Assembly (NCBI GenBank): GCA_016182605.1 | Contig: JACPGE010000104.1 | Coordinates: 1 to 64,000 of the forward strand | Origin: Candidatus Hydrogenedentota bacterium | GTDB lineage: Bacteria; Hydrogenedentota; Hydrogenedentia; Hydrogenedentales; JAEUWI01 | Length of the DNA stretch: 64,000 bases | Direction: 5' to 3' | Part shown: one piece after another, positions 1 through 64,000 of the stretch | Numbering within the stretch: position 1 is the stretch's first letter | Layout of the letters: each line of letters begins with the position of its first letter | Program-made: the position numbers and the translations under genes | Notes under the pieces: generated by a model | The model's input: only the letters and a program-made list of their open reading frames with translations | What the model was told of the DNA's origin: nothing | Databases searched by the model: none

Positions 1-145
1 CAATCCTACAGATCCTGAGCATCGGCCTATTCGAGAAAACGCCCATTTTACAGGCCTTTTCGAAGCATGACTCCACCAACAATACAGATGAATGTTGTAA
101 CCAATTGGAATTATTCAACTTCTAACCGGACACGAGTGATGCGGG

Positions 146-1591
146 TTAGATGTTCAGCATGCGGGCGAGGCCGGCGCGGAAGCGCATCCAGGCCATGACG
201 GGCGCGGGAATGGCGCTTTTGCCATCTTTGGATTGCAGATCGGGGGATTTGCCCTCCGGGCCGTACATGGCCTCCATCATGTCGAGGACGTTTTTTTCGA
301 CGAGGCCGCGCATGGGGGCGCCAGCCATGAGTCCGTAGGCGGGGGCGCTGCCGGAGAGGGCCGCGTGGGGGTTGTCGCGGACGGTTTCGACGGCGTCTTC
401 GAGATCCTGAAGGTACTGATCGACGATTTTTGCGTGGCCGGGGTTGATCATGAGGTGGATGCACGGGGGCTTTTGCTGCCGATCGATGTGCCAGCCTCGT
501 TTGGCCATTTCGTCGGCCACGGCGTAGATGTTGATGCGTTTGTCGAAGCTGTTGTAGGCGAAGACGCCTACGGGCGGGGAGCCGAGTACGCGCAGGCCCT
601 GGATGCGTTCGATGCCCTTGATGAAGCGATCAGTGGTGTCGAGCACGGTGACGGCGTTCGCGAGATAACCGGACTCGCCCATGCCGTTGAGTGCGGCCCA
701 GGCAGCGGCGATGCTGCCCCCGGAACGGGTGCCGGGCATGCTGGGCGAGGCGAAGACGCCACCGGGCCAGTTGACGTAGACGAAGAACTGGTGGCGGAGA
801 TAGTCCATGCCGCGGTAGAGGATGACGGAGGCGCCTTTGGCGGCGTAGCCGTATTTGTGGAGGTCGGCGGAGACGGAGGTGACGCCGGGCACGCGGAAGT
901 CGAAGGGGGGGATGTTTTTCCCGAGGCGCTCTGCCCAAGGGAGGAAAAAGCCGCCGACACAGGCGTCCACGTGCAGGCCGACGCGGTACTTTTCTGCGAA
1001 GGCGCCGAGTTCTTCGATGGGGTCGATCATGCCGTTGGGATAGTTGGGCGCGGAGCCGACGAGGGCGAGGGTGTTGTTGTTGATGAGGCGTTCCATGGCG
1101 CGCAGATCGAGGCGGTAGCCTTCGGTGAGGGGGGCGTGAACCATGCGGACGTCGAAGTATTTGCCGGCTTTTTCGAAGGCGACGTGGGCCGTGATGGGGA
1201 TGACCATTTCGGGCCGGCGAATCCAGGGCATGAGTTTGCGGGCGCGGTCGCGGTAGGTTTTCACGGCGAGCATGATGCTTTCGGTGCCGCCGGTGGTCAT
1301 GGTGCCGACGGCGTCTTCGGCGCCGTTCAGGAGATTCGCGGACATGCGCACGGCCTCGTGCTCGAAGGTGCGCAGGCTCTTGAAGGCCATGGGGTTCAGG
1401 CCGTTTTCGGAGAAGAAGAGGTTGTGGGCTGACTTGAGAAACTCGGTGTGCGCGTCGGTGTGGTGGAAGACGAGGCTGAAGGCGCGGTTGTCCTCCCAGG
1501 CGATGTCCTGATCGCGGAGGACGCGCATTTCCTCGAGTATCTCGTGTTTGTCCAATCCCATGGGGGGGATTTTCATGCGGTCGGTTTCCAT
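146..1591 (-). CDS. PLP-dependent group II decarboxylase / sphingosine-1-phosphate lyase-like protein
   Basis: A 481-residue fold-type I PLP enzyme of the group II amino-acid decarboxylase / sphingosine-phosphate-lyase family, probably cytosolic. Visible marks are the PLP-phosphate loop TTGGTES (about residues 99-105), the pyridine-N aspartate in HVDA (D209), and the Schiff-base lysine in SADLHKYG (K246), followed by the usual AAKGASV stretch. The start at 1591 is preferred because GAGGA lies 11 nt upstream. The open frame runs 62 codons further upstream without family-like sequence. The substrate cannot be read from the sequence; a sphingoid-base-phosphate or amino-acid substrate is equally possible. 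The gene is divergent from the CotH lipoprotein gene and has no obvious operon partner. Confidence 0.85.
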   Translation of the reverse strand: METDRMKIPPMGLDKHEILEEMRVLRDQDIAWEDNRAFSLVFHHTDAHTEFLKSAHNLFFSENGLNPMAFKSLRTFEHEAVRMSANLLNGAEDAVGTMTTGGTESIMLAVKTYRDRARKLMPWIRRPEMVIPITAHVAFEKAGKYFDVRMVHAPLTEGYRLDLRAMERLINNNTLALVGSAPNYPNGMIDPIEELGAFAEKYRVGLHVDACVGGFFLPWAERLGKNIPPFDFRVPGVTSVSADLHKYGYAAKGASVILYRGMDYLRHQFFVYVNWPGGVFASPSMPGTRSGGSIAAAWAALNGMGESGYLANAVTVLDTTDRFIKGIERIQGLRVLGSPPVGVFAYNSFDKRINIYAVADEMAKRGWHIDRQQKPPCIHLMINPGHAKIVDQYLQDLEDAVETVRDNPHAALSGSAPAYGLMAGAPMRGLVEKNVLDMMEAMYGPEGKSPDLQSKDGKSAIPAPVMAWMRFRAGLARMLNI

Positions 1592-1756
1592 GTGCGGCGT
1601 GTTCCTCGTGTTGGCCTGGCCCGAGCACCATGGTAGCGCGAAGGCGGGCGTAATTCGAGCGGAAAGTTGCATCGGCGGCCTCAAAGGGTGGAGGCTATAG
1701 GGAACGCGGGCGCCGGCAGTCCGTATTGAAGCCAAGCCTTGAAGGGACGTGATGCG

Positions 1757-4045
1757 ATGAATGCGAATTGGAAACATAGCGTGTGCATGGGTTTAATGGC
1801 CCTGATTGTGTTGGCAGGCTGTGAAGAGGGACGGAACAATGGCGAGCCGCTGGCGAATTTTGAGGCGGACATTGCGCGGGGCGGGGCGCCGCTGACGGTG
1901 AACTTTTCGGATATATCCGATGCGAATGGATTCCCCATTACATCGTGGCAGTGGATCTTTGGCGATGACACGGCGGGCACGGTGGCAGAGCCCACGCATA
2001 CCTATACGGCGCCGGGGGTCTATTCGGTGCGGCTGGAGGTGGACAACGGCCGGGGCACGGATGTGTTTCTGCGGGAGAATTACATCACGGTCGATGCGTC
2101 TGCCGTGGTGATCAGCGAATTTCTGGCCTCGAACCAGAGCGGGCTACGGGACGAGGACGACGACAGTTCCGACTGGATTGAGCTGTTCAATGCGAGCGGC
2201 GCGGCGGTGAGTCTGGAGGGGTGGAGTCTGACGGATGACGAGGCTGAACCGCGCAAGTGGGTATTTCCCGCGGTGACATTGGAGGCGGGGTCGTACCTGG
2301 TGGTTTTTGCGTCGGACAAGGATCGCAGGCCGGTGAACGGGGACAACCTGCACACGAATTTCAAGATCGGCCAGGGCGGCGAGTTTCTTGGGCTCTACTC
2401 ACCGGATTTGAATGACGGTCCCGCGAGTTCGTTCCGGCCGGCCTTTCCCGCGCAACTGGAGAACGTGACATACGGCTTGCTGCGGGACACGTTCACGGTG
2501 AATTTCCTGGCGACGGTGTCGCCGGGCGCAGCCAATGCGAGCACGGTGTATTTGCCGCCGGTGGCGCCTGTGATGGCGAGTGTGCCGCGGGGCTTTTATG
2601 TGGAACCGGTTCAAGTGGCCTTGACGAGTGCGACGGCGGAGAGTGCGATCTACTATACGACGGACGGCACGACGCCGGGCGCGGCGGACGGGGCGCTGTA
2701 CACGGAACCCATCACGGTGAACACGTCGCAGGTGATCCGCGCGGTGGCAGTGGCCTCGGGCTACTCCGATGGGCCGGTGAGCAGCTTCACCTATGTTTTT
2801 GCGGAAGATGAACCGGAGGAGTCGGCGCTGCCCGCGGTGGCGCTGAGCGGGGAGCCGGGAGAGGTCTTCTTTGAGCCGAATGGCGTGATGGCCATATCCG
2901 GCGGGCAGTATATTGAGGACGAACCCGACTTCCCGTATTGGGCGCCCCTGGCAGAGGGCGATTACAACAACCCCATTCAGCGCGGCCGGGAGTTTGAACG
3001 GCGGGTGACGATGGAATACTTTGAGCCGGACAACACGGGAGACTTCACGGTAGAGGGCGGCTTGCGATTTCATGGCAGCGACCATTCCCGTGTGCGTTTT
3101 ATCCGGCAGGACATCTGGAACCTGCCGTTTAGCAAGCCGTCGTTGCGCCTCATTTTCCGTGGAGACTATGGCCTGCCCGAACTGGAAGCGCCGCTCTTTC
3201 CGGACACGGACGTGGACACTTTTGACACGGTCATTGTACGCGCGGGCTACAACGATCCCTTCAATCCTTTTCTGAGGGACGAGTACCTTCGGCGCTGCTA
3301 CCACGCGATGGGCTATGAGACCGCGCATGGCCGCTTTGTGAGCCTCTTCATCAACGGTGTTTACCGGGGCTACTTCACGCTGGTGGAGCGGCTCGATCAG
3401 GATTTCTTTCAGCGCCACTTTGAAAGTGAAAACGACTGGGATGTGATCCTGGTGGACGAGGCGCGCGATGGCAGCCGGGAAGGACTCGATGCGCTGCTAG
3501 CCTATGCGCGCGACACGACGGACGACGCGGAGACGGTCTTCGCGACGATAGCGGCGCAGGTGGATGTGACGAATTTCGTGGATTACCTGATTGTGGAGAT
3601 GTGGGGCGGGAACATCGACTGGCCGAGCAACAACTGGATCCTGGCGCGGGAACAGGCGGCGGGCAGCAAGTTTACGATTCACGTGTGGGATTCGGATCAG
3701 GCCTTTCTGACGGAGTATCTGAATGTGAACTTCTTCACGGAGTCGCCCCTGGAAGAGCTGGGCATACCGGAGGGCCTGAATGCGCACCCGGGCGAGATTT
3801 CGGTGTTGTACCGGGCGTTGAAACCATCGATTGCCTTCAAGAGCCTCGTTGCAGCACGGCTGGAGCTGCTCTTCGGCACGGGCGGCGCCCTCTCCCCCAC
3901 CTCCACGGCGGCGCGCTTCAACGCGGCGGCCGCGGAACTGGCGGAAGTGGTGCCCGAGATGGACACGAGTCTTCGGGACACGTGGATACCGGCGCGCGAG
4001 GGAATCCTGCGGGCGCAATTCCAGGCGGAGGGCTTGATTGAATGA
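1757..4045 (+). CDS. CotH-family lipoprotein with PKD, lamin-tail and chitobiase-like domains
   Basis: A 762-residue surface lipoprotein. The signal peptide ends in a lipobox (LAGC, Cys22). Then, in order, come a PKD-like domain (about 30-112), a lamin-tail domain beginning VVISEFLASN (about 117-245), a chitobiase C-terminal-like domain with YYTTDGTTP (about 265-345), and a CotH kinase-like domain (about 420-740) with FHGSDHSR, LRDEYLRR and NGVYRGYFTLVER. CotH relatives are atypical protein kinases or cell-surface proteins; phosphotransfer here is inferred from family only. The start is placed at 1757 because it begins the signal peptide and has AAGGGA upstream; the frame opens 18 nt earlier. 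Its stop overlaps the next start (ATGA at 4042-4045), so the two genes are translationally coupled. Confidence 0.88.
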   Translation: MNANWKHSVCMGLMALIVLAGCEEGRNNGEPLANFEADIARGGAPLTVNFSDISDANGFPITSWQWIFGDDTAGTVAEPTHTYTAPGVYSVRLEVDNGRGTDVFLRENYITVDASAVVISEFLASNQSGLRDEDDDSSDWIELFNASGAAVSLEGWSLTDDEAEPRKWVFPAVTLEAGSYLVVFASDKDRRPVNGDNLHTNFKIGQGGEFLGLYSPDLNDGPASSFRPAFPAQLENVTYGLLRDTFTVNFLATVSPGAANASTVYLPPVAPVMASVPRGFYVEPVQVALTSATAESAIYYTTDGTTPGAADGALYTEPITVNTSQVIRAVAVASGYSDGPVSSFTYVFAEDEPEESALPAVALSGEPGEVFFEPNGVMAISGGQYIEDEPDFPYWAPLAEGDYNNPIQRGREFERRVTMEYFEPDNTGDFTVEGGLRFHGSDHSRVRFIRQDIWNLPFSKPSLRLIFRGDYGLPELEAPLFPDTDVDTFDTVIVRAGYNDPFNPFLRDEYLRRCYHAMGYETAHGRFVSLFINGVYRGYFTLVERLDQDFFQRHFESENDWDVILVDEARDGSREGLDALLAYARDTTDDAETVFATIAAQVDVTNFVDYLIVEMWGGNIDWPSNNWILAREQAAGSKFTIHVWDSDQAFLTEYLNVNFFTESPLEELGIPEGLNAHPGEISVLYRALKPSIAFKSLVAARLELLFGTGGALSPTSTAARFNAAAAELAEVVPEMDTSLRDTWIPAREGILRAQFQAEGLIE

Positions 4046-5181
4046 TGACGGAGGTCAAGGGAACGGCACGGGCGCTCTTCGAGCACTATCCTGGTCTCGC
4101 GCAGACCCTGGCGCACACGCCCTTGGCCGATCTGCCGGCGCCCGTGGCGCGTTGGGAAGGCTTCGCGCGGGATCTGGACGTGGATGCGGTGTGGGTGAAG
4201 TGCGACGATGTGACGGGCGCGATCTATGGCGGGAACAAGGTGCGGAAGCTCGAGTTTCTGTTGGGGCGCGCGGTGGCGGCGGGCGCGGGCGCGGTGATCA
4301 CGTTTGGCGCGGCGGGATCGAACCACGCGCTGGCGACGGCGATCTATGCGAGGGCGCTGGGGCTCGATGCGTGCTCGATGCTTGTGCCGCAGCACAACGC
4401 GCACACGGTGCGGCGGAACCTCTTGCGGGGTTATGCCGCGGGGGCGCTGCTGCGGCATCACGCGAACAAGGCGCTGGTGGCTGTGGATGTGGCGCGGCAG
4501 ATACGGCAGTACTGGAAGAAGCACGGGCATCTCCCCCACCTCATCCCGCCGGGCGGCACCTCGCCGATTGGCATTGTGGGGTATGTGAACGCCGCGCTGG
4601 AACTGGCCGATCAGATCGCCGCGGGGGAACTGCCGCAGCCGGATCGTATTTATGTTGCGTCGGGGACGATGGGCACGTGTGTGGGACTGTGTCTCGGCTT
4701 TCAGCTTGCGGGGCTGGCGATTCCGGTGCATGCGATACGGGTTACGCGGCCTTCGTTCAGCAACGACGAGCGCGCGCGGCGGCTGCATACTGCGACGGTG
4801 AAGCACCTGCGCGCGCACGATGCCTCCGTGCCGGAGGCGGCATTCCCCGATGCAGGCTTCGTGCACCGCCACGAATTCTATGGGGAGGATTACGCGCTGT
4901 ATACCGAGGCTTCGGTGGCGGCGGTCCGGCGCGTGCGGGAGACGGAGGGAGTCCGGCTTGAGGGCACGTATACGGGGAAAGCGCTTGCGGCCTTGATGGC
5001 GGACGCGGCGCAGGGCGCACTGCACGGGCAGAAGGTGTTGTTCTGGAATACGTACAACTCGCGGGAGGTGGAGGACGGCGGGTTGATGTACACGGCGTTG
5101 CCGGAGGCGGTGCATCGGTATTTTGAAGAGGCGGTGCAGGCGCTGGATGTGCCGATGGCGCAACTCCTCGCGCCAAGATAA
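4042..5181 (+). CDS. D-cysteine desulfhydrase / ACC deaminase family PLP enzyme
   Basis: A 379-residue fold-type II PLP enzyme related to D-cysteine desulfhydrase (DcyD) and 1-aminocyclopropane-1-carboxylate deaminase. It should release ammonia and an oxoacid (with sulfide if cysteine is the substrate). The PLP lysine is in GGNKVRKLE (K66) and a substrate loop in GAAGSNHA (about 92-99). Family members are usually 320-340 residues; the extra length includes an N-terminal extension and an insertion around residues 230-270. The start overlaps the upstream CotH stop by 4 nt. The final codons and the TAA stop lie inside the left terminal inverted repeat of the element at 5169-5638, so the element's insertion probably set the present C-terminus. 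Confidence 0.85.
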   Translation: MMTEVKGTARALFEHYPGLAQTLAHTPLADLPAPVARWEGFARDLDVDAVWVKCDDVTGAIYGGNKVRKLEFLLGRAVAAGAGAVITFGAAGSNHALATAIYARALGLDACSMLVPQHNAHTVRRNLLRGYAAGALLRHHANKALVAVDVARQIRQYWKKHGHLPHLIPPGGTSPIGIVGYVNAALELADQIAAGELPQPDRIYVASGTMGTCVGLCLGFQLAGLAIPVHAIRVTRPSFSNDERARRLHTATVKHLRAHDASVPEAAFPDAGFVHRHEFYGEDYALYTEASVAAVRRVRETEGVRLEGTYTGKALAALMADAAQGALHGQKVLFWNTYNSREVEDGGLMYTALPEAVHRYFEEAVQALDVPMAQLLAPR

Positions 5182-5638
5182 TTGTAACAAGTGGCGGTGA
5201 TTGTGGCGAGCCAAACGCTGTGCCTCGCTACGTATCCACACCCCGGTATGCTGTACGCTGGTAGCGGCCCAATTCAAGCCCACCCAATATTGACACCGAA
5301 TGGATCTTGGATATTCCTGTCCAAGCCCCCCCCAAAGGATCTTGGACATTCCTGTCCGAGTTTTCCCCAGAGGATCTTGGACATTCCGAGTCTTCCAAGC
5401 AGTCGCGTTCAAAGGCGCTGCGGCAAGGCCTTCGGCACGCCCGCTATAATCCAACGTCCCCTTCGCTTGTTTATTCTCATTTCCCGGTCCTCGCACAGAC
5501 CTGCTCGGACAGGAATGTCCAAGATCCTTGGGCGTTTGAGCAAAATTGCCGTGCCAATTACCGTACCAAGTTTGTTCGTGGATAAAGCGCGTATATCGAA
5601 TCCATCCGAACAGGTCTTGTTAGATTTATTTTGGCGGG
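5169..5638. mobile_element. MITE-like non-coding element, copy A (470 bp)
   Basis: This stretch is repeated, in the same orientation, at 15421-15833. Its ends form a terminal inverted repeat: 5169-5191 pairs with 5616-5638 in 19 of 23 positions, with shared blocks GCCAA and TAACAAG. Inside are tandem 35-bp units and an inverted copy. It encodes no transposase. A 151-codon frame (5191-5646) reads through it, but the reading looks unlike a protein and the other copy has indels. Copy A is longer than copy B mainly because of a roughly 10-bp insertion near 5287 and one extra 35-bp unit. No clear target duplication is visible around copy A. MITE-like status is inferred from structure; the mobilising transposase is not in the window. 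Confidence 0.72.
5302..5527. repeat. 35-bp tandem units plus a 24-bp inverted copy inside element A
   Basis: Units starting GGATCTTGGA begin at 5302, 5337 and 5372, a period of exactly 35 bp; the third is partial. The 24 bases 5337-5360 recur as a perfect reverse complement at 5504-5527, leaving a loop of 143 nt. Each unit also holds a small palindrome, GGACA-TTCC-TGTCC. A transcript of this region would form a long hairpin. Confidence 0.85.
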
Positions 5639-5728
5639 AGGCCTAAGCCGCGGGAACACGCGCGGCGTGGCGGAAGCGGCACAAATGCGCATTGAGAACG
5701 CTCCTCCTCCCCCTTCCCCATGCGGTTC

Positions 5729-7297
5729 TCACATTTCCAGGATTTGCAAAATGCCGGTGATTATCATGATTAGCCCGAAGGCAGGCAGCACGTACTTTTG
5801 CATCCGTCGCGCGTGGGAGGCGCCACCCGGCGCCGGTGCGCCGCCCAGAGTCTTCAGTGCGGCCTCCGGACTCTGACTGTAGGCTTGCAGCGATTCCGTG
5901 AGCAGGGCGCCGATGCGGGCATTCAAAGTCTCCAACCCGGGGACCGTGCCCGCGCCGTGCGTGCGGATGAACTGGCCGATGTGCTTTTCCTTAAACACGC
6001 ACTGGACTGTGCCGCTGCTGGACACGGTCATTGTGGATTGGATCTGCCCGGGCAGGTATGCGAAGAGCGTTTTCGAGATGGCGAATTCCACCTGGCAGCG
6101 GCCTTCGAAGACCCGCAGCGGACCGCGAATGAGTCCCTGCCGTTTCAGGAGACGCAACCATCCACGCACATCGCCGTAGTGCACTGGCTGGGGTGGGGCC
6201 GGATTCTCCGGTGTCTGCGCCAGCAGCCGTTTCAGCCAGACATCGAAGGGCGCTGCGGCCCAGGAACGGAGATTGACGTCTCCATCCGTCAGGAAGTATC
6301 CCATCAGAAAGACGGTGCCCAACGCGATCATGCTTGCTTCTTTCCAGAGCACAATGACACCGATGGACAAGGCGGCAAGAGCAATGAACACGAAGTATTT
6401 CCGCAGCTCCTGCGGCTCGGCGAAGCTCCAGGTTTCCCGAAGGGAGACGTAGACTCCGAATAGAGGAACGGCCAAAAGCGCAATCCAGAATCCGGTCACC
6501 GGTATGTCTGCTAACCGGAGTCCAATCATGAGCGTGAATGCGGCCGGAAACACCAGTCCAATGCCCAGAAGCATCCGCTTCTGTTCGGCAATGCGGCTGT
6601 CGGGCATCTGGCCCCGCCAACGGTCGAAGTCGCGGCCCAGATACCAACTGGTCCAGAGTCCGCTCGCCAAAGCCACCGCGCCAATCCAGGCCGCAGGTGT
6701 TAATGCAATGGCTTGCAGCACATTGCTCTTGAGCATTGGCCCGGGAAGGACGGCCCAGGCATCCTTCATCGGCGTCAAATCTCCTGCCAATCGGTTGCGG
6801 GCGCGGGAGAGGCGCATCTTCACTGCCGCTCGGCTTGCACCGGTGAGCGCGGCAATCTCCTTCACGCTCATGCCCTGGCCGTAGTGCAGCACGATGACTT
6901 CTCGGCTGCGCTCATCCAGGCCTTGAACCGCGTTCCACAGTTGCCGCGACTGATCCCGCGTTTCAATCGTCCGCCGTGGATCCTCCTGTTCCGATGGGCC
7001 GGCGACGTCTTCCTCCGATGTGGTTTCGCGTGCGCGCCAGACGCCGCGGAAGTATTCGAGGACCAGGTTTCGAAGAATGCTGCGCAGCCACGGGCCGAAG
7101 GCGTCTGGATTGCGAAGCGTGGGCAGGGCGCGGTAGGCCCTCAGGAAGGTTTCCTGTGTCAGATCCTGCGCCTCGTGCCAGTCGCCGACGCGTGTCCAGG
7201 CCAGGGCGAAGAGGGGCGCCTGGTATCGTTCCACCAGTGTGGCATAGGCCTCGGTGGAACCGCTGAGGGTCTGCGCTATGAGGGGTCCGTCTTGCAT
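5729..7297 (-). CDS. ECF-type RNA polymerase sigma factor fused to a polytopic membrane domain
   Basis: A 522-residue protein. Residues 1-90 are sigma region 2, with the motif DLTQETFLRAYRAL. Residues 117-170 are region 4, with MSVKEIAALTGASRAAVKMRLSRAR as the -35-binding helix-turn-helix. After residue 185 come five predicted transmembrane helices (about 193-220, 242-262, 266-287, 301-319, 322-337), a soluble stretch (about 340-495) and a last helix at 502-520. A free ECF sigma factor is about 180 residues, so two thirds of this protein is extra. No separate anti-sigma gene is adjacent; the membrane part could play that role in cis (inference). The start at 7297 is chosen because the sigma domain begins there; the frame stays open 29 codons upstream. 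Confidence 0.85.
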   Translation of the reverse strand: MQDGPLIAQTLSGSTEAYATLVERYQAPLFALAWTRVGDWHEAQDLTQETFLRAYRALPTLRNPDAFGPWLRSILRNLVLEYFRGVWRARETTSEEDVAGPSEQEDPRRTIETRDQSRQLWNAVQGLDERSREVIVLHYGQGMSVKEIAALTGASRAAVKMRLSRARNRLAGDLTPMKDAWAVLPGPMLKSNVLQAIALTPAAWIGAVALASGLWTSWYLGRDFDRWRGQMPDSRIAEQKRMLLGIGLVFPAAFTLMIGLRLADIPVTGFWIALLAVPLFGVYVSLRETWSFAEPQELRKYFVFIALAALSIGVIVLWKEASMIALGTVFLMGYFLTDGDVNLRSWAAAPFDVWLKRLLAQTPENPAPPQPVHYGDVRGWLRLLKRQGLIRGPLRVFEGRCQVEFAISKTLFAYLPGQIQSTMTVSSSGTVQCVFKEKHIGQFIRTHGAGTVPGLETLNARIGALLTESLQAYSQSPEAALKTLGGAPAPGGASHARRMQKYVLPAFGLIMIITGILQILEM

Positions 7298-7495
7298 ACT
7301 GTGTATCCTAGCGTGAGGGCGGGCCATACCGCCACCCATGAAAGAGATTGCTGAGCGGGGCAATCGGTAACATAGTTCGTTCAAGCGGGGGATCGGCGTG
7401 GTGTGATTGCGCCTTCACAGCGTGGGGAAGCCATTCACTGGCAAGTACTTCGACCGGCTCCCGGCCCCGTGATACAATTCGCGCCGGAGTATGCC

Positions 7496-8485
7496 ATGAA
7501 GACACCGGGATTGAATGAAGTGCTGGATATGGCTGTTGTGGGGGCGGGCCCTGCCGCGTTGGCCGCGCTGCATGAGGCAAAACAGCGGGGGCTGCGTGCG
7601 ATTGCGATCGACAAGGGTCCGGTGTGCAGCGCGTTGTTGCAGCACCCGACGTATATGCGCTGGTTTTCGACGACGGACAAGCTGGAACTGGCGGGCTTTC
7701 CGCTGCTGACGAATGAGAAGAATCCCACGCGGCGGGAGTACCTGCGGTATTGCCGGGCGTTTGTGCAGTATTTTGGCCTGGAGATTGTGACCTACCGGAA
7801 GGTGACCGGGATTGCGCCGACCGAGGCGGGGTTCCGCGTGACGGCGGAGGACCGGTATGACCGGAAGTATGTGTGGCGGGCGCGCAACGTGGTCTTTGCT
7901 ACGGGGTTTTACGACAGCCCGCGTCCGCTGGCGGTGCAGGGCGGGGATCTGCCGAAGGTGACGCACCGCTACACGGAAGCGCACTACTATGCGGATCACG
8001 AGGTGTGCGTGGTGGGCGCGGGATCGAGTGCGGCGGAGATTGCGCTGGAGTTGTACCGGGCGGGCGCACGGGTGACGGTGGTGATGCGGGGGGATCGCTT
8101 TCACACGAAGTACTGGATTGAGCCGGATGTGGAGAACCGGATCAAGGAGGGGTCGATCGCGTGTTACCGGAACGCGGAGATCGAGGAGATTACGCCAGAC
8201 GAGGTGGTGGTGCGGCAGGAGGGTGCGGTGCTGCGGTTTGAGAACGATTTTGTGCTCGCGATGACGGGTTATGAACCGGATACGGCGTTGCTGGAAAGCA
8301 CGGGCGCGGTGGTGGACCCGGCGACGAAGAAGCCGGTGTTGTCGGGATCGTTTGAGACGACGGTGCCGGGGGTGTATGTTGCGGGGACGCTGTGTGCGGG
8401 GTGTGAGTCCAATGTGGTTTTTGTGGAGAACAGCCGGGAGCACGGTCCGTTGATCGTGGCGGCGATCTGTGCGCGGCGGGGGTGA
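7496..8485 (+). CDS. ypdA: YpdA-like FAD/NAD(P)-dependent oxidoreductase
   Basis: A 329-residue flavoprotein resembling YpdA, the bacillithiol-disulfide reductase, and related thioredoxin-reductase-fold enzymes. It has an N-terminal FAD motif VVGAGPAAL (about 14-22), a YpdA-typical stretch with HPTYMRWFSTTDKLE, and a second dinucleotide motif VVGAGSSAAE (about 172-181) for NAD(P)H. It lacks a CXXC redox pair, as expected for YpdA. The C-terminal GVYVAGTLCAG is the usual FAD-closing motif. The start at 7496 has GGAG 8 nt upstream; the upstream extension to 7403 looks non-coding. No bacillithiol synthesis gene is in the window, so the thiol substrate is uncertain. Confidence 0.8.
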   Translation: MKTPGLNEVLDMAVVGAGPAALAALHEAKQRGLRAIAIDKGPVCSALLQHPTYMRWFSTTDKLELAGFPLLTNEKNPTRREYLRYCRAFVQYFGLEIVTYRKVTGIAPTEAGFRVTAEDRYDRKYVWRARNVVFATGFYDSPRPLAVQGGDLPKVTHRYTEAHYYADHEVCVVGAGSSAAEIALELYRAGARVTVVMRGDRFHTKYWIEPDVENRIKEGSIACYRNAEIEEITPDEVVVRQEGAVLRFENDFVLAMTGYEPDTALLESTGAVVDPATKKPVLSGSFETTVPGVYVAGTLCAGCESNVVFVENSREHGPLIVAAICARRG

Positions 8486-8806
8486 GTGGTGGGGGTGCGT
8501 GTGCGGGGAGGGTGACGTGGGTTGTGGGTGGCTTTTTCCGTGAGGGTAGGGTGTGCGTTATTGGTGCGGGTGTCGGGCGTAACGGGCACACGAATGCGCG
8601 TTTCGCGCAATCGTGTGGCACGGGGTGAAAAAGGGGAGGGCGGCGGGGAGGGGTGTAGTGATCGGGGACAGCCCCGCGCCGGAGAGGATAGCGCTGCGGG
8701 GTTGTGGTACTGCGGGCCGGCGGGGACAGCCCCCTGGATGAGATCTCTCGCTTCGTTCGAGATGACAGTTGGGTTTGAGATGACCGTGAGTGCGGGATTT
8801 TAATGG
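8486..8806. other. Intergenic stretch with short REP-like hairpins
   Basis: No credible gene. It holds two GGGGACAGCCCC palindromes (about 8666 and 8724) and the hairpin TCTCGCTTCGTTCGAGA (about 8744-8760), of the REP-like kind common between genes. A 93-codon frame here is low-complexity and lacks a start signal. Confidence 0.5.
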
Positions 8807-9556
8807 GTGGATTGGGACGTTATGCTTTGGCACATTATTGAGGGCGAGGCAGGGTGCCGCTTTGCACGGGAACGCGGTGCGGTGGCGATTGTGGTGGATG
8901 CGTTGCGGGCGAGCGCGACGGCGGCGATGATGCTGCATGCGGGCGCGCTGGATATTCTGGTGGTGCGCGAGGTGGAGGACGCGCTGGCGGCAAAACGAAA
9001 TGCGCCGGATGCGTTGCTCTTCGGGGAGCGGGGCGGGGTGCCGCCGGCGGGTTTTGACTTTGGGAACAGTCCGCGCGAGGTGAGTCCGGTGGCGGGGCGG
9101 CACGCGATCTTCACGACGACGACGGGGGCGAACCGGCTGGTATCGGCGTGGGGATCGAAAGCGGTGTTCATGGGGACAACGGTGAATGCGCGCGCCGTGG
9201 TGCAGGCCGCGGCATCGTTCAACACGGACGTGGTGATTATTCCCGCGGGGCTGACGGGCCATCCGGAGTTTGATGCGATGGAGGATCGCGTGGCGTCGGT
9301 GTATCTGGCGATGCAGGCGGGCGACGCAATCGGCGAAGGCCGGGCGATCTTTGATCAATTTGCGCCCGCGATTGAAGGCGAGGGGCTCGTGGCGCTCTTT
9401 GAGGCGGCCCCCCACTCCCAGAATCTACGGGACCTGGGTTTGCCGGAGGACATCGCGTATTGCGCGCAGGTTGACTTGACCACGTGCGTGCCGCAGGGTC
9501 TTCGACGGGGCGAAGCCGGCATCCACACGGTCAACTTCTCTGCGGGACCAGCGTGA
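8807..9556 (+). CDS. comB: 2-phosphosulfolactate phosphatase-like protein (ComB family)
   Basis: A 249-residue member of the ComB family, which hydrolyses 2-phosphosulfolactate to 3-sulfolactate with Mg2+ in the coenzyme M/sulfolactate route. Family marks are VVDALRASATAA near the N-terminus, LFGERGGVPPAGFDFGNSP (about 65-83), the TTTTGANRL loop, and late acidic residues. The start is GTG at 8807 or ATG at 8822; neither has a clear ribosome site. The rest of the coenzyme M route is not seen here, and many bacteria carry orphan ComB homologues, so the true substrate is open. It converges with the RfaE2-like gene, leaving 21 nt between stops. Confidence 0.82.
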   Translation: MDWDVMLWHIIEGEAGCRFARERGAVAIVVDALRASATAAMMLHAGALDILVVREVEDALAAKRNAPDALLFGERGGVPPAGFDFGNSPREVSPVAGRHAIFTTTTGANRLVSAWGSKAVFMGTTVNARAVVQAAASFNTDVVIIPAGLTGHPEFDAMEDRVASVYLAMQAGDAIGEGRAIFDQFAPAIEGEGLVALFEAAPHSQNLRDLGLPEDIAYCAQVDLTTCVPQGLRRGEAGIHTVNFSAGPA

Positions 9557-9577
9557 TAAGGCGTGTCCCGCGTGGGC

Positions 9578-10068
9578 TTAATGTCCCGCGCTTTTGATGC
9601 GGCGCATGATGTTTTCGGTGGATTTTGCGGGGTCGCCGGCGATGAGGGCAACGCAGCCGCCGTTCTCTTCGATGATCTGGCGCTCTTCGCCGTTCAGGCC
9701 GCCGTGGATATGGCGCAGGCCCTTGGCGTAGACGTCGGGCTTGAGTGCGCGGAGGATGTTTGCGCAGTTCGGCTCGTTGAATACCGTGAGGTAGTCGACG
9801 CACTGCACGGCAGAGAGGACCCAGAGGCGTTCCGCGAGGCCGGTGAGGGGGTGGTTCTCGCCCTTGAGGGTTTTTACGGAGGCGTCGCCGTTGACGCCGA
9901 CAATGAAGACATCTCCCAGGCGTGAGGCCTTGAGGAGGAACTCGATGTGTCCACTGTGGAGGATCTCGAAGCAGCCGTTGGTCCAGACGATGGATTTGCC
10001 CTGGCGGCGCCAATGGCCCGCCAGGCCGATGAGGCTTTCGAGGGATTGGGTCTTCGCAGACTCGGGAA

Positions 10069-10072
<4 letters not shown>
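9578..10072 (-). CDS. rfaE2: RfaE2/HldE C-terminal-type adenylyltransferase (D-glycero-beta-D-manno-heptose-1-P)
   Basis: A 164-residue cytidylyltransferase-fold nucleotidyltransferase. It matches the stand-alone C-terminal domain of HldE, which makes ADP-D-glycero-beta-D-manno-heptose from the sugar 1-phosphate and ATP. The nucleotide motif is TNGCFEILHSGH (HxGH at 39-42) and the late motif is KSTENIMRRI (about 148-157). It is last in a four-gene minus-strand operon and its start overlaps the rmd-like stop by 4 nt. HldA kinase, GmhA and GmhB are absent from this window. A related reading is a transferase for another sugar 1-phosphate or for glycerol-3-phosphate; the HldE assignment fits the motifs best. 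Confidence 0.8.
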
Positions 10073-12964
<2,892 letters not shown>

Positions 12965-13127
12965 GGCGGCAAGGGTACTCGGTTTGGGGTTGCGCAACAG
13001 GCGTGATTCCCATGGGGAAAGCCCTGCACAGTGTAGAGAATCCACATCACAGTCCGCAAGGATGCGGAGGCCACAGCGATGTGCTACCATGACCCGGCCT
13101 TAACGCAGATTGGGATGAAAGCCGGGC

Positions 13128-14453
13128 ATGAAAGCAGCACTAGAGTCGAAACTGAACGATCAGACGGCGGTGGCCGGGGTGATAGGCCTGGGCTATGTGG
13201 GCCTGCCGCTGGTGCAGCATTTGTGCGGCGCGGGCTACCGGGTGATCGGGTTCGACGTGGACCAGAGCAAGGTGGATCGCCTGAATGCGGGAGAGAGCTA
13301 CATCCATCACATTGATTCGGCGTGGATAGCGCGGATCGTGGCGGAGGGGCGGTTTGTGGCGACATCGGATTTTGAGCGCCTAGCGGAGGCGGACTGCATC
13401 AGCATTTGCGTGCCGACGCCGTTGAACCGGCACCACGAGCCGGACTTGCAGTATGTGGAGCAGACGACGGCGCATATCGCGGCGGTCTTGCGCCCGGGCC
13501 AGTTGGTGGTGCTGGAGAGCACGACCTATCCGGGGACGACGACGGAACTGCTGCTGCCGATGCTTTCGGCATCCGGTCTTCGCGTGGGGCAGGATTTTTT
13601 TCTCGCGTTTTCTCCGGAGCGGGAAGACCCGGGGAACGCGCGGTTTACGATCAGCAAGATACCGAAGGTGATTGGCGGGGTGACGCCTGCGTGCACGGCG
13701 CTTGCCGCAGCGTATTACGAGAAGATTTTCGAGTGTGTGGTGCCGTTGAGCGGGCCTGCGGCGGCGGAGTTGTGCAAGCTGCTGGAGAACATTTTCCGGA
13801 GCGTGAACATTGCGCTGGTGAATGAGTTGAAGATGCTGTGCGACAAGATGGGCATCGATATTTGGGAGGTGATCCATGCGGCCTCGACGAAGCCGTTTGG
13901 GTTCATGCCCTTCTACCCGGGCCCGGGGCTCGGCGGACACTGCATACCGATCGATCCGTTTTACTTGAGCTGGAAGGCGCGAGAGCACGATTTTGTGACG
14001 CGTTTTATCGAGTTGTCGGGGGAGATCAACACGTCGATGCCGCTCTTTGTGGTGAACAAGCTGGCGGAGGCATTGAACCATGCGGCGAAGCCGCTGAACG
14101 GTGCGCGGATACTGATTCTAGGGGCGGCGTACAAGAAAGACGTGGACGACATGCGGGAGTCGCCGACGATCAAGCTGATTGAATTGCTTGAGGAGCGGCA
14201 TGCGCTGGTGGACTACAACGATCCGTATATTCCGGAGATCGTTCCGGGGCGTCACCACAGCATCACGAAGCGCTCCGTGGCGTTGACCCCGCAGACGCTT
14301 GCGTCCTACGACGTGGTGCTGATTTCGACGGCGCACACCTGTTACGACGTGGAGATGCTGCTGGATCACGCGAACCTGGTGGTGGACACGCGCAACTTGA
14401 CGGGCGCCATTCCGAAGAGCGACCCGCGCCTCAGCATTGTTGTGAAGGCGTAG
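13128..14453 (+). CDS. UDP-N-acetyl-hexosamine 6-dehydrogenase (WbpA/TviB type)
   Basis: A 441-residue nucleotide-sugar dehydrogenase that oxidises C6 of a UDP-HexNAc to the uronate in two NAD+ steps. It has the N-terminal motif GLGYVGLPL, CVPTPLN, STTYPGTT, FSPEREDPG, and the catalytic cysteine in GGHCIPIDP (C272). The C-terminal domain has GAAYKKDVDDMRESP. VPTPLN and FSPERE fit the WbpA/TviB/WecC branch better than UDP-glucose dehydrogenase. Eight nucleotides separate it from the downstream epimerase, giving a WbpA-WbpP-like pair for UDP-GalNAcA-type precursors. Confidence 0.88.
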   Translation: MKAALESKLNDQTAVAGVIGLGYVGLPLVQHLCGAGYRVIGFDVDQSKVDRLNAGESYIHHIDSAWIARIVAEGRFVATSDFERLAEADCISICVPTPLNRHHEPDLQYVEQTTAHIAAVLRPGQLVVLESTTYPGTTTELLLPMLSASGLRVGQDFFLAFSPEREDPGNARFTISKIPKVIGGVTPACTALAAAYYEKIFECVVPLSGPAAAELCKLLENIFRSVNIALVNELKMLCDKMGIDIWEVIHAASTKPFGFMPFYPGPGLGGHCIPIDPFYLSWKAREHDFVTRFIELSGEINTSMPLFVVNKLAEALNHAAKPLNGARILILGAAYKKDVDDMRESPTIKLIELLEERHALVDYNDPYIPEIVPGRHHSITKRSVALTPQTLASYDVVLISTAHTCYDVEMLLDHANLVVDTRNLTGAIPKSDPRLSIVVKA

Positions 14454-14461
14454 GCGGAGCC

Positions 14462-15415
14462 ATGGCAAACTACCTGGTCACGGGCGGCGCGGGTTTCATT
14501 GGATCGAATCTGGTGGAGCATCTGCTGGCGCGGGGCGAGGCAGTGCGGGTGCTGGACAATCTTTCCACGGGGCGCCGGCACAACCTGGACGCGTTCCGGG
14601 AGCGCATTGAGTTTATCGAGGGGGACATTCGCGAGCCCGGGGATTGCGCGCAGGCCGCGGCGGACATGGACTATGTGCTGCACCAGGCGGCGCTGCCTTC
14701 GGTGCCGCGATCGCTGGCGGATCCTGCCACGACCCATGCGGTCAATGTGACGGGTGCCTTGAACCTGCTCGTGGCGGCGCGCGATGCGAAGGTGCGGCGC
14801 TTTGTATTTGCGAGTTCCAGCAGTGTATACGGCGATCAGGCGGAAGAGTTCAAGCACGAGGGCCTGCCGCTCTGCCCAATGTCGCCGTATGCGGCGTCGA
14901 AAGCAGCGGGCGAGCACTACCTTCGTGCGTTCAGCCAGTGCTTTGGGCTGGAGACGGTGGCGCTGCGCTACTTCAATGTGTTTGGTCCGCGCCAGGATCC
15001 CGATTCGCCGTACAGCGCGGTGATCCCCCTGTTCATTATGGCGTTGCTGCGCGGGGAGCAGCCAGTGATCTACGGGGACGGCCTGCAGGCGCGGGATTTT
15101 ACGTATGTGGAGAATGTGGTCTCCGCGAATGTGTTGGCGGCAACCGGCAGCTTCGAAGCGCGGGGGCAGGCGTACAATATTGCGTGCGGGGAGGCGATAG
15201 GCATCGCGGAGCTTTTGGCGCTTATTGCGGCATCACTGGACGTGAATGTGAAGCCGGTGTACCGGGAAGGCCGATCGGGGGACGTGCGCACGTCGAAGGC
15301 GCGTGTGGAAGCGGCGTCGAAGGCGTTTGGATTCCGCGCGGGTGTGGATGCGAAGCGAGGGCTTCATCAGACAGTGGCCTTTTACAGCGCCGCACATCGC
15401 GGCGCCGGACGGTAA
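14462..15415 (+). CDS. NAD-dependent epimerase, UDP-GlcNAc 4-epimerase-like (WbpP type)
   Basis: A 317-residue extended SDR with GGAGFIGSNL (8-17), ASSSSVYG and SPYAASK, plus YFNVFGPRQDPDSPYSAVIP, the stretch typical of WbpP/TviC-like UDP-GlcNAc(A) 4-epimerases. It follows the 6-dehydrogenase by 8 nt, as in O-antigen and Vi loci. The TAA stop at 15413-15415 sits in a 19-nt imperfect repeat that flanks element B, and the element starts 6 nt after the stop. No other member of this short plus-strand operon is seen. Confidence 0.85.
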   Translation: MANYLVTGGAGFIGSNLVEHLLARGEAVRVLDNLSTGRRHNLDAFRERIEFIEGDIREPGDCAQAAADMDYVLHQAALPSVPRSLADPATTHAVNVTGALNLLVAARDAKVRRFVFASSSSVYGDQAEEFKHEGLPLCPMSPYAASKAAGEHYLRAFSQCFGLETVALRYFNVFGPRQDPDSPYSAVIPLFIMALLRGEQPVIYGDGLQARDFTYVENVVSANVLAATGSFEARGQAYNIACGEAIGIAELLALIAASLDVNVKPVYREGRSGDVRTSKARVEAASKAFGFRAGVDAKRGLHQTVAFYSAAHRGAGR

Positions 15416-15420
15416 GGACT

Positions 15421-15833
15421 CGCGCCAATTTAATTGTAACAAGTGGTGGTGGATTGTGGCGAACCATACGCTGTGGCTCCCTACGTATTCACACCCCGGT
15501 ATGCTGTACGCTGGAAGCGGCCCAATTCAAGCCCACCGAATGGATCTTGGACATTCCTGTCCGAGTTTTCCCCAGAGGATCTTGGACACGAGGTATCCCC
15601 GCGGTCGCGCTCAAAGGCGCTGCGGAGCCCCAAGGCCTTCGGCACGCCCGGTATAATCCAACGTCCCCTTCGCTTGTTTGTCTTCATTTCCCCGTCCTCG
15701 CACAGACCCGATCGGACAGGAATGTCCAAGATCCTTTGGCCTTTGATCAAAATTACTGTACCAAGTTTGTTCGTGGATAAAGCGCGTATATCGAATCTAT
15801 CCGAACACGTCTTGTTAGATCTATTTTGGCGCC
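15421..15833. mobile_element. MITE-like non-coding element, copy B (413 bp)
   Basis: The second copy of the element at 5169-5638, same orientation, 10.2 kb away. The ends 15421-15443 and 15811-15833 are inverted repeats sharing GCGCCAA and TAACAAG. It has 1.4 tandem 35-bp units where copy A has about 2.5, and lacks the roughly 10-bp insertion of copy A. Both copies contain a TATAAT box (about 15652 here, 5446 in A) between the direct and inverted units. A frame at 15443-16327 crosses it but continues antisense into the neighbouring gene, so it is not taken as coding. Confidence 0.72.
15542..15734. repeat. 35-bp tandem units plus a 22-bp inverted copy inside element B
   Basis: Units start at 15542 and 15577 (period 35; the second is broken off after GGATCTTGGACA). 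The inverted copy is at 15713-15734 and pairs with 15542-15563. The arrangement is the same as in copy A, but the inverted arm is 2 bp shorter because of a change at 15711-15712. Confidence 0.82.
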
Positions 15834-15847
15834 GGGCGGTAAAGACT

Positions 15848-18451
15848 TCACCTGCTCTGCATGGCAAAGGCTTCGTCGTGCGGCAGTCTGCGCGATGCGG
15901 CGAAAGGCGTTGGCAGGCTGCCCTCCTCCACCTGAACATCGTCCAGCCAGACGGCGCCCGTGCCACTGTAGATGCTGGCGAAAAGTTTCAGGTCGACGGC
16001 ATCGATGGGCAGGTTTTCACCCGGTTTCAAGAGGAAAGTGACTTGACGCCAGGGGGACGTGCCGGAAAAACGGAGGAGGTGCACGCCGTTGTTCTTCTTG
16101 GTTTTCGTGTCGCGGTACATCAACACGAGTTGCGCAGCGTGGGGCGGATCCGCGGCCGCAAATTCTTTGGCCCACCGCACATCCTCGTATTTGAGCATGA
16201 GGGAGACGGTATAGGTTTTGAGGGGGTCGAGCTGAATGGCCCTGGGTTGCAGGGCGAGGCGCAGGCCGCGCACGAGTGCGGCGTTCGTGGCGGCGCCGGG
16301 AAGCCGCTGGACTTCCACCGTGATTGATTCCGGATCGGCTTCGGGCGGAATGGCCGCCGTGAGCTTCATCTCCGCCCATTGTCCACCGCCGGGGTGAAGG
16401 ACCTGCTGCTGTTGCGGGATGCCGGCCGCCTCCCACTTCAGCACGAGGGCCAGGGATTGCGGCTCACTGGCCTGACCCATCGCGGTAAAGAGGACGGACT
16501 TGCCGGGCGCCAATCCATGGGGAGCAGCCTGGCGCACGATAACGGTTTCGTCTGACGCGGTAAGAGCAAGGGCTGGAGCGCCTTTGCCGTCTACCGTGGG
16601 CGCTGCCGCGTCCGCATGCGGATAGACCTGCCACCCTCTGGGAGCGCCCTCCTGCCACGCCGCGAAGCTGGGGTTGCGCAGGGACCAAGCGGGCGCCTGC
16701 AACGCGAAACTTATCTGGACGTCGCCTGGCGCGTCGCTGTCTATGCGTATGGCATGTTCGCCGGCGAAGGCCTCCTCGGGCCCGGTGAGGGTTATGCCGG
16801 GCCGATCCACCTGATCGGAGGAGAGCCCTTCCATGCCCCCGCGGCGAATGAGGTTTGCGGTAGGCGCGCCGAAAACCCAAGAGTAGAGTTCGCCGAACCG
16901 GTGTGGCGACGCGCCGAGGCGGTCGAGCCTCTCCCCCACGCTGCCAATGTCTTGCAGCCGGGAGAGAAACCATACATTGCGTTCCGGATACTGCGAAACG
17001 AACTCCATGATGGCCTCCTCGCCGGGCATGCCGGATGCGCGGTTGCTGGAGAGCCAGAGGTGTTGATTGGCAAAGCTGGGGACTTCACTGGCGAGAGCGT
17101 ATTGGAGCGGGAACCAGAGCCGATCATCGGGCCCGGCGAAGTAGACGGCGTCTCCCGGCTGAAGGGTCTTGGCCATATGCTGGGCCAGGCCCTTATAGTC
17201 ACGCACGGGCCGGGCGCGGTATTGCCGTTCCAGTGCCGAGACTGCCTGGGGCGCATAGAGGGCGAGCATGACGGCGGCCATGACAGTGGCAAGCACATCG
17301 CGGGTGACACGACCTGCGTCTGATGGCGTGGCGGCTTCCCGAGACGCGAGGTACCGGGCGATGTGGCTTCCCGCCCATTGTGCCAAGGCCGTTCCACCAA
17401 CCGCGGCGAGAAGCAGCCCGAAGATGGCTTCAAAAGAAAAATAGCGGTCGTGAAAAAAATGATTGGTGTTCATGAAGAAGAAGGGCAATGGGGGCACGAG
17501 GGTGACGCCCGCGAGCATTGCGGCCATGCTGGACTCGCGTTGAAAGAGAACGGCGAGGCCGATCAAACCAAGGAGCACGAACAGGATCTGGACGCCGGCA
17601 GCGTGCGGGAAGTAAGTGCGGTAGAAGGAAAGGTACTCTGTGGGGCTGAGACGGAACTGCTGTTTGGCGCCGGGCTGCGCATCGGTGTCATCCAGCTTGA
17701 TCGGTTCCAGGGGCGCGCCGATCTCGATACCGGCCGCCTTGAGCAGGCGGGGCCCACTCGAGCCGGCATCGGCGGCGATGAGGCATAGAACGACGAGCGC
17801 GAGGCGTGCCAGGCGGCGGCGCCATCCGCCGTCGATACGTGCGACGAGGAGCCAGAGGCAGGCGCCCGCGGCCAGGCCGGCGAGCGCCACCACGGCGAAG
17901 AGGTGGGTGCGCATGGCCACCGCCGCGATGAGGGTGAAGCCGATCCAGTCCCAGATGCGGCCGCGGGAAATGGCGCGGTGGAGGATCCAGCATGCGGCCA
18001 GGGTGGCGAGCATGAGGAGGGCGTAGTAGCGGGCCTCCTGGCTGTAGCGGAGGTGGTAGGCGGAGAGGGCGAGCAGGAGTGCGGCCACGAGACCGGCGCC
18101 CCGGCCGCCGGCATCGCGGCCGGCAACGTACATGAGGATGACGGTGAGCACGGCGAAGAAGACGCTGGGCAGGCGGAGCAGGGCTTCACTGTCGCCGAGT
18201 CCGGAGATGGCCCAGACCGCGGAGTAGTAGACGGGCTTTTCGTAGATTGCCCAAATCCCGGCGATGCTCTTGGAAGCGCGCAACTGGGTGAGGAATTCGT
18301 CTTCCCAGAGGCTGTAATTGAGATCATGCAACCGCAATGCGGCGGCAAGCAGCACGATGACCCCCAAGGCCCATACTGCCGCCTTGGCCGCGCCGCGGTC
18401 CTTTGTCACGTCGTTCACCGTGTAATTCTTTTCCGGCTCCAAGAGGGTCAT
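15848..18451 (-). CDS. GT-C membrane glycosyltransferase (PMT/ArnT-like) with a C-terminal carbohydrate-binding-like region
   Basis: An 867-residue protein. Residues 25-480 are strongly hydrophobic, with about ten membrane helices. They carry GT39/ArnT-type marks: an acidic pair in SLWEDEF (49-52) on the first outer loop and YSQEARYYAL in the next. Such enzymes move a sugar from a polyprenyl-phosphate donor to a lipid or protein on the outer face of the inner membrane. The last 380 residues are soluble and look like one or two beta-sandwiches (GAVWLDDVQVEEG near the end is typical of CBM4/9-like folds). It is 60 nt downstream of the lipoprotein gene and probably co-transcribed. The usual family length is 450-600, so the tail is extra. 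Confidence 0.78.
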   Translation of the reverse strand: MTLLEPEKNYTVNDVTKDRGAAKAAVWALGVIVLLAAALRLHDLNYSLWEDEFLTQLRASKSIAGIWAIYEKPVYYSAVWAISGLGDSEALLRLPSVFFAVLTVILMYVAGRDAGGRGAGLVAALLLALSAYHLRYSQEARYYALLMLATLAACWILHRAISRGRIWDWIGFTLIAAVAMRTHLFAVVALAGLAAGACLWLLVARIDGGWRRRLARLALVVLCLIAADAGSSGPRLLKAAGIEIGAPLEPIKLDDTDAQPGAKQQFRLSPTEYLSFYRTYFPHAAGVQILFVLLGLIGLAVLFQRESSMAAMLAGVTLVPPLPFFFMNTNHFFHDRYFSFEAIFGLLLAAVGGTALAQWAGSHIARYLASREAATPSDAGRVTRDVLATVMAAVMLALYAPQAVSALERQYRARPVRDYKGLAQHMAKTLQPGDAVYFAGPDDRLWFPLQYALASEVPSFANQHLWLSSNRASGMPGEEAIMEFVSQYPERNVWFLSRLQDIGSVGERLDRLGASPHRFGELYSWVFGAPTANLIRRGGMEGLSSDQVDRPGITLTGPEEAFAGEHAIRIDSDAPGDVQISFALQAPAWSLRNPSFAAWQEGAPRGWQVYPHADAAAPTVDGKGAPALALTASDETVIVRQAAPHGLAPGKSVLFTAMGQASEPQSLALVLKWEAAGIPQQQQVLHPGGGQWAEMKLTAAIPPEADPESITVEVQRLPGAATNAALVRGLRLALQPRAIQLDPLKTYTVSLMLKYEDVRWAKEFAAADPPHAAQLVLMYRDTKTKKNNGVHLLRFSGTSPWRQVTFLLKPGENLPIDAVDLKLFASIYSGTGAVWLDDVQVEEGSLPTPFAASRRLPHDEAFAMQSR

Positions 18452-18511
18452 TAGACCAGTGCCCCTGCGTTCAGAGCGGTTCCGCGCCGGGGCTCCTGGG
18501 CGCCTGGGCGG

Positions 18512-19276
18512 CTATTTCAGCAAGGCGATGGATTTCGTAAACACGCTGAAACCATTGCCTTTACCCTTGCCCGATTCTCTGGGCGCCAGTTCATAGCGGA
18601 TATGCAGGTCACTGATTTCTTCGTTCCAGTCCTTGTGTCCCGCCAGTTTGGCCGACCAACGCCCGGGCTGGGCCTTATCCTGCGTGAACGCGATGCGGCG
18701 CGCGTCGGCAAAGGGCCATTCCCCCTCTTCGTAGTCTCCGGTACGCGCCCAGTACAGGTAGATGGCCGCGATCCTGTGCGCTTCGGGGGCCAGGCCCTTT
18801 CGCGTTCCCGTGGCATGCGCCTCGATCTGAATAAGGCCGGCCGTGCTTGCTTCAATGGCAGCATTTTCCAAAACGGGACCACTCTTGAGGGATTCTGTAC
18901 CATACCAGAGGCCTTTGGCCGTCTGTTGCGGGGTCAATCCAGGAAATTTCCACTCTTGCTTGTCTGCGGGAAGTGAGGTCATATCCCATTCCCGGACGAC
19001 TTTGGGCGCGGCGGGCTTCGGGGGTTTCGCGGCGGCAACCGGCGCGGGAGCAGGATCGGCGGGCGCTTCCGGCTTGGGTGCGGCGGCGGCTGGGGCGGGT
19101 TCTACGGGGGCAGGTTTGGGTTCTGCGACGGCAGGCGCGGGTTCCGTGGCGGCGGGCGCGGATGGAACGGTCTTTTCGGGCGGCGACGTGGGTTCGGACG
19201 TGATATTGCCGGAACACGACACACACAGTCCAGAGAGGAGTGCAAGCACAGCACCGAGTAGCACACGCATACGCAT
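18512..19276 (-). CDS. Lipoprotein with Pro/Ala-rich linker, unknown function
   Basis: A 254-residue exported lipoprotein. The start at 19276 has GGGAG 10 nt upstream and gives a short signal peptide ending in a lipobox (VSC, Cys near residue 20). Residues 25-95 are a low-complexity Pro/Ala/Glu/Lys linker suited to spanning the periplasm or peptidoglycan. The C-terminal 150 residues form an unrecognised globular domain with several Trp, containing WYGTESLKSGPV and AIYLYWARTGDYEEGEWPFADARR. It is the first gene of a pair with the GT-C transferase. No function is proposed; a cell-surface or sugar-binding role is only suggested by the neighbour. Confidence 0.75.
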   Translation of the reverse strand: MRMRVLLGAVLALLSGLCVSCSGNITSEPTSPPEKTVPSAPAATEPAPAVAEPKPAPVEPAPAAAAPKPEAPADPAPAPVAAAKPPKPAAPKVVREWDMTSLPADKQEWKFPGLTPQQTAKGLWYGTESLKSGPVLENAAIEASTAGLIQIEAHATGTRKGLAPEAHRIAAIYLYWARTGDYEEGEWPFADARRIAFTQDKAQPGRWSAKLAGHKDWNEEISDLHIRYELAPRESGKGKGNGFSVFTKSIALLK

Positions 19277-19556
19277 AGAATCGATTCTCCCGTAGGAATT
19301 CAAAAACCGTTGGGTTATTCTATCCCCGGCTGAGGCCGCTGAGCTTGGCAGAGCGCCTGAGGGGATCGAGATGTTGGGGGCACTTTAACAAGGACGCTCC
19401 TTCCGATGCAACCCGGGATCGCCGCTGACAAGCTCGCTTTTGACAAGTTTCGCCCCTCTTCGTTATCCTTGGCTCCAGCATTTCCGGCCCAAAAGTGGCC
19501 TGTGTGCGCGCCTGCTCACGCAAATCTTCCCGTGAACCGTATGGAGCCGCATCATA

Positions 19557-20534
19557 TTGAATCTCAACGCATCCCGCACGGTCTCCATTGTCGTTCCGGT
19601 CTTCAATGAGGAAGAGTCGCTGCCGCTCCTGCATGAGCAGGTGGCCCGCACCCTGGCCCAGATGGACGGGTGCACCCACGAGCTCATTTACGTGGACGAT
19701 GGCAGCTCGGACGGGTCGCTGGAGGTGTGCCGCGAACTGTACGCGCGGGATCCGGAGCATGTGCGGGTGATCTCGTTCCGGCGCAATTTTGGCCAAACTG
19801 CGGCCATGGCGGCGGGTTTTGACGCCGCGCGGGGCGAGGTGATCATTCCGATGGACGCCGATCTGCAAAACGATCCCAACGACATACCGCGCCTCCTGGA
19901 AAAGATCAAAGAGGGCTATGACGTGGTGAGCGGGTGGCGTGCGGATCGGCAGGACACCTTTCTATCGCGGCGGCTGCCGTCGGTGCTGGCGAACCGGCTG
20001 ATATCGGCGATCACGGGGGTGCACCTTCATGATTACGGGTGCACGCTGAAGGCCTACCACCGGGACGTGGCGGCGCACATGAATTTTTATGGCGAGTTGC
20101 ACCGCTTTCTGCCGGTGCTGGCGAGCTGGGCGGGGGCGCGGGTGGCGGAGATCAAGGTGAACCACCGCGCGCGCCAGTTCGGTGTTTCGAAGTACGGTAT
20201 CGGGCGGACGCTGCGGGTGCTACTGGATCTGATCACGATCAAGTTCTTGCTTTCCTACTCGACGAAACCGATGCAGGTATTTGGGAAATGGGGACTCTAC
20301 GCGCTTTGCGTGGGTTTTTTTGCCGGGCTTATGACGCTGGGTGAAAAGCTCTTGATCAACCAAGACGTGACGGACAACGCGTGGCTCTTCGTGTGCATGT
20401 TTTTTTCGCTGGGCGGATTGCAGCTCATCTGCATGGGGCTCCTGGGCGAGATCAACGTGCGCACGTATTACGAGAGCCAGAAGAAACCCATTTACACCGT
20501 GCGGGAACGCTTGGGTGGAAGTCCGTCGCCGTGA
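19557..20534 (+). CDS. GT2 polyprenyl-phosphate glycosyltransferase (DPM1/GtrB-like)
   Basis: A 325-residue family 2 glycosyltransferase with VVPVFNEEESL, YVDDGSSDGS and a metal-binding MDADLQNDP. Two C-terminal membrane helices (about 240-262 and 277-299) place it in the GtrB/ArnC class that loads a sugar from a nucleotide onto polyprenyl phosphate on the inner leaflet. It starts with TTG at 19557, with GGAG 12 nt upstream. It is the first of five tightly packed genes and overlaps the next by 4 nt (GTGA at 20531-20534). Confidence 0.85.
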   Translation: MNLNASRTVSIVVPVFNEEESLPLLHEQVARTLAQMDGCTHELIYVDDGSSDGSLEVCRELYARDPEHVRVISFRRNFGQTAAMAAGFDAARGEVIIPMDADLQNDPNDIPRLLEKIKEGYDVVSGWRADRQDTFLSRRLPSVLANRLISAITGVHLHDYGCTLKAYHRDVAAHMNFYGELHRFLPVLASWAGARVAEIKVNHRARQFGVSKYGIGRTLRVLLDLITIKFLLSYSTKPMQVFGKWGLYALCVGFFAGLMTLGEKLLINQDVTDNAWLFVCMFFSLGGLQLICMGLLGEINVRTYYESQKKPIYTVRERLGGSPSP

Positions 20535-21679
20535 GGATTCTGGTGCTCAATTATGAGTATCCGCCCTTGGGTGGCGGCGCGGCGCCGGTTTGCCGCCAAC
20601 TCTGCGAGTTGTATGCCGCACGGGGCCACGAAGTTCAGGTGATTACAATGGGGTTTCGGGGCTTGCCCGCGTGGGAAGTCTTGAATGGCGTCGATGTTAC
20701 CCGGGTGCCCGCGCTGCGCAAGGTGCAGGCGACGTGCGAAACCCACGAGATGTTTTCATACGTGATTTCGGCCTTGCCCCGGGTAATCTGGCGGCTGTGG
20801 CGAAACGACTTCGCGGCGATCCACCTCCATTTTGTGATTCCCACAGGGTTGCTAGCGTATCTGGCGACGCGCCTGAAGCGGGTGCCGTATATCATTACTG
20901 CCCATGGGTCGGACATTCCGGGCTACAATCCCGACCGCTTCAAGAAGGAGCATCACCTCACAACGCCGCTGTTGCGCCGTATTATGGATCGCGCCTATGC
21001 GCTGACCGCCCCCTCGCTCTTTCTCAAGGGACTCATGCTTTCCACCTGTGGCGCCTATGAAATAGCCCACATCCCGAATGGCATTTTTGTCGGCCGGTTC
21101 CAGCCCCAGGCAAAACAAAAACGCATATTGATGACAGGCAGGCTTTTGCCAAGGAAGGGCTTTCACACGGTGCTGCTGGCACTCCAGGGCATGGATGCCT
21201 GCTTTGAGGTTCATATCGCGGGGGATGGCCCCGACCGGGAGCGCATGGAAGCAACCGCTCGAACCCTCTCCATGCCGGTGCGCTTTCACGGATGGCTGGA
21301 GCACGGCGATCCGCGTTTGCAGGAACTCTATGAGTCATCAATGATATTCTGTCTTCCCTCCAGCCGTGAGAATGCTTCCATTTCCCTGCTTGAAGCCATG
21401 CTTGCGGGTATGGCCGTGGTGACCAGCAACGTGACAGGGTGTCCGGAAACGGTCGGGGACACCGGACGAGTGGTGAGCCCGGACGATGTTGAGGGACTCC
21501 GCACCGTCTTATCCGAACTCATGGGATCACCGGAGAAGTGCGAGGCGATGGGTCAGCGCGCCCGCGCACGGGTCTTGGACGAGTTCGACTGGGAAAAGAT
21601 CGCGGACGGATACCTCAATCTGATTTCGGACGCCGCGAAGAGTGCGAAGCGCAACACGGAGACGACGAATACGCCATGA
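20531..21679 (+). CDS. GT4 family glycosyltransferase
   Basis: A 382-residue GT-B enzyme. The N-terminal half begins RILVLNYEYPPLGGGAAPV, the glycine loop typical of GT4. The C-terminal half has ILMTGRLLPRKGF and the donor-site stretch SSRENASISLLEAMLAGMAVV, with the glutamate pair seen in GT4 retaining enzymes. It should add a sugar to a lipid-linked or glycan acceptor at the cytosolic face. The GTG start overlaps the GT2 stop, and the stop overlaps the next ATG (21676-21679), so translation of all three is coupled. Confidence 0.88.
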   Translation: MRILVLNYEYPPLGGGAAPVCRQLCELYAARGHEVQVITMGFRGLPAWEVLNGVDVTRVPALRKVQATCETHEMFSYVISALPRVIWRLWRNDFAAIHLHFVIPTGLLAYLATRLKRVPYIITAHGSDIPGYNPDRFKKEHHLTTPLLRRIMDRAYALTAPSLFLKGLMLSTCGAYEIAHIPNGIFVGRFQPQAKQKRILMTGRLLPRKGFHTVLLALQGMDACFEVHIAGDGPDRERMEATARTLSMPVRFHGWLEHGDPRLQELYESSMIFCLPSSRENASISLLEAMLAGMAVVTSNVTGCPETVGDTGRVVSPDDVEGLRTVLSELMGSPEKCEAMGQRARARVLDEFDWEKIADGYLNLISDAAKSAKRNTETTNTP

Positions 21680-22770
21680 GAGTATGTATTGTTTGCGGGC
21701 AGATTGCCGGCTTCGGCCGCATCGGCGGATTTGGCACAATGGCCCGAAAAATAGCCGAGGGCCTCGACCGGGCAGGCGTGGACGTGTCCGTGTGCGTCCT
21801 GCGAACGGCCGAACTGCGCGCCCGCCAGGCGATTGGGGATATTCCGGTTATCGCACCACACCCATTGGCTTTTTTTGCGGGATCGCGGATCTTTTCCGAG
21901 TTCAAAGCGGATGTGTACCACAGTCAGGAGCCCACACTCGGCACGTATCAGTTGCGCAAGACATTTCCAGGTGCGGTGCATGTGGTGACTTCCATTGATC
22001 CGCGTGACGATGCAGACTGGTCGGAGGAGTTTCGGCGCTTCTCGCTCAAGAAGAAGCTCCTCTATCCGGTAATTCGCGGTTTTGAGGATGCGGGGCGGGT
22101 TCATGAGGCGGTGCGGATTGCGGACCAGGTGATCTGCCAGACAAAATTCATTATCCCCAAGGTCAAGCAGATGTATCGTCCACAGACCGAACCCATGTTC
22201 ATTGGCAGCGCAACAACCTTTCCAAACGGATTGCCGCGGAAGGCTTCGAAGCCCACGGTGTGCTTCCTGGCGCGCCTGGACAAGCGAAAGCGGCCCGAGC
22301 TTTTTTTTGAACTGGCCAAGGCCAACCCCCACGTGGATTTCATAGTGATTGGCAAAGCCCATGACGCGGCATGGGACGGGGAACTTCGGGAGCGCTATGG
22401 CAATCTCGGCAATCTGGAGATGCTGGGGTATGTGAATCCCTTTCAGTCCAACAAGATCAATGAGGTGCTGGAGAAGAGCTGGATCTTGGTGAACACGGCC
22501 TCGCGGGAAGGCTTGCCCGCGGCCTTTGTGGAGGCCGCAAGTTACCGATGCGCCATCCTAGCGACGGTCAATCCGGACGATTTTGCGTCTGAATTCGGCT
22601 ATTTCGCGGAGGAGCCGAAGGCGCTGGCCGACGGCCTGGATTACCTGCTTAGCGGTGACCGATGGCGGGCCTGCGGCGAAAAGGGCTATGCCTACGTACA
22701 CGAAAACTTCGAAGAGTCCCATGTCGTACAAAAACACCTGGATCTTTACGAATCCCTGCGCCGATCTTGA
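21676..22770 (+). CDS. GT4-like glycosyltransferase
   Basis: A 364-residue GT-B protein. It has the N-terminal glycine-rich GQIAGFGRIGGFGTMARKIA, VCFLARLDKRKRPELFFELA in the linker, and the donor region ASREGLPAAFVEAASYRCAILA. It is more divergent than its upstream neighbour and several positions of the canonical E-x7-E motif are altered (EGLPAAFVEA keeps both glutamates). The acceptor and sugar are unknown. The start overlaps the upstream stop by 4 nt; the next gene begins 35 nt downstream. Confidence 0.82.
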   Translation: MRVCIVCGQIAGFGRIGGFGTMARKIAEGLDRAGVDVSVCVLRTAELRARQAIGDIPVIAPHPLAFFAGSRIFSEFKADVYHSQEPTLGTYQLRKTFPGAVHVVTSIDPRDDADWSEEFRRFSLKKKLLYPVIRGFEDAGRVHEAVRIADQVICQTKFIIPKVKQMYRPQTEPMFIGSATTFPNGLPRKASKPTVCFLARLDKRKRPELFFELAKANPHVDFIVIGKAHDAAWDGELRERYGNLGNLEMLGYVNPFQSNKINEVLEKSWILVNTASREGLPAAFVEAASYRCAILATVNPDDFASEFGYFAEEPKALADGLDYLLSGDRWRACGEKGYAYVHENFEESHVVQKHLDLYESLRRS

Positions 22771-22805
22771 GACGACTGAATGCCACAACTGGAGAAGCAT
22801 AGACC

Positions 22806-23963
22806 GTGATTCGATTGAATATCACAGGTGCCTGGTATAGCAGCAGAAACGCGGGGGATCAAGCGATTCTGGTGACCATTCGTGATCTGCTGGTGGAGCG
22901 CATCCCGGACCTGGAGCTGGAAGTAATCTGCGCCAACAGCACCTTTGTCGAGGCAGAACATGGCCTGCCTGCCCTGAGCCAGATGAAAGAACTGGGGAGG
23001 GTTTTCCACCATGTGTGGCGCAATGACGGTCTGCTGCTGGGCGGCGGGACGCCGTTCTACAATGACTTGAAGCACATGGCCTATTTCTGGGTGTTGGCGT
23101 GCCTTTGCCGGCTGGGCGGGGGCAAGCTCGTGGTCTACGGTGCGAGCGCACAGAGACTGCACACCCGCAGCGCGCGTTTCTTTACGCGCCGCATCATGGA
23201 GATGGCCGATCTCATTACGGTGCGTGAACCCCTGACGAAGACGCAACTGGAGAATGATCTTGGTGTGCGCAACCAGATTATCTGCACGGCTGATCCTGCC
23301 ATCACACTCACAAGCGCCCCGCAGGACCGTATTGATGCCATCTTGAAGGCCGAGGGCCTTGCGGGGGTGGAGCGGCCGCTTATCGCGATCTGTCCGCATT
23401 TCTTTTCGAACACCGACCCCTACCGGGTGCATCACTACGAGGTATTTCAAGACGACCACATCGAGACGCAGCGGGAGGTGCTGTGCCGCGCGGCGGAACA
23501 CCTGCGCCAGTACGGCCACGTGGTCTTCCTGCCGATGAACACGGATCTTCCGGACAGTGACGTGGTGGTGCAACAGGAGATGCGGGAGCGTCTGTCGAAT
23601 GTCGACGGCATCACCTTTGTTGAGACTCAGTATCGCCCGAAGGAGATTGCGGGCATTTTCGAGCGCTGCAAACTTGTCGTGGGGGTGCGGCTGCACGCGC
23701 TAATCATGGCTTCGGCCGTCTACACCCCCGTGGTGGGTATAAACTATGCCCCCAAGGTGCAGGGCTTCATGGATGTGCTGGGCGAACCCGAGCATTGTCT
23801 CTCGCTGAAGGGGCTGACCTTCGAATCATTGCGGGTGGCGCTCGACGCGTACTTTAAGGATTACGACGGGCAGCAGCGGGCGTTCGTGGAGCATGTGAAA
23901 GCCTTGCAGGCCCGGGCGCAGCACAATGCCGATCTCGTTGCCCGGCTCTTTGCTCCGCGATGA
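22806..23963 (+). CDS. Polysaccharide pyruvyl transferase family protein
   Basis: A 385-residue GT-B-like protein of the pyruvyltransferase family (CsaB/WcaK relatives), which adds a pyruvate ketal from phosphoenolpyruvate to a glycan. Family marks are NAGDQAILVTI near the N-terminus, LLLGGGTPFYND (about 76-87), LVVYGASAQ, VREPLTK, and the late GVRLHALIMA and GINYAPKVQGF. It starts with GTG at 22806. The stop overlaps the flippase-like start (ATGA, 23960-23963). It implies that the product of this operon carries an acidic substituent. Confidence 0.85.
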   Translation: MIRLNITGAWYSSRNAGDQAILVTIRDLLVERIPDLELEVICANSTFVEAEHGLPALSQMKELGRVFHHVWRNDGLLLGGGTPFYNDLKHMAYFWVLACLCRLGGGKLVVYGASAQRLHTRSARFFTRRIMEMADLITVREPLTKTQLENDLGVRNQIICTADPAITLTSAPQDRIDAILKAEGLAGVERPLIAICPHFFSNTDPYRVHHYEVFQDDHIETQREVLCRAAEHLRQYGHVVFLPMNTDLPDSDVVVQQEMRERLSNVDGITFVETQYRPKEIAGIFERCKLVVGVRLHALIMASAVYTPVVGINYAPKVQGFMDVLGEPEHCLSLKGLTFESLRVALDAYFKDYDGQQRAFVEHVKALQARAQHNADLVARLFAPR

Positions 23964-24964
23964 ACGCAATCAAGTCCAAAATACGTAAGCGTGGTCTGTT
24001 CCTTTTCAAATGTCTGATCACCGTCGCCATGCTGGTATTTGTTTATACCACCGTTGACGACGACTTGCCCAAGGTGCTTGAAACGCTGCGGTCAACTTCC
24101 ATTCCCTTGTTGCTTCTTGCATTTGCCAATCATCTGGCCGGGCGATTTCTCATGGCCTACCAGACCCGCCTCGGGCTGCAAGTCTACGGTGTGAACTACT
24201 CGACGTGGAGTATGTTCAAGATCAATCTGCAAACCATGTTTTACGGCGCATTTCTCCCCGGTGACTTCAGTGGATTCGCAGTGAAATGGTACCTCATCTC
24301 CCGAATCGATGGCCGCCGTCCAGAGATTCTGGCCACGATGGTGTACATTCGCCTGGTTTATCTGATCGTGGTGCTCGTATCTGGGCTGGCCGCTCTGGTC
24401 GTTCACTGGCCGTTTGAAAGCTTGGGCCTGCTATATAGCGGGCTAGCCGTCCTGTCGCTCATGCTGTTTGCCACCTTTGCGATTCATCTTCAGTTCTTGC
24501 AGTCCCATCTGGACCGATTCGCAGAATATGTGACGTCCTGGGCGCCGCTGCGCCGGTTGCGATCCCCCTTCCACAGACTTCATGAAGCGATAAATGCATT
24601 CAGCAGGATGGGATGGCGGGATATCGTGGCGATGTGGGGAACATGCATCCTGGTAAAGCTCTCCATAACTTTTTCCTTTTGGCTGCTTGCAAAGGCAACA
24701 GGAATACCCGTGAGTTTCGTTACATTGTTGTGGATTCAATCGGCCGTGGAAGTTATCCAGTTCCTGCCCATATCCATTTCGGGGCTTGGCGTGCGTGAGA
24801 TATCGGTGATCTACATGCTGGGCAGCTTGGGCGTTGCGGAGAGTACGGCCCTGGGGTTTTCGTTGCTCATCCTGGTGCTGCGAATCGGCATGATTGGGAT
24901 GGGGGGCCTGTTCGCCGGGACCGACCTCATCTTTGGGCAACCGTCAAAACACAAGCCCGTCTAG
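23960..24964 (+). CDS. Flippase-like integral membrane protein (LPG synthase TM / UPF0104 family)
   Basis: A 334-residue protein with about eight membrane helices. It resembles the membrane half of MprF and the stand-alone UPF0104 family, often found in glycan loci. Recognisable pieces are the LPGDFSG turn (about 95-101), RLVYLIVVLVSG, and the late QSAVEVIQFLPISISGLGVRE. In MprF this domain flips lysyl-phosphatidylglycerol; in glycan operons it is thought to handle lipid-linked sugars. It is the last gene of the five-gene operon and converges with the methyltransferase gene (41 nt between stops). Confidence 0.82.
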   Translation: MNAIKSKIRKRGLFLFKCLITVAMLVFVYTTVDDDLPKVLETLRSTSIPLLLLAFANHLAGRFLMAYQTRLGLQVYGVNYSTWSMFKINLQTMFYGAFLPGDFSGFAVKWYLISRIDGRRPEILATMVYIRLVYLIVVLVSGLAALVVHWPFESLGLLYSGLAVLSLMLFATFAIHLQFLQSHLDRFAEYVTSWAPLRRLRSPFHRLHEAINAFSRMGWRDIVAMWGTCILVKLSITFSFWLLAKATGIPVSFVTLLWIQSAVEVIQFLPISISGLGVREISVIYMLGSLGVAESTALGFSLLILVLRIGMIGMGGLFAGTDLIFGQPSKHKPV

Positions 24965-25005
24965 CGCCGATCGGTGCGCCACAGCGCAGCCGCCGCCGGC
25001 AAGGC

Positions 25006-25857
25006 TTACACCTTGCGCAGAAGAACGAAGGCTCTTCCGATCTGCAAAATGTCTTCCGGTTTCCCCCTAAAGGGCGCCGACAAATTCGAGGTGTGCAGGG
25101 GGTAGCGCCACAAGTCCGCATGGAGTATTTCAAGGTTCTGCCTGCGGAATTCCGCTTCGAATTCATCATAGCGAAGCCGATTCGTGTAGCTGACGCCTTC
25201 CTTGGTGAGGTACTTCTCCCAGATCGTGGAGGAATAACGGTAGAACAGAAACGGGGATTCGAAATTGAAGTGATCGCGCATGTCGATGCCGTGGTGCGCG
25301 ATGGCGCCCTGCTTCATAACTGCGCTCAATGCAGACAGCGTCCCGGGTATGTCCCGAACATGTTCCAGGACGCTGTTGCTGTACACAAAATCAACCTGTT
25401 CATTGAATTCAAGGCGGGTAATATCCCCTGCGATGACGGAGATGCGTTCAGGATCGCAACCCTCGGGCGATGCAAAGGGGAGCGTTTCAACGCCATACTT
25501 CCTGCAAACGAAATCCAGCTCCTTCCGGAAATAGGCGCACTGTTCCTTTGTGTCAAAATTGCGCGGGTACTTGTCCACCAAGATAACCTTGCGTGCTCCA
25601 GCAATGAGGAGATTGAAGGCATTGATATAGGTATTACCGGGCCCAAGCTCGAGGCAGACTTTGTCTTCGAGCGAGTAGTCGATGCGCGCGAGTTGTTCGG
25701 CCAAAGAATTGAAGAGCCGATCCAAGCCCTCAAAATTGCTTGAATACAACCGCCAGAAGAAGCGCTTGTGAATAAGGGGCGCGTGACAATAGGCAATCCG
25801 AATGGGAACGTCCAGCCGGTCAAAAAAAAATCTGAGTACGGGCTTTGCAACGTTCAT
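25006..25857 (-). CDS. Class I SAM-dependent methyltransferase
   Basis: A 283-residue Rossmann methyltransferase. The SAM motif is CLELGPGNTYINAF (about 66-79), and motif II/III regions include VILVDKYPRNF and DFVYSNSVLEHV. The start at 25857 has GAGG 9 nt upstream. Its position beside the glycan operon suggests O-methylation of a sugar, but substrates cannot be read. It is transcribed towards the operon, so it is a separate unit. About 290 nt upstream separate it from lepB; that gap holds a 9-bp hairpin at 26001-26037. Confidence 0.82.
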   Translation of the reverse strand: MNVAKPVLRFFFDRLDVPIRIAYCHAPLIHKRFFWRLYSSNFEGLDRLFNSLAEQLARIDYSLEDKVCLELGPGNTYINAFNLLIAGARKVILVDKYPRNFDTKEQCAYFRKELDFVCRKYGVETLPFASPEGCDPERISVIAGDITRLEFNEQVDFVYSNSVLEHVRDIPGTLSALSAVMKQGAIAHHGIDMRDHFNFESPFLFYRYSSTIWEKYLTKEGVSYTNRLRYDEFEAEFRRQNLEILHADLWRYPLHTSNLSAPFRGKPEDILQIGRAFVLLRKV

Positions 25858-26000
25858 ACGAGCCTCTGTCTGACCGAAAGACCAAACCAATTCATCGAGA
25901 AAAGTGGGCCGTCAACGTAGCGGCAACACTGGATTGATTTTCCCGGCCATCACGGAATCATGGGCACGGGTTCCACCCGCACCCCACGCTCATGGCAGCG

Positions 26001-26037
26001 TCATGCTATCGATGGCAGTGCAACGTGAATAGCATGA
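26001..26037. repeat. Small perfect hairpin TCATGCTAT / ATAGCATGA
   Basis: 9-bp arms (26001-26009 and 26029-26037) with a 19-nt loop, in the gap between the methyltransferase start and the lepB stop. No T-tract follows on either strand, so a terminator is not supported; it could be a protein-binding or structural site. Confidence 0.35.
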
Positions 26038-26147
26038 TGGGCGCGACGCACAATCTAGCATTTTTATCCGGCTGGAACAAGTGACTGGGGCACGACGGGG
26101 TAAGAGCGCAACAATTCAGCCTCCGCGCCGAGGGTGCTACCACCGGA

Positions 26148-27026
26148 TCAGGTCGGCATAGCGTCCGGCTTGTCTGCCTCCCGTTTTTTCTTGCGGCTGT
26201 ACAGGAGCAGGGCGAGTTCCGCAAGAATGAGCGTGACTGGGATGCCGTAGAGGAGCCCTTTTCCCCACCAGGTCTGGGTGAAGCCGGTGAAGTCGCGGCG
26301 GTGCTCCCAGGGCCAGAAGACGGCGCAGGCACGGCCAATGAAGTGTTCCCAGGGCACCCAGCCGTAGACGCGGCCATCGAGACTCAAGCGGCTGTTGTCT
26401 CCGAGCATGAGGTAGTGTCCCTCGGGGACAACGCTGAACTCGTCCTCCTCGCGCACGCCGTATTGAAGTTTGAAGCGTTCGCGCACGGCTTGCCAGTAAG
26501 CGCGGTCTTGGGGGGTCTTGGCCACGTCGGCTTCCCAGACGAGGTCGGAATCGTTGTAGTAGTAGATCTTGCGATCGATCATGTCCTGGGGAAAGGGCAC
26601 GGGCACGCCGTTGACGAGTATTTGGCCCAGCTCGATTTTGATCCGTTCGCCGGGCAGGCCGACGACACGCTTGATGAGTCTGGGATAGGGGCTGTCTTTT
26701 TCGACCGGGGTAAAGACCATGATGTCCCAGCGTTTGGGTTCATAGCCTTTCCAGAGGTGGAAGTTGGTGAAGGGGATGCGGGGTCCGACGAGCCACTTGT
26801 TGACGAGGACGCGGTCGCCAACGAAGTAGCGTTCGTCGCCGATGAGGGTGGGCTCCATGGAGCCGGAGGGGATGGTGTATTGATCGACTATGAAGGCCTT
26901 GATGGCGAAGATGCCGCCAAGGAGGAAGACCCACCCGAGGATGTTTCCGCGGGTCATGGGGCCGAGCACGGCCACGAGGATTCTGGCCATGAAGGGCCGG
27001 CCCGGGTGAAGGTCCTCTTGCGCCAT
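26148..27026 (-). CDS. lepB: Signal peptidase I
   Basis: A 292-residue type I signal peptidase that removes Sec signal peptides at the outer face of the inner membrane. It has an N-terminal membrane helix (about 28-45), the catalytic serine in PSGSMEP (S56), the catalytic lysine in RLIKRVVGLPGE (K119), and the late GDNSRLSLDGRVYGWV motif. A second hydrophobic helix at about 262-280 ends in KKKRE, unlike the single or N-paired helices of E. coli LepB. The start could also be the Met at residue 13. It follows lepA by 3 nt, a common bacterial pairing. Confidence 0.95.
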   Translation of the reverse strand: MAQEDLHPGRPFMARILVAVLGPMTRGNILGWVFLLGGIFAIKAFIVDQYTIPSGSMEPTLIGDERYFVGDRVLVNKWLVGPRIPFTNFHLWKGYEPKRWDIMVFTPVEKDSPYPRLIKRVVGLPGERIKIELGQILVNGVPVPFPQDMIDRKIYYYNDSDLVWEADVAKTPQDRAYWQAVRERFKLQYGVREEDEFSVVPEGHYLMLGDNSRLSLDGRVYGWVPWEHFIGRACAVFWPWEHRRDFTGFTQTWWGKGLLYGIPVTLILAELALLLYSRKKKREADKPDAMPT

Positions 27027-27029
27027 GTC

Positions 27030-28844
27030 CTATTCCGTTTCAGCGTTCACGCGCAGCATGGCCATGAAGGCTTCTTGCGGCACTTCGACGGAGCCCACCT
27101 GCTTCATGCGCTTCTTCCCGGCCTTTTGTTTTTCCAGGAGTTTGCGTTTGCGGGTGATGTCGCCGCCGTAGCATTTTGCGGTCACGTTCTTGCGCAGCGC
27201 CTTGACGGTTTCGCGCACGACGACCTTGTTGCCGATGGCGGCCTGTATGGCGACTTCGAACTGCTGGCGCGGGATAAGAGACTTGAGCTTAGCGGCGAGG
27301 GCGCGCCCGACGGTTTCGGCGTTGTTCCGGTGCACGATGGTGGAGAGGGCGTCCACTGCGTCGCCATTGAGGAGGATGTCGAGTTTGACGAGGTCGCCGG
27401 GGCGGTATCCTATGAGGCGGTATTCGAGGGAGCCGTATCCGCGGGTGTAGGTTTTGAGCTTGTCGTAGAAGTCGATGACGATTTCGGCGAGGGGCATCTG
27501 GTAGACGGCCATGCAGCGGGTGTTGTCGACGTAATCGACGCGGACGTGAATGCCGCGTTTCTTTTTGCAGAGATCGATCACGGCGCTGAGGTATTCGTTG
27601 GGGACCATGATGTCCGCCTCGATGTAGGGCTCTTCGCAGGAGGCGAGTTCGCTTCGGGGCGGCATCTGGGAGGCTTTCTGGATGATTTCTTCGCGTCCGT
27701 CGGTGTAGGTAATGCGGTAGGCCACGTTGGGCATGGTGGTAACGAGCGTGAGATTGTGTTCGCGCTCGAGGCGTTCCTGGATGATCTCCAGGTGGAGCAG
27801 CCCGAGGAAGCCGAGTCGGAAACCGAGGCCGAGGGCGTCGGAGCTGTCGGCGATGAATTCGAAAGAGGCGTCGTTGAGCTGGAGTTTTTCCAGGGCATCG
27901 CGCAGGTCGTTGTAGTCCGAGTTTGCGGCGGGGTACATGCCGCAGAAGACGACGGGCTTCACTTCCTTGTAACCGGGGAGGGGCAGCATGGCCGGGTGGT
28001 TCACGTCGGTGACGGTGTCCCCCACTTTGGTGTCTTTGAGGGTCTTGATGTTGCAGATCATGTAACCGACTTCGCCGGTGTTGAGCGTCTTGCAGGGCAC
28101 CATGGAGGGCGTGAAACAGCCGACTTCGGTGACTTCGTACTTGACGTTCATGACCATCATCTTGATCTTTTGTCCGACGCGGAGGTGTCCGTCGACGACG
28201 CGTAGGTAGACGACGACGCCGCGGTAGGAGTCGTATTTTGCGTCGAAGATAAGTGCGCGCAGGGGTGCGTCGACGAGGCCATGGGGCGGGGGCATGCGGT
28301 GCACGACCGCTTCGAGGACGTCGATGGTGCCGAGGCCGGATTTGGCGCTGGCGAGGACGGCGTGTTCGGAGTTGAGCCCGATGACCTCTTCGATCTGCAA
28401 CTGGGTGCCTTCGATATCGGCGTTGGGCAGATCGACCTTGTTGATGACGGGAACGATTTCGAGGTCTTGATCGATGGCTTTGTAGGCATTGGCGAGGGTT
28501 TGCGCCTGCACGCCCTGTGCGGCGTCGACGAGGAGCAGGGCGCCTTCGCAAGCGGCCATGGCGCGGGAGACTTCATAGGCGAAATCCACGTGGCCGGGGG
28601 TGTCGATAAGGTGCAGGCGGTATTCGTGGCCGTCTTTTGCGGTGTATTGGATGCGCACGGCGACGGACTTGATGGTGATGCCGCGCTCGCGTTCGATGTC
28701 CATCGTGTCGAGGGTCTGCTCTTGCATATTCCGCGCTTCGATCGTGTTGGTAATTTGAAGGAGGCGGTCGGCCAGCGTCGACTTGCCGTGGTCGATGTGG
28801 GCGATGATGCAGAAATTGCGGATACGCGATTGGGGGAAATTCAT
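27030..28844 (-). CDS. lepA: Elongation factor 4 (LepA)
   Basis: A 604-residue translational GTPase that back-translocates ribosomes under stress. The G motifs are all present: AHIDHGKST (G1), RERGITIKS (G2), DTPGHVDF (G3) and NKVDLPNA (G4). The LepA-specific C-terminal domain is intact ([21 protein letters not shown]). The length is normal for the family. The start at 28844 is chosen over 28862 because GGAAG lies 11 nt upstream and the family N-terminus fits. It is in the operon recO-lepA-lepB, 34 nt after recO. Confidence 0.97.
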
Positions 28845-28878
28845 TTCGGTTCTTACTTCCAAAGCCGGGCCTGACGTA

Positions 28879-29598
28879 TCAGGACAGTACCTTTTCGATT
28901 ACCCGCATGCTGCGGAACTCGGTCTCCAACTGACAGGCGGCAAAGGCCGCGAGCACGGGCAACACGCCCGGCTCCAGGACCACCTCTGGGCATCGATCTC
29001 CCGACTCCGCCATCGCCTGCAAGGCCTCCAGGTCGTGCCTGCTGAGACGGGCGCCGCCGTGGCATCGGCAGCATGGAAAGGCGCCGTGCGCATCGGCACC
29101 GCGTCTCACTGCCTGTTCGGCGCACTGGAGGCCGCCTTCGAGGCTGGGCGCAAAACCGGAGATCCGCAACAACTGCAACACGAGCCAGGCGCATTTGGCG
29201 CGCGCATCGCCGCCGGACTGCGCGAGCGCGCCGAAACCCTGCACGACCATGTCGTAGACCATCTGCGACGGTTCGTTTTCGTGCACCGTCTTCATCGCCA
29301 GTTCCAGAATCAGGGAGGCGTATGCCCCACTCTCCAGATCCCGTTTCATGGGCTGCCACGCATCAAGCAGCGAGGCCTCGATCAAATTCTGAACGTTGCG
29401 GCCGTCTTTCCAGGCATAGACCACCTCCACCCGGTTATACGAGTCGAGCACGGCGGCCAGCGGACTGTTTTTCCGCCGCATGCCCCGTGCGAGACAGCCT
29501 ATTTTTCCCCGGTGCGGGGTCAGCAACGTGAGAATCCGGCTGGTTTCGCTGAAGTCGACCCCGCGCAGTACGATAGCCTCGCTCTTTTCCTGTGCCAC
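28879..29598 (-). CDS. recO: DNA repair protein RecO
   Basis: A 239-residue RecO, which helps RecR load RecA on SSB-coated single strands in the RecF pathway. Evidence: an OB-fold N-terminus ([36 protein letters not shown]) and the helical half with [12 protein letters not shown]-terminal Cys cluster (GGLQC, then CCRC) fits the zinc finger of some RecO proteins. The GTG start at 29598 has GAGG 9-12 nt upstream; the frame extends to 29676 but those 26 codons do not resemble RecO. It is first in the recO-lepA-lepB operon. Confidence 0.88.
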
Positions 29599-29723
29599 GT
29601 ACACGAGCCTCGCGCGGTCGAATCCGGGAGATGCGCACTCCAACCCTGCCCTCGCTGCCCCGGAAGGGGCTGCCATCGCACACCATTAAGGGTACTGGCC
29701 CGCAGACCAAAGGAGGGTACCTC

Positions 29724-29819
29724 ATGGTATCAGGGATGCCTCCAAAGGGGCAACTTGTGCGCTGCTGCGGGAAATGGCGTCTGGCGCGTGCGGGGCAGGT
29801 GCGCGGCATCGGGAGGTAA
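29724..29819 (+). CDS. Candidate 31-residue small protein
   Basis: An ATG at 29724 follows an excellent Shine-Dalgarno sequence (AAAGGAGG, 7 nt spacing). It opens a 31-codon frame with a CCGKW motif and a basic C-terminus. It lies in the gap between recO and the tRNA-Ala promoter. No homologue is recognised and the frame is short, so chance is quite possible; the ribosome site is the only strong argument. Confidence 0.28.
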   Translation: MVSGMPPKGQLVRCCGKWRLARAGQVRGIGR

Positions 29820-29828
29820 TTCGGGAGC

Positions 29829-29857
29829 TTGAATATGGGCTGTGAGTGGTCTATAAT
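29829..29857 (+). promoter_or_regulatory. Sigma-70 promoter of tRNA-Ala
   Basis: TTGAAT (29829-29834), 17-nt spacer, TATAAT (29852-29857). Transcription would begin near 29864, about 34 nt before the mature tRNA. Confidence 0.8.
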
Positions 29858-29897
29858 CTTGCTTCCTGTCCGCCGTGACAGGAGCCTCAACATGCTT

Positions 29898-29973
29898 GGG
29901 GGTGTAGCTCAGTTGGGAGAGCGCATGGCTGGCAGCCATGAGGTCAGGGGTTCGATCCCCCTCACCTCCACCA
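29898..29973 (+). tRNA. tRNA-Ala (anticodon GGC)
   Basis: A 76-nt cloverleaf. Acceptor arm GGGGGTG pairs with CACCTCC (one G-T pair), the D-arm contains AGCTCAGTTGGGAGAGC, and the anticodon arm CATGG-CTGGCAG-CCATG carries GGC. The T-arm is AGGGG-TTCGATC-CCCCT, the discriminator base is A, and CCA is encoded. It reads GCC codons. Confidence 0.96.
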
Positions 29974-29982
29974 AGAATATCG

Positions 29983-30016
29983 AACCGGTTCCCACGTGTG
30001 GGAGCCGGTTTTTTTA
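29983..30016 (+). terminator. Rho-independent terminator after tRNA-Ala
   Basis: AACCGGTTCCCAC pairs with GTGGGAGCCGGTT (one G-T pair) and is followed directly by a run of seven T. It begins 10 nt after the tRNA 3' end. Confidence 0.88.
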
Positions 30017-30183
30017 TGTGCGCGGGCCGCGCCGCGCGCGTCTCCCCCACTCCGCCTTGGGGACAACTATCCTTGCTGAGAATCGCGCTGCGCGGAGCGG
30101 CATCCGGGAGTTGTCCTGGCGAACCCGCGCATTTCACCCTATGCATGATCGATGGGCGCCCGGCTATTTGAAGCGCGGTGGTG

Positions 30184-30475
30184 GTGAAGCGGAAGCCATT
30201 CAAGGGGCGGATGTCGCCCCAGGCCGCCCGGGTGGCGCAACGGTGGATAGCGGGACTGGTGGTGGTGGCGGTGCTGGGCGCCGTATCGGGGGGCCTGTAG
30301 CACGGTGGGCAATACGCCCTACTTTGTGAACCGGACGCCCTTGTGGGGCAAGGAACTGTGGCGCGCGGACTCGCCGGGGAGCGCGCACCAGGTGGCGGAT
30401 CTCATGCCGAACACGGCGCAGCACCCGGAGACGCACGAGTGGATTTCCGTGCCCTCGCTGACGCACGAAAAGTAG
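30184..30475 (+). pseudogene. Frameshifted small lipoprotein gene
   Basis: Two frames join across a run of six G at 30288-30293. As it stands, the first frame (GTG 30184 or ATG 30211) stops at 30298-30300 just after a hydrophobic helix. Removing one G gives a continuous 96-residue product with a textbook lipoprotein signal: basic start, WIAGLVVVAVLGAVSGAC, then STVGNTPYFVNRTPLWGKEL, and a stop at 30473-30475. That the repaired frame creates a lipobox exactly at the junction argues for a real gene with a one-base change, either a true mutation or a homopolymer sequencing error. The remainder of 29974-30587 contains nothing else recognisable. Confidence 0.5.
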
Positions 30476-30587
30476 GGGCTGTCCCGGCCGCGTGTTGTGG
30501 AACGCGCTTCATCCGGAGAGTCCGGTGATGCAATATCTGTTCACACCCGGGCACACTCCGTGCCATCCCGCGCTACTGTTGCGTTGC

Positions 30588-33500
30588 TCAGTGGGGCAGG
30601 CTTCCCCGGCGGCGGCCTGAAGCGCCAAACGCGAAGCAGACGATCACGGCCAGGACAAGAATCGACAAGGTCTTTGCGCCACCGCCCACAGGCAGAGGCT
30701 GGCCGAAAGACTGGGGGTTCGCCGGATCGGAACCGTTCTGTACTTCGGTGTAATCGTAATAGCCGTCCTCGTCGCGGTCGACGCCCACGCGTTCGTCCGT
30801 ACCTGCCGTCACGACCGTGAAGGTGACTTCGCTTCCCGGGGCGGCGGAGGCGAGGATTTCGGCCAGCGTGTTGGTGACGTCATTCACGTCCGACTGGAAG
30901 GTGTTGGCTTCTTTGGCGCCGTTGCCGAGCCGGTGCCACCCGCGCGGATTGCCTGCGATGCTGCCTTTCACGACGAGGCCGATGCGTCCTTCGTCGGCCA
31001 TGGCGATGAGGGCGTCAATAAAGGCCTGTTCCTCCACGGAGGGCGTGGACGAGGCAAGGGTAAGCTGCTGCCCGACGGCGGCATGGGCGGTGTGGTCCTC
31101 CGCGGCGGGCGGCGCGGCCAGGGTGGGCGCGCCCGGCAGACTGAAGAGCAGATCGAAGTCCCCGCCGGCGACGGCAAGCGTAAAGGCCATCATGTCGGCG
31201 AGTTTCTGGTCGGTGTTGAGCTGGAAGGCAGGCTCGGAGAGGAAGCGTGCGAGACCATCCACCGCGCCATCATGGACGACACCAAAGCCGGCGCGGCTCG
31301 GGAAGCCCTGGTTGAGGAAGAAGCCTTCCTTGTCGAGCTGGTTGCGCAATTGCGGCACTTTGATGTGGGTTTGGCCGGTGCCGTCCACGGAGACGATCAT
31401 CTGGTGCGCATTGCCCAGGGTGCTGAGGGGAATGTTCGTGAAGTTGGAGGTTAAGGGCAGGCTGAACTTGTTCATGAATTGAATTGGGCCAGCCCCGATG
31501 GGCACGGTGTGGCAGTCGACGCAACGGAAAGGATTGTCGAACACGCTGTCGACGTAATCCTTGAAACCGTTCCAGGCGTTGCCGCCCGTGGGCACGGCGC
31601 TTTCCATGGGCGTGCCCGTGGGCGAGAAAGATTTCGGGGTTTCCGGTGCGGGCGCGGAGAAGAAGCCCTTCATGTCGAGCTTCTTGTTCGTCGTCAGCCC
31701 GGTCGCATCGGGGCCGCCGGGGATGGTGTTGTCGGGGAGGCGGAAGGGATTGGGCCCGAAGTGGATGCTGCCGATGAAGTCCTCGAACTCGGTCATCTCC
31801 ATGGCGTCAAGGGGTTCATCGCGCCCCTGCAATCCCTCGAAGGCGCCTGCGAATTCTTCTAGGCCGTCGCGGTCGCCGCGCCAGTGGTGGGGTTCTTTGC
31901 CCACGATGTCCTGAAGGGTCTGGGTGGTCATGGGCCCCTTCATGGGATGGAAATCGCCGAAGTCGTTTTCGTCGACGCTTCCGGGGAAAACCATGGTGTT
32001 GTGAACGCCGGCGGGATTCGTTCCCGAATTGCCCAGGATCAGGCCGTCGTTGTAGCCGCGAATTTTCTGCATGTTGGCATCGGCGGGCGTGGGCAGGTCG
32101 CCCATTTCATTGAGCAAGGCTCCGGGGTCGCCCAGATCCCAGGCGAGCCGATCCATGCGTCCATCCAGGTGGCAGGAGGCGCAGGCGGCCTGACCCAGCC
32201 CGGAGTTTTTGTGGGTATTATAGAAATGCACGCGGCCTTCGTTGATGTATTGGGGCGTGGGATCGTAGAAATCCGCGGCGGCCACGACCAACTCAGCGCC
32301 CGGCGTGGCGGTATCGATGACGGAGATGGTGGCGTCGAACTTGTTAAGGACGTAGAGCCGGTCGAGCGTCGGGTGGTGTGCGATGCCCGTGGGGCCTGCG
32401 CCGGTAGGGATGTTGTGTCCCGTGGCGACGCGCTGCCCGGTGGTGCTGTCGACCGCGATGACATTGCCGGAGCCCATGCCGGTGATGTAGACGGTGCTCC
32501 CATCCGCGGAGAAGGCGACGCCGCGCGGATCGCCGATGGATTTGTCGCGTTCCGCTTGCGGCACGCTGCCGTCCTGGTAGGCGGTGCCCGGCCCGGACTG
32601 TGCGGCATTGAGGTGGGCTTCGTTCAGGTCCACGAGGGCCACGGGCGTGCCGTCGGCCTCGGTGATGGAGAGCTTCACACGGACGAAGGTGCCGGTGAGG
32701 TTGGGCTCGAAGCGGATTTCGTTGGTGGCGTCGGTTCCCACGAGGTAGACGCGCCCGGCGTTGGGTCCGGCGGGGTTGATGCCCAGGGCCATGCAGATGT
32801 TCATCTGGCGGATGGCGTAGGTGGCGGCGCTCAGTCCTGCGTCCAGCGGCTGAATCGCGATGTCGTTGTCGAGCAGTTCCCAGCCGGTGTAGCGGCCGGA
32901 TTCGTCCGCGCGCGCGCCGGAGACATAGGGCGTCCAATCGCTGCCAACATCATCCTTCCATTTGCCGCCGTCGGAAAAATCCCTCTTGACGATGATGGGC
33001 GCGTTGGGCGGGAAGACGCCGGCGGTGGCGGCCTCGATCACGGAGAGCGATTTGTCCCCGGAGACGTAGCTGCCGTTCACGGCGTTGGCGCCGACGGAGC
33101 CGTCGTTGGGCGGCGGATTGATCGTGAAGACCCCCGGGAATCCGTTGTTGGGCCCGTCGAAATAGTAGGGGTGATCGGTGTGCGCGTTTTGATTGAGCGC
33201 GGCGGTGTTGGGCGGATACGCGGTGCTGCTTGCGATGGCGCCGGAGATCAACGTCGAGCTGTTTCCCGATTCAAATATGGCTGCGTAGACCCGATCGGTG
33301 CCGCTGGTATTGATCGCGAGCGCGCGGGGGTCTTCGCCGTCGAGATGGATCTCGTCGGTCAAGGTCACGGGCGAGAGCGTATAGACCTGGAGTATGTCGG
33401 TGCGCGAACAGGACACGATGGCGACGGGTGTGGTGTCGCGCGTGCCGAAAACGACGTCCGCGGGTTCATCGCCGTTGGGCGCGCCTTCGAGGTCGCCGTC

Positions 33501-33959
33501 GGAATCGGTGTCGGTCAATCGCCAGGTGACGATGGTGTTCACCACGACGCCCGCCGCGACGTCGACGATGCTGACGGAATCGGAAATCTGGTTGACGACC
33601 CACACTTCCGTGTCTGTGCGCCAGCGGGCGCTGACGGGATCGACACCCACCTGAATCGAAGCGGCGTGGGTCAGGGCGCCGTCTCCCGCGGCGATATCGA
33701 AGATCTCCACAAAGCCGCCCGCCGTGTTGACCGCGGCAAGCTGCGTTGCCGACGGATTGATGTCGAGCGGGTGCACGTGGGGCGTTTCGAAGTTGATGAA
33801 GGATTCGCCGCTCTTCTCCCGGAAGATCTTGGGCGATGGCGACATGCCTTCGGGGGCCTTGCCATTGCCGTGGGCGTGGGCCCGATCCAGTGGCAACGCC
33901 ACAATGAGCATTGCCGGCACCAAAAAGGAAATGGTCCACTTCGGGGTGAAAAGACACAT
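30588..33959 (-). CDS. Secreted beta-propeller / dihaem cytochrome c protein with C-terminal sorting-like tail
   Basis: A 1123-residue exported protein. The signal peptide ends near AHA-HG (about 31). Residues 45-560 carry repeated YVTN/YncE-type beta-propeller blades (VYAAIF, VYLVGTD, VYITGMGSGNVIAVD). Two c-type haem sites follow, CASCH (593-597) and CVDCH (813-817), in a cytochrome-c-peroxidase/MauG-like arrangement. Near the end are a calcium-type DRDEDGYYDYTE and a tripartite tail: LPVGGG, a hydrophobic helix, then GRRRGS. That tail resembles exosortase/rhomboid-type sorting signals. The start at 33959 has AAGGGG upstream; the extra 40 codons in the frame are ignored. Probable role: periplasmic or surface redox protein. 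The substrate is unknown. Confidence 0.82.
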   Translation of the reverse strand: MCLFTPKWTISFLVPAMLIVALPLDRAHAHGNGKAPEGMSPSPKIFREKSGESFINFETPHVHPLDINPSATQLAAVNTAGGFVEIFDIAAGDGALTHAASIQVGVDPVSARWRTDTEVWVVNQISDSVSIVDVAAGVVVNTIVTWRLTDTDSDGDLEGAPNGDEPADVVFGTRDTTPVAIVSCSRTDILQVYTLSPVTLTDEIHLDGEDPRALAINTSGTDRVYAAIFESGNSSTLISGAIASSTAYPPNTAALNQNAHTDHPYYFDGPNNGFPGVFTINPPPNDGSVGANAVNGSYVSGDKSLSVIEAATAGVFPPNAPIIVKRDFSDGGKWKDDVGSDWTPYVSGARADESGRYTGWELLDNDIAIQPLDAGLSAATYAIRQMNICMALGINPAGPNAGRVYLVGTDATNEIRFEPNLTGTFVRVKLSITEADGTPVALVDLNEAHLNAAQSGPGTAYQDGSVPQAERDKSIGDPRGVAFSADGSTVYITGMGSGNVIAVDSTTGQRVATGHNIPTGAGPTGIAHHPTLDRLYVLNKFDATISVIDTATPGAELVVAAADFYDPTPQYINEGRVHFYNTHKNSGLGQAACASCHLDGRMDRLAWDLGDPGALLNEMGDLPTPADANMQKIRGYNDGLILGNSGTNPAGVHNTMVFPGSVDENDFGDFHPMKGPMTTQTLQDIVGKEPHHWRGDRDGLEEFAGAFEGLQGRDEPLDAMEMTEFEDFIGSIHFGPNPFRLPDNTIPGGPDATGLTTNKKLDMKGFFSAPAPETPKSFSPTGTPMESAVPTGGNAWNGFKDYVDSVFDNPFRCVDCHTVPIGAGPIQFMNKFSLPLTSNFTNIPLSTLGNAHQMIVSVDGTGQTHIKVPQLRNQLDKEGFFLNQGFPSRAGFGVVHDGAVDGLARFLSEPAFQLNTDQKLADMMAFTLAVAGGDFDLLFSLPGAPTLAAPPAAEDHTAHAAVGQQLTLASSTPSVEEQAFIDALIAMADEGRIGLVVKGSIAGNPRGWHRLGNGAKEANTFQSDVNDVTNTLAEILASAAPGSEVTFTVVTAGTDERVGVDRDEDGYYDYTEVQNGSDPANPQSFGQPLPVGGGAKTLSILVLAVIVCFAFGASGRRRGSLPH

Positions 33960-34234
33960 GGGAGAACCCCTTCTTATGAATTGCCTGCCCAGAGAACGCG
34001 TGCCGCACATCGAGCACCATGATACAGCCGCTTGGGCGATGAGGCAAGCAATTTCGGGACGTAGAAGCAAGAGAAGCAAAGAGTAAATTGTTTACCAACT
34101 CGGCCTCCGGTTGCGTAAATTTATCGCTATACGTAGTATTTGCGTCGGGTTTCGATACCTTCCTCCCCTGAAGGTGCGCGCAGAGAGCAATTGCGCTATG
34201 CTCTCGGAAATACCGTTGGAGGGAGACCCACCTA

Positions 34235-35791
34235 ATGTTGCACGTTCGATATGGCGTTCTGTTTGCACTGCTTATGAGTTGCTGCTCCGCCGGGATGGCG
34301 GCGGAACGGGGAATCATCATCAATGAGGACAACAGCCACTTTTTCACCTCGCGCACGGCGGAGGAGATGACGCTGGAGGGCCTGCACCGCTTTGTGGACC
34401 AGTATGCGGGCACGGAGGTCTCCCATCTCTTCCTGAATCCGAATGCGATGCGGGCGAGTTTCAAGAGCCGCACGCGGGACACCATCTGGGAGTTGAATGG
34501 CCAGGCGATGCCGGAGGGGGTGGGCAAGCGTTGGATGGACAACGCGCGGCTGTTGCATGAGCGGGGGCTGGATCCCTATGCGGTGTGGATCGCGCGCTGC
34601 CGGGAGAAGGGGATCGTGCCGTGGATCTCGATGCGGATGAACGACGTGCACGATGTGCCCGATGAAACCAGCTACATGCACAGCACCTTCTGGCGCCAGC
34701 ATCCCGAGTACCGCCGGGTGCCTGAAAGCCAGGGCGGTTGGACGGAATGCGCCCTGAACTATGCCCTGCCGGAAGTGCGGGAACATGCGATGTCGTTCCT
34801 GCGCGAACTCTTCGAGCGTTACGACCCGGATGGGGTCGAACTCGATTGGATGCGTTTTGGATGGCACTTCAAGCCGGGGGAGGAAGCACAGGGCGCGGAG
34901 ATCCTGACGGCGTTCATGGTGGAGGTGCGCAGCCTGGCAAAGCAGTGGTCGGAAAAGCGGGGCCACCCCATCCTGATGGGGGCGCGCGTGCCCGCCGATC
35001 CGGATGCCGCGGCGGGCCTGGGCATGGACGGAGTGCGCTGGGCGCGTGAGGGGCTGGTGGATATGCTGGTGCCCACGCCCTTCTGGACAAGTTCCGATTT
35101 CGACATTCCGGTGGAAGTCTGGAAGGCGCGCATCGGGAGCACGGCCACGCCCGTGGTGATCGCGCCGGGGCTGGAGTACAACGTGCGCGCCTGGCCGGGC
35201 GGCGCGGCGGTGGCCAACACGCTGGAATCGACCCGGGGCTTTGCCGCGGCGGGCTGGCACCGGGGCGCGGATCAAATTTACCTGTTCAATTACATGGACT
35301 CCGAGACCATTCCCGTGAGTGGCAGCGACTACCGCATCCTGCTGGAGCAGGGGCTGGGTCCAGAGGTGGTGAATGCGCTGCCCCGGCGGCACATTCAGGC
35401 CTTTCGCGACACCGTGCCCTCGGGCGTTCCCAACGGGGTGGTGCTGCCGGCGGAATGCCGTCCGGGCGTCTCGTTCCGCCTGAACATCGGTCCGAAACCG
35501 GCTGACGGGCAGATAATTTTTGTCGCGGGGCTGGCGCAGCGCGACGGCGCGGATAGCGCCAAGTTTGAAGTGACCGTCAATGGACAGCCGTGCTCCGCGC
35601 AGGCCGATCTGGCAGACGTGGCAACGATACCGGGCGCCGTGCGGGCCGTGCAGTTCGCGTGTCCCCTCGGGGCGGTGCAGCATGGTTACAACGAGGTGGT
35701 GTTGACGCAGACGGACGACGGCGCGGTGCAGCAGTGCCTCTGGGCCGAGATCCGCGTCGTGCCTGCGGCTCCGGTTGCGGCTGCGCCATGA
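34235..35791 (+). CDS. Exported glycoside-hydrolase-like (TIM-barrel) protein
   Basis: A 518-residue protein with a signal peptide (LLMSCCSAGMAA, cleavage near 23; a lipobox is not convincing). The body looks like a hydrolase-type TIM barrel: VSHLFLNPNAMR, GIVPWISMRMNDVHD, and YDPDGVELDWMRFGW (about 198-212), where acidic residues sit at a strand end as in GHL/GH-A-like barrels. A small beta-domain follows from about 390. GGAGG lies upstream of the start, and a 7-bp hairpin (34183-34205) precedes it. It overlaps the next gene by 4 nt, so the two enzymes are made together. The glycan target is unknown. Confidence 0.7.
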   Translation: MLHVRYGVLFALLMSCCSAGMAAERGIIINEDNSHFFTSRTAEEMTLEGLHRFVDQYAGTEVSHLFLNPNAMRASFKSRTRDTIWELNGQAMPEGVGKRWMDNARLLHERGLDPYAVWIARCREKGIVPWISMRMNDVHDVPDETSYMHSTFWRQHPEYRRVPESQGGWTECALNYALPEVREHAMSFLRELFERYDPDGVELDWMRFGWHFKPGEEAQGAEILTAFMVEVRSLAKQWSEKRGHPILMGARVPADPDAAAGLGMDGVRWAREGLVDMLVPTPFWTSSDFDIPVEVWKARIGSTATPVVIAPGLEYNVRAWPGGAAVANTLESTRGFAAAGWHRGADQIYLFNYMDSETIPVSGSDYRILLEQGLGPEVVNALPRRHIQAFRDTVPSGVPNGVVLPAECRPGVSFRLNIGPKPADGQIIFVAGLAQRDGADSAKFEVTVNGQPCSAQADLADVATIPGAVRAVQFACPLGAVQHGYNEVVLTQTDDGAVQQCLWAEIRVVPAAPVAAAP

Positions 35792-37350
35792 TGCAGCTAA
35801 CTTGCGCGATCCTCGCCGTATTTTCTGCCGCGGCGCCCACCGCGCCTCCCCTTGAACTGCCCGATGAGGAGATTGCCGCCGCGTACGAAAAGGCCGCGAC
35901 ACAAAACGTACTTGCGGCGGTGAACCCAGACATTTTTCCTGGCTATTGGTCCGTCTGCGCGGATGGCATCGGCCACGGTCATGGCAACACTTTCCCCGCG
36001 CTGGATGGCCATCAGATGGCGGACGCGCTGCTGTGGCTGGGGCAGGTGGAAGTGGTGCGCGCGAACTGGGACTACGTCAAGTCGTTTCAGCGCCCGAACG
36101 GACAACTACCGTTTGCGATCCTGCCTGCATCCGCGGGGCAGAACATCGGTCCGCCTGACAGTCTTGCGCCGGTCGATGCGAATGGCGGGCTTTACCGCCA
36201 CTGGGTGAAGGCCGACCCGTTGCGCGCGCTGGGCTACACTACGTACGCGCAGAATGCGGAGGTGCTGTTTCGCTTCACGCGGGATCGTGATTGGCTTGCG
36301 GCGAACCTGGCCTCGATCAATCTCGCAATGGACTATCTCGCGACACTCCTTTCGCCGGAGGGTATGGTGGGCGGCGCGGGGTATTACGTGGAGCGGCCGA
36401 CGCGTGTGGAATATGACGGTGTGACCCAGGGTCATGCGATGGAGGCCTTCCGCTCTGTGGCGCGGCTGAACGCGATCTTGGGAGACGACGGTGAGGCGGC
36501 ACGCTTCGAGGCGCTGGCGGATCGGGTTGAGGCCGTGTTCCGCATGCAATTCTGGCAGGGCGATCGCTTCGCTGAGTATGTCCATCCCGAGCGTGGCGCC
36601 ATTGCGGCCCACGGCTTCACCGACACGGATTGGGCCGCGATTGCCACGGGCATCGCAAGCGATGCGCAGCGAAACGCCCTGTGGCCCCGCCTGAAAGACG
36701 AAGTACTCTTCCGCTATGGCGGAATGCCGACGGGCATTGCAACCCATCCCGGCGCCTATGAAAGCTGGGAGTTTGCCTACGACGATCGCATGGACCTGGC
36801 GGCGATGGGGCGCGTGTGGTACCTGGAATGCCGGGCACGTGCGCGCATGGGCGATGCGGAGGGCCTGGCGGATGCCGTGCGCCGGGTCTGCGCTGCGGGC
36901 CGGGAGAGCGGCTACTATTGGCGCGAGCGCTATGGTGCGCAGGGTGGATTCGGCGTGGAGAAATACTGCGAGTACCCCGCAAACCTGATTCGCATTGTCC
37001 AGCGCTTTATGCTGGGCGTGGAGTACGAGTTCGATGGCGCGCTGTCGATGACGCCGTGTGTGCCCGAGGCCTGGTGGCAGGCGGGATTCGGTCAGACGCT
37101 TGCGTGGCGGGGACGCACGCTGCACTACCGCTACTTGGGTGCGCTACTCACGGGCGCCTATGCGGGTCCCGAAACTCAGGAACTTAAATTGAAATTTCGC
37201 GACACGATCCCGGGCAATGCGGTTCAGGCTACGGTGAATGGCGCTGTGGCCGCGACCCGCGTGGAGGAAGGGAACATCGTGTTAACGCTGCCCGCCGCAC
37301 CCGCAGGCGCCCCCGTGTCCTTCACGTGCAGCGTCGCCGGTGCGCCATGA
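35788..37350 (+). CDS. Six-hairpin (alpha/alpha)6 glycosidase-like protein
   Basis: A 520-residue protein with a hydrophobic signal start (MMQLTCAILAVFSAAAP). The central (alpha/alpha)6 barrel has WSVCADGIGHGHGNTFPALDGHQMADAL and YYVERPTRVEYDGVTQGHAMEAFRSVARL, with candidate catalytic acids in YDGVTQGH and WREGYG-like positions (CEYPANL). A short beta-sandwich closes the protein. It resembles the GH63/GH78/GH95 clan without matching one clearly. Translational coupling with the upstream TIM-barrel protein (overlap 35788-35791) suggests a two-step attack on one glycan. Confidence 0.68.
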   Translation: MMQLTCAILAVFSAAAPTAPPLELPDEEIAAAYEKAATQNVLAAVNPDIFPGYWSVCADGIGHGHGNTFPALDGHQMADALLWLGQVEVVRANWDYVKSFQRPNGQLPFAILPASAGQNIGPPDSLAPVDANGGLYRHWVKADPLRALGYTTYAQNAEVLFRFTRDRDWLAANLASINLAMDYLATLLSPEGMVGGAGYYVERPTRVEYDGVTQGHAMEAFRSVARLNAILGDDGEAARFEALADRVEAVFRMQFWQGDRFAEYVHPERGAIAAHGFTDTDWAAIATGIASDAQRNALWPRLKDEVLFRYGGMPTGIATHPGAYESWEFAYDDRMDLAAMGRVWYLECRARARMGDAEGLADAVRRVCAAGRESGYYWRERYGAQGGFGVEKYCEYPANLIRIVQRFMLGVEYEFDGALSMTPCVPEAWWQAGFGQTLAWRGRTLHYRYLGALLTGAYAGPETQELKLKFRDTIPGNAVQATVNGAVAATRVEEGNIVLTLPAAPAGAPVSFTCSVAGAP

Positions 37351-37458
37351 GCTACCGGCGCGGGTGACACGGAGTGTCGCGCAGCCGGGTCCAATGCCCT
37401 GTACTCCAAGTCCTGTTCAAATGCTTTCTGGAAATGTCCGTCTCAGTGAGGAATACGC

Positions 37459-38778
37459 ATGCGTGAAGACCGCGCCATAAACTGGAGCCACGATCTATTG
37501 CTTCCCACGGCGCTCTTTGCCGTGCTCGGAGCCATGAGCTGGGCGGTGCGCGGCTGTTCCGGCTATGGCGCGATGATGGGGTGTATTTTTGCGGGCGTGC
37601 TGTGGGGCACGGCGTGGTGGTTCATGGCGCGCGACCCTTCGGGGACGCAATCCCGCCGCTACACCTCGGGCTGGATCATCCTCGCGCTCACCTTCGGCAT
37701 CGGCATCTCCGGCGCGCGCGGCTGGGCGCAATGGCCCAATTTTTTTGAAGGTCATCTGCAGACCAACGCATCCACCGGGGCATTCGTGCCGATTTCGCCT
37801 GCCTATGGATTTCTCTGGCTCTTCATTGCGGGCGTGCCTTGGGCGGGGATCGGCGCGTGCATGCTGGCGTGGTGCGGCCCCGCGCGGCGGCTCGCGTGGT
37901 GGGCCTGGCCGATCCGCATCGCGTGCGGCATTGGCGGCGCGTGGCTCGCGGGCTATGCCTTCAATCACTTCCCCGAGTACTTTCTGCCGCTCTACAAATC
38001 GATGAAGGCGCAGTATCTCGACATCGAGACCAACCCCAATTTGCGGCGCCTGACCAACGACAGCCGATCCGCCATCACGCACCTGGGCATGTACCTGGGT
38101 TTCCTGCTGTTTGAGGCGGGCCGCCGCGACTGGAAAAACGTCACCCTCATCTCCTGCGTGGGCCTGGTGAATGGGGTGGGCTGGGCGCTGCTTCAGAACT
38201 GGGCCTGGGCCGCCGATCTCTGGCCCGGCGTGCAGTTCAACTGGTGGCGCTGCTGGGAGTCCTCGGGCGGCATCAGCATCGGTATTGCCTATGGCCTGGC
38301 TTACTTCCTGGTGAACCGAAAAACCGCGCCGGTAGACGAGGCGGAGCATGCGCTGCGCCGGAACGGGCGGCCGAACCTGGAGCGCTTCGGGGTCTATTTC
38401 GGATTGCTCCTGGGGTTGGGCTTGTCCATACGCAATGGATTGAAGGGCTGGGCGAACATCTATCTGGGCAACGAGGAATATTGGAGCGGCGTCTTCTGGA
38501 ACATCGTTGGGCCAGTGATGCTGGCGGGCATGGTGGCCATTCCGATCATGATCTGGATGCGCCGGCTGCCGAAGGACTACGCGGGCGACGTGTTTCCGCA
38601 CGCGTACCGGCTGATGTGGCTTGCACTGATCGTGCAAAATATTCTGGCGCAGCTCGTGACCGGTCCGCTGAGCAACCGGAATGAGCAGATTTTCTCCGCG
38701 TATTACCTGATGCTCCTGGCCGTGTCAGGCTGGATCTTGCATGGCGTGCACCGTGCCAAGCGCGACGGATGGGCCTGA
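37459..38778 (+). CDS. Polytopic membrane protein of unknown function
   Basis: A 439-residue protein with about ten predicted membrane helices, many Trp and Gly, and paired motifs such as AVRGCSGYGAMMG near the N-terminus and SSGGISIGIAYGLAYFL in the middle. No transporter or enzyme motif is recognised. It follows the two glycosidase-like genes by 108 nt in the same direction. Uptake or sensing of the released sugars is possible, but only by context. The start ATG at 37459 follows a weak GTGAGGAAT ribosome site. Confidence 0.7.
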   Translation: MREDRAINWSHDLLLPTALFAVLGAMSWAVRGCSGYGAMMGCIFAGVLWGTAWWFMARDPSGTQSRRYTSGWIILALTFGIGISGARGWAQWPNFFEGHLQTNASTGAFVPISPAYGFLWLFIAGVPWAGIGACMLAWCGPARRLAWWAWPIRIACGIGGAWLAGYAFNHFPEYFLPLYKSMKAQYLDIETNPNLRRLTNDSRSAITHLGMYLGFLLFEAGRRDWKNVTLISCVGLVNGVGWALLQNWAWAADLWPGVQFNWWRCWESSGGISIGIAYGLAYFLVNRKTAPVDEAEHALRRNGRPNLERFGVYFGLLLGLGLSIRNGLKGWANIYLGNEEYWSGVFWNIVGPVMLAGMVAIPIMIWMRRLPKDYAGDVFPHAYRLMWLALIVQNILAQLVTGPLSNRNEQIFSAYYLMLLAVSGWILHGVHRAKRDGWA

Positions 38779-38819
38779 TGAGCGCGCGTGCTGTATTCCA
38801 CCGATCGCCCGTCTATCCC

Positions 38820-38881
38820 GCATATTTCACCATTCTGTGGCCTCCAGATTTCGTTAGGATTGGCAACGTGGTGAAATATGC
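38820..38881. repeat. Palindromic repeat GCATATTTCACCA / TGGTGAAATATGC
   Basis: Perfect 13-bp arms at 38820-38832 and 38869-38881 with a 36-nt loop, 42 nt after the membrane-protein stop. No T-tract. It may be a relic of an insertion-sequence end pair; the family is not determined. Confidence 0.6.
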
Positions 38882-38918
38882 TCAGCGTGGGGATGGTGCT
38901 GGCGTTCACCGGGCAGGC

Positions 38919-39014
38919 TAAATCACGGGCTGTTTGTTATTCCCAGACTTGAGGTTGAGACAACGATAGGTGTGAGCGGGAGTTATGACTGCATCGTTTG
39001 GAGCCCGTGATTTA
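38919..39014. repeat. Palindromic repeat TAAATCACGGGCT / AGCCCGTGATTTA
   Basis: Perfect 13-bp arms at 38919-38931 and 39002-39014, with CGGGC beyond each arm nearly matching too. The right arm overlaps the -35 side of the promoter of the next gene, so the palindrome could also be an operator. Confidence 0.6.
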
Positions 39015-39027
39015 TCCGGGCTATAAT
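38998..39027 (+). promoter_or_regulatory. Sigma-70-like promoter with a near-leaderless start
   Basis: TTGGAG (38998-39003), 18-nt spacer, TATAAT (39022-39027). The ATG of the next gene is at 39036, only 9 nt after the -10 box, so the transcript would have almost no leader and no ribosome site. Confidence 0.5.
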
Positions 39028-39035
39028 CGCGGCGC

Positions 39036-40034
39036 ATGAAACTCGATCTGCTCGATATCGTTCAGTGCCCGAACTGCGCGGGGGCCTTGCGCGCCGGTGA
39101 TGCGCGGGTGTGCTGCGCGCAATGCGGCACGCGCTATGACTATCGCGGCGGCATTCTCGACCTGCACCCTGCACCGTCGCAGGCGGCGCAGTTAGAGATG
39201 CAGGGGCATGTGATCCTGGAAAATCAGTGGATCGAGAGCATTCCTGAAACCCTCCGCCCCTTTGTTCGGGATGCGGGGGGCGAAGAACTGCTGTTGAGCC
39301 TGCCGCGTCTTACGCATCCCGATCTCGTCCAGATTCCGTCGCTTGCGCGGATCAACGAGAACGCCAGTGACTTCTTCTCGCTGCTGGACCTGATCAGGAT
39401 ACGGCCGGGTGAGGTGATCCTGGAGATCGGCGCGCATATGGGCTGGGCGTCGCATCAACTGGCCCGGCGCGGTGCGGCGGTGCTTGCCATGGACATCAGC
39501 CACCAGCTCGCGCTTACGGATATATTTATTCGCCGGGGCGTCGCACTCGAACGGGTCTTTGCAGACATGATGGTGTTTCCGGTACGCGAGGGCGTGCTGG
39601 ACCGGGTCTTCGCAGTGGCGACGATCCATCACGCGGACGATCTGGAGCGGCTGTTTCGTGCGTGTGCGCGTGCGTTGCGCCCGGGCGGGTCGTGTGTGTT
39701 TTTCTCCGAGCCTGTCGCCGGGCTGTATGACACCTCGATCAAGGAGGCCTTCGGCGCGGAGGAAAAGGATCTCGGCATTCAGGAACACATTTACACGATT
39801 GTGGAGTATTTTGGCGCTGCCCGGCGGGCAGGCCTCCGTCCTTCCGTGGTGCCGCTGCCGGAGATCCTGCTTCAGCCGCATCGCCGCTACCGGCTCTTCC
39901 GCAAATTGTGGTGGTGGCTGCTGCGCTGCGGACTGGGCTACACGCCCGTGTTCACGCGGGTGATCTATCCGTTTATGTTGCGCTACTACCCGCGCGTGCC
40001 GTTTCCGCACCTGGCCCTCGTGCTGCACAAGTAG
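39036..40034 (+). CDS. SAM-dependent methyltransferase with N-terminal Trm112-like zinc ribbon
   Basis: A 332-residue protein. Residues 8-40 form a zinc ribbon with CPNC and CAQC pairs, as in Trm112-type domains fused to methyltransferases. Residues 125-250 are a class I methyltransferase: VILEIGAHMGWAS (motif I), AMDIS, MMVFPVREGVLDRVFAVATIHH, and RALRPGGS. The C-terminus has a basic, aromatic stretch that may touch the membrane. The substrate is unknown; quinone, sugar or small-molecule methylation are all possible. It has its own promoter 9 nt upstream and is followed by an exported glycosidase-like gene. Confidence 0.82.
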   Translation: MKLDLLDIVQCPNCAGALRAGDARVCCAQCGTRYDYRGGILDLHPAPSQAAQLEMQGHVILENQWIESIPETLRPFVRDAGGEELLLSLPRLTHPDLVQIPSLARINENASDFFSLLDLIRIRPGEVILEIGAHMGWASHQLARRGAAVLAMDISHQLALTDIFIRRGVALERVFADMMVFPVREGVLDRVFAVATIHHADDLERLFRACARALRPGGSCVFFSEPVAGLYDTSIKEAFGAEEKDLGIQEHIYTIVEYFGAARRAGLRPSVVPLPEILLQPHRRYRLFRKLWWWLLRCGLGYTPVFTRVIYPFMLRYYPRVPFPHLALVLHK

Positions 40035-40056
40035 GCCGCTGCACGGCGGCCGTTGG

Positions 40057-40083
40057 TTGACGGGTGCGCCGGTGCCCTATACT
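40057..40083 (+). promoter_or_regulatory. Possible promoter for the GxGYxYP-like gene
   Basis: TTGACG (40057-40062), 15-nt spacer, TATACT (40078-40083). The boxes are good but the spacer is short. Transcription would start near 40090, 43 nt before the ATG. Confidence 0.4.
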
Positions 40084-40132
40084 TGTGCGGACGCCTTCAG
40101 CACCAAGAAGGCGGAAAGGCACAGGTCCACCG

Positions 40133-41866
40133 ATGAAGATCAATCCCGGCGCCGTTTTCTGCGTGCTGCTTTTCGTGTCCAGTGCGTTCGCTCAGGACGT
40201 CCCGCCAGGGAGCACACCGCTCTACACCTATCGGCTTGCGGCGCAGGGCACAGTGGCGGCGTATGACGAGGCCGTGGCGGTGGCCTGTCTTCAGGGACTT
40301 ATCAATCGCGATGGGCCGCGGCTGTACGTGCTCGCTGCGTTCAACGGGCGGCCCCAGTACTGGCTCGATCTCTTTTCGCGGGATTCGCGGTGGCTTGCGG
40401 GACGCGAGCGCATCGCCGTGCCCGATCTGGACGGCCTGCGCAAGCTCGCGGGCGGCGCACTGAAAGGCGCTGTGGTGTGGGATCCCGCGGTGCCCGCCAC
40501 GCTCAATGCGGCCACCACCATTGCGGGCGTGGAAGACGGCGTGGTGTTGAGTCCCGAACTTGCCGAGGCGCTGCTTCCCGCTTGGGGGCTGCCCGTGCTT
40601 GTGGACCTGCGCGGCCGTTTCGACGGGAACGAGACCGGGAGCGCGAAGAACGATGTCTACCGATGGGCCATTCGGGAGTATGTGGCAACCGGCCGCTGCT
40701 CGTCTCATTTTGTGTGTTTGTTCGAGGATTCGGCCTCGGCGCGCGCCGCGGGCAGCGTCAGTTATGTTGTCACCCGGGACTGGGCGGTTACGCACCGGGC
40801 CTTCGTTTTCGATCTTTCGCCGTGGGGCGATGAGGCGCCGAAGGACGATCCGGGTCAGGCACTGGGCACGGATCTCGCAACCTACCGGCAGTTGCTGGAG
40901 GCCGTGATGACGCAGGCGGCGGGCCGGCATATGACGGAGATCACGGGGTTCTTTGCGTTCTGGAAGTACAGCAACATTCCCGGATTCGCCAGCAGTCATG
41001 AGCCGGTTCCCACGGAATGGGAATCGGTGTATGTCATGTCACCGTACAACTGTTACCAGAACACGGTGTCGAGCGACTGTTACAACCAGTCCCTGCACCG
41101 GCATGCGCCGTTCACGGCGTTGCGACAGCGCCGGCCCGTGATGAGAACGGCGGTGGAGGACAAGGCGTATGTCTGCATTCTCATGGCGGATTACGATTCC
41201 ACGACGCCGCTCTACGATTTTCTGCCGAAGTTCTGGGACGATCCCGTGCGCGGGGAATTGCCGCTGGCGTGGGGCATCAATCCAAACCTGATCGAGACCT
41301 ATCCCGATGTGATCGCGCACCTTTACGCGACGGCGACGCCGAACGATCATTTTACGAGCGATGCCAGCGCGGCGGGCTACTTCAATCCGAACCGGGTAAA
41401 GCCGGATCAATTGCCCCTCTTTGTGGCGCACAACAAGCGCTTCTTCGAGATGACGAACATGACGATTGCGCCGATGGTGCTCGATTGGGAAGAGCCCACG
41501 GCGGCGGTGAAGGACGCGTTTACACAGTTTGCGCCGGACGGTTATGCGACGATCGTCATGGACATGCACGGCAAGGGCGGCAAGACGCCGGCGGCGCACG
41601 TGTGGAAGGGCATGCCGGTGCTGGAGCTGATCAACAACACCTGCAACTTTGTAAGCCCGAAGCAGACCTCGGACGCGATCGTGGGCGCCATTCGCGGCCG
41701 TGGCGGCGAACGCCCGGGTTTTTACTTTTTCCGCATCGTCTGGACGCCGCCCTCGGCGGTGCGCGATTCCCTTGCGGTGCTGCGGGCGGAGCATCCGGAA
41801 CTGGGCATTGAAGTTCTGGATCCCTACAATTTCATGGGGCTTTTCAGGCAATCGGCCGGAAGCTGA
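40133..41866 (+). CDS. Exported GxGYxYP-like putative glycoside hydrolase
   Basis: A 577-residue protein with a signal peptide (FCVLLFVSSAFAQ, cleavage near 21). It resembles the GxGYxYP family of putative glycosidases seen in gut and soil polysaccharide degraders. In place of GxGYxYP it has ASAAGYFNP (about 421-429). Other family-like pieces are AVACLQGLINRDGPRLY near the start and WGINPNLIETYPDV. The enzymatic activity of the family is not established, so function is inferred. The start is the Met that opens the signal peptide; the 23 upstream codons are not a signal. Confidence 0.7.
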   Translation: MKINPGAVFCVLLFVSSAFAQDVPPGSTPLYTYRLAAQGTVAAYDEAVAVACLQGLINRDGPRLYVLAAFNGRPQYWLDLFSRDSRWLAGRERIAVPDLDGLRKLAGGALKGAVVWDPAVPATLNAATTIAGVEDGVVLSPELAEALLPAWGLPVLVDLRGRFDGNETGSAKNDVYRWAIREYVATGRCSSHFVCLFEDSASARAAGSVSYVVTRDWAVTHRAFVFDLSPWGDEAPKDDPGQALGTDLATYRQLLEAVMTQAAGRHMTEITGFFAFWKYSNIPGFASSHEPVPTEWESVYVMSPYNCYQNTVSSDCYNQSLHRHAPFTALRQRRPVMRTAVEDKAYVCILMADYDSTTPLYDFLPKFWDDPVRGELPLAWGINPNLIETYPDVIAHLYATATPNDHFTSDASAAGYFNPNRVKPDQLPLFVAHNKRFFEMTNMTIAPMVLDWEEPTAAVKDAFTQFAPDGYATIVMDMHGKGGKTPAAHVWKGMPVLELINNTCNFVSPKQTSDAIVGAIRGRGGERPGFYFFRIVWTPPSAVRDSLAVLRAEHPELGIEVLDPYNFMGLFRQSAGS

Positions 41867-41959
41867 GGCTGCCCGGCGGCGCACAAAAAGGATTGCGCGC
41901 TCACTATCCGTATGGTGTTATTCTATTTCCCGGCACAGCGACGGCGAGGATAACGCAAC

Positions 41960-43630
41960 GTGATCAAGCTGAAAGTCTTGCGGGGGGCCGCACAAGGACT
42001 TGAAGTGGAAACGAACGCCCGGCAGATATCGCTCGGGCGCGCGGACGATTGCACCATTGTCATTCCCAACTCCTATGTGTCGCGGCTTCACGGCGATATT
42101 CAACTTGTGGACGGCAAATACCGCTACCGGGATCTGAACAGCAAGCATGGCACCATCCTGCGCCGCTCCGGAAAAGAGGAGCCCGTGCGGGAACTTGCGT
42201 TGCGTGTGGGGGACGAGCTGGACTTGGGCGGGTTTGGCAATGTGGTGCGGGTGGCCGGCATCGGCGTGGAGGGGGTGGCGAAGGAAGAACGCGCCCTGAA
42301 GATCACGCATCGCCAAAAAGGGGATTCCCTGGCGCCGCAGGATCTGCTGACGGACGACTCCCGGGCGCTGCGGCTCATGGTGGAGTTCGACTCCCGGCTG
42401 TTGAGCGCCGAATGCACGGTAGAGCGCCAGTTCTATGAGGCGCTGATAGACTACATCACGCGCATCCTCCACCATCTCGATTACGTTGCGATCCTGGAAT
42501 GGTCCGATGGCCACTTGCGGCCCTATGATTTTCGACTGGGCACGCCCGAGGGGAAGGTGCGCCTGAGCACGTCGATCATCGCGCTGGTGCGCGAGGAGCA
42601 GCGGGGAGTGATCTACGAAGTGGAGCAGGAAACCACGGTGGCGGGCGGGAACCGGCAGTTGCCCATTTCCGATGAGAGCCGGGTTGTCGACCAGCGTTTT
42701 GCCGGCGATCGCACGGGGGTCTGCCTGCCATTTCAGACCGCGCCGGGCCCGCAGCGCTTCTTGCAGTTTGAGCGCGCCCGTGATGCGGGGCGCCTGCGGC
42801 AGTCGCACCTGGACCTGGCCGCGGCGATGGTGTCGCGGGTAAGCGACCGGGTGCAGAACCTGAATCTGGTGCGGCAGAATCAGCGCCTGCATTTGAATGC
42901 TTCCCTGGGCTTGTTCGCGGGCATGATGGGCCACGACATCAAGAACTACCTGTTTTACAGCAAGAAGCTGAGCGAGATTCAGGACGAGCCCCTATCGGCA
43001 CATCCAGGGATTATCAAGGGGGTAGAGCGCGCGCGGAAACTGGCGCAGGGCATGAAGGACCTCTACGCCCCGGGGAATCAGCCGATCGCCAGCTTTCCCC
43101 TTGAAGGCCTGCTTCAATCGATAGCAAACGAGTTTGCCTCGCTCTTTGGAGGCACGTGCGATTTTGAGTTCGAGGCTGCGGCCGGTCTGGCCGAAATTAC
43201 GACGAACGAGGATCTCTTGTCGCGCGTGGTGTGGAATTTGGTGATGAATGCCTATCACGCGAACGAGAACCGGCGCGCAACCATCACGGCGCGGCCCTAC
43301 GTCCGCTTGTCGGCCACGGCGGATGGACAGGACGTCACCATCAAGATTGCCGACAATGCGGGGGGGCTGGGTCCGCAGACCTTCGACTATCTGTTGCGTT
43401 CCTTCTCGCTGATCCGGTCGGCCTTCGAGGTGGAGCGGGACATCATCGATCTGGTCACCGAATTCAACGCCATGCGCGGCTACACCAACAGCATCGGCCT
43501 GTTTTTCACGGGCATGGCGGTGAACAGTCTTCGCGGCCGGGTGGACGTGGAAACCGGTGCGCAAGGCACGGCGTTTACGGTGGCGCTGCCGGCGCGGATT
43601 GACAGTCTGTGGCGGCTTATGCGACTCTAG
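41960..43630 (+). CDS. FHA-domain soluble histidine kinase
   Basis: A 556-residue cytosolic sensor kinase with no membrane helix. Residues 1-95 are an FHA phosphothreonine-binding domain (SLGRADDCTIVIPNSYVSRLHGDI). A GAF-like middle region follows (about 130-290). The phospho-acceptor is in GMMGHDIKN (H325). The ATPase domain has NLVMNAYHANENRR (N box), IADNAGGL (G1) and GLFFTGMAV (G2). The GTG start has AGGA 11 nt upstream, and a weak promoter (TTGCGC-N17-TGTTAT, 41893-41921) precedes it. The FHA domain suggests that a Ser/Thr kinase feeds this two-component pathway. The response regulator lies 50 nt downstream. Confidence 0.86.
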   Translation: MIKLKVLRGAAQGLEVETNARQISLGRADDCTIVIPNSYVSRLHGDIQLVDGKYRYRDLNSKHGTILRRSGKEEPVRELALRVGDELDLGGFGNVVRVAGIGVEGVAKEERALKITHRQKGDSLAPQDLLTDDSRALRLMVEFDSRLLSAECTVERQFYEALIDYITRILHHLDYVAILEWSDGHLRPYDFRLGTPEGKVRLSTSIIALVREEQRGVIYEVEQETTVAGGNRQLPISDESRVVDQRFAGDRTGVCLPFQTAPGPQRFLQFERARDAGRLRQSHLDLAAAMVSRVSDRVQNLNLVRQNQRLHLNASLGLFAGMMGHDIKNYLFYSKKLSEIQDEPLSAHPGIIKGVERARKLAQGMKDLYAPGNQPIASFPLEGLLQSIANEFASLFGGTCDFEFEAAAGLAEITTNEDLLSRVVWNLVMNAYHANENRRATITARPYVRLSATADGQDVTIKIADNAGGLGPQTFDYLLRSFSLIRSAFEVERDIIDLVTEFNAMRGYTNSIGLFFTGMAVNSLRGRVDVETGAQGTAFTVALPARIDSLWRLMRL

Positions 43631-43680
43631 CATCCCGCCCGTGAGTGCGGCGGCACAACCTGTATTGAGGAGGACCGGGC

Positions 43681-44073
43681 GTGGCACGAATTCTCATCGC
43701 AGACGACGAACCGGAAGTGCGCAAGGCGCTGGTGCGCATGGTGACCGAAGCCGGGCATCAATCCATGGAGACGAGCGACGGGCTGGGCGCGCTGTATGAC
43801 ACCAAGGAATTGGCGCCGGACGTGCTGCTGCTCGACTGGATGATTCCGGAACTCACCGGCGGCGATGTGCTCCACGCACTGCGCAACGATCCCAACTATG
43901 GCAGCGTCTCCCATACCCCGGTGATCATAGTCTCCGATTTCGTTGAAGAATCCAGCCGCGACACCTTTCTTCGCGCGGGCGCCAATGCCTTCGTTGCGAA
44001 GCGGGACGACCTCGACGGCATGAAGCGGGAACTCCTCTCCACCATCGATTGCCTGATCACCCAGACGCTGTAG
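43681..44073 (+). CDS. Single-domain response regulator (CheY-like)
   Basis: A 130-residue receiver domain with no output domain: acidic pair ADDE (7-10), phospho-acceptor aspartate in LLLDWMIP (D52), and late conserved VAKRDD (the K of the switch region). The start is GTG at 43681 with a strong GGAGG site. As the likely partner of the upstream FHA kinase, it would act by protein-protein contact rather than DNA binding. Confidence 0.9.
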   Translation: MARILIADDEPEVRKALVRMVTEAGHQSMETSDGLGALYDTKELAPDVLLLDWMIPELTGGDVLHALRNDPNYGSVSHTPVIIVSDFVEESSRDTFLRAGANAFVAKRDDLDGMKRELLSTIDCLITQTL

Positions 44074-44317
44074 CATTGGTCCGTTTCCCGAGGCGGAACC
44101 TTCCCGGGCGGGTCGTTGCACCCCTGCCGTTCCATCCGCCATACTTTGGGTCTGCCGTTGGCTGTGGCCCGGGACTCTGGGGATGCTTCCGGCCAAACGC
44201 TGCGCCTCCCGGCCGCAAGATTGCGCCTGACACCGGCAGGCAGCCCGGGCAGTCTTTTAGTAACCGGCCCGCGCGCCCCGAAAATCTATAACTCATCCCC
44301 ATGCCAAGGACTCCCCC

Positions 44318-46069
44318 ATGTCATCCCTCTTGAAACTTCTCCGCCGCCGTTTTGTTTACATTCCCGCGCTCATTTTGGCGTTCTTCCTCTGCTTCATCGC
44401 GGGCGTCTGGGCGATTCCCATTTGGGGCTGGCCGGGCTATGTGCACACCCGGGGAACGGCGCCGCTGACCCCGGCGTGGGCGCTGGAATGCTGGGTGTGG
44501 GAAGATGACGTCAACACGGCGGATTTCGTGAAGGAACTGCTTGCGGGCTACAAAGAACACGACTTCCCGGTGCGCACGATCCTGATCGACAGCCCGTGGA
44601 GCACACGCTACAACGACTATATCGTGGACGAAACACGCTATCCGGAACCGGCCCAATTCTTTGGCGATTTGGAAGCGCAGGGCTACCGCGTGGTGCTCTG
44701 GATGACAACCATGGTAAACAGCGAGAGTGACGACACGGCCATTCAGGACTCCAGAGACTGGTTCGAGGAAGCGGTGAAAAGCGGCTATCTTGCGGGCGAG
44801 GGCCAGCACACGAAATGGTGGAAGGGAAAGGGCGGATTCATCGATTACACGAATCCGGAGGCGATGAAATGGTGGCGCGGCATGCAGCAGCAGGTTTTCG
44901 ATTGGGGTCTGGACGGCTGGAAGCTCGACGGCACGGCGACCTTCTTCGGCAGGCCCTTTATTGGCCCCTTTCCCCTGGGCTACCTGGGCACCCACGGCGG
45001 CCTCATGACCACGCGAGGCTATATGAACCACTATTACAACGACGAGTACCAGCATGGGCTCACGCAGAATCCCGAGTTCATCACGATGTCTCGCGCTATC
45101 GATGACAACGTGCCTGGCATTCATCCGAACGGCTTCGCGCCGGTCTACGCCTCTCCGGTGAACTGGGTGGGCGATCAGGATCACACGTGGAGCCTGGAGG
45201 AAGAAGGCTTCGAAGAGGCATTGCGCGACATACTCCAGAGTGCGCGCAAGGGGTACAATATTGTCGGGTCGGACGTGGGCGGTTACGGCGGCAAGGACAT
45301 ACCCGCGGACCTGTATATCCGCTGGGCGCAGTTCTCGGCGTTCTGCGGACTGTATTTGAACGGCGGCCATGGCGAGCGCCGCATGTGGATGCGCACCGCG
45401 GAAGAACTTGAAGTCATCCGCCAGTACATGTGGCTGCACACGGAGTTGATTCCCTACATTTACCACTACGTGGTGACGGCGCATCGGGGCGGCACGGTGC
45501 TTATGCGTCCGCATGGCGAAGGCTACGACTTCTACTGCGGCGACAGCATGTTCATATCGCCCATTCACCGTGACACGAAGGAGTGGACGGTGACCCTTCC
45601 CGAGGGGCAATGGCGTTACTTCTTTGACGACGCGGAGGCGATCGCGGGTGGCACGCCGTTTACCAGAACCTATCCGATGAACGAATTTCCGGTCTTTGTG
45701 CGCGACGGCGCGATCCTGCCGATGAACATCGAGCGGGACTATACGGGTATCGGCGGCAAGGACTGGGCGGGCCACACGACGTTCAATGTTTACCCGGGCC
45801 AGGACGGCAGCTTTTCGATCTTCGACACGAAGGACCAGGCTGAAACGACGCTCAGCGTGGCGAAGCAGGACGCGCAGCTCACCCTCAATTTTGAAGGGAA
45901 GAGCGTGCCGCACATCCTCTACGTGCGCAGCGACGCGAAGCCCGCCACCGTGACGAGCAGCGCGGGCCCGCTGACGGAAGGCGCGCAGTGGCAATACAAC
46001 GCGGAGAAGAAGCGCGTGATCGTGCGCAGCGCAAACCCCACAGACAATGGATATGTGATCGGGTACTGA
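44318..46069 (+). CDS. Membrane-anchored GH31-family alpha-glucosidase-like enzyme
   Basis: A 583-residue protein. One N-terminal helix (about 12-35, LILAFFLCFIAGVWAI) acts as a signal anchor. The GH31 barrel shows the nucleophile in GWKLDGT (D204), the likely acid/base in NWVGDQDHTW (D286) and the conserved GSDVGGYGG (about 317-325). The C-terminal beta domains begin near residue 400. Family members hydrolyse alpha-linked glucose, xylose or related sugars. It is a single-gene unit; downstream lies the tail repeat at 46083-46132. Confidence 0.87.
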   Translation: MSSLLKLLRRRFVYIPALILAFFLCFIAGVWAIPIWGWPGYVHTRGTAPLTPAWALECWVWEDDVNTADFVKELLAGYKEHDFPVRTILIDSPWSTRYNDYIVDETRYPEPAQFFGDLEAQGYRVVLWMTTMVNSESDDTAIQDSRDWFEEAVKSGYLAGEGQHTKWWKGKGGFIDYTNPEAMKWWRGMQQQVFDWGLDGWKLDGTATFFGRPFIGPFPLGYLGTHGGLMTTRGYMNHYYNDEYQHGLTQNPEFITMSRAIDDNVPGIHPNGFAPVYASPVNWVGDQDHTWSLEEEGFEEALRDILQSARKGYNIVGSDVGGYGGKDIPADLYIRWAQFSAFCGLYLNGGHGERRMWMRTAEELEVIRQYMWLHTELIPYIYHYVVTAHRGGTVLMRPHGEGYDFYCGDSMFISPIHRDTKEWTVTLPEGQWRYFFDDAEAIAGGTPFTRTYPMNEFPVFVRDGAILPMNIERDYTGIGGKDWAGHTTFNVYPGQDGSFSIFDTKDQAETTLSVAKQDAQLTLNFEGKSVPHILYVRSDAKPATVTSSAGPLTEGAQWQYNAEKKRVIVRSANPTDNGYVIGY

Positions 46070-46082
46070 GGCGGGTTGGGTT

Positions 46083-46132
46083 GCCTCGGCGGCAGGCTGG
46101 GTCTCGCTGCCGGTTGCGTTCCGGTCGCTGCG
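46083..46132. repeat. 50-bp imperfect repeat, left flank of the MntA/HepT module
   Basis: Matches 47065-47114 in about 40 of 50 positions, same orientation. The right copy is the 3' end of the AsmA-like gene; read on the minus strand, this copy encodes a similar QPAAEA-containing tail without a stop. It suggests duplication of the AsmA 3' end around the toxin-antitoxin pair. Confidence 0.55.
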
Positions 46133-46365
46133 GGAACGGCGCGACGCTCTTCGCCCAAGATTTCGGCGTCGGCGGGCGTCGATCTATTGGCCCCGCCCGT
46201 GGTGCGCGCGATCCGGGAAGCCGCGGCCATTTTCGATGCGAGATCTCCTTGTACTGAAAGACAAACGCTGCGTTCCCGGCTGGGGTCATACGGAGCCGTG
46301 CCGTGAACTGGATGGGTTGTGTTGATAACCGTGCGGGGCGTCATGTCCGGTGGCCGGCTGCGGCA

Positions 46366-46374
46366 TGCTATACT
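46366..46374 (+). promoter_or_regulatory. Extended -10 promoter of mntA/hepT
   Basis: TGCTATACT, an extended -10 box with no good -35. Transcription would begin near 46381, immediately before the AGGAG ribosome site (46382-46387) of mntA. Confidence 0.5.
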
Positions 46375-46394
46375 GTCCCAGAAGGAGCATTACC

Positions 46395-46712
46395 ATGCAC
46401 GCCTTGACGGAACTAGATCGCGAGGCCTTGCGCAACTTCTGTACGCGCTGGCCTATTCAGGAGCTGAGCCTTTTCGGCTCAGCCTTGCGCAACGATTTCG
46501 GCCCGGAAAGCGATCTCGACTTTCTCGTGGCCTATACCCCCGGTGCGAAAGTCACGCTGCTGGACGAGGTGGAGATGCAGGCTGAGCTGGAGACCTTATG
46601 CGGGCGGCACGTAGATCTTGTGAGCAGGCAAGCGGTCGAGGGATCCCCCAACAGGATCCGGCGCCAAGCAATCCTCGAGCGCGTGGAATCTATCTATGCC
46701 GCCTCGCGATAA
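46395..46712 (+). CDS. mntA: MntA-type nucleotidyltransferase antitoxin
   Basis: A 105-residue minimal nucleotidyltransferase. The signature GS-x10-DxD is exact: GSALRNDFGPESDLDF (about 35-50). MntA antitoxins neutralise HepT by transferring AMP to a tyrosine of the toxin. The ATG at 46395 has AGGAG 10 nt upstream. The gene overlaps hepT by 17 nt, which is typical of this type VII pair. Base composition is a little lower in GC than the neighbours, consistent with horizontal arrival. Confidence 0.9.
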   Translation: MHALTELDREALRNFCTRWPIQELSLFGSALRNDFGPESDLDFLVAYTPGAKVTLLDEVEMQAELETLCGRHVDLVSRQAVEGSPNRIRRQAILERVESIYAASR

Positions 46713-47034
46713 TCAGGCCGCCCTTCTCGATATTCTTCAGGCAGCACAAGATATCGCTGATTTCATCGATGGGATGGTTATGGAGGATTTTCTCCGGGAC
46801 AAGAAGACCCAAGCGGCTGTTCAGCATCAAATCATGATCATCGGAGAGGCGGCAAAGCATCTTTCCCCTCTGTTCTGTGAGAAGAACGCCCATATTCCAT
46901 GGGGCGTCATCGCGCGAATGCGCGACCGTCTTATACACGGCTATTTTACCGTAGATCTCCACGTTGTGTGGGATACCGCGTCGGAAAGTATTCCGATGCT
47001 ACGGAAAGCGATAGCGCCGCTGGCGAAGAATTAA
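46696..47034 (+). CDS. hepT: HepT-like toxin (HEPN domain, DUF86)
   Basis: A 112-residue HEPN-family RNase-like toxin. The catalytic motif RX4HXY is present as RDRLIHGY (about 76-83), with the tyrosine that MntA would AMPylate. The helical context IIGEAAKHLSP is characteristic of HepT. It lies directly downstream of, and overlapping, mntA. It converges with the AsmA-like gene, leaving 11 nt between stops. Confidence 0.9.
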   Translation: MPPRDNQAALLDILQAAQDIADFIDGMVMEDFLRDKKTQAAVQHQIMIIGEAAKHLSPLFCEKNAHIPWGVIARMRDRLIHGYFTVDLHVVWDTASESIPMLRKAIAPLAKN

Positions 47035-47045
47035 CTAAATTAACC

Positions 47046-50000
47046 TCACGGCGCGGGTTCGGCAGCCTCGGCAGCAGGCTGGGGCTCTTCGGCGGTTGCC
47101 TCCCGGCCACTGCGCCCACGACTGCCCAGGGGGTTTATTGAGAAATTGATCTCTTCGGGGGGGCCCTGTCCACGCAGGCGCATGCTGGCGGCTTTGCCGA
47201 TCTTCTTCACGGCCTGGCCGAGCACCGGAACGGCGGAGATGATGCCCGTGACCGATTCGAGCAGGTCGGCCTGCACGCGCACGTCGCTCTGGGCGTTGGC
47301 GTAGTCGAGCCAGCCGGATGCTGTGATGGCATAGGCCGAATCTTCCAATTGGAAGGCGTCTATGCTGGCTCTGCCGTCGACGAAGGTGAGTGCGCCCGTG
47401 GTCTTCTTGAAGCGCAGTCCCTCGTCGCGCAGGGCGGGGAGACGCAGCCGGAAGACGTCGGTGGTGCGGAGGAAGGAGAGGAGGCGTGTGGTGGCGCCCA
47501 TGCGGCCGAAGGTGCCTTCTGCGGCATCGAAAGAGATGACGCCGTTGGTGGTGCTGGTCCATGGGCGGAGCGGATCGACCTGATAGGCCAACTGGATGAT
47601 GCCGGAGGTGGCCCCGCGCAATTCGCGCGGCGGATCGAGGAAAAGCTCGTCCACCACGCGAATATCGGCCTGGTCGAGTTTCAGATCGATGCGCACCTCA
47701 TCGTGCGCGCCGCCGCCGCCAAAGCGGTAGGCCGCCGCGCCCGTCACCGTGCCGCCGCCGGCCTGGATCGTTGCGTCTTCGAAGCGGAGTTCGGTGGGCC
47801 CCACATAGATGCTCGTGGAGGCCTGCTGCAGTTCGGCGCGCTTGTAGCGCACGGTTTCCATGTTGAGCCGGATCACGCCGCGCGCCGATCCCGCTGAGGA
47901 CTGGGCGGCCTCCGGGTCTTTGGCCGGGCGCAGGCTCTGCGCGGTTTTCCAGAGCGCTTCCACGGCGTTGAGATTCAGCATGCGTCCATCGACCGCGGCT
48001 TCCCATTCCGCGCCGCTCTTCGAAGCCCGGACGGTGAAGTCGCTTTCTGCCCCGTTCACCTGGAGTTCGCCGGTCACCCAGAATCCGCCGGTGCACGTGA
48101 CGAGGCCATTGACGGCATCGAGGCCCAGGGATTCCGAGAGCATGAGCCGCGCATCGGTGAACTGAACAGCGCCGCTGTTTTGCGCGCTGTCGAAGTTTCC
48201 GGAGAGGCGGCCGCCGAGGGCGCCACCCTGCGATAACAACGGGTTCAACGGCGCCAACGCGACATCGAAGCTTTCGATGCGCACGCCCGGTTCACCGGCC
48301 TGCAATTCGACAGACTCCCCCAGACACTCGATGCGCACGCCGGCGGGCCCTGTCTCTGGAAGCGTGACGGCGACGGAGGCGGGCGTGCCCGCAGGCTTGG
48401 TGAGGAAATCGCCGATCTTCAATGTGGTGGGCGTGAGTTCCAGCCGTACGCTGCCAGGTTGTTTTTCCGCCATGCGCACGGCAACAGCGGCCGGACCCGT
48501 GGGCTGAAAGGACGGCAGGAAGCGGCCGGCATAGGGAGCGAGATCGATCTGGGCATCGATGGCGAGTTCTTTCATCGCCGTGGCCCCCTCCCCCATGCCC
48601 CAAGTTGCCGTTCCTGAGATCGCCGGGCCATTGCGCAGTTCGAAGGCAGCGTGGAGGCTGGGGCGATCCGCACGCGGCAGATCGAGGGCGATCTGCGCTT
48701 CGGCCGCGCCTATCGTGTTCAGAGCGGGTTGCACCCAGAGTGCCGCGGCGCTTTCCGGCGTCAGAAAGTGATGGCCAGCCGCGGCGGCATCGAAGGCGAA
48801 TTTGCCCTCGAGCCGGGATTGGGCCGTGTCCAAGGCGCCGTCGAATCCAAGCCCGCCGAGCTTTTCCGAGCGGGCATTCAGCGTGACGATCACGCTTTGA
48901 TCCGCGCTTGCGAACGTGGCATGGCATGCGGAGATGGCATCCTGGTAGCGATCTCCGGAGATCTTGAAGGCGCCATCCTGAATGTTTCCGGCGAGGGAAA
49001 TGCCGTCCCCCAGCTCGAACGACTCGGTTACGGCGAAGGTGCAGCGATCGAGGGCAATCTTGCCGGCGGAAGGCTCTATGGGCGTGCCGGCGAGCGCCCA
49101 CGTGAGCACGGGCGAGGTGAGCGGCCCTTCCAGCCGGAAGTTGCCGAGATAGCCTTCACCGGCCGTGTGCGCGATGCTGCCGTCGACGCTGAAGTCGTCC
49201 GCCTTGAAGGCGGAGATGGTGAATCGGCCCGCGGCGAGCTGGATACCGCCCTGCAGCGAAGCCAGCCGCATGGGTTCGGAGCGCCCGGCCATGACGAAGG
49301 AGGCGTGTCCCTCCTGGATGAGAAAGTCGGCCTGCATCGTGTCCAGAAAGTCATCTTCCAGGGGCAGGGTGCAGGCAAGTGCATTGATGGCGATGCGGCC
49401 ACCCGCGGATTCGATCTTTCCGTTCCCGGTCAACATGCCCACCATGGCGGGATAGACCGGCAGCGTGCCGGTGGCCTGAAGGGCCATGCGGGTGGCCTCG
49501 AAATCGGCGTGCAGGCCAAGCGCAAGATCCAAACCGGCTTCCTGCCGAAGCTGCACGGCGAATTGATTCGCGGTCACGGCGATGGCGCCGTGGACGCCCG
49601 CAATGGCGTCTGCCTGATCCTTCAGGCGCAGTTCGAGATCCGAGAAGGCCCCTGCGCCCTGCTCCATGCGAAAGCCGGCTCCGGGGCGCGCGCCCAGCAG
49701 AACGCCATTGGCGGTGAGTTGTCTCTGGGCGCCCCCGTGCAAACGCAGGGCATCGGCTCCAACGAGTTCCAGCAGGGGATCCAGGACATCTGCACGTGCG
49801 GAGAGCGATGCGATGTTCATGGCCCATCCACCCGCATTGGGCAGGCTAAGGTCTGCGCGCAGGGCGAGGTCTTCGTCGTCCCATTCGATGTCGTTGAGGT
49901 GGACGCCCGACTCGGTAATCCACAAGACGCCGGAGACGGGTCCGGCGGCATCCTCCGATCGGGTGGAGTCGCCTTCAAGCACGATGCGCAGATCCCCCGG

Positions 50001-50768
50001 CGCCATTCCAGAGAGGGACGCGTTCAAATTCAATACGGCATCCGGGATGACGCTGTGATCGGCGAGGTCATGCAACTGTACCCCATTGAGCCGGAGTGCG
50101 CCGCTGATGCCCACGCCGTTCGGCTGTGCGACGTCCAGGGTGAAGGAGCCTTCGATGCGCGGGGTATTGGTCCAATTCAGCGCGGTGGCGGCCACCTGAA
50201 AGGGGATCGCGCTGTTGAGCACGTCGAAGACTTGAATGTCTGCATGGAGCACCTCGCGATCCGCGCCGAAAACGGAGACGTCCCTGCTTTCGATGGTGTC
50301 GATGGCGAGAGAGATAAGGGGTTTGCCGCCGGGTATGGCTTCGAAGTCTTCGAGGTAAGCGTTCCAGCGCGCTTCGAGGGCAGGCAGACTGCCGGGGAGG
50401 CGCAGGGTGGCGCCGCGGACGAGGATGTGGGAGAGCGGCAGTTGCTTTTGCAGGAGCGGCAAAAGGCGCGCGCGGACGGTAACCTCGCTCGCGTGGACGG
50501 CGAAGTCGCCATCGCCGAGTTGCACGCCGTAACCCACGAGCCGGGGCGAGGGAAAGAGCTGGAGGTCGAGGGACTGCACGGAGAAGGGCAGCGCGAGTTC
50601 CGTGGAGAGTTGTCGCTCCAGCCAGGGCTTGAAGCGGTTTGCATCCAGGAAGACAAAGAGGCCGGTGGCCGCGGCCGCGAGCAGGAGCGCGGCAACGGCG
50701 AGCAGGCGGCCGGCCAAACGCAGGAGACGGCGGCGGCGCGGAATCTGGGCAGTGCCCGGTGACAACAT
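47046..50768 (-). CDS. Giant AsmA-like envelope protein
   Basis: A 1240-residue protein with one N-terminal membrane helix (about 16-38) followed by an AsmA-type N-terminal domain: DANRFKPWLERQLSTELALPFSVQSL. The rest is long beta-rich sequence typical of AsmA/TamB-like bridges that carry lipids between inner and outer membranes. The C-terminus has the AsmA-like region PVLGQAVKKIGKAASMRLRGQG, then a Pro/Glu/Ala tail that is partly duplicated at 46083-46132. The start at 50768 begins the basic helix; a TTG at 50804 is an alternative. It is last in the four-gene minus-strand run that begins at 54535. It supports a diderm envelope. Confidence 0.85.
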   Translation of the reverse strand: MLSPGTAQIPRRRRLLRLAGRLLAVAALLLAAAATGLFVFLDANRFKPWLERQLSTELALPFSVQSLDLQLFPSPRLVGYGVQLGDGDFAVHASEVTVRARLLPLLQKQLPLSHILVRGATLRLPGSLPALEARWNAYLEDFEAIPGGKPLISLAIDTIESRDVSVFGADREVLHADIQVFDVLNSAIPFQVAATALNWTNTPRIEGSFTLDVAQPNGVGISGALRLNGVQLHDLADHSVIPDAVLNLNASLSGMAPGDLRIVLEGDSTRSEDAAGPVSGVLWITESGVHLNDIEWDDEDLALRADLSLPNAGGWAMNIASLSARADVLDPLLELVGADALRLHGGAQRQLTANGVLLGARPGAGFRMEQGAGAFSDLELRLKDQADAIAGVHGAIAVTANQFAVQLRQEAGLDLALGLHADFEATRMALQATGTLPVYPAMVGMLTGNGKIESAGGRIAINALACTLPLEDDFLDTMQADFLIQEGHASFVMAGRSEPMRLASLQGGIQLAAGRFTISAFKADDFSVDGSIAHTAGEGYLGNFRLEGPLTSPVLTWALAGTPIEPSAGKIALDRCTFAVTESFELGDGISLAGNIQDGAFKISGDRYQDAISACHATFASADQSVIVTLNARSEKLGGLGFDGALDTAQSRLEGKFAFDAAAAGHHFLTPESAAALWVQPALNTIGAAEAQIALDLPRADRPSLHAAFELRNGPAISGTATWGMGEGATAMKELAIDAQIDLAPYAGRFLPSFQPTGPAAVAVRMAEKQPGSVRLELTPTTLKIGDFLTKPAGTPASVAVTLPETGPAGVRIECLGESVELQAGEPGVRIESFDVALAPLNPLLSQGGALGGRLSGNFDSAQNSGAVQFTDARLMLSESLGLDAVNGLVTCTGGFWVTGELQVNGAESDFTVRASKSGAEWEAAVDGRMLNLNAVEALWKTAQSLRPAKDPEAAQSSAGSARGVIRLNMETVRYKRAELQQASTSIYVGPTELRFEDATIQAGGGTVTGAAAYRFGGGGAHDEVRIDLKLDQADIRVVDELFLDPPRELRGATSGIIQLAYQVDPLRPWTSTTNGVISFDAAEGTFGRMGATTRLLSFLRTTDVFRLRLPALRDEGLRFKKTTGALTFVDGRASIDAFQLEDSAYAITASGWLDYANAQSDVRVQADLLESVTGIISAVPVLGQAVKKIGKAASMRLRGQGPPEEINFSINPLGSRGRSGREATAEEPQPAAEAAEPAP
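47065..47114. repeat. 50-bp imperfect repeat, right flank of the MntA/HepT module
   Basis: The copy that lies within the 3' end of the AsmA-like gene; partner of 46083-46132, 982 nt away. Confidence 0.55.
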
Positions 50769-50831
50769 GGATCTCAGTCTATCAAGGTACGGGGCGTTGC
50801 ACAATTCGGGAGACGGGAATACCGTGCAGAT

Positions 50832-51818
50832 CTACTCCATGGGATAGCGCAGGCCCCACTGGGCGCGGATCGTGTCCATGATGGTCATGACTTCGATGGT
50901 GCGCGCGTGGGTCATGGTGGGGCTCTCCAGGCGGCCTTCGCGCAGGCAGCGCATGACCTCCAGGGCCTGGTACTGCATGCCGTTGCCGGGCATGGGGCAT
51001 TCGGCAACGAGCGGTTCTTCGTCTGGACGCAGCAGCGTGGCGCGGCGCGAACACCAGAAGGGCGAGTGGATGTGGATCATGCCGGCCTCGCCCTCGATGT
51101 AGGCGTCGTAATTGGTGGCCGTGGCGATGGCGGACGAGAGCACGGCCAGTTCTCCCCGATCGTATTTCAGAAGGAACGCGGCCTGCTCGTCCACCCCGGC
51201 GGGTTCCATGCAGGCGGCGCTCTGAATGGAGACGGGGGTCTTGTCCAGCATGAAGGCTGCGAGGGCAATGGGGTAGACGCCGACATCCAGGAGGCTGCCG
51301 CCGCCGAGCGTCTTGTCGCGGAGGCGTCCGCGCTCTTCGTCGTCCATGCGGAAACCGAAGTTTGCATGGAGCATCCGCACGGCGCCGATGCGGCCCTCGT
51401 CCACCCAGGACTTTGCCTGCGCCACGGCGGGGATGAACCAGGTCCACATGGCTTCCATGATGAAACGCTGCTTTGCCTGCGCCACGGCGAAGACGGCCTT
51501 CGCCTCGGCGCAGTTGATGGCAAAGGGCTTCTCGCAGAGCACGGCCTTGCCGGCATTCAGTGCGAGTATCGAATGTTCCTGGTGGAAATTGTGGGGCGTG
51601 CCCACATAGATGACATCCACTTCGGGGTCGGCCGCGAGCGCCTCGTAGGAGGTGTGCCGGTTGGGAATGCCATACTTGCCGGCAAAGGCATCGGCCGAGG
51701 CCTGCGTGCGGGAACCCACCGCCTGAATCACGGCGCCCTCGGCGTGTTTCAGGTCGGAGGCGAATTTGTTGGCAATGTTTCCCGTGCTCAGTATGCCCCA
51801 GCGAATCTTGTCCGGCAT
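50832..51818 (-). CDS. Gfo/Idh/MocA family oxidoreductase (cytosolic)
   Basis: A 328-residue NAD(P)-dependent sugar oxidoreductase. It has an N-terminal Rossmann motif GILSTGNIANKF, the mid motif YVGTPHNFH, and CEKPFAINCAEA, where the lysine of EKP is catalytic. No signal peptide. Members oxidise or reduce hydroxyls of sugars or inositols. It resembles the dihydrodiol/xylose-dehydrogenase-like branch. A GGAAAG ribosome site lies 8-13 nt upstream. It follows the fucosidase gene by 32 nt, so it probably handles a sugar released by it. Confidence 0.88.
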   Translation of the reverse strand: MPDKIRWGILSTGNIANKFASDLKHAEGAVIQAVGSRTQASADAFAGKYGIPNRHTSYEALAADPEVDVIYVGTPHNFHQEHSILALNAGKAVLCEKPFAINCAEAKAVFAVAQAKQRFIMEAMWTWFIPAVAQAKSWVDEGRIGAVRMLHANFGFRMDDEERGRLRDKTLGGGSLLDVGVYPIALAAFMLDKTPVSIQSAACMEPAGVDEQAAFLLKYDRGELAVLSSAIATATNYDAYIEGEAGMIHIHSPFWCSRRATLLRPDEEPLVAECPMPGNGMQYQALEVMRCLREGRLESPTMTHARTIEVMTIMDTIRAQWGLRYPME

Positions 51819-51850
51819 GTGGTTTCTTTCCGAGGTTGGCGGTTGTGCGT

Positions 51851-53164
51851 TTATTGCAGTTTGAACACATAGGCATGCCGGCAGGGCATGGCGTCGACGT
51901 GCAATGCGGGCGGCGTAATGTGCACGATGCCGCTGTCCTGACGCAAGTCGAGGGCGCCTTCGTGCCCGAGCAGGGTGGCGGAGGTGAAGGGTTGCTCTGA
52001 TGGGAACTCGATGCCTGCTTCGGGCCACTTCAGTGCGATGGCGTAGATGACGCCGTCTTTCTGGGTGAAGCGAAGGCCCTCCACTTTGGGCGCGTCGTTC
52101 CAGGCGCTTGTGCCGTAGATGCCCTCGCCGTTCACTTTGAGCCACTCGCCCATGTCGACGAGACGCTGCTGCATGATGACGGGAATGCGCCCGTCTGCCG
52201 TGGGGCCGATGTCCAGCAGCAGGTTGCCGCCGCGGCTCACGTTGTCGATGAGCAGGTGAAGCAGTTCGGTGGCGCTGCGGTAGCTGTCCACGTTTTCATT
52301 GCGGTTGTAGCCGAAGGATCGGCCCATGCCCTGGCATTCCTCGAAGCGGCCGGATTGAATGAGGCCGCCCTCGGTGATGTGGCCATACTCGGGCGTGGCG
52401 AAGCCGCCGTGCACGTTGCGGCACTCTTTGCCCCAGCGGTCGTTGATCGCGATGTCCTTGGGGGCGTTGCTGTCGTTGAAGAGCCAGGCGAGGAATTCCG
52501 TGCTGCGCCAGGTTTCGCTGGGGTGTTCCCATTCGCCATCGGGCCAGATGATGTCGGGCCGATAACGGGTGACGAGGTCTTTCAACTGGGGCAGCATGTG
52601 CGCGTCGACGTAGCGGTTCACGTCCTTCTTGTAGAGCGGGTTGAACCACTCGTAGAGGGAGTAGTAGAAGCCCATCTTGATGCCTTTGCCGCGCACGGAC
52701 GCGATCAGATCGCCGCAGAGGTCGCGGCCGGGGCCCGCCTGCATGCTGTTCCAGTTCCAGGCCTCATCGTTGGGCCACAGCGCGAAGCCTTCGTGGTGTT
52801 TCGAGGTCAGCACGATGTACTTGGCGCCGGAACGGGCGAAGAGGTCCGCCCATTCATCGGGATTGAACATTTCAGCGCGGAAGAGCGGCGCGAAATCCTG
52901 GTACTTGAAGTCCGCGCCGTAGGTGGCGTCGTGAAACTTCCGGGTCTCCCCCTTTTCATCCATCATGTCGTGCCAATACCATTCGGCGTAGCGGTCTTTC
53001 GGTCCCCAGGCGGGCACGGAATAGAGCCCCCAATGGATGAAGATGCCGAATTTTGCCTCGCCGAACCAAGCGGGATTTTCCCGTTTGTCGAGACTTTCCC
53101 ACGTAGGTTCGAAAGGGGCGCCGAGCGCCACGGCAGTCAGCAGGGCCGCAAGCATTGTGTTCAT
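51851..53164 (-). CDS. Alpha-L-fucosidase (GH29)
   Basis: A 437-residue exported glycosidase with a signal peptide (about 1-15, ending LGA). GH29 marks are FGIFIHWGLYSVPAW (about 38-52), AKYIVLTSKHHEGFALW, the nucleophile in IIWPDGEW (D209), and LLLDIGPTADGRIP. It should release alpha-linked L-fucose from glycans in the periplasm or outside. The length is normal for the family. The start at 53164 opens the signal peptide. It lies between two Gfo/Idh/MocA genes in one operon. Confidence 0.92.
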   Translation of the reverse strand: MNTMLAALLTAVALGAPFEPTWESLDKRENPAWFGEAKFGIFIHWGLYSVPAWGPKDRYAEWYWHDMMDEKGETRKFHDATYGADFKYQDFAPLFRAEMFNPDEWADLFARSGAKYIVLTSKHHEGFALWPNDEAWNWNSMQAGPGRDLCGDLIASVRGKGIKMGFYYSLYEWFNPLYKKDVNRYVDAHMLPQLKDLVTRYRPDIIWPDGEWEHPSETWRSTEFLAWLFNDSNAPKDIAINDRWGKECRNVHGGFATPEYGHITEGGLIQSGRFEECQGMGRSFGYNRNENVDSYRSATELLHLLIDNVSRGGNLLLDIGPTADGRIPVIMQQRLVDMGEWLKVNGEGIYGTSAWNDAPKVEGLRFTQKDGVIYAIALKWPEAGIEFPSEQPFTSATLLGHEGALDLRQDSGIVHITPPALHVDAMPCRHAYVFKLQ

Positions 53165-53233
53165 GGGTCTTCCCCCGTCCGCCCGGTGGCGCGCCACCAA
53201 ACCACGCTGCCGGATCGATGGTTGAGTTTGCGT

Positions 53234-54535
53234 TTATTCCGGATCCAGGGACCAGGGCGCGCGGTACGCGTAGTGCAGCAACGCGTTTGCCTCTTGGGGC
53301 CGGAGAATGCGTTCGTTTTCCGCGTCCCATTCTACGCGTGAGCGGGTGGCCAATGCGATGTTGGCGAGGTGCGCGAAGATGGTGGATTTGTGGCCATCTT
53401 CGATGTCCGCGTTCGGACGTTCCCGGGTCTTGATGCAATCGAGAAAATTGCGCATGTGGGCGGTGCTCAGGTCTTCGTTGCCGGCGGGATCCTCCACGGT
53501 TCTGGGCTCCAGCCGTGGCGCGGGATCCTGGAACTGGCCGCCCCTTTCCGGAAAGATACGGTAGTCTTTGCCCCCGGCGTAGATCACGCCCTGGGTGCCG
53601 CGCAGTTCGAACTCGCCGTGCTGCAGCATCGGGTGCCCGCTGGCCTCATACTGTCCGAACAGCATCAGCCGCCCCGACTTGAACTCGAAAATGGATTCCA
53701 GGGTGTCGGGGATCGTTCTGTCGTCATCGATTACGAACTTGCCGCCGTGACACGAGACCGATTCCGGCGCATCTTCATCGAGCAGCCACCGGATGACGTC
53801 GAAGTAGTGAACGCCCCAATTGCCCAGTTGGGAGGAGTAGGCCTTCCACCAGCGGAATTTATAGGGCGCAATGTTCTCCTGGTAAGGGCGATTCTGTTGC
53901 GGGCCGAGCCAGCGGTTCCAGTCGAGCGTGGGCGGTTTTGCGCCCGGGGAGGCCTTGCCAATGCCGTTGGGGTACATGTTGCTCAGGCGGTAGGCGCGGC
54001 CGATGGAGACCTTGCCGACGACGTTATTCCGGAGTTCCTCCCGGAGTTGCATAAACAATTTGGAGGAGCGCCGGTGCAACCCCACCTGCACGACGCGCCC
54101 GGTCTCCCGCGCCACGTCCAGCATTTTGCGCCCCTCGACCACGGTGAGGGAGAGGGGCTTCTCCACATAGACATCCTTCCCCGCGCGGCAGGCGTCCACG
54201 CAGTGAATGGCGTGCCAGTGATCCGGTGTGGCGATGACCACCGCATCGATGTCCGGACGCTCCAGCAATTGCCGGTGGTCGTTATAGATGGCGGTGTTCT
54301 TGCCGAGTTTGTCAACCCATTCATAACAGCGCGCCTCGTCCACATCGCAGACAGCCACGATTTCGGCGTCGGCATGGGGCTGGGTTGCGGCGATCAACTG
54401 ACCGCCCCGGTTCGCCACGCCGATGAAGCCCAGGCGAATACGCTCATTGGCGCCCAGCGCGGATGCCGCGGCCAGGGTAGACACGCCGGCAGCGGTAGAC
54501 TGCCGGAGGAAGGAACGGCGGGAAACGGAATTCAT
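53234..54535 (-). CDS. Tat-exported Gfo/Idh/MocA oxidoreductase
   Basis: A 433-residue protein. The N-terminus is a twin-arginine signal (SRRSFLRQS, then an alanine-rich helix), so it folds with its NAD(P) before export to the periplasm. The Rossmann motif GFIGVANRGGQL, ATPDHWHAIH and VEKPLSLTV are typical of the Planctomycetes-type Gfo/Idh/MocA proteins. Some Tat-signal members (GH109) are NAD-dependent glycosidases, so hydrolysis rather than plain oxidation is possible. The start at 54535 gives the Tat signal; other in-frame Mets lie 15 and 63 nt upstream. It heads the operon with the fucosidase. Confidence 0.87.
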   Translation of the reverse strand: MNSVSRRSFLRQSTAAGVSTLAAASALGANERIRLGFIGVANRGGQLIAATQPHADAEIVAVCDVDEARCYEWVDKLGKNTAIYNDHRQLLERPDIDAVVIATPDHWHAIHCVDACRAGKDVYVEKPLSLTVVEGRKMLDVARETGRVVQVGLHRRSSKLFMQLREELRNNVVGKVSIGRAYRLSNMYPNGIGKASPGAKPPTLDWNRWLGPQQNRPYQENIAPYKFRWWKAYSSQLGNWGVHYFDVIRWLLDEDAPESVSCHGGKFVIDDDRTIPDTLESIFEFKSGRLMLFGQYEASGHPMLQHGEFELRGTQGVIYAGGKDYRIFPERGGQFQDPAPRLEPRTVEDPAGNEDLSTAHMRNFLDCIKTRERPNADIEDGHKSTIFAHLANIALATRSRVEWDAENERILRPQEANALLHYAYRAPWSLDPE

Positions 54536-54866
54536 GGGCAAGCTCTCCATAGGATAGAAGGAGATTCTAGAAATTCCCGGAGATGAAGTCCAGTGCACGC
54601 TGGAACTTCCGGCGCATTTTTGGCAGTTTTCACGCTTGGCGCCAGGAGCCCGTGAAAATGGTACACTTAAGCGAATGCGGCGTGTGCCTGTGTGGTGCTA
54701 TTTTCCGGGGGCGCAACGGAACCGGAAAATAAGCGTGGTCAAACGGGCGCAACTGTGTTACCGTGAAAGCAGTGGGCTACACTTGGGTCAACCGCAAGTA
54801 CAGGGCTAAAGCGCGGGCGTGACACTCTTGGTGGGTGGTGATTCGCCGGGCGCCGGAGGAGTCGCC
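54536..54866. other. Divergent intergenic region with a 10-bp palindrome
   Basis: Separates the Tat oxidoreductase (-) from the PilZ gene (+). It holds TATTTTCCGG (54699-54708) and its exact reverse complement (54722-54731), with a 13-nt loop. No T-tract follows; an operator or RNA structure is possible. No gene is seen. Confidence 0.45.
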
Positions 54867-55262
54867 ATGCTTATGGAACAACAAGCCGAACAGCGGGAGT
54901 GTTCTCGCTGTCCAGTCGAAGCGCGGGCCGAGTTGCGTTTGAGCACCGGGGTCTTGATCGAGGGAGCCGCGGTAAACTTGAGCATGAATGGAATGCTCTT
55001 CTCCACGGAACGCACCCTGCCGATGAATCATGACGTGCATGCAACGATCATTCTGGAGCTGGACGGGATAGAGTGCCGCATTGACACCTACGGGGTGGTG
55101 GCGCGCGTGGATGAGGGGCAAGTAGCGGTTCAATTCCAGCAAATCAGCGCGGGCAGCCTCGATCAACTGCGGCAACTCGTGATATACAATGGAAGCGGCA
55201 CGGAGCGTTCAAGCGGCGGACAGAAGACCGCAATAGGGAAGAAAGCGCAACGGGAGCAATAA
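54867..55262 (+). CDS. PilZ domain protein
   Basis: A 131-residue single-domain PilZ protein. The c-di-GMP-binding pieces are RECSR (RxxxR, 10-14) and NLSMNGMLF (the [DN]xSxxG motif, about 40-48). It probably responds to cyclic di-GMP and acts through a partner. The start at 54867 has GGAGG 9 nt upstream; an earlier in-frame ATG at 54819 lacks one. The C-terminal 20 residues are basic and low-complexity. Downstream, after 69 nt, is the acyltransferase-hydrolase gene. Confidence 0.88.
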   Translation: MLMEQQAEQRECSRCPVEARAELRLSTGVLIEGAAVNLSMNGMLFSTERTLPMNHDVHATIILELDGIECRIDTYGVVARVDEGQVAVQFQQISAGSLDQLRQLVIYNGSGTERSSGGQKTAIGKKAQREQ

Positions 55263-55331
55263 GTGGGCCGTGTTGCCGTGCGGCCACGGTCTGTCTCCGG
55301 TGCGAAGTGCGAGTGCTAGAGGGACCGGTGC

Positions 55332-57581
55332 ATGGCGTCGACATTTTCGCTGAGTCTGACGAAGTGGTCGTTGGACTTGGCGACGAAACTCATCAAGGCG
55401 GATGTGCGCCTGCACAACGTCGAGGCCATCAAGGATGACATGGCAATCATCTTTGTGGTCAATCATTTCACGCGTCTGGAGACGATACTGCTTCCCTATG
55501 TGATCAACAAGCACACGGGGAAGGAGGTTTGGGGGCTTGCCGCGGCAGAGCTGTTCAAGGGCAAGATCGGCGAGTTTTTGAAATCGACGGGGACGATTTC
55601 AACCAAGGATCCCGACCGCGACACCATTATCATCCACAGCCTCCTCAAAGGCCAGCACCCGTGGATGATCTTTCCCGAAGGCGCCATGATCAAGGACAAG
55701 AAGGTCGTCGATCATCGCGGGGAATTTCAGGTCTACAACGACGGCCAGCGCCGCCCGCCCCACACCGGCGCGGCCGTGCTCGCCCTGCTCGCGGAATACT
55801 ACCGGCACAAGATCCAGTGCCTTGCGGATCGGCCCGGCAGCGAAGATCTCCCCCGCGCGCTGAAACTTTTCGACCTGACGGCGCCCGAGGAGGTGCTCTC
55901 CAAGCGGACGGTCATCATCCCCGTGAATATTACCTACTTCCCGATGCGCTCCGGCGAGAACGTCCTGATGCGCATGGCAAACCGGGTCGCCCAAGACCTG
56001 AGCCCGCGCGCCATGGAAGAGCTTTCCGTGGAGGGAACGGTAATCTCCGAAGAAACGGATATCGACATCTCGCTCGGCGATCCCATCGACGTGCGCGAGT
56101 ATCTTGCGGCCCCCGAATACGCGGAACTCATGGCCTGCGGCCTCAACGATTTCAAGGCCCTGGAGGAGGAGCCCAGTTCGGTTTTCAACAATGCCGCGCG
56201 CAAGCTCATGCAGCGCTACATGCGCGAGATCTACCAGCTCACCACAATCAACTTCGATCACCTCTTCGCAACGATTATCCGCCACCAGGGAACCCGAGCC
56301 TTCACCGAGCGCATGTACCGCAACCGGATTTTCCTCTGCGCGCGCCAGATCCGCGATCTCGGCTACCACCGCCTTCACACCATCCTCGAAAAGACGCACC
56401 GCGCGCTCGTCTATGAAGACGAGAGCCCCAAGTTTCAGAACTTCATGACCCTGTGCCTGAAGGAGGGGGTGCTGCTCCAGGACGGCGAGTACTTCCGCAA
56501 AAATCTGGACGCGGAGCGGATCCAGGCCGGGTTCCACGATATCCGCTTCAAGGAACTGACCGAAGTCATTGCCAACGAGATCGAACCCCTGGGCAAGCTT
56601 ACGGAGATGATCCGGCAGGTCGCGCGCATGCCGCGCTTCCTGCTTTCCAAACGCATCCGCGATATCTTCATCGAGGAAGATCTGCGCTACTTCGAAACCG
56701 ATTACGCGCGCTTCTACATCGCCGGCGAAACCAAAGGGCCCGATGTGGGCCGCCCCTTCCTCCTGAAACCCATGCGCATCCGCGCCGGCGTGGTCCTCGC
56801 GCATGGCTACATGGCCGCCCCCCTCGAAGTCCGGGCGCTCGCCGAATACCTCTACCAGCAAGGATATGCCGTCTACGCAGTGCGCCTCCGCGGCCATGGC
56901 ACCTCCCCCGAAGATCTCGCCCTGTGCGAATGGGAAGACTGGTATGAGTCCTTCAACCGGGGCTACGCCATCATCAAAAGCCTTACCGACAACATCATTC
57001 TCGGCGGCTTCTCGACCGGAGGCTGCCTCGCGCTGATGGGCGCCGCACGCAAACGCCAAAAAGTGCAGGCCGTGTTCTCCATCTGCGCGCCGCTCCAGGT
57101 CCGCAATTATTCGATCCGGCTCGTGCCCTCGATCGTCTCCCTCAACTCAATGCTCAAAAAAATCGGCCAGAGCCGCGATTCATGGGAATATGTCGTGAAT
57201 GAACCGGAGAACAAACACATCAACTATGTGCGCAACCCGCTGACCGGCGTTTCGGAGCTGGTCGCCATCATGGGAAAAACGGAATCCCTCCTGCCGGAAG
57301 TCCAGATACCCGCCTTGATTATCCAGGCTTCAAAAGATTCCGTCGTCAACCCCGCAAGCGGCCAGTTGATCTTCGACCGGATTACGAGTCCCTGCAAAGA
57401 ACTGACCCTTTTTGAGCGCGCCCGCCATGGCATCGTCAATGGAGAGGGCCGCGAGGACATCTTCGCGCGGGTCCACGAATTTCTCAAGCGGGCCCCAGGG
57501 CACGGGATTGGGCTGCGCCTAACGGAAGATAGCCCAACGGAAGGGGCGGCCCACATGGACGACGAAGCGCTGGCGGGATGA
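55332..57581 (+). CDS. Acyltransferase-alpha/beta hydrolase fusion protein
   Basis: A 749-residue protein with two catalytic parts. Residues 30-300 are a PlsC-type glycerolipid acyltransferase: NHFTRLET (H45, with Glu at 50 in place of the usual Asp) and FPEGAMIKDKK (114-124). Residues 480-730 are an alpha/beta hydrolase of the monoacylglycerol-lipase/serine-aminopeptidase type: LAHGYMAAP, RGHGTSP, the nucleophile in GFSTGG (S561), the acid in ASKDSVVNP and the histidine in RHGIVNG. A helical linker lies between. No signal peptide. Both acyl transfer and acyl removal in one chain suggest lipid remodelling; substrates are unknown. Third codon positions shift from G-rich to C-rich here compared with the left half of the window. 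Confidence 0.85.
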   Translation: MASTFSLSLTKWSLDLATKLIKADVRLHNVEAIKDDMAIIFVVNHFTRLETILLPYVINKHTGKEVWGLAAAELFKGKIGEFLKSTGTISTKDPDRDTIIIHSLLKGQHPWMIFPEGAMIKDKKVVDHRGEFQVYNDGQRRPPHTGAAVLALLAEYYRHKIQCLADRPGSEDLPRALKLFDLTAPEEVLSKRTVIIPVNITYFPMRSGENVLMRMANRVAQDLSPRAMEELSVEGTVISEETDIDISLGDPIDVREYLAAPEYAELMACGLNDFKALEEEPSSVFNNAARKLMQRYMREIYQLTTINFDHLFATIIRHQGTRAFTERMYRNRIFLCARQIRDLGYHRLHTILEKTHRALVYEDESPKFQNFMTLCLKEGVLLQDGEYFRKNLDAERIQAGFHDIRFKELTEVIANEIEPLGKLTEMIRQVARMPRFLLSKRIRDIFIEEDLRYFETDYARFYIAGETKGPDVGRPFLLKPMRIRAGVVLAHGYMAAPLEVRALAEYLYQQGYAVYAVRLRGHGTSPEDLALCEWEDWYESFNRGYAIIKSLTDNIILGGFSTGGCLALMGAARKRQKVQAVFSICAPLQVRNYSIRLVPSIVSLNSMLKKIGQSRDSWEYVVNEPENKHINYVRNPLTGVSELVAIMGKTESLLPEVQIPALIIQASKDSVVNPASGQLIFDRITSPCKELTLFERARHGIVNGEGREDIFARVHEFLKRAPGHGIGLRLTEDSPTEGAAHMDDEALAG

Positions 57582-57834
57582 AAATATAACTGCGCAAAGG
57601 GCGCAAATACAGAATACTGCCCGATTCTAATTGACACTTTTTGGAGGTCTGTGCTACTTTCTTCCCACTTTCCCGTGCAGACTAAGGCTGCAGCCCCGGC
57701 CGTCTCAATCTTGCGCCGTGGCGTGTACCGCGAATAGACTATGGACTTTCCAGAACCTGCGCCCCGCCTTGCCTGCATCCCAGACCGTTCGGGGCAATTC
57801 AAACGGACGCGGTTCGAAACCGTGGATGGTGACT

Positions 57835-59550
57835 ATGAATAGACATGCTCAGGTAGCGGTGCTCACCGCGTCACTTGCCCTTCTCCTTGCCGCCTCTCCC
57901 GCATTTGCCTGGGGGCCACGCGCCCAACAGAGCATTACGGCCATGGCCATGCAGGTAATCAAACGGGATCACCCAGAGGTCTTCACCCCGGGCGACAAGA
58001 CCTACGAGCTGGAAGTGATCACCGGCGCGCGCGACGGCGTGGCAATCCTCGCAGGCGATCTCCCCATGAACTCCGATGCCGAGGTCGTTCAGGCCGTCTC
58101 CTCTGAACTGCAGTTGCTCCACGACGTCCGCCGTTTTGGCCCCACCTCCTACTTTGCCTACCGGATGGGCGTCCTCTCGGCCCTGGTGGCCAATGCCGCA
58201 GTGCCCCTGGGTTTTGCATGGTCCGACGAGGATGTGGCGATTCAACAGACAATCAACGTGCGCATCGACGAAAAACTGGATTCCTTCGGCTACCTCAGCG
58301 ATGGCGGCCAATTGACCTCCATCCGGGAAATCCGCGAATACTTCAAGGAACGCCGGCCCTTCATGCAAGACGACGCCGTGCTGATCCGGGACGATTTCAA
58401 ACGCGGCTCGGGATTTGACGGGTACATCAACAGCAGTGCGCAAACCTATTTTGACCGCTCGGTGGCCATGGTTGCCGACGTCTGGCACACGGTATTCGAG
58501 CCGAACAGCGCGGCCAGCGGAGTGCCCGCATCGAAAAACATGCTCACGTGGTATTTCGTGAAGGAAATCGCCTTCTTGCTGGAGGCGAAGAAAAACTTTC
58601 ACCAGGCGGAGAAGTCCTATGAAAGCTTTGAGCAGGTGAACAGCGACGTCAGTGAAGCCTTCGACGAGATCGGCGACCTGTTTTACGAATTCGGATCCAG
58701 CGAGGCCATTGAACGTGGCGTCCGGGAATGGCGCATCGCATACGACATGGGCGGACCGGCCCGCCGGGAAGTTTCGGAGAAACTCTCTGCCCACTATATC
58801 AAGCAAGGCAGCGCCTACCTCGAAAAGGCGGCACAGCCCGGATCGGAAGAGACCGATCTGCCCAATGCGCTGACAGCCTTCGAACAGGCGCTGGATTTCA
58901 ACCGGGGCAGCGACGAAGCAGCCAACCTTATCCAGGAAACCCACAAGGCGATGGCGGAACGGAAAGCGCGCTTCGAACTGGCCGTGAATCTGATTGCCTC
59001 CGCGGAACGCGTACAAAAAGAAGGCGACAACCAGGTGCTCGCCGAGGATTTCGGCGGGGCTATTGTAACCTATGAACGCGCCAAGGGATTTTACGAGACC
59101 GTGACCGAAGAGTTTACCGAGCTTTCCAACGCCTCGAAGTCCGGCGTTTCCAAGGTGAAAAAAGCGGTCGGCGAAGTCATCCTGAAAGTTCAAAACAAGG
59201 CCAACGACGCCATTGCAAAGGGCGACCAGCTTCAAGAAGAAAACAATTACCCGGCCGCCGTGCAAGAGTACAGCCGGGTCGATGCCATACTCGGCGTCAT
59301 CCCCCCCAACTACAGCCAGGTGGTGGATGCCGACACGAAAAAAATACGGGATCTTGCCCTCACCGACATCGATGAAGCGCGCAAAAACGAAGAGCGCTGG
59401 AAGGCGGCCCAAGAGGCGGCGGCCAAGGCCGCGCAGGGCGGTGGCGGGGGTGGCGCTGGAGGTGGTGGTGCAGGCGCAGGGGGCGGGGCTGCGGGTGCAG
59501 GTGGTGCCGCTGCGGGTGGTGCCGCCGCTGGCGCCGCGAACAAGCAGTAG
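57835..59550 (+). CDS. Exported protein, zinc-PLC/P1-nuclease-like N-terminus with helical repeats and Gly/Ala tail
   Basis: A 571-residue exported protein. The signal peptide ends AFA, leaving Trp as mature residue 1 (WGPRAQQSI), as in zinc-dependent phospholipase C/P1 nucleases, where that Trp binds zinc. The following AGDLPMNSD and VADVWHTVFEP are reminiscent of later zinc ligands, but the GH-type histidine is replaced by Gln, so activity is doubtful. Residues 230-520 are TPR-like helices (EKSYESFEQVNSD, LEKAAQPGSEET). The last 45 residues are Gly/Ala repeats. The start at 57835 has GGATGG 8 nt upstream. Role unknown; a structural envelope protein is possible. Confidence 0.7.
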   Translation: MNRHAQVAVLTASLALLLAASPAFAWGPRAQQSITAMAMQVIKRDHPEVFTPGDKTYELEVITGARDGVAILAGDLPMNSDAEVVQAVSSELQLLHDVRRFGPTSYFAYRMGVLSALVANAAVPLGFAWSDEDVAIQQTINVRIDEKLDSFGYLSDGGQLTSIREIREYFKERRPFMQDDAVLIRDDFKRGSGFDGYINSSAQTYFDRSVAMVADVWHTVFEPNSAASGVPASKNMLTWYFVKEIAFLLEAKKNFHQAEKSYESFEQVNSDVSEAFDEIGDLFYEFGSSEAIERGVREWRIAYDMGGPARREVSEKLSAHYIKQGSAYLEKAAQPGSEETDLPNALTAFEQALDFNRGSDEAANLIQETHKAMAERKARFELAVNLIASAERVQKEGDNQVLAEDFGGAIVTYERAKGFYETVTEEFTELSNASKSGVSKVKKAVGEVILKVQNKANDAIAKGDQLQEENNYPAAVQEYSRVDAILGVIPPNYSQVVDADTKKIRDLALTDIDEARKNEERWKAAQEAAAKAAQGGGGGGAGGGGAGAGGGAAGAGGAAAGGAAAGAANKQ

Positions 59551-59574
59551 TTCCTATTCACGATGATGGAGACG

Positions 59575-59615
59575 AGAGCCTCTCACGGCACTGCGCCGTG
59601 GGAGGCTCTTTCTTA
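59575..59615 (+). terminator. Rho-independent terminator
   Basis: AGAGCCTCTCACGGC (59575-59589) pairs with GCCGTGGGAGGCTCT with one mismatch, followed by TTTCTT. It ends the transcript of the 57835 gene. Confidence 0.82.
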
Positions 59616-59706
59616 TTGGGCGCGACGTGGCGGATGGCGCGGTGAAAACTACTGACGAGAGCATTGCCTGTGACAGCCCGCCTGTTTTTGCGCTGGAACG
59701 CGTGAA

Positions 59707-60486
59707 TTAATCGAGGTAAGCGCCCTGGGGACGGCGCCCGGCCTGTGGGTAGCGTTCCAGCCGGAGGAGATTCCATCGGGCAAGGCGGTAGGAGACGGCG
59801 GTTGCCAGGCAGCCGAGCCCGTAGGTCACACTGCGGCGGAAATTGATGGAGGAGGCCTCGGCGAAGTATTTCGTGGGGCAGCTCACTTCGGCAATGGTGG
59901 CGCCGGTCCAAAGAACCTGCGCAAGCATTTGATTGTCAAAGACAAAGTCGTCCGAATTGGCCTCGAGCGGCAGACGCCGCAAGAGCGCCGCCGAGAAAGC
60001 GCGGTAGCCCGTGTGGTACTCCGAAAGCTTCGCTCCGGTAAGCAGATTTTCGAAGGCCGTCAGCAGGCGGTTGGCAACATACTTGTAGCGGGGCATGCCG
60101 CCGCGCAACGCCTGCCCGCCAAGAATGCGCGATCCCAGCACGCACGGATACAACTCATTCGCCACCAGCGTGGCCATGGCGGGAATGAGTTTCGGCGTGT
60201 ACTGATAATCCGGATGCACCATGATAACCACATCGGCGCCCGCCTCCAGCGCCAGCCGGTAACAGGTCTTCTGGTTTGCGCCATAGCCCCGGTTCTTCGC
60301 GTGAATATGCACGGTGGTCGCGGGCAGGCTGGATGCGATTTCCGCGGTGGCGTCGCTGCTGGCGTCATCAACCACGATAACGCGATCCACGACCCCCTGC
60401 GCCATCACTTCGGCGTGGGTGCGCACAATGGTGGCGGCCGCGTTGTAGGCCGGCATGACGACGATGACTTTTTTGCCGGAAATCAT
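59707..60486 (-). CDS. GT2 family glycosyltransferase (DPM-like, soluble)
   Basis: A 259-residue GT-A enzyme: [22 protein letters not shown], and a DxD-type VHPDYQYTP. The central [13 protein letters not shown] matches the polyprenol-phosphate mannosyl/glucosyl-transferase group. Unlike the 19557 gene it has no C-terminal membrane pair, though the last 50 residues are hydrophobic and basic and may touch the membrane. The start at 60486 is the family N-terminus. A terminator lies just upstream (60533-60567), so it has its own promoter. Confidence 0.85.
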
Positions 60487-60532
60487 GGCGCGCAGCATAG
60501 CATAGGACGGCCTCTCGGGGCACGGCGGCGCG

Positions 60533-60567
60533 GCAAAAAGCCCGGCCCCTGGGGAGGACCGGGCTTT
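60533..60567 (-). terminator. Rho-independent terminator of the 60594 gene
   Basis: Stem AAAGCCCGG (60537-60545) with CCGGGCTTT (60559-60567) and a 13-nt loop; on the minus strand it is followed by five T. It lies 27 nt after the stop. Confidence 0.82.
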
Positions 60568-60593
60568 CACTGTTGACTTCTTGAAATACGGAA

Positions 60594-61931
60594 TCAGACT
60601 TCCACGGGAACCGCATAAGGTTCGCGGTAAACCCGGGTCAGATGGGAATTGGCCTCGTCATCGTTCTTGACCATTTCCTTCTCCGTGTCGATCTCCAAGA
60701 CGCGGTTCACGCGGGCGCCCGTCAGGGCGTAGTGAGAAAGCGCGGAAGAGTAGTGCCCGTCGATGGCCTTGGAGGTGATGTTTTCCGCCTTCCGGTCCCG
60801 CACGCAATCGAGGAAGTTCTGGAAGTGGTTGACGGTGGATCCCTCCATGTCCTCTTCCGTGAGCTTGCCTTCCAGGAAGAGTTTGTAGCCCTCGTATTCC
60901 GGGAAGGACATATAGCCTTTCGTGCCGTAGAAGAGCACGCCAAACGACGAGCCGCCGGCCTCGTCGTTCGAGTACCAGGGGCGCACTTCCAGCGTCAACA
61001 TCTTGTCCTTGCCCGTGGCCTTGTCCTTGAACATGTAAGAGGTCGAAGAGACGTCGAAAACTTCTTTGTAGTCATGCCACAGCAGCAGGCCGCCCATCGA
61101 GGTAACGCGGTACGGCACTTCCACACCGAGGCCCCAGCGGGCCGCGTCAAGCTGGTGCACCCCCTGATTGCCAATGTCGCCATTGCCGTAGGCCCACTTC
61201 CAATGCCAGTAATAATGCGCGTGGGCGCCTTCGCCCTTTTCATTGGCGTAATACGGCTCCGCCTGCGCCGGCCCCTGCCACACGTCCCAGTTCAATTCCT
61301 TCGGCGGATCGGCCACATGCGCCTTGCCGACATCCGGCCGCCACTTGTAGCACACGCAACGCGCCATGTACACGTCGCCAATGACCCCGTCCTTCAGCTT
61401 CTGGATGCCGCGCTGGAACCCGGGATTGCTGCGCAGTTGCACGCCGTGCTGCACGATGCGCTGGTATTTCTCCGCCGCGGCCACGACCTGACGGCCTTCA
61501 AAAATGTTGTGCGTCATCGGCTTTTCCACATACACATCCTTGCCGGCCTGGCAGGCCCAAATCGTGGCCAGGGAATGCCAGTGGTTCGGCGTGGCGATCG
61601 AGATGACGTCGATGTCCTTGTCTTCCAGCACGCGCCGGAGATCCTGCTCGGTCTTGGGCTCGGATTTCTGCTTGTCGGTGAAAAAATCCTTGATGCGGGG
61701 TGCGAAGAGGCGCGCGTCTGGATCGCAGAGCGTCGTCACTTCCGTATTGGCGGTCTTCGCGTAGCACGAAAGGTGCTCTTTGCCTCGCCCATTGATCCCC
61801 AGGACCGCCACCCGGACACGCTCATTGGCGCCGGCCCACGAGGTTTTCGAGGTGCCAATCAACAACCCTGCCGCAGCGCCGGCCGCCATGCCGGAGTGCT
61901 TGAGAAATGAACGGCGGCTAACTTCACTCAT
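60594..61931 (-). CDS. Tat-exported Gfo/Idh/MocA oxidoreductase
   Basis: A 445-residue protein with a twin-arginine signal (SRRSFLKHS, then an Ala/Gly helix, about 1-32). Then come the Rossmann motif [25 protein letters not shown] and VEKPMTHNI. The C-terminal half has [20 protein letters not shown], common to the Planctomycetes/Hydrogenedentota-type exported members. It should act on a sugar or glycoside in the periplasm, with a tightly bound NAD(P). The start at 61931 sets the Tat signal. It is a single-gene unit closed by a strong terminator. Confidence 0.88.
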
Positions 61932-62389
61932 GATAGTCGGTCTCCCTGGTCGGTATGATCGAAAAACGGCTTTTTCGAGGCGCCGTCCTTCGGATTGCGT
62001 ATGCATCAGGATAGACCAATCCCCCGAAAACTTCAAATGCAATATCCCCTGGAAGCGGCGCTGCGGGGAGGGGGACTGGCGGAACGAGGGGATCGATTTA
62101 TGCGTTTGGGGCGGGTGGCTGTGCTGGGGCGGCGCTCTCGGACTCCCATTCGGAAATGGAAGCTGCGTGGGGAGAATTCAATGGAGGAGGGGTCTGCTTC
62201 TATCGTTTGAGAGGTCGCTTGGAGATGGGCTCCTCAAGTAGGCCTTCGCTCGATGAGCGCAGGCATGGGCGGCCTCCGGTCCGGTGTGTACTTGCCCCTT
62301 ATTCGTATGTATTGGCGTTCATTCGTGGTCTGATTGCTGGCCTGGTTCCTGGAGGAATCAAACCACGAATGAACGCCCCGTTCTGAAGT
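61932..62389. other. Intergenic region with no gene seen
   Basis: It lies between the Tat oxidoreductase start and the histidine kinase stop. No frame looks coding. Its only strong feature is the palindrome at 62314-62377. Confidence 0.5.
62314..62377. repeat. Long hairpin, 22-bp arms
   Basis: Arms 62314-62335 and 62356-62377 pair in 21 of 22 positions; the outer 16 (GGCGTTCATTCGTGGT) are exact. The loop is 20 nt. It ends 13 nt before the kinase stop codon, but on the minus strand no T-run follows, so it is more like a REP/palindromic unit than a terminator. Confidence 0.7.
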
Positions 62390-64000
62390 TCAAGTGCCTC
62401 CGCTGGTGGCGTCCAGGGCTTTCCTCACGCTGCCCAACAGACCATTGATGGTGAACGGCTTCTGAAGGAAGTCCGTGTTCTTTTCCAGGATGCCGTGCCT
62501 ACTGATCACGTCATGCGTGTAACCGGAAACATAGAGCACTTTCAGATCCGGTATGAGACCGCGCAAAGAATGGTAGAGTTCCTTCCCATTCATCCCCGGC
62601 AGCACGATGTCGGCCAGCAAGAGATGGATCTTGCCAGACTCTCCGCCAGCTATCGCCAGGGCTTCCTGCGGCCGGCTGGTCCCCTGAACGGTGTATCCCT
62701 TCATCCGCAGGCTGTCACACATCAATTGACGCACATTGTCGTTGTCCTCGACAACCAGAATCGTCTCCGTTCCGCCTCGAGACACCGCCTCGGACGGCGC
62801 ATCCACCTGGTCCAGGGTGCAATCAAGCGGCACGGGGAGATAAATCTTGAACGTCGTTCCCTGGCCGGGCTCGCTGTAAACCCAGATGTTGCCATTGTGC
62901 TGTTTCACGATGCCGTAAACGGTGGCCAGGCCAAGCCCCGTCCCCTTGCCGACTTCTTTGGTGGTGAAAAAGGGATCGAAGATCCGTTGCTGAGTATCTC
63001 TGTCCATGCCGCAGCCGGTGTCGCTTACGGCGAGCAGCACATAGTGGCCCGGCTCCGCCTGGGGGTGCTGGGAGACGTAGCACGCATCCAGTTCCACGTT
63101 GAGGGTCTCCAGGGTCAGTCTGCCCCCGTGGGGCATGGCGTCCCGGGCGTTGATCACCAGATTCATCAGAATTTGTTCCATCTGAACGGAGTCCGCCAGC
63201 ACCGGAAACAAATCCGGGGTGAGCGCCTGAAAGATCTCGATATCCTCCCCAATGAGGCGCTGCATCATGCTGGTGAAATCGCCAATGATTTCGTTGAGAT
63301 CGAGCACGCGCGGCCGCAGCAGTTGCTTCCGGCTGAACGCCAATATCTGGCTGACGAGTTTGGCCCCATGCTGGCCCGCGTCCTGCACGTGCTTCAAATC
63401 GTCATAGAGCGGGTTCTCCTCCGTCAGCTCGTTCATCACCAGTTCCGTGTATCCGCTGATGGCCGAGAGCACATTGTTCATGTCGTGCGCGATGCCGCCC
63501 GCCAGGCTTCCGATCGAGTCCAGCTTCTGCGCCTGGTAGAACTGTTCCTCCACCCGCTTCAAAGCCTCCTCGGCGTTTTTCCGCTGGGTAATATCGATCC
63601 GCGACCCGACCACTTCCAAGGGCGCGCCCGCCTCATCCCGCAGCAATCGCTGTTCATCGTGCATCCAGATGTAGGCCCCGTCCTTGGATGCGACGCGGTA
63701 TTCCCGGATCAGGAAACCATCGCGCAGCAGGACGTCGTTGTTTTGCAGAACGATGTCCAGGTCCTCGGGGTGCGCGTTCTCCTGCAACCAGCGCGGCTCC
63801 ATCGCCTCCGCCGTTGACCAGCCCGTTATCCGGGCCACATTCTCGCTTGTCCACACCGGCACGAATCCTCCCTCTCTCCAGGCAAGGGCGTAGATGATGG
63901 TAGGGCTCGTGGCAAGCAGATGGCCAAGCTGCGCCGACTTCTCCTCCAGCTCCCGCGTGCGCTGGGCGACGAGAAGTTCCAGTTGAGCATGGAGCCGGGC
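62390..64000 (-). CDS. PAS-domain hybrid histidine kinase (5' end beyond the window)
   Basis: At least 536 residues; the frame is still open at the window edge, so the N-terminus is missing. In the visible part, in order: a coiled-coil linker (AQRTRELEEKSAQL), a PAS/PAC domain (GWSTAEAMEP to GSRIDITQRK), the phospho-acceptor in GGIAHDMNNVLSA, and an ATPase domain with NLVINARDAMPHGG, VSDTGCGM and GTGLGLATVYG. A C-terminal receiver follows with ILVVEDND and the acceptor aspartate in LLLADIVLPGMNG. It is a typical hybrid kinase; the signal is unknown. Confidence 0.93.
   Translation of the reverse strand, partial: ARLHAQLELLVAQRTRELEEKSAQLGHLLATSPTIIYALAWREGGFVPVWTSENVARITGWSTAEAMEPRWLQENAHPEDLDIVLQNNDVLLRDGFLIREYRVASKDGAYIWMHDEQRLLRDEAGAPLEVVGSRIDITQRKNAEEALKRVEEQFYQAQKLDSIGSLAGGIAHDMNNVLSAISGYTELVMNELTEENPLYDDLKHVQDAGQHGAKLVSQILAFSRKQLLRPRVLDLNEIIGDFTSMMQRLIGEDIEIFQALTPDLFPVLADSVQMEQILMNLVINARDAMPHGGRLTLETLNVELDACYVSQHPQAEPGHYVLLAVSDTGCGMDRDTQQRIFDPFFTTKEVGKGTGLGLATVYGIVKQHNGNIWVYSEPGQGTTFKIYLPVPLDCTLDQVDAPSEAVSRGGTETILVVEDNDNVRQLMCDSLRMKGYTVQGTSRPQEALAIAGGESGKIHLLLADIVLPGMNGKELYHSLRGLIPDLKVLYVSGYTHDVISRHGILEKNTDFLQKPFTINGLLGSVRKALDATSGGT

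What the first reader, a model, noticed from the sequence alone, without database searches (positions are those of the whole stretch)
55332..57581. PlsC-type acyltransferase fused to an alpha/beta hydrolase
One chain carries an acyltransferase (with NHxxxxE in place of NHxxxxD) and a monoacylglycerol-lipase-like hydrolase with intact Ser561. Enzymes that add and remove acyl chains would normally be separate. The fusion, next to a PilZ gene, may be a lipid-remodelling or storage-lipid enzyme.
Basis: partly seen in the sequence, partly recalled or inferred. Interest (0 to 1): 0.55.

Follow-up and report, generated by a model that had tools for sequence, protein, structure and literature searches.

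The report
Bacterial acyltransferase-lipase fusion enzyme
This gene joins, in one protein, an enzyme half that resembles those attaching fatty acids to glycerol phosphate and a half that resembles those cutting fatty acids off; the same joined protein is found in several bacterial phyla, sometimes beside lipid-turnover genes, which makes a fatty-acid recycling enzyme the likeliest reading.

Summary
In detail: window 55332-57581 encodes one 749-aa chain, acyltransferase then alpha/beta hydrolase. It is no misassembly: of 51 matching genomes among 68 of its phylum (Hydrogenedentota, judged from relatives), 39 carry both halves in one ORF, 5 in pieces cut at contig ends, 7 only the hydrolase. The N-half, nearly always in a frame long enough for the fusion, occurs in 37 of 297 Desulfobacterota and 34 of 198 Spirochaetota genomes sampled. 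NHxxxxE is the family's signature, not a lesion (21 of 21 profile-found ORFs). The acyltransferase folds most like human GPAT1 (Z 16.5), so 'PlsC-type' undersells it; the hydrolase has a bacterial monoacylglycerol-lipase fold (Z 34). The acyltransferase has decayed on three branches and is missing in one clade while the hydrolase stayed constrained. GDPD abuts the fusion in 12 of 14 loci of one clade and, separately, in a divergent branch; PilZ precedes it in 20 of 43 Hydrogenedentota loci. Best reading: a glycerolipid acyl-recycling enzyme (lysolipid deacylation, GDPD, re-acylation of glycerol-3-phosphate). Substrates are inferred. Storage-lipid function is unsupported. New variant of a known kind.

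The parts
55332..57581 (+). fusion gene, 749 aa: acyltransferase + alpha/beta hydrolase
   Evidence: full-length relatives
55332..56231 (+). acyltransferase catalytic region (residues 1-300), PF01553 at 25-155
   Evidence: fold matches to GPAT1/PlsC/PatA/LpxM
55461..55481 (+). motif I, NHFTRLE (N44-H45-x4-E50), catalytic dyad by analogy
55671..55682 (+). FPEG motif (residues 114-117)
56232..56651 (+). mostly helical region (residues 301-440) after the core; GPAT_C-like sequence at 244-357 is below the Pfam cut-off
   Evidence: GPAT1 match has first and last aligned model residues 8 and 441
56664..57506 (+). monoacylglycerol-lipase-like alpha/beta hydrolase domain (residues 445-725)
57012..57014 (+). 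nucleophile Ser561 (GFSTG)
57336..57338 (+). acid Asp669
57426..57428 (+). His699
54819..55262 (+). PilZ-domain gene with the motifs RECSR and NLSMNG (c-di-GMP motifs, recalled); PilZ is an upstream neighbour in 20 of 43 Hydrogenedentota fusion loci
57631..59550 (+). downstream gene of unknown function, conserved beside the fusion in 11 of 38 loci; no Pfam match in the window copy; likely start ATG 57835 with a signal-peptide-like N-terminus (by eye)

Best explanation
A bifunctional, soluble or peripheral enzyme of glycerolipid acyl turnover. SHOWN: the chain is a GPAT1-like acyltransferase with a family-specific NHxxxxE motif, followed by a monoacylglycerol-lipase-like serine hydrolase with an intact triad; the fusion is conserved in Hydrogenedentota, Desulfobacterota and Spirochaetota. 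INFERRED: the hydrolase half removes the remaining acyl chain from lysophospholipids or monoacylglycerols; a GDPD, encoded beside the fusion in some lineages and elsewhere in the genome in others, turns the glycerophosphodiester into glycerol-3-phosphate; the acyltransferase half re-acylates glycerol-3-phosphate (or a lysolipid) from acyl-ACP or acyl-CoA. The two halves would then be the first and last steps of one salvage path rather than enzymes undoing each other. The PilZ gene in the window's lineage suggests, but does not show, control by c-di-GMP.
For: Fold of residues 1-444: human GPAT1 8e4y, Foldseek E 1.8e-6 (the only match at E <= 0.001), VIA Z 16.5, rmsd 4.4, 320 residues aligned between model 8 and 441, ahead of PlsC (12.1), algal and plant GPAT (11.6-11.2), PatA (up to 11.0) and LpxM (8.5). 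GPAT_C matched at E <= 0.01 by 31 of 70 members, best 3.6e-7. Hydrolase: bacterial monoacylglycerol lipases, Z about 34; Ser and Asp in 39 of 39 and His in 38 of 39 Hydrogenedentota rows (the other is cut at residue 698 by a contig end), all three in the 50 further rows. NHxxxxE: His kept in 34 and Glu in 38 of 39 Hydrogenedentota rows; both in 50 of 50 further rows, of which 17 have Met or Val at position 49 and so cannot have been fetched by the acyltransferase seed pattern; both in 21 of 21 ORFs found by profile. GDPD directly upstream on the same strand in 12 of 14 loci of one clade (Pfam-checked in L127, PF03009 1.7e-56) and directly downstream in a divergent branch (L181, 4e-44); in G073 and G074 the adjacent GDPD is the only PF03009 match of the genome. 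Acyl-CoA dehydrogenase genes next to it in three f6 loci and about 0.5 kb upstream in divergent L183. In the window's own genome an Aas-like MFS-acyltransferase-AMP ligase is followed, 3 bases on, by a separate MGL-like hydrolase: the same pairing, unfused.
Against: No substrate is shown. No GDPD was found by profile in the held Hydrogenedentota loci, though G000 has 7 PF03009 matches elsewhere; Spirochaetota-labelled loci carry a NUDIX gene there instead. PlsY is present in 13 of 16 genomes searched, including G000, and two of the three without it (G011, G031) lack a working acyltransferase half, so the fusion is not a stand-in for PlsY. The acyltransferase has decayed on 3 branches and is absent in 7 hydrolase-only genomes, so the hydrolase can serve without it. 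The best-matched hydrolases are MAG lipases and carboxylesterases, not proven lysophospholipases. A few divergent members have altered hydrolase triads. The relative placing of the two domains was not assessed (no PAE shown).
Confidence: 0.5

Rival explanations
1. Transacylase / ester synthase like plant phytyl ester synthases: the hydrolase half takes the acyl group from a membrane lipid and the acyltransferase half places it on another alcohol, making a neutral ester or triacylglycerol without acyl-CoA.
For: Known precedent of hydrolase plus acyltransferase in one chain (passages of PMC12526585, PMC12048435). G000 and G046 have WS/DGAT genes, so neutral lipids are plausible there.
Against: The acyltransferase is GPAT1-like by fold and no PF03982 (DAGAT) match was listed at E <= 1; domain order reversed; no WS/DGAT match in 9 of 11 genomes searched; GDPD neighbourhood points to glycerophosphate chemistry.
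Confidence: 0.15
2. The hydrolase is the working enzyme; the acyltransferase half is a lipid- or acyl-carrier-binding module, non-catalytic at least in part of the family.
For: Acyltransferase motifs lost in f6 (4 genomes), G009/G010, and G045/G043; half absent in 7 f3 genomes; in these lineages identity falls far more in the N-half than in the hydrolase: f6 vs f1/f2 14 vs 48%; G009/G010 vs intact sisters G007/G008 49 vs 77%, against 59 vs 69% between intact f3 genera.
Against: In the other lineages motif I, FPEG and P197 are near-invariant, which a mere binding module would not need.
Confidence: 0.15
3. Opposed activities in one chain: the halves set the level of one acylated product (lysophosphatidate or monoacylglycerol), switched by c-di-GMP through the neighbouring PilZ protein.
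For: PilZ upstream in 20 of 43 Hydrogenedentota fusion loci, with [DN]xSxxG found in all 20 PilZ hits; no PilZ hit in the loci of the 7 hydrolase-only genomes.
Against: No PilZ hit precedes any of the 50 further loci (two of them hold no upstream bases; the profile came from Hydrogenedentota PilZ and could miss distant ones). PilZ also stays beside the f6 and G009/G010 fusions whose acyltransferase is degenerate, so it is not there only to choose between two activities.
Confidence: 0.1

Closest known systems
GPAT1 / PlsB glycerol-3-phosphate acyltransferases (PF01553 + PF19277)
   Same: Best fold match, reaching from the catalytic core into the following region (8e4y, Z 16.5); weak GPAT_C sequence signal
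   Different: Glu instead of Asp in motif I; far below the PlsB model cut-off (TIGR03703, 14.3 of 618.5 bits); fused to a lipase
PlsC / AGPAT lysophosphatidate acyltransferases
   Same: PF01553, NHx4 motif, FPEG
   Different: Extra region after the core, Glu in the motif, lower fold score (5kym Z 12.1)
Bacterial monoacylglycerol lipase (Bacillus sp. H257 and relatives)
   Same: Fold (Z about 34, 25-29% identity) and Ser-Asp-His triad
   Different: Here the C-terminal half of a larger enzyme; substrate untested
Plant and algal phytyl ester synthases (PES / ELT)
   Same: Hydrolase-like region and acyltransferase domain in one chain; H and D/E in motif 1 (PMC12526585 passages)
   Different: Acyltransferase of the DAGAT family, hydrolase region first; chloroplast enzymes
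LpxM lipid A acyltransferase
   Same: HX4E dyad (PMC3087551 passage; the PDB title of 5knk calls E127A a catalytic residue substitution)
   Different: Different family and substrate; fold Z 8.5 only

Membership tests
PF01553 Acyltransferase superfamily | Pfam gathering score | tested here: met
   33.5 bits, cut-off 23; 69 of 70 aligned N-halves match at E <= 0.01
PlsB / GPAT | HxxxxD in motif I (recalled) | tested here: not met
   NHxxxxE wherever motif I is intact, except that 1 of 39 Hydrogenedentota rows has Asp at position 50 (an f6 row without NH)
PlsB / GPAT | NCBIfam PlsB model cut-off | tested here: not met
   TIGR03703 14.3 bits, cut-off 618.5
PlsB / GPAT | GPAT_C domain (PF19277) | tested here: inconclusive
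   22.1 bits in the whole protein, cut-off 25; 31 of 70 relatives at E <= 0.01
PlsB / GPAT | GPAT1-like fold | tested here: met
   8e4y Z 16.5, 320 aligned, rmsd 4.4
PlsB / GPAT | acylates glycerol-3-phosphate | not testable with these tools
   needs an assay
Monoacylglycerol lipase / Hydrolase_4 | Pfam gathering score | tested here: met
   PF12146 89.9 bits, cut-off 27
Monoacylglycerol lipase / Hydrolase_4 | Ser-Asp-His triad in GxSxG context | tested here: met
   window S561, D669, H699; Ser and Asp 39 of 39, His 38 of 39 (one row cut by a contig end) and all three in 50 of 50 further rows
Monoacylglycerol lipase / Hydrolase_4 | bacterial MGL fold | tested here: met
   5xks, 7e04, 4ke8, 3rm3 at Z 33.7-34.2
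Monoacylglycerol lipase / Hydrolase_4 | monoacylglycerol hydrolysis | not testable with these tools
   needs an assay
Phytyl ester synthase (PES/ELT) | DAGAT-type acyltransferase domain (PF03982) | tested here: not met
   no match listed at E <= 1
Phytyl ester synthase (PES/ELT) | hydrolase region N-terminal to acyltransferase | tested here: not met
   order is reversed (PES order from PMC12526585 passages)

The most novel reading that the evidence does not exclude
A hitherto undescribed enzyme class: one chain that performs the first (lysolipid deacylation) and last (glycerol-3-phosphate re-acylation) steps of a phospholipid salvage path, with GDPD as the detached middle step, using a Glu-based GPAT active site, and in Hydrogenedentota tuned by c-di-GMP through a dedicated PilZ partner; evolution has repeatedly discarded the acylating half while keeping the deacylating one.
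Probability: 0.22. Interest if true: 0.72.

Novelty: new variant of a known kind. Interest (0 to 1): 0.5.

Why it matters
Phospholipid turnover in Desulfobacterota, free-living Spirochaetota and the uncultured Hydrogenedentota is little charted (from general knowledge). A conserved single-chain deacylase/acyltransferase with a GDPD partner would give a testable recycling route, a Glu-type GPAT to dissect, and natural variants (acyltransferase decayed, acyltransferase lost, one duplicate with the hydrolase serine replaced) that separate the two activities. It also warns against annotating such genes as plain PlsC or plain lipase.

Tried and rejected
Misassembly or chance fusion: rejected. Dead acyltransferase because of Glu: rejected for the intact family; degeneration accepted for f6, G009/G010, G045 and G043. 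Split-gene case in G043: first taken as separate genes and in my notes; rejected, since the two ORFs run to the two contig ends and share the stretch ASNVTYRRVKE; so G043 is a fusion with a degenerate acyltransferase, and its row labelled 'alone' in the tree is mislabelled. Housekeeping GPAT: unlikely, PlsY is in 13 of 16 genomes. Neutral-lipid marker WS/DGAT does not track the fusion (2 of 11). A profile of the N-half found no PDB sequence at E <= 1; the fold search did. Whole-chain fold searches were filled by the hydrolase, so the N-half was folded alone. The single-sequence scan of genome contigs found no relative; the alignment scan did. Tree polarity: the root is a midpoint between very long outgroup branches and several deep forks are open, so 'loss' rests on parsimony (the other-phylum rows are all fused). 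Genome counts are lower bounds, since at most 5 and 8 first-look candidates per genome were scored. Paper searches listed no description of a bacterial acyltransferase-hydrolase fusion of this kind (I judged from titles and abstract starts); subscription journals are mostly not held, so this is weak evidence of absence. Rows dropped: A3 used the window plus 71 of the 74 references (L094, L121, L150 left out); A4 also left out L102 and L103 (degenerate acyltransferase); A1 and A2 used 25 of the 39 Hydrogenedentota fusions; the 80 loci are the best 80 of 410.
Full report
WHAT IS THERE. Window 55332-57581 (+) is a single 749-codon ORF. Pfam places Acyltransferase at 25-155, a weak GPAT_C at 244-357 (22.1 bits, below its cut-off of 25) and Hydrolase_4 at 483-703. 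The fusion is single-copy in the 6.76 Mb genome G000. No 19-residue stretch is hydrophobic enough to suggest a membrane span (highest Kyte-Doolittle mean 1.37), so a soluble or peripheral protein is likely.

IT IS A CONSERVED FAMILY, NOT A MISASSEMBLY. Of 68 genomes of the phylum, 51 match at E <= 1e-20. Reading all 51: 39 hold both halves in one ORF (two of these, in G019 and G054, are clipped by a contig end); 5 hold pieces cut at contig ends (G032, G037, G038, G040, and G043, the last shown; in G037 only the N piece was found); 7 (G004, G005, G006, G011, G012, G015, G017) have only the hydrolase half, inside contigs, and a profile of the N-half finds nothing in them at E <= 1e-5. The other 17 genomes show neither half at these thresholds. 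A pattern scan of genome contigs gave 410 stretches encoding relatives, of which the best 80 were kept; 76 of the 80 hold both halves in one ORF of 700 aa or more, and the other four (L099, L100, L107, L124) are pieces cut at contig ends. By profile, 37 of 297 genomes of the phylum of L156 (Desulfobacterota) and 34 of 198 of the phylum of L116 (Spirochaetota) have the N-half, in open frames of 667 aa or more but for two of 347 and 369 aa; both halves were present in the 21 ORFs of the 20 such loci that I read. The phylum of the window is taken to be Hydrogenedentota from the record titles of its closest relatives; the window's own record is unnamed.

THE GLU IS THE RULE. Motif I reads NHFTRxET. 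H45 is kept in 34 of 39 and E50 in 38 of 39 Hydrogenedentota rows. A further 50 rows come (48 form one clade with Desulfobacterota, Deltaproteobacteria, Proteobacteria and Spirochaetota labels; L098 and L104, labelled Sumerlaeota and Omnitrophota, sit among Hydrogenedentota): N, H, R48 and E50 are present in 50 of 50. The scan used [VAP]N[HY]FTR[LIT]ET as one of two seeds, so this count is partly selected; but 17 of the 50 have Met or Val where that seed demands Leu, Ile or Thr, so they came through the hydrolase seed, and all 17 have the motif. A set found by profile gave 21 of 21 ORFs with NHxxxxE, including very divergent ones. Glu in this place is catalytic elsewhere: LpxM has HX4E (one passage of PMC3087551) and the PDB title of 5knk calls E127A a catalytic residue substitution. 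Three other acyltransferases of G000, read by eye, have NHxxxxD.

STRUCTURE. AlphaFold2 gave the whole chain at mean pLDDT 84.3, pTM 0.85 and residues 1-444 at 82.5 and 0.85. The hydrolase matches bacterial monoacylglycerol lipases at Z about 34 over some 240 residues. Residues 1-444 match human GPAT1 (8e4y) best: Foldseek E 1.8e-6, Z 16.5, rmsd 4.4, 320 residues, first and last aligned model residues 8 and 441; PlsC of Thermotoga has Z 12.1 over 188 residues, algal and plant GPATs 11.6-11.2, PatA up to 11.0, LpxM 8.5. So the N-half is GPAT1-like, including a region after the core, although it fails the PlsB sequence models (14.3 of 618.5 bits) and lacks their Asp: I call it GPAT-like, not a PlsB.

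THE HALVES EVOLVE UNEQUALLY. In the 39 Hydrogenedentota fusions and the 50 further rows the hydrolase Ser, Asp and His are kept, apart from one row cut by a contig end before the His. The acyltransferase has decayed in f6 (4 genomes: NH and FPEG gone), in G009/G010 (FPEG gone, NH kept), in G045 (NH to ND, FPEG to FPAG) and in G043 (NH to NR, FPEG gone), and is absent from 7 f3 genomes. On the hydrolase tree these are three decayed branches (f6; G009/G010; G045 with G043, 100/99) and one hydrolase-only clade (91/99, drawn with an open fork) (with G043 relabelled). Identity shows the decoupling: f6 against f1/f2 14% in the N-half and 48% in the hydrolase; G009/G010 against intact G007/G008 49 and 77%; as a control, intact f3 genera against each other 59 and 69%, and f1/f2 among themselves 67 and 66%. 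The hydrolase is not sacrosanct everywhere: among the 21 divergent ORFs, 17 have Ser, Asp and His; L187 and L188 have Glu for the Asp; L193 is cut before it; and in a tandem pair in G161 (L180) one copy has GFGMG for GFSMG and Asn for the Asp while its acyltransferase motifs stand.

NEIGHBOURS. In Hydrogenedentota a PilZ gene lies within 2 kb upstream on the same strand in 20 of 43 fusion loci: f1 4 of 7, f2 3 of 3, f3 5 of 8, f6 4 of 4, f7 1 of 1, f8 2 of 2, f11 1 of 11 (1.2 kb away), f4 0 of 1, f5 0 of 6; one f3 locus was too short to tell. No PilZ hit appears in the loci of the 7 hydrolase-only genomes. [DN]xSxxG is present in 20 of 20 PilZ hits and an RxxxR before it in 19 of 20, by a loose pattern. 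No PilZ hit precedes the fusion in the 50 further loci, two of which (L123, L129) hold no upstream bases; two weak hits lie downstream (L131, L143). A downstream gene of about 560 aa (C1) accompanies the fusion in 11 of the 38 loci compared; the window copy has no Pfam match at E <= 1 and a relative only sub-threshold TPR hits. Elsewhere: GDPD directly upstream in 12 of 14 loci of one clade (mostly Syntrophaceae- and Deltaproteobacteria-labelled), the two exceptions being L120 (NUDIX) and L134 (Pfam-checked in L127 only); GDPD directly downstream in divergent L181, 1 of 20 loci; NUDIX upstream in 11 of 11 Spirochaetota-labelled loci and 2 of 3 Spirochaetota loci (Pfam-checked in L119). In G073 and G074 the adjacent GDPD is the only PF03009 match in the genome. 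None of the held Hydrogenedentota loci has a GDPD hit.

HOW IT MOST LIKELY WORKS. Shown: architecture, conserved catalytic residues, predicted folds, distribution, neighbours. Inferred: the hydrolase strips acyl chains from lysolipids or monoacylglycerols; GDPD yields glycerol-3-phosphate; the acyltransferase re-acylates it. Two placements of GDPD (upstream in one clade, downstream in another branch) are the strongest hint that glycerol-3-phosphate is the link. Against it: no GDPD beside the gene in the window's phylum, NUDIX rather than GDPD in Spirochaetota, PlsY in 13 of 16 genomes, with two of the three PlsY-less ones lacking a working acyltransferase half, and lineages that do without the acyltransferase. 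I give the acyl-turnover reading 0.5 and the full three-step salvage path with PilZ control 0.22.

WHAT IS KNOWN. Plant and algal phytyl ester synthases combine a hydrolase-like region and an acyltransferase domain (passages of PMC12526585 and PMC12048435), so a chain that joins the two activities is not unheard of; but theirs is DAGAT-type, in the opposite order. The listings of nine searches showed no paper that describes this bacterial family.

Noticed in passing
57631-59550 (+): Downstream gene (C1), found beside the fusion in 11 of 38 loci, no Pfam match in the window copy and only sub-threshold TPR hits in a relative; the N-terminus after ATG 57835 looks like a signal peptide by eye.
   Followed up: partly
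L175 91-3381 and L002 1312-2289 (genome contig C80): In the window's own genome an Aas-like MFS-acyltransferase-AMP ligase gene is followed after 3 bases by an MGL-like hydrolase with a hydrophobic N-terminal stretch (by eye): the same pairing of activities, unfused.
   Followed up: partly
L180 2103-4277 (-) and 4345-6510 (-): Tandem duplicate of the fusion in a Desulfobacterota genome; one copy has Gly for the nucleophile Ser and Asn for the Asp, which suggests the copies have divided the two activities.
   Followed up: partly
L048, L049, L050: Three f6 fusions with a degenerate acyltransferase half lie directly before an acyl-CoA dehydrogenase gene.
   Followed up: partly
L106, L108, L111, L112, L114, L116, L117, L119, L120, L121, L132: A small NUDIX gene abuts the fusion upstream in all 11 Spirochaetota-labelled loci; its link to lipid metabolism is unexplained.
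   Followed up: partly
Mislabelled bins or gene transfer.
   Followed up: no
G000:C110:150282-151076: The window's genome has a WS/DGAT gene (PF03007), so neutral-lipid synthesis is possible there by another enzyme.
   Followed up: no
50832-54598 and 60594-62042: Gfo/Idh/MocA-like oxidoreductase ORFs and a fucosidase-like ORF around the locus (named from reading the translations, no family search made).
   Followed up: no
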